NCBI RefSeq assembly: GCF_009827515.1
Contig: NZ_WTYO01000002.1
Span: forward strand, 310,001 to 374,000
DNA: 64,000 nt
Direction: 5' to 3'
Source of the DNA: Pelagerythrobacter marinus
Lineage (GTDB): Bacteria > Pseudomonadota > Alphaproteobacteria > Sphingomonadales > Sphingomonadaceae
In this document: positions 1-64,000 of the stretch, piece after piece
How the letters are laid out: every line of letters begins with the position of its first letter
Position numbering within the stretch: the stretch's first letter is position 1
The notes under the pieces: model-generated
The model's input: the letters and a program-made list of their open reading frames with translations, nothing else
Databases searched by the model: none
Told to the model about the DNA's origin: nothing
Translations under genes and position numbers: made by a program

Positions 1-1323
1 CTTGCGCCCCTGGTCGCCGCCGCGGCCCTGCCCGCTCCGCTGCTTGCCCGGGCTTCCGCCCAGCCCACGCAGCCCGCACCGCCCGAGGCGCAGGCCGCCG
101 GCCCGCTGGAGGCAGCGGCCGAAGGCGTGGTCGCGGTCCTGCGGCAGGAACGGCCCGCGGCGGACGTCTTCGCGCCTTCCTTCCGCGCCGCCGTGCCCGA
201 CGAACAGCTGGCGCAGCTGATGCAGCGCCTCGTCGCCCAGTTCGGGGCGCTGCAGGGCGTGGAAGCGGTCACCGCCACCGGCCCCGCCTCGGCCACGATC
301 GCGCTGCGGTTCGAACGCGCGATCGGCTCCGGCCCGATGCAGATCGACGCGCAGGGCAAGGTCGCCGGCCTCCTGCTCAACCAGTTCGACCCGCTCGACG
401 ATGGCGCCGACAGGATCGTCGCCGACCTCGCCGCGCTGCCGGGCACGACCAGCCTCTATTACGCGCCGCTGGGCGACGGGGCGGAACCGATCATGGCGGT
501 CAATGCCGATACGCAGATGGCGATCGGTTCGACCTTCAAGCTCTATGTCCTCTCGGCGCTGGCGCGCCAGGTCGAACGCGGGGAGCGCGCGTGGGACGAG
601 GTCGTCCGGCTCGACCGGCGATCGCTGCCCAGCGGGATCGCGCAGGCCTGGCCCGAAGGCGCGCCGGTGACGATCCACACGCTGGCGACGCTGATGATCT
701 CGATCAGCGACAATACCGCGACCGACCAGCTGGTCGCCGTGGTCGGGCGCGATGCCATTGCCGCGGAACTGCGCGCCAGCGGCCACGCGGCGCCGGAGCG
801 GACCCTGCCCTTCCTCACCACGCTCGAGCTGTTCGGCCTCAAGGGCGATATCGAGCACGGCCTCGCCTATGCCCGCGCGAGCGAGGAGGAACAGGAACGG
901 ATGCTCGATGCTTTCGCGACCGAGATCGCCGGCGACCCCGAACGGATCGTGAAGCCGACCTTCACCGCGCCGACCGCGATCGACAGCCTCGAATGGTTCG
1001 CCAGCGGGCGCGACCTCGCCCGCCTGCTGGGCCGGATCGCCGCGCTCGACGATCCGACCGCGCGCGAGATCATGGCGGTGAACCCGTCGATGCCCGACAT
1101 CCGCCGGGCGGACTGGCGCTATGCCGGGTACAAGGGCGGGTCGGAGCCGGGCGTCCTCAACCTCACCTGGCTGCTCCAGGGCGATGACGGGGAGTGGCGC
1201 ATCCTGACGCTGGGCTGGAACGATCCCACAGCGCCGGTGGAAACGAGCGCGCTGGAACTGATCGCGCAGCGGGCCCTCTCGCTCGGCCGCGACGCGCCCG
1301 GACCCGCTTCGCCGGCCGGCTGA
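1..1323 (+). CDS. Exported class A beta-lactamase-like serine hydrolase, 5' end cut by window edge
   Basis: The frame is open from base 1 with no start in view. The first 20 or so codons are Leu/Ala-rich and end in Ala-Ser-Ala before Gln-Pro, like the rear half of a Sec signal peptide, so the product is probably periplasmic. An N-terminal domain of about 110 residues precedes the catalytic domain. Catalytic motifs appear in the class A order: Ser-Thr-Phe-Lys (SxxK, codons 529-540), Ser-Asp-Asn (706-714) and Lys-Gly-Gly (1132-1140) in place of the usual Lys-Thr-Gly. This fits the Beta-lactamase2 family of beta-lactamases and DD-peptidase-like hydrolases. Whether it hydrolyses beta-lactams cannot be told from the motifs. 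An 83-base gap separates it from moxR. Confidence 0.85.
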   Translation, partial: LAPLVAAAALPAPLLARASAQPTQPAPPEAQAAGPLEAAAEGVVAVLRQERPAADVFAPSFRAAVPDEQLAQLMQRLVAQFGALQGVEAVTATGPASATIALRFERAIGSGPMQIDAQGKVAGLLLNQFDPLDDGADRIVADLAALPGTTSLYYAPLGDGAEPIMAVNADTQMAIGSTFKLYVLSALARQVERGERAWDEVVRLDRRSLPSGIAQAWPEGAPVTIHTLATLMISISDNTATDQLVAVVGRDAIAAELRASGHAAPERTLPFLTTLELFGLKGDIEHGLAYARASEEEQERMLDAFATEIAGDPERIVKPTFTAPTAIDSLEWFASGRDLARLLGRIAALDDPTAREIMAVNPSMPDIRRADWRYAGYKGGSEPGVLNLTWLLQGDDGEWRILTLGWNDPTAPVETSALELIAQRALSLGRDAPGPASPAG

Positions 1324-1406
1324 AACGCGCGGGTTCCGGCCCGACCGGTCTTGCACTCGCGTGCCGCACCGCTTAACGCGCACGTAAAGTTGCACGAGGA
1401 AACCGG

Positions 1407-2255
1407 ATGACACAGCGCTTCGAAGGCACCAGCTCCTATATCGCCACGGACGACCTGAAGGTCGCGGTCGACGCCGCGGTCACCCTGCGCCGCCCCCTCC
1501 TGGTGAAGGGCGAGCCGGGGACCGGCAAGACCGTCCTGGCGCACGAGATCGCCAAGGCGATCGACGCCCCGCTGATCGAATGGAACGTGAAATCGACGAC
1601 CAAGGCGCACCAGGGCCTTTACGAATACGACGCCGTCGCCCGCCTGCGCGACGGGCAGCTGGGGGACGAGCGGGTCCACGACATCCGCAACTACATCAAG
1701 AAGGGCAAGCTGTGGGAAGCCTTCACCTCCGAGAAGCTTCCCGTCCTGCTGATCGACGAGATCGACAAGGCCGATATCGAGTTCCCGAACGACCTGCTGC
1801 AGGAACTCGACCGGATGAGCTTCGACGTCTACGAGACGCAGGAACGGATCGAGGCGAAGGAACGCCCGATCGTGGTCATCACATCGAACAATGAAAAGGA
1901 ACTGCCCGACGCGTTCCTGCGCCGGTGCTTCTTCCACTACATCAAGTTCCCCGACCGCGAGACGATGCGCGAGATCATCGAGGTCCACTTCCCCGGCATC
2001 CAGAAAGCCCTGGTGACCAAGGCGATGGAAGTCTTCTACGAGATCCGCGAGGTTCCCGGCCTGAAGAAGAAGCCTTCGACCAGCGAGCTGCTCGACTGGC
2101 TCAAGCTCCTTCTCAACGAGGACATGCCGCTGGAGGTGCTGCAGGATGCCAATCCCAACAGCGCGATCCCGCCGCTGCACGGCGCCCTGCTGAAAAACGA
2201 ACAGGACGTGATGCTGTTCGAACGCCTCGCCTTCATGGCCCGGCGCCAGCAGTAG
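1407..2255 (+). CDS. MoxR-family AAA+ ATPase
   Basis: The product is 282 residues, normal for this family of ATP-driven chaperones, which mature or load metal cofactors in partner VWA proteins. The Walker A motif GEPGTGKT is at residues 35-42 and Walker B LLIDEID at about 114-120. A sensor-1-like Thr-Ser-Asn-Asn follows, then Arg-Arg (arginine finger region). The partner VWA/CoxE-like gene is at 3826-5007, separated by an inverted chemoreceptor gene, and the ATPase and VWA protein are expected to act as a pair. The start has an AGGA-type ribosome site (gcacgaggaaacc) just upstream. The substrate is unknown. Confidence 0.93.
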   Translation: MTQRFEGTSSYIATDDLKVAVDAAVTLRRPLLVKGEPGTGKTVLAHEIAKAIDAPLIEWNVKSTTKAHQGLYEYDAVARLRDGQLGDERVHDIRNYIKKGKLWEAFTSEKLPVLLIDEIDKADIEFPNDLLQELDRMSFDVYETQERIEAKERPIVVITSNNEKELPDAFLRRCFFHYIKFPDRETMREIIEVHFPGIQKALVTKAMEVFYEIREVPGLKKKPSTSELLDWLKLLLNEDMPLEVLQDANPNSAIPPLHGALLKNEQDVMLFERLAFMARRQQ

Positions 2256-2264
2256 CCGCCCGGA

Positions 2265-2287
2265 CCCGCCGGAACTTTCCCGGCGGG
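2265..2287. terminator. Hairpin between convergent moxR and chemoreceptor genes
   Basis: Perfect 8-bp arms (CCCGCCGG at 2265-2272, CCGGCGGG at 2280-2287) enclose a 7-base loop, placed between two stop codons that face each other. There is no T-run on either side, so factor-independent termination is not certain. The position suggests a shared transcription end. Confidence 0.5.
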
Positions 2288-2291
2288 CCTG

Positions 2292-3692
2292 TCAGCTGAA
2301 AGTATAGGCCAGCTCGAAATCGCCCCAGCGGCGCCCGCCGACGTGGATCGGCACGTAGACGTTGCGCACGACGCGATAGGTCTTCCCGTCGCCTTCCTGG
2401 CGGTAGACGGCCATCATGTAGGGCGCGCTGCTGCGCTTCGCCTTGCGGTCGATCGGATCGAGTATGATCCGCCCGTTGCGGCACGAATCGGTATCGTGCG
2501 CGAGATCGCCGGTCGGTTCCTGCGAATGCCTGGTCAGGTGGGTGGGCAGATAGCCGTTCATGTCGGTGCAGGCGCTGGCGAGGACCGCCGGGTCGGCTTC
2601 CGCCACCCGGTCGAGCAGCGGCCGCCAGTGGGCATGGGCCCAGTCCATCAGGGCGGTGCGGAACCGCGGCGGATTGCTGCCCTCGATCTCGACGTAGTCG
2701 CGGTCGAACACCTGCTCCGGCGTGATCTCGCCGGCGGCGATCGCCTGTTCCACCAGGCGTTCGGCCTCGCGCGCGTTCTCCTGCGCTTTCTCGACCATCG
2801 CGCTGTCCTGCGGCGACAGCCCGGACTTGACGATCGAATCGAACATCTCGCTCGCGGTCATCTCCAGCTCGCCCATGCGCGAATGGGCGCTCTGCAGCTT
2901 GCTCTCGTTCTCCAGCGCGGCGGCGTCGAAGCTGTCGAGCACTTGCTGGACCCGGCCCACATGGCCGCTGATCGTGCCGGTCGCGCGGGCGATCTCGTCG
3001 TTGTGGCGATCGACCTCCTCGACCAGTTCGGCGACGCCCTGGATGGTCTGCTCGATCCGGAAGACCGACGCCTTGGCCTCCTTGCTCGCCTCGGCCCCGC
3101 TCTCGATCTGGGCGATGACCGAATTGGCCTCGCCCCCCAGGGCATCGACGGTGCGGGCGATCTCCTCGGTCGCGCGGCGCGTGTCGCCGGCCAGGCTCTT
3201 CACCTCGTTCGCGACGACGGCAAAGGTCCGCCCCGCATCGCCGGCGCGCATGGCCTCGATCGTCGCGTTGAGTGCCAGGATATTGGTCGTCTCGGCGATC
3301 TGCTCGATGTCCTGCGAACAGCGGCGCACCTGGTCCATCGCCGCGGCGAAGCCGGTGACGTGCTGGGTCAGCGTGGCGACGAGTTCGAGCAGGTCGCTGA
3401 TCTGGCCGAGCGAGGACTGGATCAGGTCGGTCCCCTGCCCCAGGCGGTCGATCGCCCGCTCGGACAGCATCCGCGCCTCGTCGCTGGCCTGGGAAACCTT
3501 GCGCTGGTCGGCCTCCAGCTCCTCCACCGTGCCGCGCAGGGCGGTGTGCTCGGCGCGCAGCGTCTCGGACGATTCGATCACCGCCTGCACGATCCCCGCG
3601 ACGTCGGTGCAGCCGACGGTCACTTCGCCGCAGCTGTCGGGGATCCGGTCGATCGGCTCCCGTTCCTCGGCGTCGAACCTGGCGTTTTCCAT
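2292..3692 (-). CDS. Soluble methyl-accepting chemotaxis protein with C-terminal sensor-like domain
   Basis: The product is about 466 residues. It has no hydrophobic membrane segment, so it is probably a cytosolic receptor. The signalling hairpin tip is clear: a run of [12 protein letters not shown], then a Gly-Asp-Ala-Gly-Arg stretch and Phe-Ala-Val-Val-Ala-Asn-Glu-Val, which binds CheA/CheW in this family. Unlike classical receptors, the predicted input domain follows the signalling helices. The last 135 or so residues carry the Asn-Gly-Tyr-Leu-Pro-Thr-His and Cys-Arg-Asn-Gly-Arg-Ile motifs found behind many alphaproteobacterial MCP domains. The start at 3692 is preferred over the in-frame ATG at 3728 because a GGGGGAAG run lies 8-10 bases upstream. 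No che genes are in the window. Confidence 0.88.
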
Positions 3693-3825
3693 CAATGCGC
3701 TTCCCCCCGAAGGATAATCATCGGGCAACTAAACGGTCGTGGTTAGCGAAGGTTTAAGCTGGGCGGGAAACTTGCCGTAACGTCACGCTGGCGGTCGGCC
3801 CGCGAAGGGGGTAGGAACCGGCGCC

Positions 3826-5007
3826 ATGTTCTTCAATTTCGTCGACGAACTGCGGGCCGCGGGGATCCCCGCCAGCTTCAAGGAACACCTGACCCTGCTC
3901 GAAGCGCTCGACCGCGACGTGATCGAGCAGACGCCCGAGGCGTTCTACTACCTAACACGCGCGACTTTCGTAAAAGACGAAGGCCTCCTCGATCGCTTCG
4001 ACCAGGCCTTCCAGAAAGTCTTCAAGGGTATTCTCACCGACTACGGAACCAACCCCGCGGACGTGCCCGAAGAATGGCTGAAGGCCGTGGCCGAGAAGTT
4101 CCTGACGCCTGAGGAGATGGAAAAGATCAAGTCGCTGGGCGACTGGGACGAGATCATGGAGACGCTGAAGAAGCGGCTCGAGGAGCAGGAAAAGCGCCAC
4201 CAGGGCGGCAACAAGTGGATCGGCACCGGCGGCACGTCGCCGTTCGGCAATTCGGGCTACAACCCGGAAGGCGTGCGGATCGGCGGCGAAAGCCGGCACA
4301 AGCGCGCGGTCAAGGTGTGGGACAAGCGCGAGTTCCGCAACCTCGACAACACCCGGGAACTCGGTACGCGCAACATCAAGATGGCGCTGCGCCGCCTGCG
4401 CCGCTTCGCGCGCGAAGGAGCCGCCGACGAGCTCGATCTCGACGCCACGATCGAAGGCACCGCCAAGCAGGGCTGGCTCGACATCCAGATGCGGCCCGAA
4501 CGGCACAACGCGGTGAAACTGCTGCTGTTTCTCGACGTCGGCGGCTCGATGGACCCGTTCATCAAGCTGTGCGAGGAGCTGTTCAGCGCCGCGACGACCG
4601 AATTCAAGAACCTGGAGTTCTTCTATTTCCACAACTGCCTTTACGAAGGCGTGTGGAAGGACAACCGCCGGCGCTGGCAGGAGCGCACGAAGACCTGGGA
4701 CGTGCTCCACAAGTACGGCCACGATTACAAGGTCATCTTCGTCGGCGATGCCGCGATGAGCCCGTACGAGATCACCCATCCCGGCGGCAGCGTGGAGCAC
4801 ATGAACGAGGAATCGGGCGCCACCTGGATGCAGCGGGTGACGAACACCTATCCCGCGACCGTCTGGCTCAACCCCGTTCCCGAGAAGCAGTGGGGCTATT
4901 CGCAGTCCACTAAGCTCATGCGGCAACTGCTCAACGATCGCATGTACCCGCTCACACTCGACGGGCTGGACGATGCCATGCGCGAGTTGAGCCGCAAGCA
5001 GGGCTAG
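3826..5007 (+). CDS. VWA domain protein, CoxE-like
   Basis: The product is 393 residues. The C-terminal half is a von Willebrand A-type fold with a degenerate metal-ion site Asp-Val-Gly-Gly-Ser (residues 237-241; the consensus is DxSxS). The preceding segment, with many charged residues and the Trp-Asp-Lys-Arg-Glu-Phe-Arg-Asn stretch, is typical of the CoxE-like proteins that pair with MoxR ATPases. It is predicted to be cytoplasmic and to work with the MoxR protein at 1407-2255 in assembling or activating another protein. It lies four bases upstream of the DUF817 gene, so the two are probably co-transcribed. Confidence 0.9.
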
Positions 5008-5011
5008 GCGC

Positions 5012-5851
5012 TTGAAACACACCCGGTTCGAGGCGGTCCGCCGCCGTCTCGAGAGCTTCGATCCGGGCACCGGGTGGAAGCTCTGGGCCTACGAGTTCCT
5101 GCTTTTCGGTTTCAAGCAGGCCTGGGCATGCCTGTTCGGCGCGCTCCTCCTCGCCCTGCTTCTGGCGACCCATTTCCTCTATCCCGCCGATGCCGCGCTT
5201 CATCGATACGATTTCCTGACGCTGGCCGCGCTGGCGATCCAGCTGGCGCTGCTCGCGTTCCGGCTGGAGACGCTGCGCGAAGCCTCCGTGATCCTGATCT
5301 TCCACGTCGTCGGCACGGTAATGGAATTGTTCAAGACGGCCGCCGGATCGTGGATCTACCCGGAAGAAAGCCTGCTCCACATCGGCGCCGTGCCCCTCTT
5401 TTCCGGCTTCATGTACGCTGCCGTCGGCAGCTACATCGCCCGGGTCTGGCGGATCTTCGATTTCCGGTTCAGCCACTATCCCCCGCGCTGGGCGACCTGG
5501 CTGCTCGCCGCAGGCATATACATCAATTTCTTTGCCCATCACTGGACGATGGACCTGCGCTATGCGCTCTTCGCCATGACCGGCGTGTTGTTCTGGCGCA
5601 CCCGGGTCCATTTCCGCAATTGGCAGGTCCACCGCTGGATGCCGCTGTTGGTTGGATTCGCGCTGGTCGCACTGTTCATCTGGTTCGCGGAGAACATCGC
5701 CACGTTCGCCAATGCCTGGCACTACCCCGGGCAGGAAGACGGGTGGGAGATGGTCGGCCTGGCCAAGCTGGGCAGCTGGTACCTGCTGATGCTGATCAGC
5801 TTCGTCCTCGTCAGCCTGGTGCAGCCGGTCAGGCCGGCCGATCCGCGCTAG
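5012..5851 (+). CDS. DUF817 family integral membrane protein
   Basis: The product is 279 residues with seven or eight hydrophobic segments and the conserved aromatic and charged signature of DUF817 ([11 protein letters not shown] near the N-terminus, His-His-Trp in the middle). The function is unknown. The start is TTG four bases after the VWA stop; no in-frame ATG gives the conserved N-terminus. The stop codon overlaps that of the convergent MFS gene in the shared tetranucleotide CTAG (5848-5851). Confidence 0.85.
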
Positions 5852-7143
5852 CCCTTCCTGTCGAGTTCTTCGTCTAGCCTCAGGCTGCAGCGCCAGAAGA
5901 AGAACGCCGGGACAAGGCCGAGAAAGGCCGCGCCGTAGAGCACGTAGCGCACGCTTTCCTCCCCAAATCCGGGCTGAAGCAGGTCCGACAGCATGCCGAA
6001 GAACAGGGGGCCCAGGCCCAGGCCGATCAGGTTCTGGAAGAACAGGACCAGCGCCGCCGCGATCGCCCGCGCACGCAGCGGCACCAGCCCCTGCGCGGCC
6101 GAGTAGGTGGGGCCGTAGTAGAGCGAGTTGCACACGGTGGGCACGATCAGCAGGGCCAGCGCCACCTGCCAGTTGGTCGCCTGATAGGCGAGGAACGCCA
6201 CCGGGGCGGCCACGGCCATGCCGATGGCGGGCGCGGACAGGACGTGTCGGCGACGCTTCGCCCCGAACCGGTCGGCAATCCATCCGCCCAGCCAGGTGCC
6301 GAAGATACCGGCCGCCCCGTTGACCACGCCGAACCAGAAGCCGACCTCGCCCGGGGTCAGCTCGTGGGTGCGCTGGAAGAAGATCGTCGTCCAGGTGACC
6401 TTGCCGTAAGCGAGAAACGATGCCGTCGATCCGGCTGCAAGAAGCAGGACGAAGGCGCGCGAGCCCATGACCGAGCGGACCGCCTTCCATAGCGACATCT
6501 CGTTCTGTGCAGCCGGCGCCGTCGAATCGGACGCGCCGGCAAGGCGGGTCCGCGGATCGCGAAGAACGAAGTGAACCACCAGCGCCAGCGCAATGCCCGG
6601 CAGGCCCACGATCAGGAAGGCACGCCTCCAGCCGACCCAGTCCGCCAGGAACCCGCCGATCATCATGCCGAGCAGGGTCCCGATCGGAATGCCCAGAGCG
6701 TAGAAAGCCAGCGCCGAGCTGCGCCGTTCGGGCGGCACGATGTCGCTGATCAGCGAATGGGCCGGCGGCGTGCACCCGGCCTCCCCCACCCCGACGCCGA
6801 TCCGGGCGAGCAGCAGCTGGACGAAGTTCTGCGCCAGTCCGCACAGCGCCGTCATTGCCGACCAGGTGGCCAGGGCGACGGCGATCAGCCGCGGCCTGTT
6901 GGTAGTGGGGCGATCGGCGTACCGCGCGATCGGCAGGCCTAGCGCGGTGTAGAACAGCGCGAAGGCGAGCCCGGTCATCAGCCCGATCTGCGTGTCGCTG
7001 AGGCCCAGATCCAAGGCGATGGGCTCGGCCAGGATGTTCACGATCTGGCGATCGATGAAATTGAAAATATAGACGACCAGCAGAATCCAGAGCGTTGCCC
7101 GCACCGAACGCTGCGCCGTGCCGTCCTTCGCCGCCGTCGCCAT
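5848..7143 (-). CDS. MFS transporter, Spinster-like
   Basis: The product is 431 residues with 12 predicted membrane helices. The N-terminus ([10 protein letters not shown]) and the loop after helix 2 (Ala-Arg-Tyr-Ala-Asp-Arg) match the major-facilitator signature of the Spinster-like group, which is common in sphingomonads and often sits beside catabolic genes. The substrate cannot be named. It is transcribed toward DUF817 and shares CTAG as the two stop codons. A 117-base gap separates its start from the stop of the next upstream minus-strand gene. Confidence 0.85.
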
Positions 7144-7260
7144 CGTGATCGACCCCTCTCCTAAAGCGCGGGTATGCCCGTCGCGGAGCGCAGTGGTCCC
7201 CTACTCGGCGGTTCAGGTCAAGTGGTAGCGGGAGGAATCGAAAAATCGGTTCCGCAGAAT

Positions 7261-8289
7261 TCAGCTGTCTGGCTGGCTTTCATCCACCGTCTCGAACAGT
7301 GCACGAATCTGCTCGCGCTCAACTTGCTCGATCTCGTCACGCCAAACGTCGAAAATCAGGACCAGCCGGTTATCCGAAGAGTGATTCCACGCTTCGTGCT
7401 CCACCGTATCGTCGAACATCAGAAGACGCCCGGGCTGCCACTCCCGAACTTGGTCGCCGACGCGGAGCGCGCCGCTGCCCGGGACGATAAGGGGCAGATG
7501 GCAGATGATCCGTGCGTTCATCATCCCGGTATGCGGCGGGATTCGGGCGCCGCCACGCAGTAGCGAGAACATGATCGTCGGCGCCCGGCTCGGAATCCGG
7601 CATAAAGGCGCATTCCGATCTATCAGTTCGAACGTGCGAGGACAAAGGCCAGTCCGCTCGGGCACCGGGACCCCCATTGCCGTGAGATCCCATGTGCTCC
7701 ACCTCGGATCGTTCACGAGGCCGTGCACGTCGCCCTGGGGACGATCGGTTGCGTCTCGAACGTGGGGGGCGAACTCCGAATTCTTCAGAAGCTCCTCCGC
7801 CTCCTCCAGGATGTCGGGGAAACCCGCTTCAATCGGGGCGGTCCATCCATGCGCCGACGGATCCGAAAAGCAGAGATACGGTAAATCCGGATAGAAATAG
7901 GAGTTCGGCATCTGCGGAAACCGCTGATAAACCGGGTCTCGCGCCTGCTCGCCGAACATGATTGCAAGCGATTTCGCGAACCGCGGGTGCATCGTGGTCG
8001 CTGTAATGCCACGCGATGCCAATCCGTCGACGATCGCTTGCCGAAAGTAGTCCGCCAACCAGATCGTTGCATCTCGCGCGCGCAGAAGCTCCGTTCGAGC
8101 GATCGTTCCACCCTCTTGCGCCAGGCGTCCTACCTGCCCGTAATAGGCATTGGCGGCGCGATAATCCCGCGCCCGCATGCGATTATCGGCCTTGGCCAAT
8201 GTCGCGACGATGTCACGCTGGTCGACCGAAAGTCGCCGGTCGGCTTCGGCTTCATCAAATGCCGGATTGGGTTTCTCTATCGCGCTCAT
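7261..8289 (-). CDS. Aspartyl/asparaginyl beta-hydroxylase domain protein
   Basis: The product is 342 residues. The C-terminal half is an Fe(II)/2-oxoglutarate dioxygenase of the aspartyl/asparaginyl hydroxylase family. A Pro-Pro-His-Thr-Gly-Met-Met-Asn-Ala-Arg segment gives the first iron ligand His and the 2-oxoglutarate-binding Arg, and Asp-Asp-Thr-Val-Glu-His-Glu-Ala-Trp gives the second His. The N-terminal 100 or so residues are helical. The target protein is unknown. The start at 8289 overlaps the NamZ-like stop as ATGA, so translation is probably coupled. Hand counts give 58-60% G+C here (7381-7440, 7921-7980) against 72% in the neighbour at 8941-9000, which suggests a different origin. 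Confidence 0.85.
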   Translation of the reverse strand: MSAIEKPNPAFDEAEADRRLSVDQRDIVATLAKADNRMRARDYRAANAYYGQVGRLAQEGGTIARTELLRARDATIWLADYFRQAIVDGLASRGITATTMHPRFAKSLAIMFGEQARDPVYQRFPQMPNSYFYPDLPYLCFSDPSAHGWTAPIEAGFPDILEEAEELLKNSEFAPHVRDATDRPQGDVHGLVNDPRWSTWDLTAMGVPVPERTGLCPRTFELIDRNAPLCRIPSRAPTIMFSLLRGGARIPPHTGMMNARIICHLPLIVPGSGALRVGDQVREWQPGRLLMFDDTVEHEAWNHSSDNRLVLIFDVWRDEIEQVEREQIRALFETVDESQPDS

Positions 8290-9485
8290 CGGTAAAGCAG
8301 GACCTCGGCGCATTGGTCGCGCCAGCGTTGCTCGTCGGCGGAAGCGAGCTGGTCGAGGTCGCCGGGGGTCGCTTCGGGGTCGTCGACCCAGGTGCGGAGG
8401 CTGGGGCCGCCGTTGATGACATCGATCGCAAGCCGGTCGAGCTCATACTCGTAGGCGAAGTCGCGCCAGAGCGGATAGTCGGGCACGAGATTGCGGATCG
8501 CCTTGAAGGCGAGCGCCTGGAGCCGCCACGGCCGAAAGCGATCGTGGCCGTAGAACGGGCCCTCGGCATGGATCATCAGGGCATTGCAGAGCTTGCCTGC
8601 GTGCTTGTGGAACGTCGGCTCGAACCAGCATTCGCGCAAGCCGCAACCGGCCAGCCACTCCGGCGCGAGGCGCTCCATCTCAGCCCGCACGGCGCCGGCG
8701 TCGAGATCGGGCGCGCCGAACAGCACCTCCAGCGGCCGGGTCGTGCCGCGACCCTCGCTCAGCGTCGTGCCTTCCAGCATGACGGTGCCGGCATAGGCGC
8801 GGGCCATGTTGACGTTCGCGGCGTTGGGGCTCGGGTTGATCCAGATGCGGTCCGTCGGCCACCCGTGTGCGGGCCCGGACGGCTCCCAGCCTTCCATCCC
8901 GATGACGCGGTAATCGACGTCGAGGCCGAAGTGGCGGACGAACCAGTGCCCCATCTCGCCGAGCGTCAACCCGTGCCGCATGGGCATCGGTGCCGCCCCG
9001 ACGAAGCTTTCCTGCCCGGGGACGAGCATGGTCCCTTCGATCGGCCGGCCCGCCGGGTTGGGGCGATCGAGCACCCAGACCGTCTTCCCGTGCCGGGCCG
9101 CCTCCTCGAGCAGGTAGAGCAGCGTCGTGACGAAAGTGTAGATCCGGCAGCCGAGGTCCTGGAGGTCGAACAGGAACACGTCCGCGCTGGCCATCATCGC
9201 GTCGGTCGGCCGGCGGACCTCTCCATAGAGGCTGAAGACCGGAATTTGCAGGCGAGGATCCACCTCGTCGGCCGTTTCGACCATGTTGTCCTGCTTGTCG
9301 CCCTTCAGGCCATGCTGGGGGCCGAAGGCGCTCGCCAGGCCGATGCCGGCCGCGGCCAGGGCGTCGAGGCTGTGTCCGAGGTCGCGCGTGACCGACGCGG
9401 GGTGCGCGACAAGGGCGACCCGCCTTCCTTCGAGCGGTTTCCTCAGTTCCGGGTCGGCGAGCAGCCGATCGATGCCGAATTTCAT
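8286..9485 (-). CDS. DUF1343 / NamZ-like exo-beta-N-acetylmuramidase family protein
   Basis: The product is 399 residues and collinear with the DUF1343 family, whose characterised member NamZ (YbbC) of Bacillus subtilis releases terminal MurNAc from peptidoglycan fragments. Visible family features are [14 protein letters not shown], Phe-Asp-Leu-Gln-Asp-Leu-Gly, and Asp-Arg-Pro-Asn-Pro followed by a Glu-Gly stretch. It lacks an obvious signal peptide in the annotated form, so it may act on recycled muropeptides in the cytoplasm. It overlaps both neighbours by ATGA (9482-9485 upstream, 8286-8289 downstream), giving a three-gene coupled unit. Confidence 0.87.
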
Positions 9486-10024
9486 GGCCCGGCGGGTGCC
9501 TCAAGCCGTGCGGCGAAGCAAGCCCGATGATGGAAGTCCGGCCCCCGTTCGGGATGGGCGAGCGCCCAGTAGCTGCGCGTCCCGCCTGCCTCCTCCAGAA
9601 CCGCGCTGAGCCCCATCGCGCATTCGCCCGCGGGCAACCCGCTCCGCGGCACCGTCGCATCGAAAATGGCCATCGCGCTGCCCATCCGCATCGTGCAGTC
9701 CGGCTCGCGCGGGAACGGGCGCTCGACCATGCCGTCGCGATAATCGGTGAAATCGTAGGCGGCCCAGCGTTCGGAGGGCGAGAGGTTGATCTCGCAATAG
9801 GCGGGGCCGTCACCCGGCTTCAGGAACAGCTCGAAGCACGTCGTGCGCCAGAGCTCGTCGGCCCGTCCGCGGCCGGCGAAAGGCGGCACCACCAGCTTGC
9901 CGATCCCCTCGATCCGCCAGCGCAACCGCAGCCATTCGGCGTCGGAACCGAGAACCCGCGCCTCCACCCGTGTGACGCCCAGCGGCGGATGATCGGGATG
10001 GGCGACCAGTTGATGCGTTTGCAA
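9482..10024 (-). CDS. DOMON-like domain protein
   Basis: The product is 180 residues, a predicted single beta-sandwich domain of the DOMON-like type frequently annotated in sphingomonads. Trp-Arg-Thr-Thr-Cys-Phe-Glu-Leu-Phe and Tyr-Cys-Glu-Ile-Asn-Leu-Ser-Pro-Ser are the recognisable strands. DOMON folds usually bind haem or sugars, but the ligand here is not known. It is first in the unit with the NamZ-like and hydroxylase genes (ATGA overlap). Its start faces tyrS across 45 bases, so both promoters must lie in or near that interval. Confidence 0.75.
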
Positions 10025-10069
10025 GCGGGAATCCTCGTGCTAGGCGCCGCCCCGCATTCGAGGGCATTG

Positions 10070-11299
10070 ATGACGACGACATACGAATCCGATCTGCTGC
10101 GCCTGCTCGACGAGCGCCGATATGTCCACCAGATGACCGACGCGGCAGGGCTGGATGCCCTGGCGGCGCGACAGGTCGTGCCCGGCTATATCGGTTTCGA
10201 TGCCACCGCCCCTTCGCTCCACGTCGGCAGCCTGGTCCAGATCATGATGCTGCGCCGCCTGCAGCAGACCGGGCACAAGCCGATCGTGCTAATGGGCGGC
10301 GGGACGACCCGGATCGGCGATCCCACCGGTCGGGACGAGAGCCGCAAGATGCTGGACGACGAGACGATCGCCGCCAACATCGCCGGCATCCGTTCGGTGT
10401 TCGAGCGGCTGCTGGTTTTCGGCGACGGCCCGACCGACGCGGTCCTGGTGGACAACCAGGACTGGCTCGGCGAGCTCGGCTATATCGAGATGCTGCAGAA
10501 GGTCGGCACGCATTTCACCGTGAACCGCATGCTGACATTCGATTCGGTTCGCCTGCGCCTCGAGCGCGAGCAGCCGATGACCTTCCTCGAATTCAACTAC
10601 ATGATCCTGCAAGGGTACGATTTCCGTCACCTGGCGCAGGAAATGGGCGCGCGGCTGCAGATGGGCGGCAGCGACCAGTGGGGCAATATCGTGAACGGCG
10701 TCGAACTGGGCCGTCGGATGGACGGCATCGAGCTGTTCGGCGTGACCACGCCGCTGCTGACGACCGCCGACGGCGCGAAGATGGGCAAGACCGCCAATGG
10801 CGCGGTCTGGCTGAACGAGGCGCAGTTGCCGTCCTACGATTTCTGGCAGTACTGGCGCAATGTCGACGACCGCGACGTGGGCCGGTTCCTGCGGCTCTTC
10901 ACCGATCTCCCGGTCGACGAGATCTCCCGACTCGAAGCGCTGGAAGGAAACGAGATCAACGCGGCCAAGGTCGTGCTGGCCAATGCCGTGACCGCGCTCG
11001 TCCGCGGCGAAGATGCGGCCCGCGCGGCCGAGGCGACCGCCGCGGCGACATTCGCCGGCGGAGCGGGCGAGGACCTGCCCACGCTGTCGGTCGGCGAGGA
11101 AGGAATGCGAGCCGCGGCCGCCCTGACCGCCATCGGCTTCACCGCTTCGAACGGCGAGGCGAAGCGCAAGATCGCCGAGGGCGCGGTGCGGCTCGACGGC
11201 GAGGCCGTGAGCGACCCCGGGCACCTGCTCCTGCCCGATGCGGGCCGGGAAATGCGCCTCAGCCTGGGCAAGAAGAAGCACGGCCTGGTGACTCGCTGA
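10070..11299 (+). CDS. tyrS: Tyrosyl-tRNA synthetase
   Basis: This cytoplasmic enzyme charges tRNA-Tyr with tyrosine. It has 409 residues, normal for bacterial TyrS. The class I signature HIGH appears as His-Val-Gly-Ser (51-54) and KMSKS as Lys-Met-Gly-Lys-Thr (238-242). Gly-Gly-Ser-Asp-Gln-Trp-Gly-Asn (200-207) belongs to the tyrosine site, and the C-terminal 80 or so residues form the S4-like RNA-binding domain. The frame is open far upstream, but homology begins at Met-Thr-Thr-Thr-Tyr (10070), so the longer version is rejected. A weak stem-loop with TTTT follows at 11331-11348. Confidence 0.97.
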
Positions 11300-11330
11300 A
11301 GCCGCGAAGAATCGGGCTTTTCGGGCATTT

Positions 11331-11348
11331 TCGCGAGGCCGCGATTTT
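11331..11348 (+). terminator. Possible tyrS terminator
   Basis: A 5-bp stem (TCGCG at 11331-11335, CGCGA at 11340-11344) with a 4-base loop is followed by TTTT. It is short, so it is weak evidence of intrinsic termination 32 bases after the tyrS stop. Confidence 0.4.
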
Positions 11349-11412
11349 ACCAATTGTCAGTCATTGACCGGTAGGAGGAATGCCCCTCCACCGATGAAGA
11401 GAGTTGCCGTTC

Positions 11413-11748
11413 GTGTCAGCCGGAGCCAATCTGAGCGTTACCGACCAGCGCCGCGCCGCGCGCCATCCCGTCGATCACGACATTATCGCCGAACACCATG
11501 TTCGCGGCGACGTGCCCCTGCACATCAGCAATATCTCGGCCCATGGCTTCATGGTGGACAATGCCAGCGATCTTTCGCGGGGCGACCGGCTGATGGTTCG
11601 CCTGCCGGTGATCGGCCTGATCGAGGCCTATGTCATCTGGACCCGGGACACGCGCGCGGGCTTCCAGTTCGAACGGATCATCCGGGTGGACGATTTCACC
11701 CGCCTGGTCGAACAGATGCAGAAGAACCCGCGCCTGCGGCGGCCCTGA
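11413..11748 (+). CDS. PilZ domain protein (c-di-GMP effector candidate)
   Basis: The product is about 111 residues, a stand-alone PilZ domain. The c-di-GMP motifs are present: Arg-Arg-Ala-Ala-Arg (RxxxR) near the N-terminus and Asn-Ile-Ser-Ala-His-Gly (D/NxSxxG) about 30 residues later. It is therefore predicted to bind c-di-GMP. GTG at 11413 is preferred because GAAGAGAG lies 9-10 bases upstream; TTG at 11404 is the alternative. No diguanylate cyclase or phosphodiesterase gene is in the window, so the output process is not known. Confidence 0.83.
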   Translation: MSAGANLSVTDQRRAARHPVDHDIIAEHHVRGDVPLHISNISAHGFMVDNASDLSRGDRLMVRLPVIGLIEAYVIWTRDTRAGFQFERIIRVDDFTRLVEQMQKNPRLRRP

Positions 11749-11827
11749 GGGCGCCTTCAAGCATCGCTTTTCGACCGGGTCGATCTGATTGCTTGGCTTG
11801 CGGCGCGCCCGGTGCCATGCCGCCCGG

Positions 11828-13126
11828 GTGACCGAAGCGATCCCATCCTCCCCCTTTCGCATTGCCAATTTCCGCGCCTACTGGGTTTCGCGCCTGTCGA
11901 TGACGCTGGCCCAGTACGCGATGATGCTGATCATCGGCTGGCAGACCTACAATATCGCGCGCGACGGGGGGATGAGCGTGGCCGGCGCCTCCGGCCAGCT
12001 GGCTCTCATCGGCCTGCTCCAGTTCGTTCCGCTGTTCCTGCTGACGCCGTTTTCGGGCCTCGCCGCCGACCGCTTCGACCGCCGCGACCTCGCCCGCCTG
12101 ACGATCCTGCTCCAGTTCGGCTGCGCGGCCGTGCTCGCCTTCCTGACATGGCACGATGCGATCCGGCTCCACTGGCTCTATGCGGTTGCCGTCGTGCTGG
12201 GGGTCGTGCGCGCGTTCAACGGCCCTGCCCTTTCGGCGCTGGCGCCGAACCTCGTCCCGAAGGCGATCCTGCCCAATGCGATCGCGCTGAGCTCGATCGC
12301 ATGGCAGGCGGGGATGATCGTCGGCCCCGCGATCGGGGGCTATTTCTACGCCATCATGCCGGCCCTGCCCTACCTCGCGGCGAGCGCCCTGCTCGCGGTG
12401 TCCATCGGCGCCCTGTCGTTGATCGGAAAGGTGCCGCAGCCGCCGATCCCGGGGGCGGCGCGGCCGATCGGGCAGATGGTGGACGGCCTGCGCTACGTCG
12501 TGCGCAACAAGATGGTCCTGGGCGCGATCACGCTTGACCTGTTCGCCGTCTTCCTCGCCGGGGCGACCGCGCTCTTCCCGGTCTACGCCCGCGACATCCT
12601 CCAGGTCGGCGAAACCGGGCTTGCCCAGCTGGCCATGGCCCCGGCGACGGGGGCGGCGCTGACCGCACTGTGGTTCTCATTCCGCCCGCTGAAGACCAAC
12701 GTCGGGCCCAAGATGCTCTGGGCCGTGGCGGTCTTCGGCCTCGCCACCGTCGTCTTCGGCCTCTCGACGTGGATGCCGCTCAGCCTCGCCATGCTGTTCA
12801 TCGTCGGCGCGGCGGACATGTTCTCCGTCTATATCCGCCAGTCGCTGATCCAGTTGCACACGCCCGACGACAAGCGTGGCCGCGTCTCTTCCGTGTCGCT
12901 GCTGACGATTTCGGCCTCGAACGAGTTTGGCGATTTCTTCTCCGGCACGCTCGCCTGGCTGATCGGCCCGGTGCTGGCGGTCGTCAGCGGGGGGATCGGC
13001 GCCATCGCGACCGTCGCCTTGTGGGCGCGCATCTTTCCGGTGCTGCGCACGACGCGGACCTTTGACCCGCCTCGGGAATTGGACGATCATATCCCTGAAC
13101 AGAAGCTGCAGGAGCCTGTCCCATGA
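11828..13126 (+). CDS. MFS transporter, enterobactin-exporter (EntS)-like group
   Basis: The product is about 432 residues with 12 predicted membrane helices. It begins [11 protein letters not shown], the usual start of the MFS_3/EntS-like exporters, with the loop Ala-Ala-Asp-Arg-Phe-Asp-Arg-Arg after helix 2. GTG at 11828 fits the family better than an in-frame TTG at 11789. It overlaps the cysK start by ATGA (13123-13126), so the two are co-translated. The transported compound is unknown. A link to cysteine or a thiol compound is possible from the coupling alone. Confidence 0.85.
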
Positions 13127-14043
13127 AAGCCGCAAACGTCCTCGAAACGATCGGCGGAACGCCGCATATCCGCCTCTCCCGCCTGTTCCCCGATCACGAG
13201 GTCTGGGTGAAGAGCGAGCGTGCCAACCCGGGCGGGTCGATCAAGGACCGCATCGCGCTCGCCATGGTCGAGGACGCGGAGAAATCGGGCGCGCTGAAAC
13301 CGGGCGGCACGATCATCGAACCGACCAGCGGCAACACCGGCATCGGGCTGGCCGTGGTCGCCGCGGTCAAGGGCTACAAGCTGGTCCTCGTCATGCCCGA
13401 GAGCATGAGCGTGGAACGGCGCCGGCTGATGCTGGCCTATGGCGCGACCTTCGATCTCACGCCCAAGGAAAAGGGCATGAAGGGCGCGATCGAACGCGCA
13501 AGCGAGCTCGCGGCCGAAACCGACGGGGCCTGGATCCCGAGCCAGTTCGACAACGAGGCGAACTGGAAAGTCCACGTCGCCACGACGGCGAAGGAAATCC
13601 TCGACGATTTCCGCGACAGCCCGGTCGATGTCCTCATCACCGGTGTCGGCACCGGCGGGCACCTGACCGGTTGTGCCGAGGAACTGAAGCGCCAGTGGAG
13701 CGCGATGAAGGCCTACGCGGTGGAACCGGAGCTTTCGCCGGTCATCTCCGGCGGCCAACCGGGTCCGCACCCGATCCAGGGCATCGGCGCGGGTTTCATC
13801 CCGGGCAACCTGCACACCCAGGCGATCGACGGCGCGATCCAGGTCACCGCCGAACAGGCCAAGGACATGGCCCGCCGGTGCGCGCGCGAGGAAGGGCTGC
13901 TGGTCGGCATCTCCAGTGGTGCCACGCTGGCCGCCATTGCCAGCAAGCTTGACGAACTCGACAGCGGCGCGCGCGTGCTCGGCTTCAACTACGACACGGG
14001 GGAGCGCTATCTCTCCGTGCCCGACTTCCTGCCGGAGGAATAA
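13123..14043 (+). CDS. cysK: Cysteine synthase A (O-acetylserine sulfhydrylase)
   Basis: This PLP enzyme makes cysteine from O-acetylserine and sulfide in the cytoplasm. It has 306 residues. Asn-Pro-Gly-Gly-Ser-Ile-Lys-Asp-Arg places the PLP Lys at residue 41. Thr-Ser-Gly-Asn-Thr-Gly (68-73) is the substrate/phosphate loop, and Gly-Val-Gly-Thr-Gly-Gly is the second phosphate-binding loop. Its start overlaps the stop of the upstream MFS gene. Length and motifs fit CysK rather than cystathionine beta-synthase, since no CBS domains follow. Confidence 0.95.
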
Positions 14044-14093
14044 TCGCACCCGGCGCAGCGCGCCTTCCGACACGAGATCGAGGGAGGACCCGG

Positions 14094-15266
14094 ATGGAAT
14101 TCCAGCGGCGCACCGTGCTCGCCGGCGCCGGGTCGGCTTTCCTCGCGGGGTGCGCGGGGGCCGGCCTGGCGCCTGCTGCCCCGCTGGCCGCCACGCGCCT
14201 GCCCGCGCTGAAGCTGGATCTCGACCGGCTGATGAAGATCACCGTCTGCCTGCGCCCTTTCCGCCCCGCGGGGCCGCGCCTCGAGGCGGAGCGCCTGGGC
14301 GAAAAGCTGGTCGTTCACAATTACGGCCACGGCGGCGCGGGATGGTCGCTGAGCTGGGGCTGCGCGGCCGAGGCGGCCGCCCTCGCCCGCGCTTCGGGCG
14401 CGGCGTCGTTCGCCGTGATCGGCGCCGGTGTCATCGGGCTGACCAGCGCCCTGCGCCTGGTCGAAACCGGTGCCCGGGTCACGATCTACGCCGACGAGTT
14501 TCCGGCCGAAACCCGCTCCGCCCGGGCAACGGGGGTCTGGTCGCCCAGCAGCCGGATCGCGCTGGAGGGCGCGGCGCCGACCGGCTTCGCCGAACGATGG
14601 GAGCAATGGGCCCGGCAGGCCCATGCCGCGCACCAGCGTTTCGTCGGCCTTGCCGGCGAGCCGGTCGAGTACATGCCGCAGTTCGACGTGGCCGGCGGCG
14701 GAGGCGACGGACCATCGCCGCGTGCGCAGCACGATTTCCTGCACCTCCACCGCCGGGTGCGCGATCTCGACCTGCCGTGGCGAAAGCTGACCGGTGCCGA
14801 AAACCCTTTCGCGCCGCGCGCCGCCTCGGGCGGGCAGGGAATGGTGTTCAACGTCGCCGGCTATGCCGATCGCCTGGCGCAGACGTTCCTGCTGCGCGGC
14901 GGCCGGATGATCCGCCGGTCGTTTCCCGACCATGCCGCAGTGCTTTCTCTTGCCGAACCGGTGATCGTCAACTGCATGGGATACGGTGCCAGGGCGATCT
15001 GGGGCGATGCCGCGATGGTGCCGGTGCGCGGGCAGATCGGGTGGCTCGTCCCCCAGCGCAATGCCCGCTATTCGCTCTACCACGGCGGCGCCAACGCGAT
15101 TTCGCGGCGCGACGGGGTGGTCATCCAGTCTTACGGGCCGAACGAGGATTTCGGCTATGGCGATGCCAGCGAAGTGCCCGATCGGGCGGAAACGGCGCGG
15201 GCGCTGGAAATCCTACGGCGCGCCTATCCCGACCGGCATAGCGCGCTGACAGCGACGGAGGCCTGA
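14094..15266 (+). CDS. FAD-dependent D-amino-acid-oxidase-like protein, circularly permuted, with Tat/lipoprotein leader
   Basis: The product is 390 residues. The leader has Arg-Arg-Thr-Val-Leu-Ala-Gly-Ala-Gly and then Phe-Leu-Ala-Gly-Cys (Cys at residue 20), a twin-arginine signal with a lipobox, so a folded flavoprotein is probably exported. The FAD-binding Gly-Ala-Gly-Val-Ile-Gly motif is at 110-115, not at the N-terminus. It is preceded (about 50-92) by Leu-Arg-Pro-Phe-Arg and His-Asn-Tyr-Gly-His-Gly-Gly-Ala-Gly, which in classical D-amino-acid oxidases forms the C-terminus. The fold is thus permuted, as in a known group of bacterial DAO-like proteins. The substrate is unknown. Two bases separate it from the hydrolase downstream. 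Confidence 0.8.
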   Translation: MEFQRRTVLAGAGSAFLAGCAGAGLAPAAPLAATRLPALKLDLDRLMKITVCLRPFRPAGPRLEAERLGEKLVVHNYGHGGAGWSLSWGCAAEAAALARASGAASFAVIGAGVIGLTSALRLVETGARVTIYADEFPAETRSARATGVWSPSSRIALEGAAPTGFAERWEQWARQAHAAHQRFVGLAGEPVEYMPQFDVAGGGGDGPSPRAQHDFLHLHRRVRDLDLPWRKLTGAENPFAPRAASGGQGMVFNVAGYADRLAQTFLLRGGRMIRRSFPDHAAVLSLAEPVIVNCMGYGARAIWGDAAMVPVRGQIGWLVPQRNARYSLYHGGANAISRRDGVVIQSYGPNEDFGYGDASEVPDRAETARALEILRRAYPDRHSALTATEA

Positions 15267-15268
15267 CA

Positions 15269-15964
15269 ATGATCGAGCCGGATCAGCTGAATTATCGCGA
15301 CGGCGAGCTTGCCCTGACCGGCCATCTCCTTCGGCCGGTGGCGCAGGCCCGGGCGGCGATCGCCGTGTTCCCCACGATCGCCAACGTCACACCCGCGGTC
15401 ATGGCCAAGGCGCGGTTGCTGGCCGAGTCGGGCTATCTCGTTCTGGTTGCCGACTTCTACGGCCGGATGCCCGACGGGCCGGTCGCCTTCGAATGGGCCG
15501 ACGCGCTGCGCGCCGACACGGGGAAGTGGCGCGGCCGGCTGCGTGCCGCGCTTGGCGCACTTCGCGCCGAGGCACCCGGCCTTCCCATGGCGGTGATCGG
15601 CTTCTGCCTCGGCGGACAGGCCGTGCTCGAACTCGCCCGCGACGGGGCGGACCTGGTGCTGGCGGCGAGCTTCCACGGCCTGCTCGAAACCGATGCGCCG
15701 GCGCGGCCGGGCGCAATCAAGGCCCGCATCCTCGTCTGCCACGGCGATGCCGACAGCCTCGTGCCGCGCGCGCATGTCCGCGCTTTCTGGGAGGAAATGG
15801 ATCGCGCCGGCGCCAACTGGCACTTCCACAGCTACGCCGGGGTCAGCCACGGCTTCACCAATCCCGATCCGCCGCCCGGAAACCCCGTTGTCGCCTACGA
15901 TGCCAGCGCAGACCGCCAGAGCTGGGCGGCGCTGAAGAGCCTCCTCGACGAAGTGCTCGAATAG
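15269..15964 (+). CDS. Dienelactone hydrolase family protein
   Basis: The product is 231 residues, an alpha/beta hydrolase. The nucleophile elbow is Gly-Phe-Cys-Leu-Gly-Gly (Cys nucleophile, the dienelactone-hydrolase hallmark). The acid is in His-Gly-Asp-Ala-Asp-Ser-Leu-Val-Pro and the catalytic His in Val-Ser-His-Gly-Phe. It has no signal peptide. It lies two bases after the FAD oxidoreductase stop and is probably co-translated with it. No ring-cleavage genes are nearby, so a role in aromatic catabolism is not supported; a general esterase/lactonase is as likely. Confidence 0.87.
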   Translation: MIEPDQLNYRDGELALTGHLLRPVAQARAAIAVFPTIANVTPAVMAKARLLAESGYLVLVADFYGRMPDGPVAFEWADALRADTGKWRGRLRAALGALRAEAPGLPMAVIGFCLGGQAVLELARDGADLVLAASFHGLLETDAPARPGAIKARILVCHGDADSLVPRAHVRAFWEEMDRAGANWHFHSYAGVSHGFTNPDPPPGNPVVAYDASADRQSWAALKSLLDEVLE

Positions 15965-15989
15965 CGCCGCCAGCCTGGGATCGTGCCGC

Positions 15990-17795
15990 TCAGGCGGCGG
16001 TTTCGAAGGCGCCCTCGCCCAGGGCCATCATCGCCTCGCTGCCGGCTTCCAGCTTGCGCCGCAGGGCGCCCGCGTCGGGCATGAAGCGCTCGGCATAGTA
16101 ACGCGCGGTGACCAGCTTGGCCTCGTAGAACGCCTTGTCGCCGGCCCCTTCGGCCAGCTTCGCCTGCGCCACTTTCGCCATGCGCAGCCACATCAGGCCG
16201 AGCGTGACGATGCCCATGATGTGCATGTAGTGGTGCGCCCCGGCACCCAGGTTGTTGGGGTTCTGCATCGCGTTCTGCATGAACCACATCGTCGCCGCCT
16301 GCTGCTCGCCCAGCGCCTTCTCCAGCGCCTGGGCGATCGGGGCCAGCGCCTCGTCTTCCCGGGCCGCCGCGGCTTCTTCGCCCACCAGCTTGAAGAACGC
16401 CTGGACCGCGGCCCCGCCGTTCTGGGCCAGCTTGCGCCCGCACAGGTCCATCGCCTGGATGCCGTTCGTGCCCTCGTAGATCTGGGTGATGCGGGCATCG
16501 CGCACGAACTGCTCCATGCCCCATTCCTTGATGTAGCCGTGCCCGCCGAAGACCTGCTGCATGTTGACGGCGGTTTCGAACCCCTTGTCGGTGCCGTAGC
16601 CCTTGATCACCGGGGTCATCAGGCCCAGCAGCATGTCCGCCTCGGCCCGCTCGGCCTCGCTCTCCGCCTTGTGCGAGAGATCGACCAGCAGCGCGCCCCA
16701 CAGGGCCAGCGCACGGAAGCCCTCGGTAAAGGCCTTGGCGTCCATCAGCATTCGCCGCACGTCGGGATGAACGATGATCGGATCGGCCTTTTCTTCCGGC
16801 TCTGCCGGGCCGGTCAGCGCGCGGCCCTGCCGCCGGTCGAGCGCATAGGCGACGGCATTCTGGTAGGCCGCCTCCGCCTGGCTGAAGCCCTGGATGCCGA
16901 CGCCGAGGCGGGCCGCGTTCATCATGATGAACATCGCGGCGAGGCCCTTGTTCTCCTCGCCGACCATCCAGCCTTTCGCGCCGTCGTAGTTCAGCACGCA
17001 GGTGGAATTGCCGTGGATGCCCATCTTGTGTTCGATCGACCCGCAGCTCACGCCGTTGCGCTCGCCCAGCGATCCGTCCTCGTTGACGAGCACCTTGGGG
17101 ACCACGAAGAGCGAGATGCCCTTGGTCGAATCGGGCGCGCCGGGGGTCTTGGCCAGCACGAGGTGGACGATCTGTTCGGTCAGGTCATGTTCGCCGGCCG
17201 AGATGAAGATCTTCGTCCCGGTGATGGCATAGCTGCCGTCGTCCTGCGGTTCCGCCTTCGTCCGGATCAGGCCCAGGTCGGTGCCGCACTGCGGCTCGGT
17301 AAGGTTCATCGTCCCGAGCCACTCGTTGGCGATCATCTTGGGAACGTATTTCGCCTTCTGCTCGGCCGAGCCCTTCGCCAGCAGGGCCGAGACCGCGCCG
17401 TTGGTGAGGCCCGGATACATGCCGAAAGCCTGGTTGGCGGAAGAAATGAACTCCTCGATCACGAAGCCGAGGACATGCGGCATGCCCTGCCCGCCGAATT
17501 CCTCCGGCGCGGAGATCGTGCCCCAGCCCGCTTCGCGGAACTGCTCGAACGCTTGCTTGAACCCCGGCGGGGTCGTGACCGAGCCGCCGTCGTGCCGGGT
17601 GCAGCCGTGCTCGTCACCGGGCTGGTTCAGGGGGGCGAGAACTTCCGAACAGAACTTGCCCGCCTCGTTGATGACGGTGTCGATCATGTCGGGCGTGGCG
17701 CTTTCGAACCCGGGCAGCTTGGCATAGCCTGCCAGGTCGAGAACTTCGTTCACCACGAAGCGCGTGTCGCGGGTGGGGGCGGTGTAAACGGGCAT
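15990..17795 (-). CDS. Acyl-CoA dehydrogenase, long C-terminally extended type (DmdC-like family)
   Basis: The product is 601 residues, longer than the usual 380-residue acyl-CoA dehydrogenases and like the DmdC (methylmercaptopropionyl-CoA dehydrogenase)/FadE5-type group. FAD contacts are in Leu-Thr-Glu-Pro-Gln-Cys-Gly-Thr-Asp-Leu. The catalytic Glu is in Gln-Ile-Tyr-Glu-Gly-Thr-Asn-Gly-Ile-Gln. The C-terminal 130 or so residues are the extra helical domain. It oxidises an acyl-CoA to the 2-enoyl-CoA, and the chain type cannot be fixed by sequence reading. It sits 25 bases downstream of a MerR-type regulator with a LiuR-like operator, which points to fatty-acid or branched-chain catabolism. 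Confidence 0.9.
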   Translation of the reverse strand: MPVYTAPTRDTRFVVNEVLDLAGYAKLPGFESATPDMIDTVINEAGKFCSEVLAPLNQPGDEHGCTRHDGGSVTTPPGFKQAFEQFREAGWGTISAPEEFGGQGMPHVLGFVIEEFISSANQAFGMYPGLTNGAVSALLAKGSAEQKAKYVPKMIANEWLGTMNLTEPQCGTDLGLIRTKAEPQDDGSYAITGTKIFISAGEHDLTEQIVHLVLAKTPGAPDSTKGISLFVVPKVLVNEDGSLGERNGVSCGSIEHKMGIHGNSTCVLNYDGAKGWMVGEENKGLAAMFIMMNAARLGVGIQGFSQAEAAYQNAVAYALDRRQGRALTGPAEPEEKADPIIVHPDVRRMLMDAKAFTEGFRALALWGALLVDLSHKAESEAERAEADMLLGLMTPVIKGYGTDKGFETAVNMQQVFGGHGYIKEWGMEQFVRDARITQIYEGTNGIQAMDLCGRKLAQNGGAAVQAFFKLVGEEAAAAREDEALAPIAQALEKALGEQQAATMWFMQNAMQNPNNLGAGAHHYMHIMGIVTLGLMWLRMAKVAQAKLAEGAGDKAFYEAKLVTARYYAERFMPDAGALRRKLEAGSEAMMALGEGAFETAA

Positions 17796-17820
17796 GGAAT
17801 CTATCCTGAAGGAATTCGGG

Positions 17821-18261
17821 TCAGTCGGAATCGATCGATTCGACCAGCTTGATGAAAGCCGACAGTTCCTTGATCGAGGAATCGATGTCGGCCTTCTGCC
17901 GCTTGAGCTTGGCCACGTGGGCGCGGCATTTCTCTATCGTGACGCGGCGCTGTTCGACGCGGCCGTCGCCAAGGTCGTAGAGGTCGATCATCTCGCGGAT
18001 CTCGGACAGCGAGAAACCGACGTTCTTGGCGCGCATGATCCAGGCGAGCCGCGCGCGGTCGCGCTTGGAATAGACGCGCGAGAGACCGACGCGCCGCGGG
18101 GCGATCAACCCCTCGTCCTCGTAGAAACGGAGCGCGCGGGCCGTGCAGTCGAACTCCGCCGTCAGGTCGGAGATCGTGTACTGCTCGCGCGCATGCTTGT
18201 CCGGCCGGTCGAGGTGGGCGCCGGAATGCTGTTCGGGAAGCTTGCGAGCGGGATCTGACAT
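17821..18261 (-). CDS. MerR-type regulator of acyl-CoA catabolism (LiuR-like)
   Basis: The product is 146 residues. The winged helix begins at Tyr-Thr-Ile-Ser-Asp-Leu and runs through Arg-Ala-Leu-Arg-Phe-Tyr-Glu-Asp-Glu-Gly-Leu to Ser-Arg-Val-Tyr-Ser. A dimerisation coiled coil forms the C-terminus. It lacks the metal-binding cysteine pair, as expected for the LiuR-type regulators of branched-chain amino acid and fatty-acid degradation. An inverted repeat at 18280-18295, 19 bases before its start, is the likely operator. It would control itself and the acyl-CoA dehydrogenase downstream. Confidence 0.85.
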   Translation of the reverse strand: MSDPARKLPEQHSGAHLDRPDKHAREQYTISDLTAEFDCTARALRFYEDEGLIAPRRVGLSRVYSKRDRARLAWIMRAKNVGFSLSEIREMIDLYDLGDGRVEQRRVTIEKCRAHVAKLKRQKADIDSSIKELSAFIKLVESIDSD

Positions 18262-18279
18262 GCCGCCAGAATAATACCC

Positions 18280-18295
18280 TTTACGTAAACGTCAA
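18280..18295 (-). promoter_or_regulatory. Inverted-repeat operator of the MerR/LiuR-like regulator
   Basis: TTTACGT-AA-ACGTCAA is a near-perfect inverted repeat (one mismatch per arm pair), of the general form reported for LiuR-type MerR regulators. It overlaps the hisI stop codon (18292-18294), so repression or activation here would occur at the 3' end of hisI. No convincing -10 element was found. Confidence 0.55.
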
Positions 18296-18639
18296 TCGCC
18301 TTGCGCGACGAGCCGGTCGCCCTCGAGCCGGCGATAGAAACAGCTTTCGGCACCGGTGTGGCAAGTCGGCCCGCGCGGCGTGCACCGCAGGACCACCGCG
18401 TCCTGGTCGCAATCGACGAGGATCTCCTCCACCGCCAGGGTATTGCCCGAGGTCTCGCCCTTCAGCCACAGGGCCCCGCGCGAGCGCGAATGGAAATGGG
18501 CGAGCCCGGTTTCCCGCGTACGTTCCAGCGCCTCGCGATCCATGAAGGCGACCATGCGCACGCTGTTGTCGGACACGTCGACGACGACTGCCGTCAGGAG
18601 GCCGGCCGCATCGAACTTCGGTTCGAACTTGTCGCTCAT
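18292..18639 (-). CDS. hisI: Phosphoribosyl-AMP cyclohydrolase
   Basis: This is the third step of histidine synthesis: it opens the purine ring of phosphoribosyl-AMP. At 115 residues it is the single-domain form, without the HisE pyrophosphohydrolase fused in enterics. Family motifs include Met-Asp-Arg-Glu-Ala-Leu, His-Phe-His-Ser-Arg-Ser-Arg, and the zinc/magnesium region Asp-Cys-Asp-Gln-Asp-Ala with Thr-Cys-His-Thr-Gly and Ser-Cys-Phe-Tyr. An AGGTGA ribosome site lies 7 bases before ATG. No other his genes are nearby. Confidence 0.94.
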   Translation of the reverse strand: MSDKFEPKFDAAGLLTAVVVDVSDNSVRMVAFMDREALERTRETGLAHFHSRSRGALWLKGETSGNTLAVEEILVDCDQDAVVLRCTPRGPTCHTGAESCFYRRLEGDRLVAQGD

Positions 18640-18727
18640 AACAATATCACCTGAACAATTTCGCGGCCGCGGTTAGCCGGTTTGTTGCACGATAACCACA
18701 GCGACTGTTCAAAATCGACACGCCCGG

Positions 18728-18990
18728 CACATGACGCTTTGATGAACGGGCGCGAGGTGGGAAGAAACACTTGCACTCCGCAAGGAATGCCCACCGATCT
18801 TTCGGTGCCGCAAGAGCGCCGGGTTCAGGGGGAAAGGGGACGCAGCCCGCCAGTCGGCGATGGCGCCCCCATCAACGTTGAGGGATCGGATCCCGCGTGG
18901 CCGACTGGGGGGTATGGTCACCAGCCTTAGGGCGGATCCAATGATTTTCGTCACGTGGCGCCCGGAGCTTCGGCTTCGGGCGTTTCGTTA
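18728..18990 (+). ncRNA. Candidate structured RNA in the hisI-comF interval, ending in a cUUCGg hairpin
   Basis: This lies in the only gap above 300 bases (18640-18950). No frame in it reads like protein, but it is rich in nested complementary segments: GGTGGG 18756-18761 with CCCACC 18790-18795, enclosing CTTGC/GCAAG (18770-18774, 18780-18784); CCAGTCGGC 18850-18858 with GCCGACTGG 18900-18908 (9 bp, perfect), enclosing GATGG/CCATC and GGGAT/ATCCC hairpins; and outer arms 18728-18736 with 18949-18957 (8 of 9 paired). A 10-bp hairpin with a UUCG loop closed by C-G (18959-18982), followed by TTTCGTT, would end a plus-strand transcript, though it overlaps the comF 3' end. No SRP, RNase P or tmRNA hallmark was seen; 6S RNA cannot be excluded. 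Identity is unknown. Confidence 0.4.
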
Positions 18991-19763
18991 TGCGGCACTG
19001 CCCTTGCCGTCGCGGCCGGCGATTGTCCGTCGATCACCCGCGCGCAGCAGGCTATCTTCACTTTGGCGGCCCCCGCGCGCCTGAGGGCTGCGACGCAGGC
19101 ATCGCTGGTCGCTCCGCTCGTCAGCACGTCGTCCACCAGGATCACCTGCGCGCCATCGAGCGCCGCCAGGTGCCTGCGATCCGCCACGATGGCGCCGCGT
19201 AGCGCCCGGCTCCGCTCCTTGCGCCCGAGCCCGCCGAGCGTCGGCGTAGGCTTGCGCCGAACGAGCGCATCGACCAGGACCGGCTGGGCCAGCTCGCGGC
19301 CGAGGTTGTGCGCCAGCAGGGCGGCCTGGTTGAAGCCCCGCCGCCAGAGACGCCAGCGGTGCAGCGGAACGGGCACCAGCAGCCACTCGCCCTCGAGCCC
19401 GGGCATTCGGGCCGCGACGAGGCGGGCGAGCATCGGCGCAAGCCCGATCCTGCGCCCGTGCTTGTAGGCCAGCACCAGCTTGCGCGCCGTGTCGTTGTAG
19501 AGCGCCGCCGCGACGATCCCGTCGTGCCGCGGCGGATCGACGAGACATGCAGGGCACAGCGCGCCTTCGGCGATTTGATCGACCGCGAACGGGCGCTGGC
19601 ACGCCGCGCAGGCGGGCTCCGACGGCAGGACCAGCCCGGCCCAGCACTGCGCGCACAGCCCGTCCTGCCGGGCGATCGCGTCCCCGCAAGCCGGGCAGCG
19701 GGGCGGATAGACGAGGTCTACCAGCGGAGCGATCGAGTCGCGCAGGGCGGCGCCGGATATCAT
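18951..19763 (-). CDS. comF: ComF family protein (phosphoribosyltransferase-like)
   Basis: The product is about 270 residues. The N-terminal zinc ribbon has Cys-Pro-Ala-Cys then Cys-Ala-Gln-Cys, followed by a second Cys pair. The C-terminal half is a type I phosphoribosyltransferase fold with the PRPP loop Val-Ile-Leu-Val-Asp-Asp-Val-Leu-Thr-Ser-Gly-Ala-Thr. ComF takes part in DNA uptake in competent bacteria, but homologues are widespread and their role outside competence is unclear. Start 19763 (Met-Ile-Ser-Gly) is chosen; in-frame ATGs at 19787 and 19844 would extend into the divergent gene's promoter region. The Pro/Glu/Ala tail overlaps a strong hairpin on the opposite strand. Confidence 0.85.
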   Translation of the reverse strand: MISGAALRDSIAPLVDLVYPPRCPACGDAIARQDGLCAQCWAGLVLPSEPACAACQRPFAVDQIAEGALCPACLVDPPRHDGIVAAALYNDTARKLVLAYKHGRRIGLAPMLARLVAARMPGLEGEWLLVPVPLHRWRLWRRGFNQAALLAHNLGRELAQPVLVDALVRRKPTPTLGGLGRKERSRALRGAIVADRRHLAALDGAQVILVDDVLTSGATSDACVAALRRAGAAKVKIACCARVIDGQSPAATARAVPHNETPEAEAPGAT

Positions 19764-19818
19764 GCGCCGAGGCTGTCGCGCTTGCATGGCGAAGGCAAGC
19801 CCGGCAGAGCACCGCGGC

Positions 19819-20574
19819 ATGAGCGCCACCCCCGTTCCCCGCATCTTCGACCAGGCACGCCGCCGCCGGCGCTGGCAGAGGGCCCTCGCACGGCAGCGGC
19901 GGGCGGATGCGGCCGATTTCCTCTATCGCTCGTTCGCGGACGAGATCGAGGACCGTCTCGGCTTCATGAATCTGCGCCCCCGCACCGCGCTGGTCCTGGG
20001 CGACCCGGCCGGGCACGCCCAGGCGGCGCTGGCGCGGCTGGGCGCGGACGTTACTTCCGCCTCGCCGCTCGATACCGACGAGGAGCGCGCGCTGGGCGGG
20101 AGCCATGACCTCGTCGCCAGCCTCGCGATGCTCGACACGGTCAACGACGTGCCGGGGGCGCTGATCCACATGCGCAATGCGCTCGCGCCCGGCGGGATCG
20201 CGATGATCGCCTTCGTCGGGGCCGGCAGCCTCGCCAACTTGCGCCGCGCGCTGCTCGCGGCGGAGCCGGACCGACAGGCGGCGCGCATGCACCCGATGAT
20301 CGACATCCAGGCCGGATCGGCCCTGATGCAGCGGGCCGGGTTCGCCCGGCAGGTGGCGGACGGTTACCCGCTCAAGGTCCGCTACCGCGGGCTAGACCGG
20401 CTGGTGGGCGACCTGCGCGACCAGGCGCTCACCAATGTCCTCGCCAGCCCGCCCCCGCCGCTCGGCCGGGCCGCGGCGGGCCGGGCGCGCGATGCCTTCC
20501 TGTCTTCCGCCGATGCCGAGGGCCGCGTCACCGAGACTTTCGAGATAGTGACGCTAACAGGCTGGAAAGACTAG
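19819..20574 (+). CDS. BioC-like SAM-dependent methyltransferase domain protein
   Basis: The product is 251 residues, similar in layout to the BioC/NDUFAF5 group: an Arg-rich N-terminus with Phe-Asp-Gln-Ala, a short helical segment (Ala-Asp-Phe-Leu-Tyr), then a Rossmann core. The SAM loop is degenerate (Val-Leu-Gly-Asp-Pro-Ala-Gly), so catalytic activity is uncertain. The conserved end, Glu-Thr-Phe-Glu-Ile-Val-Thr-Leu-Thr-Gly-Trp, is typical of alphaproteobacterial members. It is divergent from comF across about 55 bases. Its stop codon shares CTAG (20571-20574) with the convergent ppdK. Confidence 0.8.
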   Translation: MSATPVPRIFDQARRRRRWQRALARQRRADAADFLYRSFADEIEDRLGFMNLRPRTALVLGDPAGHAQAALARLGADVTSASPLDTDEERALGGSHDLVASLAMLDTVNDVPGALIHMRNALAPGGIAMIAFVGAGSLANLRRALLAAEPDRQAARMHPMIDIQAGSALMQRAGFARQVADGYPLKVRYRGLDRLVGDLRDQALTNVLASPPPPLGRAAAGRARDAFLSSADAEGRVTETFEIVTLTGWKD

Positions 20575-23234
20575 CGAAGACTGGCCTGGGCTGCCGCCAG
20601 TCGCGCGATCGGCACGCGGTAGGGGGAGGCGCTGACATAATCGAGCCCGGTCTTCTCGCAGAACGCGATGCTGGCCGGATCGCCCCCGTGTTCGCCGCAG
20701 ATGCCCAGCTTCAGCTCCGCCCGCGTGCCGCGCCCGCGTTCCGCCGCCAGCCCGACCAGCTGGCCCACGCCGTCGATGTCGAGGCTGACGAAGGGATCGC
20801 GCGCGAAGATCCCGCGATCGACATACTGCGCGAGGAACCGCGCCGAATCGTCGCGCGAGACGCCCAGGGTCGTCTGCGTCAGGTCGTTGGTGCCGAAGGA
20901 GAAGAACTCCGCCGCCCCGGCGATGTCGCCGGCCATCAGCGCGGCGCGCGGCAGCTCGATCATCGTGCCCACGAGATAGGCGATCTCGCGTCCTTTCTCC
21001 GCGAAGACCTCGCCCGCGACGCGGTCCACCAGTTCGCGCAGCAGCTCCAGCTCGCGCCGGGTGGCGACGAGCGGAATCATCACCTCGGGCAGCGGGGCCT
21101 CGCCGCTTTCGGCCGCGACGTCGCAAGCGGCCTCGAAGATCGCGCGCGCCTGCATCTCGTAGATCTCGGGATAAGTGATCCCGAGTCGGCAGCCGCGATG
21201 GCCCAGCATCGGGTTGAATTCGTGCAGGTCCTGCGCCCGGCGGCGCAAGTGATCGACGCCCAGCCCGGTCGCCTCGGCAAGCTCGGCGAACTCGGCGTCG
21301 CCGTGCGGGAGGAACTCGTGCAGCGGCGGGTCGAGCAGGCGGATCGTGCACGGCAGCCCGACCATGACCTCGAAGATCTGGCGGAAATCGGCCCGCTGTT
21401 CGGGCAGCAGCTTGTCGAGCGCTGCGCGGCGCCCCTTCTCGCTGTCGGCGAGGATCATCTCGCGCACCGCGCTGATCCGCCCGGCGTCGAAGAACATGTG
21501 CTCGGTCCGGCACAGCCCGATGCCTTCGGCGCCGAACTGGCGCGCCATGCGGCAGTCTGCCGGCGTTTCGGCATTGGTCCGCACTTTCATCCGGCGGTGC
21601 CGGTCGGCCCATTCCATCAGCGTGCCGAAATCGCCGGCCAGTTCTGGCTCGATCGTCGCCACTTCGCCGGCCATGACCTGCCCGGTCCCGCCGTCGAGCG
21701 TGATCGTGTCGCCTTCGGCCAGTTCGCGTTCGCCCACGCGCAGGGTGCGCGCCTTGAGATCGATCGAGACGCCGGGCGCGCCCGACACGCAGGGCCGGCC
21801 CATCCCCCGGGCGACCACCGCCGCGTGTGACGTCATGCCACCGCGCGCGGTCAGGATGCCCTGGGCGGCGTGCATCCCGTGAATGTCTTCCGGGCTGGTC
21901 TCGACCCGCACGAGGATCACCTTGTCGCCGCGTTGCGACCACTGTTCGGCGGTATCGGCATCGAGCACGATCCTGCCCGAGGCCGCGCCCGGCGAGGCGG
22001 GAAGCCCTGTGGTCAGAACGTCGCGCGGGGCATCGGGGTCGAGCGTCGGGTGGAGCAGCTGGTCGAGAGCCATCGGATCGACCCGCAGCACGGCGGTCTT
22101 CTCGTCGATCAGCCCTTCGTCGACCATGTCCACGGCCAGCTTCAAGGCCGCGCTCGCGGTGCGCTTGCCGGTGCGCGTCTGCAGCATCCAGAGCTTGCCG
22201 CGTTCGACCGTGAACTCGATATCCTGCATGTCGCGGTAATGCCGTTCGAGCAGCTCGAACACGCGGGTCAGCTCGGCATAGGCCTCGGGCATGGCCTCTT
22301 CCATCGAAAGCGGCTTGGCCCCGGCCTTCTCGCGCGCGGCGCGGGTCAGGTATTGCGGCGTGCGGATCCCGGCGACGACATCCTCGCCCTGGGCGTTGAT
22401 CAGGTATTCGCCGTAATAGGCCTTTTCCCCGGTCGCGGGATCGCGGGTGAAGGCGACCCCGGTGGCCGAGGTGTCGCCCATGTTGCCGAAGACCATGGCC
22501 TGGACGTTGACCGCCGTGCCCCAGTCGCCCGGGATGTCGTTGAGCCGGCGATAGACTTTCGCCCGTTCCGAATCCCAGCTGTCGAACACCGCGCGGATGG
22601 CGCCCCAGAGCTGGTGCAGGACGTCCTGCGGGAAATCTTCCCCCAGTTCGCGGCGGACGATGTCCTTGTACTGGCCGACGAGCGCCTGCCAGTCTTCGCA
22701 CTCCATCTCCGTGTCGTTGTAGAAACCCTTGTCTTCCTTGGCGATTTCGAGCGCTTCTTCGAACAGGCCATGGTCGAGGCCGAGCACGACGTCGGAATAC
22801 ATCTGGATGAACCGGCGATAGCTATCCCAGGCGAAGCGCGGATCGCCCGAGGTCGCGGCGAGCCCTTCCACCGTCTCGTCGTTGAGGCCGAGGTTGAGCA
22901 CGGTGTCCATCATTCCCGGCATCGAGACGCGCGCGCCCGAGCGGACCGAGACCAGCAGCGGATCGCCCGCATCGCCGAAGCGCTTGCCGACGGACCGTTC
23001 GATATGTTGCAGCGCGGTGGCCACTTCGTCCCGCAGTTCGGCGGAAAAGTCGCCGCCTTCCTTCAGGTAGCGAACGCATTCGTCGGTCGCGATCGTGAAG
23101 CCGGGGGGCACGGGCAGGCCGATCGCGGCCATTTCCGCCAGGTTCGCGCCCTTGCCCCCGGTAACGGTCTTGTCCTTCTGTCGCGCATTCGAATGCGGGG
23201 CGTCGCCGCCGAAGGTGAAGACCGTCTGTTCCAT
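20571..23234 (-). CDS. ppdK: Pyruvate, phosphate dikinase
   Basis: This enzyme interconverts pyruvate, ATP and phosphate with PEP, AMP and pyrophosphate, linking glycolysis and gluconeogenesis. It has about 887 residues, family-normal. In order there are the ATP-grasp N-domain (Gly-Gly-Lys-Gly-Ala-Asn-Leu-Ala-Glu-Met), the swivelling His domain (Gly-Gly-Met-Thr-Ser-His-Ala-Ala-Val-Val, His phosphorylated) and the PEP/pyruvate TIM barrel (Glu-His-Met-Phe-Phe, and later Ser-Phe-Gly-Thr-Asn-Asp-Leu-Thr-Gln-Thr). ATG 23234 has GGATGG just upstream; 23243 is an alternative start. It follows glyS on the same strand. Confidence 0.96.
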   Translation of the reverse strand: MEQTVFTFGGDAPHSNARQKDKTVTGGKGANLAEMAAIGLPVPPGFTIATDECVRYLKEGGDFSAELRDEVATALQHIERSVGKRFGDAGDPLLVSVRSGARVSMPGMMDTVLNLGLNDETVEGLAATSGDPRFAWDSYRRFIQMYSDVVLGLDHGLFEEALEIAKEDKGFYNDTEMECEDWQALVGQYKDIVRRELGEDFPQDVLHQLWGAIRAVFDSWDSERAKVYRRLNDIPGDWGTAVNVQAMVFGNMGDTSATGVAFTRDPATGEKAYYGEYLINAQGEDVVAGIRTPQYLTRAAREKAGAKPLSMEEAMPEAYAELTRVFELLERHYRDMQDIEFTVERGKLWMLQTRTGKRTASAALKLAVDMVDEGLIDEKTAVLRVDPMALDQLLHPTLDPDAPRDVLTTGLPASPGAASGRIVLDADTAEQWSQRGDKVILVRVETSPEDIHGMHAAQGILTARGGMTSHAAVVARGMGRPCVSGAPGVSIDLKARTLRVGERELAEGDTITLDGGTGQVMAGEVATIEPELAGDFGTLMEWADRHRRMKVRTNAETPADCRMARQFGAEGIGLCRTEHMFFDAGRISAVREMILADSEKGRRAALDKLLPEQRADFRQIFEVMVGLPCTIRLLDPPLHEFLPHGDAEFAELAEATGLGVDHLRRRAQDLHEFNPMLGHRGCRLGITYPEIYEMQARAIFEAACDVAAESGEAPLPEVMIPLVATRRELELLRELVDRVAGEVFAEKGREIAYLVGTMIELPRAALMAGDIAGAAEFFSFGTNDLTQTTLGVSRDDSARFLAQYVDRGIFARDPFVSLDIDGVGQLVGLAAERGRGTRAELKLGICGEHGGDPASIAFCEKTGLDYVSASPYRVPIARLAAAQASLR

Positions 23235-23349
23235 GCCATCCATCCCGAAAAGTTGACGAAGGTGACAGGGTGTCACCCGCGTTGTTCGTACCAAGCCGTT
23301 GATCTACCGCCCGATTCCCGAAGGTGACGGACAGGGTGGCAAGCGGCCG

Positions 23350-25584
23350 TTATCCCTCGATCCGAGAGAAATCGGCCACTTTGTGCACCGCAGCACGGAA
23401 CCGTGCAAGAAGGTCGAGCCGGTGGGCCCGTTTGTTTTCTTCATCCGCGTTTACCGTCACTTCGTCGAAGAACCGGTCGATCGGCGCGCGCAGGCTGGCA
23501 AGGGCCGCCATTGCCGCGCCGAAGTCTTCCGCCTCAATGGCCGCGGCCGCTTTCCGTTCCGAACCGTCGAGCGCGTCCATCAGCGCCTTTTCGGCAGGTT
23601 CGGGCGTGTAGGAAAGCTCTTTCGCATGGCGCTCGGCCATCTTGGCGTCGATCACCGCCTTCAGGTCGGGGTCGTCCACGATCGCGAGCGGGTCTTCCTC
23701 CCCGGTCTGCGCGATCTCGCCCTCGATGCCGTGCCAGTCTTCCTTCTTCAGGATATTGGCCGCGCGCTTGTAGCCGGCGAGGAGATTGGCGCCGTCCTCG
23801 GTCTCGATGAAGGCCTGCAATGCGTTCACACGGGCCAGAAGTCGCACGAGGTCGTCTTCGTTCCCGAGCGCGAACACCGCGTCGATCAGGTCGTGGCGAA
23901 CGCCGGCCTCGCGCTGCTGGACCTTGAGGCGGTCGGCGAAGAAATCTAGCAGTTCGCCCTCCGCGATCGGCAGGCGCAAACCATTGTCCGTCACCAGCCT
24001 GATGACGCCGAGCGCCGCGCGCCGAAGCGCGAAGGGGTCTTTCGATCCGGTCGGCTTCTCGTCGATCGAGAAGAAGCTGCGCAGTGTGTCGAGCTTGTCC
24101 GCCAGACTTACCGCCACCGTAACGGCCGCGGTGGGCACGACGTCGCCCTGGCCGACCGGCTTGTAATGATCGCGGATCGCGTCGGCCACGGCATCGGGCA
24201 GGCCCTCGGCGCGGGCGTAGTAGCCGCCCATAAGCCCTTGGAGTTCGGGGAATTCCCCGACCATCTCGGTGACGAGATCAGCCTTGCAAAGCCGCGCGGC
24301 CCGTTCGGCCATGTCGGCGAGTGCAGCACGATCCTCCCCATCGGCTTGCGATGGGGAGGTGGCAGACGCGCCAGCGTCTGACGGAGGGGCCCCTCCACCA
24401 CTCGCCTGCGGCGAGCGGTCCCCCTCCCCATCGCAAGACGATGGGGAGGACTGTACGATCCCTTCCTCGACCAGCCAGCGGGCCAGTTTCGCCACACGCT
24501 CAACCTTGTCGGCGACGGTGCCCAGCTTCTCGTGGAACGTGATCCGCTCCAGCCCCCTGGCGTGTTCGGCCAGCGTCTTCTTGCGGTCCACGTCCCAGAA
24601 GAAGCGCGCATCGGCGAGGCGCGCGGCGAGGACCTTGCGGTTGCCGTCCACAACCCGCGCGCCGCCGTCCTGCGCCTCGATATTGGCGGTGCAGACGAAG
24701 GCGTTGGCGAGCTTGCCCGATGCGTCCTCGCACACGAAGTACTTCTGGTTCACGCGCGCGGTGAGCTGGATGACCTCGGGCGGGACGGCGAGAAAATCCT
24801 CGTCGAAGCGGCCGAGCAGCGGCACCGGCCACTCGGTCAGCCCCGCGTTCTCGATCACCAGCCCCTCGTCCTCGACCAGCGTGAGGCCGGCATCGGCGGC
24901 CGCCCTCGCCGCGCCGGCGCGGATCATGTCCTGCCGTTCCTCGTGGTTCACGATCACGTGGCAGGCGCGCAGCTTCTCGGCGTAGTCGTCGGCGCTGCCG
25001 ATCGTGATATCGCCCGGGCAATGGAAGCGGTGGCCCTTGGTGGCGTAGCCCGAGGCGATGCCGTCGATCACGCATTCGACCAGTTCTTCGCCGAGGATGG
25101 CGACGATGCCCGACAGCGGGCGCACCCAGCGCAGGCTCTCGGTCGAAAGCGAGGCGGCACCCCAGCGCATCGACTTGGGCCAGGAGAAATCGCGCACGAT
25201 CGCGGGAATCGCCTCGGCCAGCAGGGCGCTGGTCGCGCGGCCGGGGATGTTCCTGACCGCGAAATAGGTCGGCCGCCCCTTCACATCGCGCACTTCCAAC
25301 TGGTCGCGCGTGACGCCGTTCTTGCGGCAGAAGCCCTCCACCGCCTGATCGGGTGCGCCCTCGGGCGGGCCCTTGGCCTCTTCGCTGACCGCCTCGGTCG
25401 CTTGCGGAAGGTCGCGCGCGATCAGGGCGAGCCGGCGCGGCGTGGACCAGACGATGACCGCGCCCACCGCGACCCCGGCGGCGTCCATCTCGCGCCGGAA
25501 CAGCTTTTCCAGTTCGGCGCGCGCGCCGGCCTGCATCCGCGCGGGAATTTCCTCGCAGCGAAGTTCGAGCAGGAAATCAGCCAT
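23350..25584 (-). CDS. glyS: Glycyl-tRNA synthetase beta subunit with in-frame repeat insertion
   Basis: This is the beta subunit of the alpha2-beta2 glycyl-tRNA synthetase, supplying tRNA recognition. It has 744 residues. The N-terminal Phe-Leu-Leu-Glu-Leu-Arg-Cys-Glu-Glu-Ile-Pro-Ala motif is diagnostic, and the C-terminus is the anticodon-binding DALR-like region. Residues about 379-417 are not part of the family fold: they are translated from a 117-bp palindromic repeat (24333-24449, exactly 39 codons) rich in Ser, Gly, Ala and Asp, placed between Glu-Gly-Ile-Val-Gln and Arg-Ala-Ala-Leu-Ala. The frame is preserved and the gene looks intact. The upstream partner glyQ is 117 bases away. Confidence 0.95.
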   Translation of the reverse strand: MADFLLELRCEEIPARMQAGARAELEKLFRREMDAAGVAVGAVIVWSTPRRLALIARDLPQATEAVSEEAKGPPEGAPDQAVEGFCRKNGVTRDQLEVRDVKGRPTYFAVRNIPGRATSALLAEAIPAIVRDFSWPKSMRWGAASLSTESLRWVRPLSGIVAILGEELVECVIDGIASGYATKGHRFHCPGDITIGSADDYAEKLRACHVIVNHEERQDMIRAGAARAAADAGLTLVEDEGLVIENAGLTEWPVPLLGRFDEDFLAVPPEVIQLTARVNQKYFVCEDASGKLANAFVCTANIEAQDGGARVVDGNRKVLAARLADARFFWDVDRKKTLAEHARGLERITFHEKLGTVADKVERVAKLARWLVEEGIVQSSPSSCDGEGDRSPQASGGGAPPSDAGASATSPSQADGEDRAALADMAERAARLCKADLVTEMVGEFPELQGLMGGYYARAEGLPDAVADAIRDHYKPVGQGDVVPTAAVTVAVSLADKLDTLRSFFSIDEKPTGSKDPFALRRAALGVIRLVTDNGLRLPIAEGELLDFFADRLKVQQREAGVRHDLIDAVFALGNEDDLVRLLARVNALQAFIETEDGANLLAGYKRAANILKKEDWHGIEGEIAQTGEEDPLAIVDDPDLKAVIDAKMAERHAKELSYTPEPAEKALMDALDGSERKAAAAIEAEDFGAAMAALASLRAPIDRFFDEVTVNADEENKRAHRLDLLARFRAAVHKVADFSRIEG
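24333..24449. repeat. Composite palindromic repeat inside glyS
   Basis: The element is five consecutive inverted repeats. CCTCCCCATCG (24333-24343) pairs with 24349-24359; CAGACGC (24363-24369) with 24374-24380; GGAGGGG (24383-24389) with 24390-24396; CTCGCC (24401-24406) with 24410-24415; CCTCCCCATCG (24423-24433) with 24439-24449. The two ends are therefore the same 11-bp palindrome arms. Its length is a multiple of three. It resembles the GC-rich palindromic repeats common between genes in sphingomonads, here lodged inside an essential gene. Confidence 0.88.
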
Positions 25585-25602
25585 GGGCCGCCTCCCCCGT
25601 CA

Positions 25603-25680
25603 CGAGTTCCTGCGAAAGCAGGAACCCAGCCGAGCCGCCCCCTCGATTGCCCTGGGCTCCTGCTTTCGCAGGAGCGCACG
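25603..25680. repeat. Paired palindromic (REP/BIME-like) repeat between glyQ and glyS
   Basis: There are two palindromes, TTCCTGC-GAAA-GCAGGAA (25607-25624) and CTCCTGC-TTTC-GCAGGAG (25657-25674). They are followed and preceded by ACCCAG and CTGGG, so the two halves are also inverted with respect to each other. This is the architecture of bacterial interspersed mosaic elements. It could form a long stem in the glyQ-glyS transcript and affect processing or expression of glyS. No T-run is present. Confidence 0.8.
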
Positions 25681-25701
25681 AACTATGCGGATACGCACCC
25701 A

Positions 25702-26601
<900 letters not shown>

Positions 26602-26665
26602 CGCGCCGCGCCATGGCCGAAGCGAAAAAATCGGTCAATGGTGCAGCCGCGGCGGGGCCATCGGC

Positions 26666-26695
26666 TTGACAGGCAAGGGGGCGCGCCACAATCGG
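26666..26695 (+). promoter_or_regulatory. Possible sigma-70 promoter of the TraB/GumN pair
   Basis: A consensus -35 TTGACA (26666-26671) sits about 65 bases before the first TraB/GumN start. A 16-17 base spacer ends in an AT-containing ACAATC-like -10. The -35 is perfect but the -10 is poor, so this is tentative. Confidence 0.35.
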
Positions 26696-26735
26696 TTCAC
26701 CGGCCCGCAAGGGGGCCAAGGACAGGACACCCGCG

Positions 26736-27686
26736 ATGAAGCGCATTCTCACACCTCTCGCCGCCGCGGCTTCGGCCCTAGCACTGGCCTTCGCCCCCGC
26801 GGCCCAGGCCGGGTCCGGGGACGCGCCCGCGCCCGCCCCGAGCCCGGAAGCCCCTGCCCCAACCCCGGAAACCGCCCCACCCCAGGCCCGCCCCGCCCTG
26901 TGGAAGGTGGCGGACGAGGACACGACCATCTGGCTCTTCGGCACGGTCCATGCCCTGCCCGAGGGGATCGACTGGTACCACGGCCCGGTCGCCCGGGCGC
27001 TCGGCGAATCCGAGATGCTGGTGACCGAGATCGAGATGACGGCCGAAACCGCCGCCTCGATGAAGGCGCTGGTCACCCGGATCGGCACCCTGCCCGAGGG
27101 GCAGAGCCTGCGCGCGATGCTGAACGCCGAACAGCGCACCGTTTACGAGGACGCGCTGGCGCGGCTGGGCCTGCCGGCCGCGGCGTTCGACCCCTACGAG
27201 CCATGGTATGCGGCCATGATGCTGGGGATGCTGCCGCTGCTGAAGGAAGGCTATTCCCCCGCCGCCGGGGTCGAGACCGTGCTCCAGCAGGCGCGCGGCG
27301 AAGAAATGCCCCGCGGCGCGCTGGAGACGCTGGAGGAACAGCTCGCGATCTTCGACAGCCTGCCGATGGAGGCCCAGGTCCGCCTGCTGATCGAAACCGC
27401 CGAAGGCGTCGATGACATCAAGGCCATGCTCGACCTCATGGTCGCCGAATGGGCCGAGGGCGACGCCGCCGAACTGGCGCGCCTGATCAACGAGAGCATG
27501 AGCGACCCGGTCCTCGCCGAACGGCTGCTCTATCGCCGCAACGCCAACTGGGCGCGGTGGATCGACGAGCGCCTCGACCGGCCCGGCACGGTCTTTCTCG
27601 CGGTCGGCGCGGGCCACCTGGCGGGCACGCAGAGCGTCCAGGACAAGCTGGCCGAGCTCGGGATCGCGACCGCGCGCGTCCAGTGA
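26736..27686 (+). CDS. TraB/GumN family protein, secreted
   Basis: The product is 316 residues. It has a Sec signal peptide (Lys-Arg, Leu/Ala core, Ala-Gln-Ala cleavage near residue 27) and then a Pro/Ala linker. Family motifs are Phe-Gly-Thr-Val-His-Ala-Leu-Pro at the start of the domain and Gly-Ala-Gly-His-Leu-Ala-Gly near the end, the two Gly-x-His boxes of the TraB/PrgY/GumN (Tiki-like protease) superfamily. The activity is not established for the bacterial members. It overlaps the next gene, a paralogue, by GTGA (27683-27686). Confidence 0.87.
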   Translation: MKRILTPLAAAASALALAFAPAAQAGSGDAPAPAPSPEAPAPTPETAPPQARPALWKVADEDTTIWLFGTVHALPEGIDWYHGPVARALGESEMLVTEIEMTAETAASMKALVTRIGTLPEGQSLRAMLNAEQRTVYEDALARLGLPAAAFDPYEPWYAAMMLGMLPLLKEGYSPAAGVETVLQQARGEEMPRGALETLEEQLAIFDSLPMEAQVRLLIETAEGVDDIKAMLDLMVAEWAEGDAAELARLINESMSDPVLAERLLYRRNANWARWIDERLDRPGTVFLAVGAGHLAGTQSVQDKLAELGIATARVQ

Positions 27687-28570
27687 TCCGGCGTGCCGCC
27701 CTTGCCGCGGCTGGGCTGCTGCTGGCGCTCGCTGCCTGCGACCGGGGCCGCCCGCCGGCCGCGTTCGCCGGCCCCGCCGCGCCCGCCCTGTTCGAGATCG
27801 CCGGGCCCGGCGGCGCGGTGGAAGGCTGGCTGTTCGGGACGATCCACTCGCTGCCCGGCGGCGTGTCGTGGGAGACGGAAACGCTCGCCGATGCGCTGGC
27901 GGCGGCGGACGTGCTGGTGGTCGAAGTCCGCGACCTGGAAGACGGCGCCGCGCTGCGCCGCGCGTTCGAGCGGCGCGCCTATTCCGCGCCCCGCCCCCCG
28001 CTGGCCGAGCGGGTCCCGCCGTCGCTGCGGGCCCGGCTGGAAAGCCTGATGGCCGAAGGCTCGATGCCGGCCGGCGCGCTCGACCGGATGGAGACCTGGG
28101 CCGCGGCGCTGACGCTCGCCCAACTGGGCCAGGCCGGCAAGGCCGAGAACGGGGTCGATCGCGCGCTCGTGCGGCGCATGGGGGCGGGCACGGTGATCGA
28201 GCTGGAAGGCGCGGGCGCACAACTCGACATCTTCGACCGCCTGCCCGAGCGCGAACAGCGCGACCTGCTGGCGGCGGTGATCGCGGACCTCGCCGACCGC
28301 CAGGCCGGGGCGCAGGCCAATGCCGCGCGCTGGTACCGCGGCGATATCGGCCATCTCGCCGACCCGGCGACGAGCGCGATCCTTGCCGACCCCGAGCTGC
28401 GCGACGCGCTCTACGCCGGGCGGAACCGCGACTGGGCCGGCCGCCTCGGCGCCATGCTGGACGAAGCGCCGCGCCCCTTCGTCGCGGTCGGGGCGGCGCA
28501 CCTGGCGGGCGAGGACGGGCTGCCCGCCCTGCTGCGCCGGCGCGGCTATACCGTGCGCCGCATCCAGTAA
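27683..28570 (+). CDS. TraB/GumN family lipoprotein, paralogue of the upstream gene
   Basis: The product is 295 residues. The start is GTG 27683, overlapping the previous stop. The signal ends in Leu-Ala-Leu-Ala-Ala-Cys, a clear lipobox, so this copy is membrane-anchored while its neighbour is soluble. Phe-Gly-Thr-Ile-His-Ser-Leu-Pro-Gly and Gly-Ala-Ala-His-Leu-Ala-Gly reproduce the two Gly-x-His boxes. Sequence divergence from the first copy is large, so the duplication is old. The two probably act on related envelope substrates. Confidence 0.85.
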   Translation: MIRRAALAAAGLLLALAACDRGRPPAAFAGPAAPALFEIAGPGGAVEGWLFGTIHSLPGGVSWETETLADALAAADVLVVEVRDLEDGAALRRAFERRAYSAPRPPLAERVPPSLRARLESLMAEGSMPAGALDRMETWAAALTLAQLGQAGKAENGVDRALVRRMGAGTVIELEGAGAQLDIFDRLPEREQRDLLAAVIADLADRQAGAQANAARWYRGDIGHLADPATSAILADPELRDALYAGRNRDWAGRLGAMLDEAPRPFVAVGAAHLAGEDGLPALLRRRGYTVRRIQ

Positions 28571-28577
28571 CGCGCCC

Positions 28578-28605
28578 TTGCAATCCCGCCCCGGTCCGCT
28601 ATAGG
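28578..28605 (+). promoter_or_regulatory. Sigma-70-like promoter of rplY
   Basis: TTGCAA (28578-28583) and TATAGG (28600-28605) are separated by 16 bases. They lie immediately after the TraB lipoprotein stop and 75 bases before the rplY start. Confidence 0.5.
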
Positions 28606-28679
28606 CGCGCTTCCTGCCATGGTCATCCCTGGAGGCGTGGCGGAAACCGTATCCACAAGCATTTCGAAAGGTAAGCGAC

Positions 28680-29357
28680 ATGAGCGACGCTCTGACCCTG
28701 CCGGCCGAGACGCGCGATCGGGCTGGCAAGGGAGCCTCCCGTGCACTGCGTCGTGAAGGCCGTGTTCCCGCCGTCATCTACGGTGGCAAGGAAGCCCCGA
28801 CCCCGATCCACGTCGAGGAACGCCTGCTGATAAAGCAGCTGGACACCGGCCACTTCATGAACTCGATCGTCGAGATCGAGCTGGACGGCAAGACCGTTCG
28901 CACCCTGCCCAAGGACGTCGCTTTCCACCCGGTTACCGACCGCCCGAACCACGTCGATTTCCTGCGCCTGGCCAAGGGCGCGAAAGTGGACGTTGCGGTC
29001 CCCGTCCTGTTCGTGAACGAAGAGGCGAGCCCGGGCCTGAAGAAGGGCGGCGTGCTGAACGTCGTGCGCCACGAGCTCGAGCTGGTCTGCGACGCGAACA
29101 AGATCCCGAACGAGATCGAGATCGACGTCACCGGCCTCGAGGTCGGCGATTCGATCCACATCAGCCACGTCAAGCTGCCCGAGGGTTCGGAAAGCGCGAT
29201 CACCGATCGCGACTTCACGATCGCGACGGTCGTGGCCCCGTCGGCGCTCAAGCGGGCCGAGGCGGAAGAGAGCGATGAAGCTCCCGCCGACGCGGTTCCC
29301 GCGACCGAGCAGAACGCCGAAGACGACAGCGGCGAGGAAAAGGGCGGCGAAGGCTGA
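28680..29357 (+). CDS. rplY: Ribosomal protein L25 / general stress protein Ctc
   Basis: This is the large-subunit protein that binds 5S rRNA, in the two-domain (Ctc/TL5) form. It has 225 residues: the L25 domain ([17 protein letters not shown]) up to about residue 95, then the beta-rich TL5 domain. An acidic Glu/Asp/Ala tail of about 30 residues closes the protein. The order rplY, pth, ychF is common in proteobacteria; here acs and an SDR gene are interposed. A strong terminator follows at 29397-29430. Confidence 0.95.
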
Positions 29358-29396
29358 CCTTCCCGCTTCCGGCTATCGCCCGGCAAGAACACGCAG

Positions 29397-29430
29397 CGCC
29401 GGCCCGGCAACGGGCCGGCGTTTTGCGTTT
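29397..29430 (+). terminator. rplY intrinsic terminator
   Basis: There are 10-bp perfect arms (CGCCGGCCCG 29397-29406, CGGGCCGGCG 29411-29420) with a GCAA tetraloop, followed by TTTTGCGTTT. It lies 40 bases after the rplY stop and separates it from acs. Confidence 0.9.
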
Positions 29431-29495
29431 GGGGCGTCGCTTGCCTAACCCACTCGCGCTATGCGAATCGCATCGCACATGCGGGAGAGAAGAGC

Positions 29496-31439
<1,944 letters not shown>

Positions 31440-31517
31440 CCGCCGGCAGCGGGCAGGCGGCAGGCGGCAGCCAGCGGGGCATTGCCCCGGCCCGGCCGGC
31501 GCACTAGAGCGCGCGCC

Positions 31518-32090
31518 ATGCAGATCTGGGCAGGACTAGGCAATCCCGGGCCGCAATATGCGCTCCACCGTCACAACGTGGGCTTCATGGCCTGCGACGT
31601 CATCGCGGAAATGCACGGCTTCGGCCCGGTGCAGAAGAAGTTCTCCGGCTGGGTGCAGGAAGGGCGCATCGGCGGGGAGAAGATCCTGCTGCTCAAGCCC
31701 GCGACCTTCATGAACCAGAGCGGGCGCAGCGTGGGCGAGGCGCTGCGCTTCTACAAGCTCGGGATGGAGGATCTCACCGTCTTCCACGACGAGCTCGACC
31801 TCGCGCCGTTCAAGATCAAGGTCCGCACCGGCGGGGGCCTCGCCGGGCACAACGGGCTGCGTTCGATCAACCAGCACCTGGGCGGGCCCGATTTCCACCG
31901 GGTGCGGATCGGCATCGGGCACCCGGGGCACAAGGACCGCGTGACCGGGCACGTCCTCGGCAACTATGCCAAGGGCGAAATGGAAGCGCTGACCGACATG
32001 CTCGCCGCGATCGGGGCCGAGGCGGAATGGCTGGCGAAAGGCGATCCGGCCCGGTTCATGAGCGACGTCGCCCTGCGCATGAACGGCTAG
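31518..32090 (+). CDS. pth: Peptidyl-tRNA hydrolase
   Basis: This enzyme recycles stalled peptidyl-tRNA. It has 190 residues. Gly-Leu-Gly-Asn-Pro-Gly-Pro-Gln-Tyr opens the fold, the catalytic His is in Arg-His-Asn-Val-Gly-Phe, and Lys-Pro-Ala-Thr-Phe-Met-Asn-Gln-Ser-Gly and His-Asp-Glu-Leu-Asp-Leu are the conserved boxes. The in-frame ATG at 31482 adds 12 residues absent from the family, so 31518 is taken. It normally pairs with rplY and ychF, both nearby. Confidence 0.96.
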   Translation: MQIWAGLGNPGPQYALHRHNVGFMACDVIAEMHGFGPVQKKFSGWVQEGRIGGEKILLLKPATFMNQSGRSVGEALRFYKLGMEDLTVFHDELDLAPFKIKVRTGGGLAGHNGLRSINQHLGGPDFHRVRIGIGHPGHKDRVTGHVLGNYAKGEMEALTDMLAAIGAEAEWLAKGDPARFMSDVALRMNG

Positions 32091-32197
32091 GGCCGCGCAA
32101 GCCTATCGACCGGGCGCCGCCCGCTCGGCTAGGGTCCGCGCGCGTTCAGCCGGGCCTTCGGGACCGATCTTGCACGATCATCAGCCAGGAGCCATCG

Positions 32198-33193
32198 ATG
32201 CCGACGATAGACCGCCGTTCCCTGCTCGCCGGGGCCGCCGCCACGACCGCCCTCGCCGCCGGCGCCGCGCGCGCCCAGCCCGACCGGGTCGCTGCACGGC
32301 CCGACCTTTCGGGCAAGTCGATCCTGATCACCGGCTGCTCATCGGGCTTCGGCCGCGCCGGGGCGGAACACTACGCCCGGCTCGGCGCGAAAGTCTTCGC
32401 CACGATGCGCAACCTGCCCCGGCCCGAGGGGGAAGAGCTGGAGCGCCTCGCGCGGGACGAGGGGCTCGACATCACCGTGCTCGAGCTCGACGTGCTCGAC
32501 GACGACATGGTGGCGCGCGCCGTCTCGCAGGCCGAAGGCATGGCCGGCGGCGCGCTCGGCGTGCTGGTGAACAATGCCGGGATCGGCATTTCGGGGCCGG
32601 TCGAGGTCCAGGACATGGAGGCGACCCGCCTCGCCTTCGACACCAATGTCTTCGGCTATTACCGCCTCGCCCGCGCCGTCCTGCCGGCCATGCGCGCGCG
32701 TGGCGGGGGGCAGATCTTCGCCGTTTCCTCGCAGCTCGGGCGCGTCATCGCGCCCTATGCCGGGCACTATTCGGCCAACAAGTTCGCGGTCGAGGCGATG
32801 TTCGAACAGCTCGCCTACGAACTCGTGCCGCACAATATCGACGTCACGATCGTCGAGCCGGGCGGCTACCCGACGAAAGTATGGGTCAACCGCAATGTCT
32901 ATACCGCCGCGCTGCGCGATCGCGCGGCGCAGGTCCACAAGGACGGCTATCCCGACGTTGTCGCCCGCATGGGGCTGGAGGACGGCTCGGGCCGGACCGC
33001 CGACGTCATGGATATCCCGCGCGCGATCGCGCAGATCATCGCCATGCCGCCCGGCACCCGCCCGCTGCGCCGCGCGGTCAGCGGCGGCTCGATCCCGCAG
33101 GAGGAGATCAATCGCGTCACCGCCGCCACCCAGCTCGCCTGGCTCGGCGGGTCGCAGCGGGTCGGCCCCCTGGTGAGGGCGGTGCACGGATAG
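32198..33193 (+). CDS. Short-chain dehydrogenase/reductase with a twin-arginine signal
   Basis: The product is 331 residues. The N-terminus Asp-Arg-Arg-Ser-Leu-Leu-Ala-Gly then an Ala-rich core to Ala-Arg-Ala is a Tat signal, so the enzyme is probably exported folded with its cofactor. The SDR core follows: Thr-Gly-Cys-Ser-Ser-Gly-Phe-Gly (cofactor loop), Asn-Asn-Ala-Gly, and Tyr-Ser-Ala-Asn-Lys (catalytic Tyr/Lys). The substrate is unknown. A CAGGAG ribosome site precedes the ATG by 6 bases. It stands alone between pth and ychF. Confidence 0.87.
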   Translation: MPTIDRRSLLAGAAATTALAAGAARAQPDRVAARPDLSGKSILITGCSSGFGRAGAEHYARLGAKVFATMRNLPRPEGEELERLARDEGLDITVLELDVLDDDMVARAVSQAEGMAGGALGVLVNNAGIGISGPVEVQDMEATRLAFDTNVFGYYRLARAVLPAMRARGGGQIFAVSSQLGRVIAPYAGHYSANKFAVEAMFEQLAYELVPHNIDVTIVEPGGYPTKVWVNRNVYTAALRDRAAQVHKDGYPDVVARMGLEDGSGRTADVMDIPRAIAQIIAMPPGTRPLRRAVSGGSIPQEEINRVTAATQLAWLGGSQRVGPLVRAVHG

Positions 33194-33201
33194 CGCCGAG
33201 C

Positions 33202-33229
33202 TTGTCGCGCGACGGCATTTCTTTATAGC
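33202..33229 (+). promoter_or_regulatory. Sigma-70-like promoter of ychF
   Basis: TTGTCG (33202-33207) and TATAGC (33224-33229) are separated by 16 bases and lie 63 bases before the ychF start. Confidence 0.5.
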
Positions 33230-33291
33230 GCCCGCACCGCAAGGCCGCGGCACTTTCGCGGGCGACGGTAGATGGAAGGTATTCGAAGCAA

Positions 33292-34392
33292 ATGGGTTTC
33301 CGCTGCGGAATCGTCGGGCTGCCGAATGTGGGCAAGTCCACCCTGTTCAACGCGCTGACCGAGACGCAGGCCGCGCAGGCGGCGAACTATCCGTTCTGCA
33401 CGATCGAGCCGAACGTGGGCCAGGTCGCCGTGCCCGACGAACGGCTGGACAGGATCGCCGCGATCGCCGGTTCGGCGAAAGTGATCCCGACCCAGCTCGC
33501 CTTCGTCGACATCGCCGGCCTCGTGAAAGGCGCCAGCAAGGGCGAAGGTCTGGGCAACCAGTTCCTCGGCAATATCCGCGAGGTCGATGCCGTGGTCCAC
33601 GTCCTGCGCTGTTTCGAGGACGACGATATCCAGCACGTCGCCAACCGCGTGGACCCGATCGCCGATGCCGAGGTGGTCGAGACCGAGCTGATGCTGGCGG
33701 ATCTCGAAAGCCTGGAAAAGCGCGTTCCCGCGGCCGCGAAGAAGGCGACCGGCGGCGACAAGGAAGCGAAGATCATGGCCAGCGTGCTGGGCCAGGCGCT
33801 CGATCTCCTGCGCGACGGCAAGCCCGCGCGGCTGACCGAGCCGAAGGACGACGAGGAAGCCCGCATCTTCGCCCAGGCCCAGCTCCTCACCGCCAAGCCG
33901 GTGCTCTACGTCTGCAATGTCGCCGAGGAAGACGCGGCCGAAGGCAACGCGCTCAGCGCGCGCGTGTTCGAGAAGGCGGCGGACGAAGGGGCCGAGGCAG
34001 TCGTCGTATCCGCGGCGATCGAGGCCGAGCTGGTCGCGATGGACGAGGAAGAACGCGCCGAGTACCTGGCCGAGCTGGGCCTGGCGGAAAGCGGCCTCAG
34101 CCGCGTGATCCGCGCCGGCTACAAGCTGCTGGGCCTCAAGACCTTCTTCACCGCCGGCCCGAAGGAATCGCGCGCCTGGACTTTCCCCGACGGGGCCCGG
34201 GCGCCCCAGGCCGCGGGCGAGATTCACACCGATTTCGAGCGCGGCTTTATTCGTGCTGAAACAATTGCCTACGAAGACTACGTCGCGCTCGGCGGCGAAG
34301 CCGGCGCTCGCGAAGCCGGCAAGCTGCGCCAGGAAGGCAAGGAATACCTGGTGCAGGACGGCGACGTGATGCTGTTCAAGTTCAACGTCTGA
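33292..34392 (+). CDS. ychF: Redox-regulated ribosome-binding ATPase YchF
   Basis: The product is 366 residues, an Obg-family protein that binds ATP rather than GTP and associates with the ribosome. G1 is Gly-Leu-Pro-Asn-Val-Gly-Lys-Ser-Thr-Leu, G3 is Asp-Ile-Ala-Gly-Leu, and the usual G4 NKxD is replaced by Asn-Val-Ala-Glu as in YchF. A coiled-coil insert and a C-terminal TGS domain follow (Leu-Lys-Thr-Phe-Phe-Thr-Ala-Gly through Phe-Ile-Arg-Ala-Glu). The start has a moderate ribosome site (GGAAGG). Confidence 0.96.
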   Translation: MGFRCGIVGLPNVGKSTLFNALTETQAAQAANYPFCTIEPNVGQVAVPDERLDRIAAIAGSAKVIPTQLAFVDIAGLVKGASKGEGLGNQFLGNIREVDAVVHVLRCFEDDDIQHVANRVDPIADAEVVETELMLADLESLEKRVPAAAKKATGGDKEAKIMASVLGQALDLLRDGKPARLTEPKDDEEARIFAQAQLLTAKPVLYVCNVAEEDAAEGNALSARVFEKAADEGAEAVVVSAAIEAELVAMDEEERAEYLAELGLAESGLSRVIRAGYKLLGLKTFFTAGPKESRAWTFPDGARAPQAAGEIHTDFERGFIRAETIAYEDYVALGGEAGAREAGKLRQEGKEYLVQDGDVMLFKFNV

Positions 34393-34409
34393 CCGATCGG
34401 AGCGACATC

Positions 34410-35705
34410 ATGACCAGGCTTGCCCGTGCTCTCTCGCTGGCGGCGGCGGCGCTGCTCGCCGCCTGCGTGCCCGCGGCCGACGCGCCTTCGCTGCAATCCG
34501 CCGGCGCCCCGGCGGCCGCCATGGCGCAGGAGCGCGCGCCGGTCACGATCCTGGTTTCGATCGACGGGTTCCGCCCCGACTACCTCGACCGCGGCGTGAC
34601 GCCCACGCTCTCGCGCCTCGCGCAAGGCGGGGTGCGCGCGCCGATGCAGCCCTCGTTCCCGACCAAGACCTTCCCCAACCACTGGACGCTGGTGACCGGC
34701 GAGGTGCCCGATGTCCACGGGATCACCGCCAACCGGATCGAACACCCCGAGCGGCCGGAGGAAGTCTTCACGATGGCGACGCTCGATCCCTGGTGGTGGA
34801 ACGCCTCCCGCCCGGTCTGGGTCGAGGCGGAGGAAGCCGGCATCCGCACCGCGGCGATGTTCTGGCCCGGATCGGCGGTCGCCTGGGGCGGCACGATGCC
34901 CGAGGGCGGACGGGGTTCGCCCCAAGGCGGCCGCTACCCGCAGGACTGGCAGCAGTTCAGCATGGAAGTGACCAATACCCAGCGCGTGAACACCGTGCTC
35001 GACTGGCTGCGCCGCCCGGCCCGGATACGCCCGGGCTTCGTCACCCTCTATTTCGACGCGGTGGACACCGCCGGCCACCGCGGCGGGCCCGACAGTGCCG
35101 AGCTGAACGCCGCGGTCCGCACGATCGATCGCCATATCGGCGATCTCGTGAGCGGCCTGGCCGAGCTGGGGCAGCCGGCGAACCTGGTCATCGTCTCCGA
35201 TCACGGGATGGCGGCGACGAGTTCGCAGCGGGTCGTCGCGCTCGACGAAACCGTCGATCCGGCGCTCTACCGGGTGGTCGAAAGCGGCGCCTATGTCACC
35301 TTCCACCCGACCGAGGGCAACCGCCGCGCGTTCGAGGCCGCGTTGCTGCGCGATCATCCGCACATGCAATGCTGGCGCAAGGAGGCCATCCCCGCGCGCT
35401 TCGCCTATGGCACGAACCCGCGCGTCCCCCCCTACCTCTGCGTCGCGGAAACCGGCTGGACCATCGCCCGCACCCGCAGCGCGCGCGAATGGACCGGGGG
35501 CAGCCACGGTTACGACCACGAGGCACCCGAAATGGCGGCGCTGTTCCTTGCCCACGGCCCGGCGTTCGAGCGCGGCGTGCGCCTGCCCACGGTCCGCAAC
35601 ACCGCCGTCGCGCCGCTCGTGCGCGTGCTGCTCGGCCTCGGCGACGGGAGCGGTGCCGAGGCGTTCCGCCCCGCGCTGAAGCGGCAAGGGGCGGCGGCCG
35701 ACTGA
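34410..35705 (+). CDS. Ectonucleotide pyrophosphatase/phosphodiesterase-like lipoprotein
   Basis: The product is 431 residues. The leader ends in Leu-Leu-Ala-Ala-Cys, a lipobox. The catalytic domain belongs to the alkaline-phosphatase superfamily NPP group. Asp-Gly-Phe-Arg-Pro-Asp-Tyr gives the first metal Asp, the nucleophile is Thr in Phe-Pro-Thr-Lys-Thr-Phe-Pro-Asn-His, Asp-Thr-Ala-Gly-His and Ser-Asp-His-Gly-Met are metal ligands, and Gly-Ser-His-Gly-Tyr-Asp closes the site. It likely hydrolyses phosphodiester or pyrophosphate bonds of nucleotides outside the cytoplasm. Confidence 0.9.
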   Translation: MTRLARALSLAAAALLAACVPAADAPSLQSAGAPAAAMAQERAPVTILVSIDGFRPDYLDRGVTPTLSRLAQGGVRAPMQPSFPTKTFPNHWTLVTGEVPDVHGITANRIEHPERPEEVFTMATLDPWWWNASRPVWVEAEEAGIRTAAMFWPGSAVAWGGTMPEGGRGSPQGGRYPQDWQQFSMEVTNTQRVNTVLDWLRRPARIRPGFVTLYFDAVDTAGHRGGPDSAELNAAVRTIDRHIGDLVSGLAELGQPANLVIVSDHGMAATSSQRVVALDETVDPALYRVVESGAYVTFHPTEGNRRAFEAALLRDHPHMQCWRKEAIPARFAYGTNPRVPPYLCVAETGWTIARTRSAREWTGGSHGYDHEAPEMAALFLAHGPAFERGVRLPTVRNTAVAPLVRVLLGLGDGSGAEAFRPALKRQGAAAD

Positions 35706-35724
35706 CCGCCCGGCGGCGCCTGCC

Positions 35725-35750
35725 GGAACGGACTGCACCCTTGCGGCGTT
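35725..35750 (+). promoter_or_regulatory. EcfG-type general-stress promoter of the DUF1206 gene
   Basis: GGAAC (35725-35729), 17 bases, CGTT (35747-35750), 32 bases before the ATG. This matches the GGAAC-N16/17-CGTT consensus of the alphaproteobacterial general stress sigma factor EcfG. Confidence 0.7.
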
Positions 35751-35781
35751 TCCCAGCCAGTCAACAGGGGAACAGCAAGAC

Positions 35782-36579
35782 ATGGCAACGAAGTCCGAAC
35801 GGTTCAGCAGCCTGGTTCGCGTCGGCTATTTCAGCCGCGCGATCCTCTATTCCGTCCTCGGGCTGATCGCGCTCACCAGCGCCGGGCGCATTCGGCAGGG
35901 CACGAACGGGATATTCCAGGCGATCCAGGAATTCCCGCTCGGCACCGCGATCCTCTGGCTCATGGTGGTCGGCCTCGTCGCCTATGCACTGTTCCGGCTC
36001 GCCTCCCCGCTGTTCGATATCGAGAACCAGGGGAGCGACAAGACCGGGTGGGCGCACCGCATCGGCCATGCCGGCAGCGCGATCGGCCACCTCGCGCTCG
36101 CCTATTCGGCGTTCAACTTCGCCTCCTCGGGCTCCGACAACGGGGGCGGCGCGCAGGCGGCGGCGTCGGGCGTCCTGTCGGTCCAGTTCGGCGGGGCGAT
36201 CCTCGGCCTGCTCGGCATTGCCTTCATCGTCGCCGCGGTGTTCCAGGCCAAGAAGGGCTGGACGGGCGAATTCATGCACCGCATCGCACCCGGGGCCCCT
36301 TCGCAGACCCGCTGGCTCGGGGGGATCGGCTATATCGCCCGCGCGGTCGTGTTCCTCCTGATCGGCTGGTCGCTGGTTCAGGCCGGCTTCCTGTCGAGCG
36401 GCAGCGAACAGGTCCTGACGCTGGGCGACGCCGTGGCCAGCCTGGCCGACGACGGCGTGATCTTCACGCTCGTGGCGATCGGCCTGCTGATGTTCGGTTT
36501 CTTCAGCCTCGTCCTCGCGCGCTATCGCATCATTCCCGAGCTCGACGCCGAAGGGATGCGTCCGGCCTTCCGCTCCTAG
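35782..36579 (+). CDS. DUF1206 membrane protein
   Basis: The product is 265 residues with six predicted membrane helices arranged as three repeats of a two-helix unit. Each unit carries a similar Gly-Tyr/Phe-x-Ser/Ala-Arg-Ala start (for example Val-Gly-Tyr-Phe-Ser-Arg-Ala and Ile-Gly-Tyr-Ile-Ala-Arg-Ala). The function is unknown. An EcfG-type promoter directly upstream suggests it is part of the general stress response. Its stop shares CTAG (36576-36579) with the convergent MerR gene. Confidence 0.85.
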   Translation: MATKSERFSSLVRVGYFSRAILYSVLGLIALTSAGRIRQGTNGIFQAIQEFPLGTAILWLMVVGLVAYALFRLASPLFDIENQGSDKTGWAHRIGHAGSAIGHLALAYSAFNFASSGSDNGGGAQAAASGVLSVQFGGAILGLLGIAFIVAAVFQAKKGWTGEFMHRIAPGAPSQTRWLGGIGYIARAVVFLLIGWSLVQAGFLSSGSEQVLTLGDAVASLADDGVIFTLVAIGLLMFGFFSLVLARYRIIPELDAEGMRPAFRS

Positions 36580-36962
36580 TCGAAGGCGGCGAGGATCGGG
36601 CACGGCCCGGCATCGCCCCGCGCACAGTCGCTGGCCAGCCGGGCGAGCGACCGGCGGGCGGCGGCAAGGGCCGTGATCTGCGCGTCGAGCGCCGCGATCC
36701 GTTCGCGCGCCATCGCCCGGGCCCGCGGCCGGTCGTCGGTCCGGTCGAGCGCGATCAGCTCGGCAATCTCGGCCAGCGAGAAGCCCGCCGCCTGCGCCTG
36801 CCGCACGAAACGCAGGCGGCGCAGGTCCTCCGCGCCGTAGTGCCGCCCGCCGGGCGCGCTTCCCCGCGGCACGGCGAGCAGCCCCTTGCGTTGATAGAAT
36901 CGCACCGTTTCGACCCCGACCCCGCCGGCGCGGGCGAGATCGGAAATGCGCATCATTTTCAT
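36576..36962 (-). CDS. MerR-family metal-type regulator
   Basis: The product is 128 residues. It has a winged helix (Arg-Ile-Ser-Asp-Leu-Ala-Arg through Arg-His-Tyr-Gly), a dimer helix, and a C-terminal metal loop with Cys113 and Cys121 followed by Pro-Ile-Leu. The Cys-x7-Cys spacing is that of copper sensors such as CueR. The Cys that mercury MerR uses in the dimer helix (C82 in Tn501) is missing here. Yet the operator it faces (36965-36995) is close to the mercury-resistance operator. The inducing metal therefore remains open. It is divergent from the Grx-MauE gene, which it very likely controls. Confidence 0.88.
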   Translation of the reverse strand: MKMMRISDLARAGGVGVETVRFYQRKGLLAVPRGSAPGGRHYGAEDLRRLRFVRQAQAAGFSLAEIAELIALDRTDDRPRARAMARERIAALDAQITALAAARRSLARLASDCARGDAGPCPILAAFD

Positions 36963-36964
36963 GC

Positions 36965-36995
36965 TTGACTCCGTACCACGGTACGGAGGCTATGG
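36965..36995. promoter_or_regulatory. MerR-type operator-promoter with 19-bp spacer
   Basis: -35 TTGACT (36965-36970), 19 bases, -10 CTATGG (36990-36995). The spacer holds a perfect inverted repeat, CCGTACC-AC-GGTACGG (36971-36986). The 19-bp spacing is the hallmark of promoters untwisted by MerR proteins, and TTGACTCCGTAC with GTACGGA matches the known mer operator. The -35 lies 2 bases from the divergent merR start, so the regulator probably also limits its own expression. Confidence 0.9.
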
Positions 36996-37003
36996 AGGAA
37001 TGC

Positions 37004-37744
37004 ATGAGCGACGACAAGACCGCAACGCTGCACCGCATGGTCATGGACAAGCACGTCTGCCCCTATGGCGTGAAGGCCCGGTGGCTGCTGCAACGCCATG
37101 GCTACGCGGTGGACGACCGGTGGCTGACCACGCGCGAGGAAACCGACGCCTTCAAGCGGGAACACGGGGTCGATACGACGCCGCAGACCTTCATCGGGGG
37201 CGAGCGGATCGGCGGCTATAGCGAGCTGCGCGCTTTCCTGGGCAAGCCCCTGCCCGGCGAAGGCGCGACCAGCTATCGCCCGGTGATCGCCGTGTTCGCC
37301 ATTGCCGCCGCGCTGGCCATGGCGGCCAGTCACCTGGCGTTCGGCTCCGCCATCACCGTGCGCGCGGCCGAATGGTTCGTGGCCTTCACGATGGCGATCC
37401 TCGCCATGCTGAAGCTGCAGGACGTGGAACGCTTCTCGACCATGTTCGTCGGCTACGATCTCCTTGCGCGGCGCTGGGTGCCCTATGCCTATGCCTATCC
37501 GTTCCTGGAGGCCGGGGCCGGCGTGCTGATGGCGGCCCATGCGCTGAACTGGCTCTCGATCCCGGTGGCGCTGGTCATCGGCACGATCGGGGCGGCCAGC
37601 GTATTCTACGCCGTCTATGTCCAGAAGCGCGCGATAAAGTGCGCCTGCGTCGGCGGGTCTGGCAACGTGCCGCTCGGTTTCGTCTCGCTCACCGAGAACC
37701 TTTTCATGATCGGCATGGCGATCTGGATGATCGCCAGGTACTGA
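37004..37744 (+). CDS. Glutaredoxin-MauE/DoxX fusion membrane protein
   Basis: The product is 246 residues. Residues 1-85 are a glutaredoxin with Cys-Pro-Tyr-Gly at the active site (single cysteine, not the dithiol CPYC) and Thr-Pro-Gln-Thr-Phe-Ile-Gly-Gly-Glu-Arg-Ile-Gly-Gly. The rest has four membrane helices of the MauE/DoxX redox type, with Cys-Ala-Cys before the last helix. Together they suggest thiol/disulfide transfer across the inner membrane. GGAGGA sits 5 bases before the ATG. It is first in the unit controlled by the mer-like operator, 15 bases before the barrel gene. Confidence 0.85.
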   Translation: MSDDKTATLHRMVMDKHVCPYGVKARWLLQRHGYAVDDRWLTTREETDAFKREHGVDTTPQTFIGGERIGGYSELRAFLGKPLPGEGATSYRPVIAVFAIAAALAMAASHLAFGSAITVRAAEWFVAFTMAILAMLKLQDVERFSTMFVGYDLLARRWVPYAYAYPFLEAGAGVLMAAHALNWLSIPVALVIGTIGAASVFYAVYVQKRAIKCACVGGSGNVPLGFVSLTENLFMIGMAIWMIARY

Positions 37745-37759
37745 AGGAACACCACCTGG

Positions 37760-39103
37760 ATGCGTATCTCACTTCTCGCGGCGGCTGCCGCGCCCGCCCT
37801 GCTCGCCCCCCTTCCCGCGCTGGCCCAGACCGGCCCCGACGCGCCCCCCGGCATGGACGACGAACCGATCGATCATCCGCGCGATCGCGCGACGGTGGAT
37901 CATGGGGCAATGGACCACGGGGCGATGGACCACGGGGCGATGGACCACGGGGCGATGGACCACGGCCCCGCGCACGGCGGCGAAGGGTCGGGCACCTCGC
38001 GCCTTCCCGCGAACGAGACGATGGACCACGGCGCGGCGATCGATCTCGGCGGCGATGCCAGCCTGATGCTCCACGGCTTCGTCTGGCCGGTCTATACCGA
38101 CCAGGGCGGCCCGCGCGGCGACGACAAGTTCTACGTCCAGTCGATGGCCATGGCGACGCTGGAAAAGCCGTTCGACGGGGGCAAGCTGACCCTGCGCACG
38201 ATGATGAGCCTCGAACCGGCCATGCGGCACGACGGCTATCCCAACCTCTTCGCCACCGGCGAAGTCGCCTATGGCGAACCGCTGGTCGACCGGCAGCACC
38301 CGCACGACCTGTTCATGGAACTGGCAGGCAGGATCGAGGTCGATATCGGCGAGAATACGAGCGCCTTCCTCTACGGCGGCCCGGTGGGCGAGCCGGCGCT
38401 GGGGCCGAGCGCGTTCATGCATCGCGCCAGCGCCCGCTACAACCCGGAGGCGCCGATCACCCATCACTGGTTCGATTCGACCCATATCACCTACGGCGTC
38501 GTGACGGCCGGCATCGGCGGACCGGCCTGGCAGCTGGAGGGCAGCGCCTTCCGCGGCCGCGAGCCGGACGAGTTCCGCTGGAACATCGAGGCGCCGCGGC
38601 TCGATTCGTGGAGCGTGCGCGCCAGCTTCGCCCCCGCCCCGGCGTGGCTGCTCCAGGCGAGCTACGGCCAGATCGACGAACCCGAGGCGATGCACGGCGG
38701 CGCGGACGAACACCGGACGACCGCCTCGGTCCACTACAACGACGGGCGCGGCCTGTCGGCCATGGCGGCATTTTCCGCCAAGGACCGCCGGCCCGGCGAC
38801 ACGCTGACCGCCTGGCTGGGCGAAGTGAACTGGGATCTTTCCGATCGGCACACGCTGTTCGGCCGGGTCGAGAACGTGAAGAACGACGAGCTTTTCCCCG
38901 ATCACCACGATCCGCTGCACCACGAGGCGTTCCGGATCACCAAGTTCCAGGCCGGCTATGCCTATCGCCTGCCGCTGGGGCCGGTTAACGTGGCGCTGGG
39001 CGGCAGCCTCTCCGCCTTTGCCAAGCCGGCGGAACTGGACCCCTATTACGGAGACAGCCCGATGGGCTACACGCTGTTCGCGCGATTCAGCCTGGGGGAC
39101 TAG
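37760..39103 (+). CDS. Outer-membrane barrel-like protein with Met/His repeat
   Basis: The product is 447 residues. A Sec signal ends at Ala-Leu-Ala-Gln. A low-complexity zone (about residues 35-90) follows, with four copies of Asp-His-Gly-Ala-Met, rich in His and Met and well suited to bind copper, silver or similar soft metals. The remaining 350 or so residues alternate polar and aromatic strands and end in Phe-Ser-Leu-Gly-Asp, like an outer-membrane beta-barrel, though the last residue is not Phe. I do not recognise a characterised family. It is co-transcribed with the Grx-MauE gene and preceded by GAAGGA, so a role in metal handling at the envelope is inferred. Confidence 0.75.
   Translation: MRISLLAAAAAPALLAPLPALAQTGPDAPPGMDDEPIDHPRDRATVDHGAMDHGAMDHGAMDHGAMDHGPAHGGEGSGTSRLPANETMDHGAAIDLGGDASLMLHGFVWPVYTDQGGPRGDDKFYVQSMAMATLEKPFDGGKLTLRTMMSLEPAMRHDGYPNLFATGEVAYGEPLVDRQHPHDLFMELAGRIEVDIGENTSAFLYGGPVGEPALGPSAFMHRASARYNPEAPITHHWFDSTHITYGVVTAGIGGPAWQLEGSAFRGREPDEFRWNIEAPRLDSWSVRASFAPAPAWLLQASYGQIDEPEAMHGGADEHRTTASVHYNDGRGLSAMAAFSAKDRRPGDTLTAWLGEVNWDLSDRHTLFGRVENVKNDELFPDHHDPLHHEAFRITKFQAGYAYRLPLGPVNVALGGSLSAFAKPAELDPYYGDSPMGYTLFARFSLGD
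37904..37963 (+). repeat. 15-bp tandem repeat, four copies, coding for a Met/His-rich segment
   Basis: The unit GGGGCRATGGACCAC occurs four times without gaps (37904-37918, 37919-37933, 37934-37948, 37949-37963). Only one base differs, in the first copy. In-frame, it encodes Gly-Ala-Met-Asp-His. Near-identity of the units indicates recent expansion by slippage, so copy number may vary between strains. Confidence 0.9.
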
Positions 39104-39104
39104 T

Positions 39105-39581
39105 GTGAAGTACTTTGAAGATATCGAGATCGGGACCAGGCAGAGCTTCGGCTCGTACGAGGTCACGCGCGAGGAAGTGATCGACTTCGCGCAAAAATAC
39201 GATCCGCAGCCGTTCCATCTCGACGACGAGGCCGCGGCGGCGACCCATTTCGGGCGCCTCTCGGCCAGCGGCTGGCAGACCTGCGCGATGACGATGCGCA
39301 TGATGGTGGAGAACATGCACCGCGAACAACAGGCCGGGCTGGGATCGCCCGGCATCGACGAGCTGAAGTGGCGCCGCCCGGTCTATCCGGGCGACACCCT
39401 GCGGTGCGAGACCGAGGTCATCGCCCGGCGCCGCAGCCGCAAACGGCCCGAGATGGGCCTGTTCCGGTCGCGCATCCAGGTCTTCAACCAGGACGACGAC
39501 GTGGTGCTGGAAATGATCTCGAACGGGCTGATCCGCGTGCGCGATCCGTCGGCCCCGATCGAGGATGCCCCGACCGGCTGA
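39105..39581 (+). CDS. MaoC-like dehydratase
   Basis: The product is 158 residues, a single hot-dog fold. The hydratase signature is present: Phe-Ala-Gln-Lys-Tyr-Asp-Pro-Gln-Pro-Phe-His (Asp/His catalytic pair), then Gly-Trp-Gln-Thr and Arg-Arg-Pro-Val-Tyr-Pro-Gly-Asp. It probably hydrates an enoyl-CoA. The GTG start at 39105 is one base after the stop of the metal-module barrel gene, so it may be co-transcribed although its function seems unrelated. It is followed by a convergent lipoprotein gene. Confidence 0.88.
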   Translation: MKYFEDIEIGTRQSFGSYEVTREEVIDFAQKYDPQPFHLDDEAAAATHFGRLSASGWQTCAMTMRMMVENMHREQQAGLGSPGIDELKWRRPVYPGDTLRCETEVIARRRSRKRPEMGLFRSRIQVFNQDDDVVLEMISNGLIRVRDPSAPIEDAPTG

Positions 39582-39611
39582 ACCGCTAACGAAGCCTTGC
39601 CGCCGGTCGCC

Positions 39612-40160
39612 TCAGGTGCCGCACTGGGCGATTCCGCTGGCCCCGTAGACGACCTGGCCGCGCCCGTTGCGCAGTTCCAGCCGCGCGGGATAGTCGGTCG
39701 TCTCCATGCCGCTGCGGGTGCCTTCCCGCTCGGCCAGGTCCAGCAGCATCGCGTACTCGCGCCCGTCGTAGCGCGCCCGCGCCATGACGGGCAATTGCGG
39801 GCTGCCCGCATCGGGCGCGAGCCGGTGGATGCGCCCGTCGATCTTGACGAAGGCGCCGCGTTCCATCGCCAGGGCCAGAAGGTCCGCCTCCCCTTCCCTG
39901 GCCGCGGCCCCTTCCCCGGCCCCCTCCCGGCCCTCTTCGCCTTCGCGCAGGAACGCGCAGCCGGCGCCCGAAAGGCGATGCTGTTCGATATCGGGATAAG
40001 TGATCGCCTCCAGTTCGACCGGGTCGGGCGGAACGTCCTGTGCGGCCTCGACCGCGGCGATCGCGCGATCTTCGGCCGCGCGCTTCTCCTCCGCCGTGGG
40101 CGCGGCCTCGCCGCAGGCGATCACCGCGAAAGGCAGCATCAAGGGCACAAGCCGTTTCAT
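39612..40160 (-). CDS. Hypothetical lipoprotein downstream of mutL
   Basis: The product is 182 residues. The leader ends in Phe-Ala-Val-Ile-Ala-Cys, a lipobox, so it is a lipoprotein. The mature part has a Glu/Ala-rich helix, a Gly/Glu-rich linker, and a C-terminal segment with two cysteines (Gly-Cys-Ala and Gln-Cys-Gly). It matches no family I recognise. ATG at 40160 is one base after the mutL stop (40162-40164); a longer reading from 40190 would overlap mutL and lose the signal. Confidence 0.7.
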   Translation of the reverse strand: MKRLVPLMLPFAVIACGEAAPTAEEKRAAEDRAIAAVEAAQDVPPDPVELEAITYPDIEQHRLSGAGCAFLREGEEGREGAGEGAAAREGEADLLALAMERGAFVKIDGRIHRLAPDAGSPQLPVMARARYDGREYAMLLDLAEREGTRSGMETTDYPARLELRNGRGQVVYGASGIAQCGT

Positions 40161-40161
40161 A

Positions 40162-41985
40162 TCAATGCCTTCCGAACAGTTTCTCGACATCTTCCATCTT
40201 CAGCTTGACCCAGGTCGGGCGGCCGTGATTGCACTGCCCCGAACGCGGGGTGCGCTCCATTTCGCGCAGCAGCGCGTTCATTTCCGCGACCGAGAGCACG
40301 CGCCCCGCGCGGACCGACCCGTGGCAGGCCATCGTCGCGAGCACGAGGTCGAGCTTCTCCCCCAGAAGCAGGGCCTCGCCGTGGTGGGCGAGATCGTCGG
40401 CAATGTCCTGCAGCAAGCGGGCCGGGTCGGACTTGCGCAGCGAATGCGGCACGCTGCGCACCAGCATGGCGCCCGGTCCGAAGCGCTCGATCGCCAGGCC
40501 CAGCCCGGCGAGCTTTTCGGCGGCGTCCTCCAGCCTGTCGCAGGCGGTCTCCTCCAGCTCGACCACTTCGGGGATCAGCAGGGCCTGCGCGCGCGCGACC
40601 GAGTCCCCGGCCCCCGCGGCGCGCAGCCGTTCGAGCACGAGACGTTCGTGCGCGGCGTGCTGGTCGACGAGAACCAGCCCGTCCGCCGCCTCGGCGACGA
40701 TATAGGTATTGGCCACCTGGCCGCGCGCGATGCCGAGCGGGTACCGGGCCGCGTCGTCGGGCAGCGGGGCGGCTTGCTCGGCCCGGCCTTGCGGCGATGC
40801 CATCACGTCCTGCTCGTGCTCGCGCCAGGCCTGCGATGCCTCGCGCACGCCGGCCGCCGGGGCCGACCAGTCGCGGCCGGAGAAGATCGATTGCAGGGCC
40901 GCCGCCGGGGCGGGCTCGGCCACCGGCTCGCTCTGCCAGCGGCCCATGGCGGCCGCGTCTGGGGCCTGTGCGCTGCGCCGGTCGCCGGTCGCCAGCGCCT
41001 GGCGCAGGCCGGAAACAATGAAACCGCGCACCCCCGCCGCATCGCGAAAGCGCACCTCGGTCTTCGCCGGGTGCACGTTGACGTCCACTTCCTGCGCCGG
41101 CAGGTCGAGGAACAGCGCCAGCACGGCGTGGCGATCGCGCGCCAGCATGTCGGCATAGGCGCCGCGCACCGCGCCGCTCAGCAGGCGATCCTTCACCGGA
41201 CGCCCGTTGACGAACAGGTACTGGTGATCGGCCACGCCGCGGTTGTAGGTCGGCAGCCCGGCGATCCCGGTCAGCTTCATCGCCCCGCGCTCGAGGTCGA
41301 TCGCGACGCCGTTCGCCTCCAGCTCGCGCGCGACGATCTGCGCCACCCGCCCGGCCAGCGGCTGGTCGGCCTGGAGCGAGAGGATCCGCCGCTCGCCATG
41401 CTCGAACGTGAAGGCAATGTCGGGCCGGGCCATGGCCAGGCGCCGCACGACGTCGTGGCAGGCGGCATATTCGCTCCGCGCCGTGCGCAGGAACTTGCGC
41501 CGCGCCGGCACCCTGGCGAACAGGTTTTCCACCCGCACCCGCGTTCCGGGCGGCAGCGCGGCCGGCCCGTCCTCGCAAGGGTCGCCGTGATCGACCACGC
41601 ATTTCCAGCCCTCGCCCGCCCCCTGCGGCCGGCTTTCCAGCGTCAGCCGCGCGACGCTGGCGATCGAAGGCAGGGCCTCGCCGCGAAAGCCCAGGCTCGC
41701 CACCCGTTCGATCGCGCCTTCTTCGCCCACCAGGCTTTCGGGCAGCTTCGAGGTCGCGTGCCGTTCCAGCGCCAGCGCCATCTCCTGCGGCGACATGCCG
41801 CAGCCATCGTCGGTCACCTCGATCCGGCCGAGCCCGCCGTCGACGATCCTGATCGCGATGCGCGACGCGCCGGAATCGATCGCGTTCTCGACCAGCTCCT
41901 TCAGCGCAGAGGCAGGCCGTTCGACCACTTCGCCCGCGGCAATGCGGTTCACCAGCGTTTCGGGAAGGCGGCGAATTTCGGGCAT
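40162..41985 (-). CDS. mutL: DNA mismatch repair protein MutL, endonuclease type
   Basis: The product is 607 residues. The N-terminal GHKL ATPase domain has Glu-Asn-Ala-Ile-Asp-Ser-Gly-Ala, Asp-Asp-Gly-Cys-Gly-Met and Gly-Phe-Arg-Gly-Glu-Ala-Leu. The C-terminal domain has Asp-Gln-His-Ala-Ala-His-Glu followed by Glu four residues later, the DQHA-x2-E-x4-E endonuclease motif. Repair here therefore probably nicks without Dam/MutH. A Pro/Ala-rich linker lies between. It is divergent from mreB. Confidence 0.96.
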   Translation of the reverse strand: MPEIRRLPETLVNRIAAGEVVERPASALKELVENAIDSGASRIAIRIVDGGLGRIEVTDDGCGMSPQEMALALERHATSKLPESLVGEEGAIERVASLGFRGEALPSIASVARLTLESRPQGAGEGWKCVVDHGDPCEDGPAALPPGTRVRVENLFARVPARRKFLRTARSEYAACHDVVRRLAMARPDIAFTFEHGERRILSLQADQPLAGRVAQIVARELEANGVAIDLERGAMKLTGIAGLPTYNRGVADHQYLFVNGRPVKDRLLSGAVRGAYADMLARDRHAVLALFLDLPAQEVDVNVHPAKTEVRFRDAAGVRGFIVSGLRQALATGDRRSAQAPDAAAMGRWQSEPVAEPAPAAALQSIFSGRDWSAPAAGVREASQAWREHEQDVMASPQGRAEQAAPLPDDAARYPLGIARGQVANTYIVAEAADGLVLVDQHAAHERLVLERLRAAGAGDSVARAQALLIPEVVELEETACDRLEDAAEKLAGLGLAIERFGPGAMLVRSVPHSLRKSDPARLLQDIADDLAHHGEALLLGEKLDLVLATMACHGSVRAGRVLSVAEMNALLREMERTPRSGQCNHGRPTWVKLKMEDVEKLFGRH

Positions 41986-42089
41986 TGCCGGGTACCTAGC
42001 GGCGAAGCGCCGTGAATTCGAGGCCGGCGGAAGGGTTTACCCAGCTTTTCGCAACAATTCTTTTGGCCTTTTTCCGCAGCTTTGGTTAA

Positions 42090-43223
<1,134 letters not shown>

Positions 43224-43233
43224 GGGGGAACGT

Positions 43234-44124
43234 ATGGCGCCGCCTTCGTCACGGCGCTCGAGCTATTCGCGCAGGGCGCAATACGGGGTCTTCACCGGCT
43301 ACGTCATCGCCGGGATCGGCGCGCTCGTCGGTGCCGTCCTCCTCGCCCTCTCGCTCTGGCGGCCGGCAAGCTTCAACGGCCCGCGCGCGGTTGCCGGCGA
43401 CGCCGTTGCCCCCGCGGCCACGGCGAGCGCGAATGTCCGGGCCGAAAGCCAGGGCCTGTTCGACGCGATCGGGGGGTACCTGCGCGCCGGCAGCCAGAAT
43501 GCCGAGCTGAAGAAGGAAGTCGAACTCGCCCGCATCCGCCTGGCGGAGGCGGAGGCGCTGGCGCAGGAAAACGCGCGCCTGAAGGCCCTCCTCGGCCTCT
43601 ACGAGACGGATGAGAAGCCGGTCGCCGTCGCGCGCCTGATCGGTTCCACCTCGGCGAGCGCGCGACGTTTCGCCTATCTCGGCGCGGGCCGCGCGGACGG
43701 CGTGGTGGCCGGAATGCCGGTGCGCAGCCCGCGCGGCGTCGTCGGCCGCGTGCTGGAGGTCGGCCGCGACAGCGCGCGCGTCCTCCTGCTGACCGATAGC
43801 CAGAGCGTCCTGCCCGTGCGGCTGGCGCAGGGCAACGTCGTCGCCTTCGCCGAGGGGCGCGGCGACAGCCTGCTGCGTATTCGCCTGGTGAACCTGGGCA
43901 TCAACCCGCTGAAGCCGGGCGACGTCTTCGTCACCAGCGGGGCCGGCGGTTACTACCGCCCCGGCATCGCGGTGGCGATCGTGGCCGAGAAGACCGAGGA
44001 CGGCGCGCTGGCGCGGATCATCAGCGACCCGGCGGCGACCGATTACGTCGCGGTCGAGGCGATCTGGCAGGAAGACGCCCTGCGCGCGGCGCAGACGCCC
44101 GCGGCGGAGCCGGTGACCGAGTAA
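43234..44124 (+). CDS. mreC: Rod-shape protein MreC
   Basis: The product is 296 residues. It has one membrane helix near residues 20-40, a coiled coil (Glu-Leu-Lys-Lys-Glu-Val-Glu-Leu-Ala through Leu-Lys-Ala-Leu-Leu), and then the two beta-barrel periplasmic domain with Val-Arg-Ser-Pro-Arg-Gly-Val-Val-Gly-Arg-Val. It scaffolds PBP2/RodA on MreB. It begins 10 bases after the mreB stop, and its TAA overlaps the mreD ATG by one base. Confidence 0.94.
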   Translation: MAPPSSRRSSYSRRAQYGVFTGYVIAGIGALVGAVLLALSLWRPASFNGPRAVAGDAVAPAATASANVRAESQGLFDAIGGYLRAGSQNAELKKEVELARIRLAEAEALAQENARLKALLGLYETDEKPVAVARLIGSTSASARRFAYLGAGRADGVVAGMPVRSPRGVVGRVLEVGRDSARVLLLTDSQSVLPVRLAQGNVVAFAEGRGDSLLRIRLVNLGINPLKPGDVFVTSGAGGYYRPGIAVAIVAEKTEDGALARIISDPAATDYVAVEAIWQEDALRAAQTPAAEPVTE

Positions 44125-44678
44125 TGGAGCGGACCGATCCCCGGTCGCGCCGCGATGCATACGGCTCGCGGATCAACCGGACCCATTCCCCCGCGCTCGC
44201 CTACGCCGTGCCCTGGGGGACGATCCTTCTCGCCTCGCTCCTGCCGCTGTTCCCGATCGCCTCGGCCGCGCCGGTCGTCCCGCCGATCGGGCTGATGACG
44301 CTGGTCGCCTGGCGCCTCGTGCGGCCGGGCCTCATGCCGGTCTGGGCGGGCCTGCCGCTGGGCGCGTTCGACGACCTGTTCAGCGGGCAGCCATTCGGCA
44401 GCGCTATCCTGCTGTGGTCGCTGGCCATGATCGCGATCGAGGCGATCGAGATCCGCTTCCCCTGGCGGTCGTTCGTCCAGGACTGGCTGATCGCCGGCGC
44501 CATCGTCGCCACCTATATCGTCGCCGCCGCGGTGGTATCGGGGGCCCATCTCTACGCCCCGCTGCTGGCCGCGCTGCTGCCGCAGATCTTGCTGTCCCTG
44601 CTCCTCTATCCCATTATCGCCCGCATGATTTCCATCCTCGACCGTTTCAGGCTGCTCCGTATCTGGATGATCGGCTGA
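44124..44678 (+). CDS. mreD: Rod-shape protein MreD
   Basis: The product is 184 residues with five hydrophobic segments. Gly-Leu-Pro-Leu-Gly-Ala-Phe-Asp-Asp-Leu-Phe-Ser-Gly is the family's conserved loop. It is an inner-membrane partner of MreC in the elongasome. It overlaps mreC by 1 base and mrdA by 1 base (TGATG). Confidence 0.9.
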   Translation: MERTDPRSRRDAYGSRINRTHSPALAYAVPWGTILLASLLPLFPIASAAPVVPPIGLMTLVAWRLVRPGLMPVWAGLPLGAFDDLFSGQPFGSAILLWSLAMIAIEAIEIRFPWRSFVQDWLIAGAIVATYIVAAAVVSGAHLYAPLLAALLPQILLSLLLYPIIARMISILDRFRLLRIWMIG

Positions 44679-46720
44679 TGCTCGGCAGGAAATCGCGCGC
44701 GCGCAAGGCCCTTTCGTCCCAGCTCACTTCTGCCACGCTCGACAATATCTACGATCGTCGCAGCTTCGTCATCGCGGCGGTGGGCGCGGGCATCGGCACG
44801 CTGCTGGCGGTGCGGATGGGCTATATCGCGATCGCGGAGAACGAGAAGTACCGGACCGAGGCGGAAAGCAACCGCGTCAACCTGTCGCTGATCCCGCCGC
44901 GCCGCGGGTGGATCCTCGATCGCAACGACGCGCCGCTGGCATCCAACCGGGCCGACTTCCGCGTCGACGTGATCCCCGAGCGGATGACCGACAAGGAACG
45001 CGAGATCGAGGTTCTGGGCGAAGTGCTCTCGCTCGACCGCGCGCAGTTGATCGACTTGCGCGAGCGGATCGACCAGACGCGCGGCTTCCGCCCGGTCGAG
45101 GTCGGCAGCGGCCTCAGCTACGAACAGTTCGCCGCGCTCAGCGTGCGCCTGCCCGACCTGCCCGGCGTCGTGCCGCAGCGCGGCTTCTCGCGCTTCTACC
45201 CCACGGGCCCGTCGGTCGGGCACCTGATCGGTTATGTCGGCCCGGCTTCGGCCGAGGAGTACGAGGCGGATCGCAACCCCCTGCTGATCACGCCCGGCTA
45301 CAAGATCGGCAAGGACGGGCTGGAAAAGCAGTTCGAGCAGCGCCTGCGCGGCGTCCCCGGCGCGCGCCGGGTCGAAGTGACCGCCTCGGGCCGGATCGTG
45401 CGCGACCTCGAAACGCGCGAGGACGTCCAGGGCGAGCCGGTCAAGCTGACGATCGACGGCCCGCTGCAGGACTATGCCGCCCGCCGGATCGGCCTCGAAT
45501 CGGGCTCGGTCGTGGTCATGGACTGCCGCACCGGCGACCTGCTGTGCATGGCCTCGATGCCCAGTTTCGATCCCAACAGCTTTTCCGACGGGATCGGCAG
45601 CGTCGAATACGCGATGCTGCGCGAGGACGAACGCGTCCCCTTGCGCAACAAGGTGCTGAAAGGCCTCTATCCGCCCGGCTCGACGGTGAAGCCGATGGTT
45701 TCGATGGCGTTCCTGCGCGAGGGGCTCGACCCGGAAGAAACCGTCTATTGCGGCGGCGGCCTGAGGGTCGGCAACCGCGTGTTCCGCTGCTGGAAACGGG
45801 GCGGCCACGGCCACGTGAACATGGCCAAGGGCATCTACCAGAGCTGCGACGTCTATTACTATCACTTCGCACAGCGGATCGGGATGGACCCGATCGCGGC
45901 CATGGCCCGGCGCTGCGGCATGGGCCAGGAATTCGACCTGCCGGTGTTGAGCCAGTTCTACGGCACCGTTCCCGACCCGGCGTGGAAACTGCGCAAGCAC
46001 GGGCGCGAATGGCAGGCCTTCGACACGGTCAACGCCACGATCGGCCAGGGCTACATGCTCTCCAACCCGCTGCAGCTGGCGGTCATGGCATCGCGCATCG
46101 CCACCGGCCGCCATGTCCAGCCCCGCCTGCTCTACGGCGGCGCGGAGGCACCGTTCGCCTCGGCCGACTTCCCCGCCGAACACGTCAGGCTCGTGCGCGA
46201 GGCGATGAGCGACGTCGTCAACGGCCCCGGAACGGCCGGGCGCGCGCGCCTGCCGCTGCCCGACGTGCTGATGGCGGGCAAGACCGGGACCGCGCAGGTC
46301 GTCTCGCTGTCGAAATCGGATGGCCGCTCGGGCCCGTGGAAGTATCGCGACCACGGGCTGTTCATCTTCTTCGCGCCGTTCGACAACCCGCGCTATGCCG
46401 GCGCGGTGGTGATCGAACACGGCGGCGGATCGGGCGCGGCCTATCCGATCGCCCGCGACGTGACGACATTCCTGTTCGACCCGACCAAGGGGATGGAGGC
46501 GCTTCACGCGCTTGAAAAGCAATGGGGCGGCACCGCGCAGGAACGGCTGACCAGGAAATACGCCGCCTATGCCGAGCAGGCAGGCGCGGACGTGCCGCCG
46601 GTGCCGCGCCGTGAAGAGGAAATCTTCGACCGTGTCGACGCCGAGGCCCGGGCCGCCGCGATGGTGCCGGTGAACGAGGCGACCGACGCCGCGATCAACC
46701 GTTCGCAGGTGGACGAATGA
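44678..46720 (+). CDS. mrdA: Penicillin-binding protein 2
   Basis: This elongasome transpeptidase crosslinks new peptidoglycan and is anchored by one N-terminal helix. It has 680 residues. The N-terminal pedestal domain has Arg-Arg-Gly-Trp-Ile-Leu-Asp-Arg-Asn. The catalytic motifs are Ser-Thr-Val-Lys (SxxK), Ser-Cys-Asp (SxN equivalent) and Lys-Thr-Gly-Thr-Ala. It overlaps mreD and, by ATGA, rodA. It starts at 44678; the longer frame upstream runs through mreD. Confidence 0.96.
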   Translation: MLGRKSRARKALSSQLTSATLDNIYDRRSFVIAAVGAGIGTLLAVRMGYIAIAENEKYRTEAESNRVNLSLIPPRRGWILDRNDAPLASNRADFRVDVIPERMTDKEREIEVLGEVLSLDRAQLIDLRERIDQTRGFRPVEVGSGLSYEQFAALSVRLPDLPGVVPQRGFSRFYPTGPSVGHLIGYVGPASAEEYEADRNPLLITPGYKIGKDGLEKQFEQRLRGVPGARRVEVTASGRIVRDLETREDVQGEPVKLTIDGPLQDYAARRIGLESGSVVVMDCRTGDLLCMASMPSFDPNSFSDGIGSVEYAMLREDERVPLRNKVLKGLYPPGSTVKPMVSMAFLREGLDPEETVYCGGGLRVGNRVFRCWKRGGHGHVNMAKGIYQSCDVYYYHFAQRIGMDPIAAMARRCGMGQEFDLPVLSQFYGTVPDPAWKLRKHGREWQAFDTVNATIGQGYMLSNPLQLAVMASRIATGRHVQPRLLYGGAEAPFASADFPAEHVRLVREAMSDVVNGPGTAGRARLPLPDVLMAGKTGTAQVVSLSKSDGRSGPWKYRDHGLFIFFAPFDNPRYAGAVVIEHGGGSGAAYPIARDVTTFLFDPTKGMEALHALEKQWGGTAQERLTRKYAAYAEQAGADVPPVPRREEEIFDRVDAEARAAAMVPVNEATDAAINRSQVDE

Positions 46721-47832
46721 ACTCGGTCGTCCCCGCCCCGATCGCGCGCCAGCCCTGGGGAATGCTGATCCCGCTATTCATGCTGGTCGGCTTCGGCGCG
46801 ATGGTGCTGTTCTCCGCCGCGGGCGGCAACTGGAAGCCTTTTGCCATTCCGCACCTCGTGCGCTTCGCCGTGTTCCTGGCGATGGCCGGCGTGATGACGC
46901 TGTTCAGCCGGGATCTCGTGCGCCTGCTCGCCTACCCCGGCTACGCTCTGGTCCTGGCCATGCTGGTCGCGGTGGAGGCGATGGGCTTCGTCGGCGGCGG
47001 CAGCCAGCGCTGGCTCGACCTGGGGGTGATCCAACTGCAGCCATCCGAACTGATGAAGCCGGCGATCGTCCTGGTCCTGGCGCGCTTCTACAGCGGGCTT
47101 CCTCCTTCGATGACGACGTCGTGGCGCGCGCTCGTTCCGGCGGGCGTGCTGATCGCGCTGCCGATGGGGCTCGTCCTGCTCCAGCCCGATCTCGGCACGA
47201 CGCTGGCCATCGCCTTCGGGGGGGTCGTGGTCATGTTCCTGGCCGGCCTGCCGCTGCGCTGGTTCGCAGCCGGCGCGATCGGGGCCATGATCGTCGCGCC
47301 GATCGCCTATTTCTTCGGCCTGCACGATTACCAGCGGCGGCGGGTGACGACCTTCCTCGATCCCGAAAGCGATCCGCTGGGCGCCGGCTATCACATCACC
47401 CAGTCGAAGATCGCGATCGGCTCGGGCGGGCTGACCGGCAAGGGCTTCAACGAGGGATCGCAGAGCCATCTCAATTACCTGCCCGAGCCGCACACCGATT
47501 TCGTCTTCGCGACGATGGCCGAGGAATGGGGCCTGCTCGGCGGCCTGGCGGTGATCCTGATCTTCGGCCTGATCCTGCGCTGGGGCCTCCAGGTCGCGCA
47601 CCGCTCGCAGGATCGCTTCGCCAAGCTGCTGGCGGCCGGGATGGTGGCGACGATCTTCTTCTACGTCGCGATCAACCTGATGATGGTCATGGGCCTGGCC
47701 CCTGTGGTCGGGATCCCGCTTCCGTTCATGAGCCACGGCGGTTCGTCGATGCTGACGAACATGATCTGCATCGGCTCGCTGATGATGGTCAATCGCTGGA
47801 ATCGGCAGGCGCCGCAGAGCCGTTTTCGCTAG
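46717..47832 (+). CDS. rodA: Rod-shape SEDS glycosyltransferase RodA
   Basis: The product is 371 residues with 10 membrane helices. It polymerises lipid II during elongation together with PBP2. SEDS motifs are visible: Gln-Pro-Ser-Glu-Leu-Met-Lys, Gln-Pro-Asp-Leu-Gly-Thr, Glu-Pro-His-Thr-Asp-Phe-Val-Phe (catalytic Asp region) and Pro-Phe-Met-Ser-His-Gly-Gly-Ser. It is last in the mre operon and overlaps mrdA by 4 bases. Confidence 0.96.
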   Translation: MNSVVPAPIARQPWGMLIPLFMLVGFGAMVLFSAAGGNWKPFAIPHLVRFAVFLAMAGVMTLFSRDLVRLLAYPGYALVLAMLVAVEAMGFVGGGSQRWLDLGVIQLQPSELMKPAIVLVLARFYSGLPPSMTTSWRALVPAGVLIALPMGLVLLQPDLGTTLAIAFGGVVVMFLAGLPLRWFAAGAIGAMIVAPIAYFFGLHDYQRRRVTTFLDPESDPLGAGYHITQSKIAIGSGGLTGKGFNEGSQSHLNYLPEPHTDFVFATMAEEWGLLGGLAVILIFGLILRWGLQVAHRSQDRFAKLLAAGMVATIFFYVAINLMMVMGLAPVVGIPLPFMSHGGSSMLTNMICIGSLMMVNRWNRQAPQSRFR

Positions 47833-47929
47833 ATCGCGAAATCACCCCTTTTCATGCTCGCGAGGATCGCTATATGCAGCGCCTCCCGAGTCGGGGCCCT
47901 GCCCCGCCCGGCCAGCCGAAACGGCATGG

Positions 47930-48005
<76 letters not shown>

Positions 48006-48078
48006 TTTCCCACCATTCGCCCCTTCCCCCGCGCGCCGCTTGTGCTACCGGGCTGGCAGTTTTGATGCGGAGATTTGC

Positions 48079-48498
48079 ATGGCGCGTTTCCTGGTGGTCG
48101 AGGCCCGGTTCTACGAACATCTCAACGACCTGTTGCTCGACGGCGCGCGCAGCGCGCTGGAGGCGGCGGGGCACGAAGTCGAGGTCGTGACCGTTCCGGG
48201 CGCGCTGGAGGTGCCCGGCGCGATCGCGCTTGCCGCCGAGAGCGGGCGGTTCGACGGCTTCGTCGCGCTCGGCATCGTCATTCGCGGCGAGACCTATCAC
48301 TTCGAGATCGTCGCGGGCGAGAGCGCGCGCGGGATCATGGCCCTTTCGATGGACGGCATTGCGATCGGCAACGGCATCCTGACGGTCGAGAACGAGGAAC
48401 AGGCGCTCGTCCGCGCGAAGAAGGCGGAAAAGGACAAGGGCGGCGAGGCTGCCCGCGCCGCCATGGCCATGCTGGCCCTGCAGGACAAGTTCGCTTGA
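48079..48498 (+). CDS. ribH: 6,7-dimethyl-8-ribityllumazine synthase
   Basis: This is the penultimate step of riboflavin synthesis. The product is 139 residues, the short form. Ala-Arg-Phe-Tyr (substrate stacking), Val-Pro-Gly-Ala-Leu-Glu-Val-Pro, [12 protein letters not shown] (catalytic His) and Gly-Ile-Leu-Thr-Val-Glu-Asn are all present. ATG 48079 is preferred; the open frame from 48040 adds residues foreign to the family. No other rib genes are in the window. Confidence 0.94.
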
Positions 48499-48538
48499 TC
48501 GCGGCGTCCCGGCGCGATCGCCCGGCACAGGTGCCCGC

Positions 48539-48838
48539 GTGAACGGACCGCTCGAATGGATTGCCGCCATCGGCACGATGATCGCTGCCGGGCTGATCGC
48601 CGCCGACCTGGGGCGCAAGGCCACCGGCTGGGGCTTCGTGCTGTTCTGCGCTGTGGCGATCACCTGGATCGTGTCCGGCCTGACGAGCGGGGCCATGCCG
48701 ATCGCCGCGATGAACGCGATCCTGCTGGCCATCAACGCCTGGGGCGTGTGGCAATACCTGCTGAGCCCGCGCAACCGGCGCAAGCTGGAAAAGATGGAAG
48801 AGCTGGAGGAAGAGGCCGAACGCGAAGTGGACGGCTAG
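48539..48838 (+). CDS. Small membrane protein, unknown function
   Basis: The product is 99 residues with a GTG start, 40 bases after ribH. Three hydrophobic segments cover residues 5-80. They are followed by a strongly charged helix (Arg-Arg-Lys-Leu-Glu-Lys-Met-Glu-Glu-Leu-Glu-Glu) that is likely cytoplasmic. It may be co-transcribed with ribH. No family is recognised. Confidence 0.7.
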   Translation: MNGPLEWIAAIGTMIAAGLIAADLGRKATGWGFVLFCAVAITWIVSGLTSGAMPIAAMNAILLAINAWGVWQYLLSPRNRRKLEKMEELEEEAEREVDG

Positions 48839-48884
48839 GCCGCCCCTCTCGCGCTCCCCTCCCCCAGCCTTGGCCGCAGCGGCG

Positions 48885-50204
<1,320 letters not shown>

Positions 50205-50248
50205 CTATGACACCCCCATATCGGGTGTCTGGCGCCCCTCTATGCGCC

Positions 50249-50273
50249 GGAACAATGCGGCGCAAGTTGCGTT
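50249..50273 (+). promoter_or_regulatory. EcfG-type general-stress promoter of the YqjD-like operon
   Basis: GGAAC (50249-50253), 16 bases, CGTT (50270-50273), 75 bases before the first gene. This is an exact match to the GGAAC-N16-CGTT consensus for the EcfG sigma factor of alphaproteobacteria. Confidence 0.75.
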
Positions 50274-50347
50274 GGCAACCTGAACAGCTAAAGCGCCGAT
50301 GACGGCTGCGCGCTGCAAATCAAGTTGAGGGCTTAAGGGAACACGAC

Positions 50348-50965
50348 ATGGCTGACGCGACACCTTCCACCACCAAGAAGAAAACGACCGCCAAGAAGCC
50401 GGGGGCTCGCAGCACGGCGAAGGCGAAGACGGGTGCCGCCAGCACCCCCGCGCCCGAGAGCCGGACCCCTGATCAACCGACGACGGACCACCGGACCGAA
50501 GCCAAGTCGCGTTTCAACTCCGCGCTGGAGGAAGCCAAGGCCGGCGCCGCCGCGCTGAAGGCCGAGGCGGCCGATCGCGCCTCCGCCTATCGCGACCAGG
50601 CGCGCGACCGCTCCGACGACTGGGTCGCCGAGGCGAAGGCCTATGGCGAACAGGCGAAGGGCAAGAGCAAGGAACTCGCGACCGAGGGCAAGACCAAGGC
50701 GAGCGAGGCGCTGTCCTCGCTCAGCCGCATGGTTTCCGAGAATGCCACCGCGATCGACGAGAAGTTCGGTTCGCAATACGGCGATTACGCGCGCAAGGCC
50801 TCGCGCAGCCTCGAGGATGCCTCGGTCAAGCTCGACCAGAAGAGCGTCGACGAACTGAGCGACGAAGCGCGCGAAATGGTCCGCCGGAGTCCCGGCCTCG
50901 CGGTCGGGCTGGCGGCGGTCGCGGGTTTCATGCTGGCGCGGATGTTCCGCGGCAGCCGCGACTGA
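50348..50965 (+). CDS. DUF883/YqjD-like stress protein
   Basis: The product is 205 residues. The first 60 residues are Lys/Thr/Ala/Pro-rich and basic. Then comes a long amphipathic helical region with Ala-Lys-Ala repeats, and a single hydrophobic C-terminal segment with small residues (Gly-Leu-Ala-Val-Gly-Leu-Ala-Ala-Val-Ala-Gly). That layout matches ElaB/YgaM/YqjD proteins, which in E. coli are tail-anchored and bind ribosomes in stationary phase. It is first of four genes after an EcfG-type promoter. Confidence 0.75.
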   Translation: MADATPSTTKKKTTAKKPGARSTAKAKTGAASTPAPESRTPDQPTTDHRTEAKSRFNSALEEAKAGAAALKAEAADRASAYRDQARDRSDDWVAEAKAYGEQAKGKSKELATEGKTKASEALSSLSRMVSENATAIDEKFGSQYGDYARKASRSLEDASVKLDQKSVDELSDEAREMVRRSPGLAVGLAAVAGFMLARMFRGSRD

Positions 50966-50992
50966 TCCGCGCGCTTTCCCGAGGTGGCAACC

Positions 50993-51394
50993 ATGCATGA
51001 CGAGCCCCTGCCCCCCGGGCAGGACGGGCAGGAGAGTCCGGGCGCCGACCAGGCGCGCTCGGGCACTTCGCTGACCGACGATCTCGTCGCGCTGCTCGAA
51101 GACGGCAAGACCTACCTGGAGGCCGAGGCGGCCTATCAGAAAAGCCGCGCGGGTTTCGTCGCGGACAAGGGCAAGTGGGGGATCGTCCACGGCCTTGCCG
51201 CCTTCGCCCTCGTGCATATCGCGCTGATCGGGCTGGTGGTCGGCGTGGTCATCGCGCTCTCGCGCTTCCTCACCATCTGGGGCGCGACCGCGGCGGTGAC
51301 CGGGGTGCTCCTGCTCGGCGGATACTTGTTCGCGCGCAGCGCGATCCGGCATTTCAAGGAGGCCGGGGCCAGCTTCGGAGACGACAGCCCATGA
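50993..51394 (+). CDS. Phage-holin-like membrane protein (YqjE / DUF1469 type)
   Basis: The product is 133 residues. Two adjacent membrane helices in the second half follow a helix with Asp-Asp-Leu-Val-Ala-Leu-Leu-Glu-Asp-Gly-Lys-Thr-Tyr-Leu-Glu-Ala-Glu. This is the YqjE-like family, named for resemblance to holins and not phage-borne here. GAGGTGG precedes ATG 50993; GTG 50984 is less likely. It overlaps the next gene by ATGA. Confidence 0.75.
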   Translation: MHDEPLPPGQDGQESPGADQARSGTSLTDDLVALLEDGKTYLEAEAAYQKSRAGFVADKGKWGIVHGLAAFALVHIALIGLVVGVVIALSRFLTIWGATAAVTGVLLLGGYLFARSAIRHFKEAGASFGDDSP

Positions 51395-51714
51395 CCGAGG
51401 CCGAACACAGGATGGCGGAAGCCCGTGCGTTGCGCGACGCGGCGCTGGCGCTGGTAAAGGCGGACATCGCCCACCTGCAGACCGATCTCAACGCCAAGGG
51501 CATCGGCGCGCGCGTGCTGGAACGGCTGGCCGAAGGCGCGAGCGACGTGCTCGACGAGGCGACCGACGTCGCGGAGAACCACCGCGGCGTGCTGGTCACG
51601 CTGGTCGCGGCGATCGTGCTGTGGTTCGCGCGGCACCCCCTGATGGCCCTGTTCACCGGGGATGAAGCCGGGCGCGACGACGACGAGGCAGAGGCGAAAC
51701 TCGAAGGGGCTTGA
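51391..51714 (+). CDS. Small stress-operon membrane protein, unknown
   Basis: The product is 107 residues. An N-terminal coiled-coil-like helix is followed by one membrane helix (Val-Leu-Val-Thr-Leu-Val-Ala-Ala-Ile-Val-Leu-Trp-Phe) and an acidic tail. It sits in the place that yqjK has in E. coli, but sequence likeness is not evident. Its start overlaps the holin-like gene by four bases. Confidence 0.7.
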   Translation: MTEAEHRMAEARALRDAALALVKADIAHLQTDLNAKGIGARVLERLAEGASDVLDEATDVAENHRGVLVTLVAAIVLWFARHPLMALFTGDEAGRDDDEAEAKLEGA

Positions 51715-51759
51715 GCCCGTTCGGTTCCCGACAACCCAATTCAGCGGAGACTAACGACA

Positions 51760-52254
51760 ATGGCCGACAACGAGAAAAGCGAAGAGCTGAAGAACCGGAT
51801 CGAGGCGGGCCAGCAGCGGCACGCGAACCGCTCGATGGGCGACTATGCCCGCGAGGCGCGCGACACCGCGACCGCTTTCGTCAAGGACCACCCGATCGCG
51901 ACCGTTGCCGGCGGCCTGGCGCTGGGCGTTATCATCGCCAGCATCGTTCCCGGCCCCGGCCGGCGCATGCGCAAGAAGGCCGTGCGTCGCGGCTCGGCCA
52001 TGGCCGCGATCCTGGCCGAGATGGGGGCCGCCTATGGCGCTTCCCTGCTCGACAACCTCGGCTCGGCAGCCAGGACCGGCGGCGACCGGCTGGAGGACAT
52101 CGGCGATTCGATCGGCGACAGCGCCCGCGATTTCCGCCGCGAGGTCGGCTCCCAGCGCGACGCGGCGCGCGAAACCGTGCGCCGCCTGACGCGCGATGCC
52201 GGCAAGCGGACCGGGCGCACGGTGCGCGACCTGAAGCAGCGCATCGCCCACTGA
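51760..52254 (+). CDS. DUF883-like membrane-associated protein
   Basis: The product is 164 residues. Asp-His-Pro-Ile-Ala-Thr-Val-Ala-Gly-Gly-Leu-Ala-Leu-Gly-Val is the membrane segment, similar to the anchor of YqjD-type proteins but placed mid-protein. Charged helices flank it, with many Arg/Asp in the tail. It is last of the four-gene unit. It lies 45 bases after the previous gene and is probably also under the EcfG-type promoter. Confidence 0.7.
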   Translation: MADNEKSEELKNRIEAGQQRHANRSMGDYAREARDTATAFVKDHPIATVAGGLALGVIIASIVPGPGRRMRKKAVRRGSAMAAILAEMGAAYGASLLDNLGSAARTGGDRLEDIGDSIGDSARDFRREVGSQRDAARETVRRLTRDAGKRTGRTVRDLKQRIAH

Positions 52255-52313
52255 CGGCCCCCGCGGCCGCAAGGGGCGCGCAGCGGCGCGGCGGGGTTGC
52301 CTGCCGCGCCGTT

Positions 52314-52322
52314 TGCTATAAG
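52314..52322 (+). promoter_or_regulatory. Extended -10 promoter element before DUF4170 gene
   Basis: TG-CC-free spacing gives T-G-C-TATAAG (TG at 52314-52315, TATAAG at 52317-52322), an extended -10, about 50 bases before the start. No good -35 is present, as is usual for extended -10 promoters. Confidence 0.45.
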
Positions 52323-52371
52323 GGCCGCGCCGTTCCCCAACCCTCCTCCCTCATGGTTCAGGACCGAAGAC

Positions 52372-52602
52372 ATGGAAGAAACCGAAGCACCCCAGCGGCT
52401 CCACCTCGTCATGGGCGGGCGCGTGAAGGATCCCCGCACGCTGGAATTCCAGGACCCGGAAAGCATCCACGTGGTCGGCGTGTTCAGCGATTACGACAGC
52501 GCGGTCGAGGCCTGGCGCGGCAATGCGCAGCGCACCGTGGACGATGCTGAAATGAAATACGTCGTCGTCCACCTGCACCGCCTGCTGACGCCGGACGCCT
52601 GA
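52372..52602 (+). CDS. DUF4170 small protein
   Basis: The product is 76 residues, compact and soluble. Met-Gly-Gly-Arg-Val and Tyr-Val-Val-Val-His-Leu-His-Arg-Leu are the recognisable parts of DUF4170, a conserved alphaproteobacterial family of unknown role. ATG 52372 is chosen; an upstream reading to 52297 crosses the promoter. A strong terminator follows. Confidence 0.8.
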   Translation: MEETEAPQRLHLVMGGRVKDPRTLEFQDPESIHVVGVFSDYDSAVEAWRGNAQRTVDDAEMKYVVVHLHRLLTPDA

Positions 52603-52609
52603 CAGGCGA

Positions 52610-52641
52610 AAGGCCCCGGACGCGGTCCGGGGCCTTCGTTT
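52610..52641. terminator. Bidirectional terminator between DUF4170 and greA
   Basis: There are 12-bp perfect arms, AAGGCCCCGGAC (52610-52621) and GTCCGGGGCCTT (52625-52636), with a 3-base loop. CGTTT follows on the plus strand, and a short T-run on the minus strand. It is shared by convergent DUF4170 and greA transcripts. Confidence 0.85.
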
Positions 52642-52672
52642 CATCCGCCCGCGGCCCGCGCCGCGGCCCGGA

Positions 52673-53149
52673 TCAGATGAATTCAATCTTGTCGACGAGG
52701 TAGAACTTGTCGCCCGAAGGCACGGTCACCTCGATCTCGTCGCCCACCGACTTGCCGATCAGCGCGCGCCCCAGCGGCGAGTTGTAGCTGATCCGCCCCC
52801 GGTTCGCGTCGGCTTCCGTCTGGCCGACGATCTGGTATTTCACCGGCTTGTCGTCGTCGTCCAGCAGGGTCACGGTCGCGCCGAAAACGATCTTGTCGCC
52901 CGAAAGGGTCGTCGGATCGATGATCTGGGCGCGGCTGACGCGATCTTCCAGTTCGGCGATCTGCGCCTCGACCTGGCCCTGCCGTTCCTTCGCCGCGTGG
53001 TATTCGGCGTTTTCCGACAGGTCGCCATGGGCGCGCGCTTCTTCGATCGCGTCGACGATCTTCGGCCGTTCCGCGCGCAGGGACTTGAGGTCGGCAGTCA
53101 GCCGCTCGTAACCCTCTGCCAGCATCGGAACCTTTTCCATCGTAGCCAT
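52673..53149 (-). CDS. greA: Transcription elongation factor GreA
   Basis: The product is 158 residues. It rescues backtracked RNA polymerase by stimulating transcript cleavage. The N-terminal coiled coil has the acidic tip Gly-Asp-Leu-Ser-Glu-Asn-Ala-Glu-Tyr. The C-terminal FKBP-like domain has [16 protein letters not shown]. It is 108 bases downstream of carB on the same strand, an order kept in many alphaproteobacteria. Confidence 0.96.
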
Positions 53150-53257
53150 CGCGTCTTTCCTCCATGCGTCCCCGTCACGGCAATTCCGCCCTGTGCCCCT
53201 CCGTCGGGGAGGCGGCGGCGAAACGGGCGGAATGTTCGGGAGGGAACGCGGGTTGTT

Positions 53258-56580
<3,323 letters not shown>

Positions 56581-56581
<1 letters not shown>

Positions 56582-56808
56582 TAGAAATGGGCTTTCCCAA
56601 GCTGGACGAATTTGTCGAATGCGGCCTTGTCCAGCCGCGTAGTCTGCGAAAGCTTTCCAGGCACTTCTCGCGTAGATCGGCCATAGGTATCAATTTGGAT
56701 GAAACGCTCGTTGCCGCAATCAACAAGTCGTACGACCGCACGTTCAACCTCATCATGTGGCTGGGCGTTGTCGGATTTCTCGACTTCAAAAGTGCGAACT
56801 GTGGCCAT
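56581..56808 (-). CDS. Small conserved ORF between carA and carB
   Basis: The product is 75 residues, of a small family of stand-alone proteins with the signature Ile-Gln-Ile-Asp-Thr-Tyr-Gly and Pro-Gly-Lys-Leu-Ser-Gln-Thr. The function is unknown. It is coupled at both ends by TAATG overlaps (carA stop 56808-56810, carB start 56579-56581). Hand count gives 53% G+C over 56701-56760, much below its neighbours, and codon choice is different, so it may be a late arrival. No toxin or DNA-binding motif was recognised. Confidence 0.75.
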
Positions 56809-57998
56809 TACCGCTCTCCCAGCATCCCCACGAACTTCTCGAACAGGTAGAAGCTGTCCTGCGGGCCCGGGCTCGCTTCGGGGTGGTACTGCACGCCGAA
56901 GGCCTTCTTGCCCTTGATCGCGATGCCGCAGTTGGAGCCGTCGAACAGGCTGACGTGCGTTTCCTCGACCCCTTCGGGAAGCGCGGCGTTATCGACCGCG
57001 AAGCCGTGGTTCATGCTGGTGATCTCGACCACGCCGTCCGCCAGCCGTTTGACCGGGTGGTTCGCGCCGCGGTGGCCCTGGTGCATCTTGGCGGTCTTCG
57101 CCCCCGCGGCCAGCGCCAGCATCTGGTGGCCGAGGCAGATGCCGAAGATCGGCATGTCGCGTTCCAGCAGGCCCTTGATCACCGGCACCGCGTATTCGCC
57201 GGTCGCCGCCGGGTCGCCCGGACCGTTGGAAAGGAACACGCCCTGCGGCGAAAGCGCCATGATCTCGTCCAGCGAGGTCTTCGCCGGAACCACCGTCACC
57301 CGCGCGCCGGCGCGCACGAGGTTGCGGAAGATGTTGTCCTTGCTGCCGTAATCGATCGCCACGACATGGGGACGCCCCTCGTCGCGCGGGGAACGGCCAT
57401 AGCCGCTGCCGAGCCGCCAGTAGCCGCCTTCCCAGCGTTCCTGCTTCTCGCGGCTGACGCGCCGGGCGAGGTCCATCCCTTCCAGCCCCGGCCATTCCTG
57501 TGCGCGCCGGAGCAGCGCCGGGATGTCGAAGTTTCCATCGGGATCGTGCGCGATTACCGCGTTGGGCGCGCCGTTCAGCCGGATGCGCCGGGTCAGCGCG
57601 CGCGTATCGACGCCCGACAGGCCGATCTTGCCCTGCGCGGCCAGCCACTCGCCGAACTCCTCGCGGGCGCGGAAGTTCGAATGCGGCGTCACCTCCTCGC
57701 GCACGATGCAGCCCACCGCGCCTTCGACCTTCGATTCGACGTCTTCGGCGTTCGCGCCGACGTTCCCGACGTGGGGGAAAGTGAACGTGACGATCTGCCC
57801 GGCGTAGGAAGGGTCGGTCATCACTTCCTGGTAACCGGTCATCGCGGTGTTGAAGCACACTTCGCCCACCGCGGCGCCCACGGCCCCGAAGCCCCTGCCC
57901 CAGACCAGGCTCCCGTCGGCCAGAACCAGCACGCCGGTCGCTCCTTTGGGTTGCGCAGGCGTGTTAACGGGGTCTGCCATGGGGCGCTCCGAGTTCAT
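56808..57998 (-). CDS. carA: Carbamoyl-phosphate synthase small subunit
   Basis: This is the glutamine amidotransferase subunit that feeds ammonia to CarB. It has 396 residues. The class I nucleophile is in Ile-Phe-Gly-Ile-Cys-Leu-Gly-His-Gln-Met, the catalytic His/Glu in Gln-Tyr-His-Pro-Glu-Ala-Ser-Pro-Gly-Pro. The N-terminal domain has Met-Thr-Gly-Tyr-Gln-Glu-Val-Met-Thr-Asp-Pro-Ser-Tyr. An in-frame ATG at 57980 is an equally possible start. It is first gene of carA-ORF-carB, with greA behind. Confidence 0.96.
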   Translation of the reverse strand: MNSERPMADPVNTPAQPKGATGVLVLADGSLVWGRGFGAVGAAVGEVCFNTAMTGYQEVMTDPSYAGQIVTFTFPHVGNVGANAEDVESKVEGAVGCIVREEVTPHSNFRAREEFGEWLAAQGKIGLSGVDTRALTRRIRLNGAPNAVIAHDPDGNFDIPALLRRAQEWPGLEGMDLARRVSREKQERWEGGYWRLGSGYGRSPRDEGRPHVVAIDYGSKDNIFRNLVRAGARVTVVPAKTSLDEIMALSPQGVFLSNGPGDPAATGEYAVPVIKGLLERDMPIFGICLGHQMLALAAGAKTAKMHQGHRGANHPVKRLADGVVEITSMNHGFAVDNAALPEGVEETHVSLFDGSNCGIAIKGKKAFGVQYHPEASPGPQDSFYLFEKFVGMLGER

Positions 57999-58130
57999 TG
58001 GTTTTCCGGTAATGTCGCTAAGTCCCAGCCGCTAGGCGCGGGCGCGGTTTCCGTCAACCTGTCCAATTGCGAATTATCGGGGTAAGGCCCCCGGCATCGA
58101 GAAATTCCTTTGCGCAAGAGAGCTTTTTCC

Positions 58131-58583
58131 ATGATCCGCGACGACATCAAGCAGGCCACCGTCCAGGCGATGAAGGCGGGCGACAAGCAGCGCACGGCCG
58201 CGCTGCGGCTGATCGCCGCCAAGATCAAGGACCGCGATATCGAACAGCGCACCAGCGGCAAGGACGTCGACGACGACGCGCTGGTGACCGAGGTGCTGCA
58301 GAAAATGGCCAAGCAGCGGCGCGAATCGATCCAGATGTACGAAGACGGCGGCCGCACCGAGCTGGCCGAGCAGGAAAAGGCCGAGCTGGCGGTGATCGAG
58401 GAATACCTGCCGCAGATGATGGACGAGGCCGAAACGCGCGCCGCGATCGCGGCGGTCAAGGCCGACCTCGGCGCCGATTCGATCAAGGACATGGGCCGCG
58501 TCATGGGGGAACTAAAAGCCCGCCACGGCGCTGTGCTCGACATGAGCCGGGCCAGCGCCCTGGTGAAGGAGAGCCTTGCATGA
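58131..58583 (+). CDS. GatB/YqeY domain protein
   Basis: The product is 150 residues, a stand-alone helical domain resembling the tail of GatB. Visible features are Met-Lys-Ala-Gly-Asp-Lys, Arg-Thr-Ala-Ala-Leu-Arg-Leu-Ile, and Glu-Tyr-Leu-Pro-Gln-Met with Met-Gly-Arg-Val-Met near the end. The role is unclear, possibly related to tRNA. It overlaps the downstream lipoprotein by ATGA and stands upstream of dnaG-rpoD, a common order in alphaproteobacteria. Confidence 0.93.
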   Translation: MIRDDIKQATVQAMKAGDKQRTAALRLIAAKIKDRDIEQRTSGKDVDDDALVTEVLQKMAKQRRESIQMYEDGGRTELAEQEKAELAVIEEYLPQMMDEAETRAAIAAVKADLGADSIKDMGRVMGELKARHGAVLDMSRASALVKESLA

Positions 58584-59335
58584 CACGCCGTTTCGCCATC
58601 CTCGCCGCGGTCGGCACGATCGCCCTGGCCGCATGTTCGGACAATACCGGCAGCGATGGCGAAGAGGCCGTGACCGACCTCGACCGGGTCGCGAGCGACG
58701 GGGCGGCGGAAGCGGCCGCGAAAGCACTGCCGGCAGGCGATTTCGCCGAGCTGACGCTGGGCGCGAAGATCGCCGGACCGCGGGGCGAGGACGTCGAGGG
58801 GGCGCTGTCCAACGCGGCCGGCAACTTCGCCGACATCCGTTCCTACGTCGCCTGTCCGGCGGGGATCGACCCGTGCGATCCGGCCAGCGCGCCGGCGGGG
58901 ACGGTGTTCACTTACGTCCACGTCGTCCATCCAGGGGAGGACAACGACCCGTCCACCGGCGACGGCGAAGGCAATACCTCGTCCGACGTCGAACGCGCGA
59001 GCGAGTTCCGCCTGACCATGCCCGCCCATGGCTTCACCGGGCAGGCCGGCTATTCGAAGGCGGAAGCCCTCGCCGCCATCGGGGCCAAGGCCGACGTGGT
59101 CGTCACCTGCCACGAAGGCGGCATCGTCTGGACGGTGAACGCGGGCGACGGCGGGGATCAGTGGGAACAGGCCGAGCCGCTGACGTTCTACTGGCAATCG
59201 ACCGTGCCGCCCGCCGGGCCGCGCGATGCCTATGCCATTTTCGCCAACTATACCGCCGCCCACGGCCCCGGCCCCTACCCGGCGGCCGACGAAGCGGCAG
59301 GCAACGCCTGCACCGCCCCGCGCGCGGCCGGCTGA
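58580..59335 (+). CDS. Hypothetical lipoprotein between yqeY and dnaG
   Basis: The product is 251 residues. The leader ends in Ile-Ala-Leu-Ala-Ala-Cys, a lipobox. After a Glu/Asp-rich stretch, the mature domain contains two cysteines (Val-Ala-Cys-Pro and Asp-Pro-Cys-Asp) and a His-Pro-Gly-Glu-Asp-Asn-Asp motif. No family is recognised. It begins inside the yqeY stop (ATGA, 58580-58583), so it is coupled to yqeY although the usual alphaproteobacterial order is yqeY then dnaG directly. Confidence 0.75.
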   Translation: MTRRFAILAAVGTIALAACSDNTGSDGEEAVTDLDRVASDGAAEAAAKALPAGDFAELTLGAKIAGPRGEDVEGALSNAAGNFADIRSYVACPAGIDPCDPASAPAGTVFTYVHVVHPGEDNDPSTGDGEGNTSSDVERASEFRLTMPAHGFTGQAGYSKAEALAAIGAKADVVVTCHEGGIVWTVNAGDGGDQWEQAEPLTFYWQSTVPPAGPRDAYAIFANYTAAHGPGPYPAADEAAGNACTAPRAAG

Positions 59336-59376
59336 TCGCCCTTGCGCTCGCCGGGCGCGCCGCGCATTGATCGCGC

Positions 59377-61263
59377 ATGGCGCTGACCCCCCAATGGCTG
59401 GACGAACTGCGATCGCGCGTGACGCTGTCGAGCGTCATAATGCGCACGACCAAGCTCCAGCGCGCGGGGCGCGAGTGGAAGGCCTGCTGCCCGTTCCATG
59501 ACGAGAAGACGCCCAGCTTCACGGTAAGCGACGAAAAGGGGTTCTATCACTGCTTCGGCTGCGGCGCGCACGGCGACGTGATCCGCTGGATGACCGACCA
59601 GCGCGGCCTTTCGTTCATGGACGCGGTCAAGGAACTCGCCGCCGAAGCCGGGATGGAGATGCCCGCCCCCGATCCGCGCGCCGCGCGCCGCGCGCAGGAA
59701 CGCGCCGGACTGCACGACGTGATGCAGGCCGCGCAGGACTGGTTCGCCGCCAACCTGCAGGGGCCCGGCGGCGCCCGGGCGCGCGAATACCTCGCCTCGC
59801 GCGGGTTCAGCCCGCGCACGGTCGAGCGGTTCGGCTTCGGCTTCGCGCCGGGGGAGCGGCAGGCGATGAAGGCCGCGCTATCGCAGTTCGACGAAAGCCT
59901 GCTGATCGAGGCCGGGCTGCGGATCGCGGTCGAGGATCGCGATCCCTACGACCGTTTCCGCGCGCGCCTGATGCTGCCGATCCACGATGCCCGCGGGCGG
60001 GTGATCGCGTTCGGCGGGCGCATCCTCGAAAGCGACAGCAAGGCGCCCAAGTACCTCAATTCGCCCGATACGCCGCTGTTCGACAAGGGGCGTACGCTCT
60101 ACAACCTCCACCGTGCCGGCCCCGCCTCACGCCAGAGCGGGCGGATGATCGTGGTCGAAGGCTACATGGACGTGATCGCGCTCGCGGCCCACGGGTTCGA
60201 GGACGCCGTGGCCCCGCTCGGCACGGCGCTCACCGAACAGCAGATCGAGCTGCTCTGGCGCATGGTCGAACGGCCGGTGCTCTGCTTCGACGGGGACGCC
60301 GCCGGCCAGCGCGCGGCCATGCGCGCGATCGGGCGCGCCCTGCCCCTGCTGCGCCCTGCCCATTCGCTCGCCATCGTGCGCCTGCCGGCCGGGCTCGACC
60401 CCGACGACCTGCTGAAAAAGGAAGGGCCGGCCGCGATGGAAAGGCTCCTGGCGGCCCCCGCCACCCTGCTCGACACGCTGTGGGAGTTCGAGAAGAACGC
60501 CCAGGCGCTCGACACGCCCGAGGACAAGGCCGGGCTGAAGCAGCGCCTGCTCGATCACGTCGAGCGGATCGAGCATCCCGATATCCGCGCCCTCTACAAG
60601 CGCGAGCTGCTGGAGCGCTTCTCCGCCTTCGCCTTTCCCCGGCGCGAGCGCAGCTTCACCCCGCGCGGGGGCGGGCCGCGCGACCGGCGCCAGGCGATCC
60701 CGCGCCTTTCGCCCGAGACCGCCCGCCGCCTGCGCGGCGCGCGCGAGGGGTCGCGCGACCAGCTGGTCTCCGCCGTTATCGCCGGCCTGATGCGCTACCC
60801 CGACGAGGCGCTCCGCCATGCCGAGCAGCTGGGCCGCTTCGCGCAGCTCGACCGCAAGGCCGGCCCGGCGGTGGACGCGGTGCTGGAAGCGGTGGAAATG
60901 CTTGAACCGGGCGAGACTTTGCCCATATCGTCGTTCGACGGTCCCGTCGCGCCGCCGGATAACACCCGCTTCGCCTTCCTCGGAGAAGGCATCGATCCGC
61001 AAGTCGCGCGCGAACAGTTGGCCGAAGCCGTGGCGCTGCTGGTCGAACGGCCTGCGCTGGAAGCTGCCCTCGCCGCAGCGACAGCGCGGTTCGAAACCGA
61101 CCCGGAAGGAGCTTTCGCCGAGCAACAGAGATTGCTCAAACGAAAGCTGGAATTTGAGCGGCGACTAGGGCAAATGTCGAGCCGACGGGCTGCTTCGGCG
61201 GCCCAAGCTGATTCAACGCGCCGGGGGGAGACAGGGCCCGCCAATGGCGCAGACACGGAATGA
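59377..61263 (+). CDS. dnaG: DNA primase
   Basis: This enzyme makes RNA primers at the replication fork. It has 628 residues. The N-terminal zinc ribbon has Cys-Cys-Pro-Phe-His and Cys-Phe-Gly-Cys-Gly. The Toprim domain has Val-Val-Glu-Gly-Tyr-Met-Asp-Val and Asp-Gly-Asp-Ala-Ala-Gly. The C-terminal helicase-binding domain is present. It is followed closely by rpoD, whose potential upstream start lies inside its last codons. Confidence 0.97.
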
Positions 61264-61273
61264 ACGCATCTTC

Positions 61274-63295
<2,022 letters not shown>

Positions 63296-63428
63296 GCTCC
63301 GCCGGGCGGAGGCGGCCCGTTCCCCCTTCGCCCGCGCGCCTGTGCGACAAAATCCTGACATGAAAGGCATTCGGGCGGGAACCGGAGCGGTTCTCGCGCG
63401 CTATTGGCGCACCCGAGGGAGGGAAATC

Positions 63429-63452
63429 GTGAGCGTCAGCATTGTCCATTGA
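63429..63452 (+). other. Possible 7-codon leader ORF before the PAS gene
   Basis: GTG at 63429 has the best ribosome site in the area (GGGAGGG, 63417-63423) but reads only seven codons to TGA at 63450-63452. The PAS frame starts at TTG 63442, inside it. Either the short reading couples translation to the PAS gene, or one base is wrong and the PAS protein really begins at the GTG. Confidence 0.3.
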
Positions 63453-64000
63453 CTTCGAGGCGCTGTTCGCGCGGTCCCCCAATCCGTACGTCGTGCTCGA
63501 TCGCGATCTGGTGATCGTGTGGATGAACGACGCGTACCTGCGCGTCACGATGCGCAAGCGCGACGACATCGTCGGCAAGACGATGTTCGACGCCTTCCCC
63601 AGCCCGGAGGATTCGGACAGCCATCGCCAGCTGCGCGCCTCGTTCGCGCGCGTCCTGGAGACGCGCGAAGTCGACGAGATCGCGCTGATCCGTTACGACA
63701 TTCGCAATCCCGACGGCAGCATGGATGCCCATTACTGGAGCGCCACGCACACCCCGTTCCTGGGGAAGGACGGCGAAGTCGCCTATATCCTGCAGCACAC
63801 CGTCAACGTCACCGAACTCCACGGCCTGCGCCGCCTGCGCGACGAGGTCGATGTCATTCGCCGCGCAGCTGCGGTGGAGCTGCGCAACCGCGGGTTGGAG
63901 GAGGAAAGCCAGCAGCTGAAGCGGCTGCTCGAACAGGCGCCGGGCTTCGTCTGCGTGCTGCAGGGGCCGGAGCACCGCTTCGTGATGGCCAATGCCGCCT
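63442..64000 (+). CDS. PAS domain sensor protein, 3' end cut by window edge
   Basis: At least 186 residues are visible and the frame is still open at the right edge. A PAS domain starts at once (Phe-Glu-Ala-Leu-Phe-Ala-Arg-Ser-Pro-Asn-Pro-Tyr-Val-Val-Leu-Asp), with the usual Gly-Lys-Thr-Met-Phe-Asp-Ala-Phe-Pro. It is followed by a coiled segment and the beginning of a second PAS domain (Leu-Leu-Glu-Gln-Ala-Pro-Gly-Phe-Val). Such proteins in sphingomonads are often hybrid sensor kinases, but no kinase part is in view. TTG 63442 is the only start codon in this frame after the stop at 63430. Confidence 0.75.
   Translation, partial: MSIDFEALFARSPNPYVVLDRDLVIVWMNDAYLRVTMRKRDDIVGKTMFDAFPSPEDSDSHRQLRASFARVLETREVDEIALIRYDIRNPDGSMDAHYWSATHTPFLGKDGEVAYILQHTVNVTELHGLRRLRDEVDVIRRAAAVELRNRGLEEESQQLKRLLEQAPGFVCVLQGPEHRFVMANAA

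Follow-up and report, generated by a model that had tools for sequence, protein, structure and literature searches.

A MerR-Controlled Glutaredoxin-MauE Gene of Pelagerythrobacter marinus as a Probable Copper-Responsive Envelope Unit with an Optional Porin-Fold Partner

Fusions of an N-terminal CPYG glutaredoxin to a C-terminal MauE domain have already been published, as SmGrx3 (SMa0280) of Sinorhizobium meliloti, a protein without an assigned function (PMC6315971). Weak deglutathionylation activity has been published for SmGrx3 only, its mutant has no phenotype, and the available part of the review mentions no copper test of that mutant (PMC6315971). The window, i.e., the whole 64,000-nt stretch of P. 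marinus DNA that we analyzed, encodes a protein of the same family (37004-37744, + strand; Pfam Glutaredoxin and MauE), so the parts of the locus are not all new. We found no published work that connects SmGrx3 with copper or with control by a MerR. A Grx-MauE copy on S. meliloti pSymA, whose identity with SMa0280 is presumed at most, is accompanied by a MerR of the window clade and the same operator, but no barrel gene is annotated alongside it.

The mercury MerR of Tn21/Tn501 shares with the window system its DNA-binding part, operator palindrome, -35 element and over-long spacer. In contrast to it, the window MerR lacks Cys82, has a 20-bp spacer at its operator and no adjoining mer genes, and scores 94.9 bits with TIGR02051 (mercury MerR), below the cut-off of 150.85. 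CueR/HmrR regulators share with the window MerR a two-cysteine C-x7-C loop and copper-linked targets, and true CueR adjoins Grx-MauE genes in Methylobacterium and Paracoccus. However, the window MerR falls in another clade, shows no clear counterpart of Ser77 and scores 84.1 bits with TIGR02044 (CueR; cut-off 147.4), and the CueR-type operator ACCTTCC...GGAAGGT, as found at E. coli copA, differs from its mer-type operator.

CopB/PcoB proteins resemble the third gene product of the locus in being exported barrels with a Met/His N-terminal arm and copper-gene neighbors; the window-type barrel is larger, and CopB was absent among the seven Pfam families matched by any of its 66 members (E 0.1). 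MauE and DoxX are, we assume, kindred small membrane proteins. DoxX-type proteins occur in copper-induced operons, namely gigPABT and the Caulobacter SigF genes (PMC10304878, PMC8224329). The available text of these reports mentions no glutaredoxin domain in them, and sigma-factor control is stated there for the Caulobacter genes and assumed for gig, whereas the window unit has a MerR (PMC10304878, PMC8224329). Set against these systems, the locus is in our judgment probably (roughly 0.7) a copper-responsive envelope-protection unit, answering to Cu(I) and probably also to Ag/Au, with a MerR-Grx core and an optional barrel.

The barrel and its association with the MerR-Grx pair

Positions 37760-39103 (+ strand) encode a 447-aa exported protein. 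The AlphaFold model and structural comparison predict an outer-membrane-type barrel with the 16-stranded general porin fold, the fold match covering the barrel. The (DHGAM)4 run (37898-37957, + strand) lies inside a disordered, Met/His-rich N-terminal arm, and the exported barrel carrying this repeat was correctly read from the sequence in the first pass. The exact repeat is found in 1 of 66 aligned family members and looser tandem [D/N/G]H-x-x-M runs, with at least three repeats, in 10 of the 66; the Met/His-rich arm itself is common across the family, and the loop histidines are invariant. A sequence-profile search returned no solved structure at E values up to 1. Pfam Porin_4 matched 21 of the 66 members weakly (best E 0.00017), the window barrel scoring 17.3 bits (cut-off 27), and comparison with a CopB/PcoB profile by hhalign gave 90% probability over 113 columns, a local match between two shallow profiles, with 2-3% for reversed controls. 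No description of this barrel family was found in the literature searched, nor was one found there of the MerR/Grx-MauE pair.

To describe its neighbors, we used the best 80 of 454 confirmed barrel loci. MerR, Grx-MauE and barrel occurred together in 22 of these 80, and the complete trio was also present on two Sphingobium plasmids; co-occurrence therefore extends beyond the Pelagerythrobacter genome. A fixed three-part system is not supported, since 53 of the same best 80 loci had neither MerR nor Grx beside the barrel within the DNA examined and 4 of 6 congeneric genomes had the Grx gene without the barrel. The conserved core is the MerR-Grx pair, and the barrel is an optional partner. A count of small proteins at these best 80 of 454 loci gave 27, a rough figure in which the cxxcA match at L092 is false. 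Upstream of barrels without the MerR (52 of the 55 such loci examined), sites of CsoR type (3/52 against a shuffled mean of 9.85), CueR type (2/52 against 5.15) and mer type (1/52 against 2.15) were no more frequent than in shuffled sequence.

Such a distribution might mean that a MerR-Grx pair was inserted ahead of a porin gene that was already there and with which it has no functional link. Because certain core genes recur near the barrel (ychF, at a distance of up to 6 kb, in 56 and MaoC in 43 of the best 80 of 454 loci), part of the recurrence of the trio may be shared ancestry. Yet the trio travels on the two plasmids, the MerR and its operator stand directly before the barrel gene at L105 and L110 and before a copper ATPase and then the barrel at L108, a Pontibacter barrel lies near a copper ATPase, and the family has the Met/His arm; we accordingly regard a barrel that is a mere neighbor as unlikely.

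The glutaredoxin and its copper neighbors

In 24 Grx-MauE sequences, Cys19 of the CPYG motif and Cys213 and Cys215 of a CAC motif are invariant, and hydropathy of the protein showed several hydrophobic stretches, in agreement with the membrane glutaredoxin bearing CPYG and CxC that had been annotated. The Grx reading frame at L216 was free of stops by tblastn.

Evidence for a link to copper, which was newly found in this follow-up and goes beyond the first-pass annotation, came from several neighborhoods. At L108 (Croceibacterium salegens), a clade MerR 73% identical to that of the window, with its operator, directly precedes a P-type ATPase whose score with the copper ATPase model TIGR01511 is 599.5 bits (cut-off 397); among the loci examined, this was the single direct link of a clade MerR to a copper ATPase. 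In Methylobacterium, a Grx-MauE gene and a gene for a true CueR (163.1 bits, cut-off 147.4) are transcribed divergently, with a CueR-type site, and in Paracoccus Grx-MauE lies downstream of a true CueR (165.8 bits, same cut-off). We also chose 14 plasmid records with Grx-MauE, two of them reached through the barrel; by raw count, 11 of the 14 had a CueR, a heavy-metal ATPase or genes annotated as copper-related within 5-8 kb, while one of the others had DUF305 only and two had MerR only. Counting against copper as the signal, the window genome already encodes, away from this locus, a copper ATPase and a CueR-like regulator scoring 143.3 bits, just under the cut-off of 147.4.

The associations with copper ATPase and CueR genes would not be expected if the regulator were a thiol-redox or electrophile switch, in which thiol stress, whether oxidative or caused by copper, joins the two cysteines in a disulfide and the targets serve a general thiol-damage response. 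A glutaredoxin as the most conserved target would suit such a switch, as would the HS mark of SMa0280 in a published table, taken here as heat shock (PMC6315971). However, the clade regulators have the CPI[IL] loop and the spacing of metal-sensing MerRs, and we consider the switch rather improbable.

The regulator and its operator

The regulator gene (36576-36962, - strand) encodes 128 aa matching Pfam MerR_1 and MerR-DNA-bind. Cys113 and Cys121, separated by seven residues, are both invariant in 23 aligned orthologues, and the C-x7-C loop occurs in all 25 clade regulators compared, as in 6 of 6 CueR proteins. Since a C-x7-C reading is also possible for a cysteine pair in one of the three Hg MerRs that were compared, the spacing of the loop alone is no proof of copper. 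At the column of Cys82, which together with Cys117 and Cys126 makes up the three mercury ligands, the clade regulators have Arg (24 of 25) or His (1 of 25) and never Cys. Both the CueR-like cysteine pair and the missing dimer-helix cysteine of mercury sensors, as originally claimed, were therefore confirmed. Selectivity between +1 and +2 metals has been tied to this third position (PMC9909328), and in Tn501 MerR the C82Y change seriously affected dimerization and mercury binding (PMC5027573). The Ser77 site of CueR falls in an alignment gap, with no conserved Ser and no clear counterpart in the clade.

The DNA-binding part is Hg-MerR-like. Residues 4-44 of the clade regulators share a mean identity of 56% with Hg MerR versus 34% with CueR, and mercury MerR gave both the best NCBIfam score and the nearest solved relative of the window MerR. 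For phylogeny, 17 of the 25 barrel-locus MerRs, seven plasmid MerRs and the window MerR were chosen; these 25 formed one clade, which grouped with mercury MerR (support 99/89) and not with CueR. The first tree held three Hg MerRs, and in a later tree that included a fourth, the Hg proteins no longer formed a monophyletic group, at weak support (80/48); judged by these trees, the clade could be either sister to Hg MerR or derived from within it. An Alteromonas merR-copA pair, considered as a second copper-ATPase link, was rejected because its MerR lies outside the clade; the two gaps printed for that pair contain no mer-type site (PMC8478169).

The operator palindrome, TCCGTAC-CACG-GTACGGA (36970-36987), which had been described as nearly that of mercury resistance, is an exact match to the published proteobacterial Hg-MerR consensus TCCGTAC-N4-GTACGGA (PMC1526738). 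It is flanked by a -35 element TTGACT (36965-36970, + strand; across 44 operator sequences TTGA never varies, while the C is kept in 42 and the final T in 43) and a -10 element TATGGA (36991-36996, + strand), 7 nt before the ATG. The spacer is 20 bp and not, as first annotated, 19 bp, which is the reading we obtained for mercury mer promoters of three plasmids. TAT follows TTGACT at 20 bp in 42 of the 44 distinct operator sequences and CAT in two, counts that are partly circular because the scan pattern, with four mismatches allowed, itself had TATA at that distance. In the 3.0-Mb genome the operator occurs once at ≤3 mismatches, and the pattern read backwards gave no hit. The operator accompanies the regulator: in the set of the best 80 of 454 barrel loci, it was found at ≤2 mismatches in 25/25 with a clade MerR and at ≤5 mismatches in 0/55 without one (two of the latter, L114 and L115, having <600 nt of upstream sequence), and in a sample drawn from the phylum, comprising 29 Grx-MauE loci with 1.5-kb flanks, it was found in 11/11 with a clade MerR and 0/18 without.

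A diverged Hg(II) MerR whose Grx-MauE target shields thiols from mercury would fit the palindrome, the tree, the identity of residues 4-44 and the C-x7-C reading of one Hg MerR, but is improbable given the loss of Cys82 in 25/25 regulators, the 20-bp spacer, targets that are copper-linked and not merTPA, and no MerA over cut-off in the window genome. One plasmid Grx-MauE does lie ~4 kb from a mer cluster, but its regulator is CueR.

Copper as the likely signal

As far as sequence comparison can tell, copper is the best-supported signal for the MerR/Grx-MauE unit. In a copper-responsive unit, the MerR dimer would hold Cu(I) in a linear, CueR-like site made by Cys113 and Cys121. Sitting on the mer-type palindrome, MerR would then untwist the over-long spacer and allow transcription of grx-mauE and the barrel gene; the operator is present in the DNA, and activation is what the MerR family would predict. 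Grx-MauE may be a membrane-anchored, glutathione-dependent thiol protein keeping copper-damaged or copper-loaded envelope thiols reduced through Cys19 and the CAC motif, and the barrel, as an outer-membrane porin, may bind copper with its Met/His arm and invariant loop histidines, the metal then being sequestered or guided out in the manner of CopB/PcoB. Of the compact envelope system for soft metals first envisaged, the following holds: a likely soft-metal MerR, with a CueR-like loop and a mer-like operator, precedes the genes for a glutaredoxin of the membrane and for a Met/His barrel. That these parts form a fixed trio is not supported.

More tentatively, and at somewhat less than even odds, a mercury-sensor lineage may have kept the mer operator, rebuilt its sensing end into a Cu(I) site and come to command a previously unassigned copper-tolerance pathway, composed of SmGrx3-type glutaredoxins and, in Sphingomonadales, new Met/His-armed copper porins. 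The locus would then be a natural case of a metal sensor that apparently switched metal while its DNA address was kept, a point of relevance to cross-talk in mer-based biosensors. An uncharacterized porin-fold family joins the likely outer-membrane copper proteins. Our results also suggest a role in copper defense for the SmGrx3-type family, giving a testable function to published orphan glutaredoxins found from rhizobia to cyanobacteria.

Gene layout and distribution of the module

The MerR gene (36576-36962, leftward; Pfam MerR_1/MerR-DNA-bind) and the glutaredoxin-MauE fusion gene (Grx-MauE; 37004-37744, rightward; Pfam Glutaredoxin and MauE) form a divergent pair, and the gene for the exported outer-membrane barrel (37760-39103) starts 15 nt past the Grx stop. 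A Pfam search with the barrel protein returned no match at E 0.001. Apart from the length of the promoter spacer, what the first-pass annotation had claimed of this sequence stands. A literature search, chiefly of open-access main texts, gave no publication linking Grx-MauE to copper or to MerR and none describing the barrel, a result that argues weakly for novelty. Copper-induced operons with DoxX-type proteins are already known (PMC10304878, PMC8224329).

Grx-MauE is a member of the SmGrx3 family. SmGrx3 itself (SMa0280) combines CPYG with MauE, showed low deglutathionylation and no mutant phenotype, and was left without an assigned function (PMC6315971). Among plasmid records, 299 contained a relative and 285 of these matched across 80% or more of the query; Cys19, Cys213, and Cys215 were invariant among 24 aligned members. 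Four genomes (G018, G033, G032, and G017) held ~50% identical glutaredoxin-domain matches covering the Grx part only (about residues 1-80), one with an internal stop.

Of 454 confirmed barrel loci, the best 80 were scored for gene content: 22 had all three genes, 2 had Grx but not MerR, 3 had MerR but not Grx, and 53 had neither. Since genes that we take to be ychF, MutL, and MaoC recurred within 6 kb of the barrel (56, 44, and 43 of the 80 loci, respectively), its position suggests an old chromosomal site. Six congeneric genomes all carried Grx and two the barrel. Grx-MauE was strongly matched in 21 other relatives, 11 of which had MerR next to it, and 14 of 398 phylum genomes, our own included, had a barrel match at E 1e-10. 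By a rough count, ~27 of the 80 loci (L055, L064, L065, L075, L085, and L172 among them) encode, just upstream of the barrel, a small secreted protein containing C-x-G-C or C-C-x-x-C; three examples scanned had no NCBIfam match.

Regulator and operator

To place the regulator, 25 chosen Grx- or barrel-linked MerRs were compared in trees with mercury MerR, CueR, ZntR, and CadR. The linked MerRs formed one clade in two trees (support 96/94, then 100/98), which shared a branch with mercury MerR apart from CueR (96/94; 99/89 once a divergent mercury MerR was added). Mean identity to mercury MerR and CueR was 56% and 34% over residues 4-44, 54% and 41% over residues 45-70, and 27% and 31% over residues 71-126, i.e., the dimer helix and metal loop. 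A C-x7-C pair was present in 25/25 linked MerRs and 6/6 CueR, and one of three mercury MerRs could also be read as C-x7-C beside its C-x8-C. The mercury ligands of MerR are Cys82, 117, and 126 (PMC5027573), and a residue near 77-82 mainly sets the choice between +1 and +2 ions (PMC9909328). The Cys82 column held Arg in 24 linked MerRs, His in 1, and Arg in all six CueR; the MerR of locus L058 has a Cys three residues before it. We infer that the regulator couples Cu(I)/Ag(I)-type sensing to DNA recognition of the mercury type.

The sequence between MerR and Grx-MauE reads TTGACT-CCGTAC-CACG-GTACGGA-GGC-TATGGA, and its palindrome is identical to the proteobacterial mercury consensus TCCGTAC-N4-GTACGGA, as given in PMC1526738 and PMC11049809. 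With up to 3 mismatches allowed, the operator occurred once in the 3.0 Mb own genome; the pattern read backwards, as a control, had no match there. Relatives yielded 44 distinct operator sequences. TTGA was invariant in these and the palindrome mostly invariant or nearly so; the fourth base of the -10 was A in 35 sequences and G in the other 9, the preceding base being variable. The spacer, previously given as 19 bp, was off by one: in 42 of the 44, TAT started 20 bp downstream of TTGACT (CAT in the other 2), a count that is partly circular since the scan pattern, with 4 mismatches allowed, already held TATA at that distance. Mercury promoters fetched as comparison read 19 bp. Since the Grx ATG lies only 7 nt past the -10 in the window (36991-37004), and 6-10 nt past it in most Sphingomonadales orthologues, the grx mRNA is probably leaderless. 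The merR ATG abuts the -35, implying that merR is autoregulated.

The operator followed the regulator in two samples, whose counts are non-independent owing to relatedness. MerR of the window's kind was present at 25 of the 80 barrel loci, and the same 25 matched the operator with 2 mismatches or fewer; the remaining 55 loci gave no match even with 5 allowed, two of these (L114 and L115) having too little upstream DNA to judge. Grx-MauE was matched in 54 of 398 sampled phylum genomes, and the 29 best-scoring loci, our own excluded, were scanned with 1.5 kb flanks. MerR of the window's kind occurred in 11, each of which had the operator with no more than 3 mismatches; the remaining 18 had none better than 8 mismatches and 3 of them carried a CueR-like regulator instead. 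At locus L076, a second mer-type operator (position 194, 2 mismatches) precedes a DUF305-like gene, which suggests a wider regulon at that locus.

Copper associations

The own genome has a separate copper island at G000:C10:36000-67000 (L140, L141, L145). Its regulator is CueR-like, scoring 143.3 bits against a cut-off of 147.4, and the island also contains the genome's one Cu-ATPase above the TIGR01511 cut-off and, presumably, an RND-type pump and a DUF411-like gene. At G000:C14:39530-41256 (L143, L149), a MerR lies beside a MerA-like flavoprotein that scores 307 bits where the MerA cut-off is 454.

Elsewhere, in Croceibacterium salegens (L108), MerR and the operator are followed by a P-type ATPase (599.5 bits to TIGR01511; cut-off 397) and then the barrel, and in Sphingomonas (L105, L110) they precede the barrel without Grx. 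Grx-MauE adjoins a true CueR, with a CueR-type site, in Methylobacterium and lies downstream of a true CueR in Paracoccus, and a Pontibacter barrel lies near a copper ATPase. Fourteen Grx-MauE plasmid records were hand-picked: 12 came from the 299 Grx matches and two (L048 and L049) via the barrel. As a raw count, 11 had a CueR, a heavy-metal ATPase or genes annotated as copper-related within 5-8 kb; L049 had DUF305 only and L033 and L186 MerR only. On a Leptolyngbya plasmid (L187), a cyanobacterial Grx-MauE lies beside a CopA-family gene and a cation ATPase, with glutathione reductase ~4 kb further. At L009, L010, and L011, CsoR-like palindromes (ATACCCC...GGGTAT) lie upstream of Grx-MauE with no adjacent MerR; these putative sites could represent a third kind of copper control of Grx-MauE. 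Taken as a whole, a copper reading of the module is well supported by gene context.
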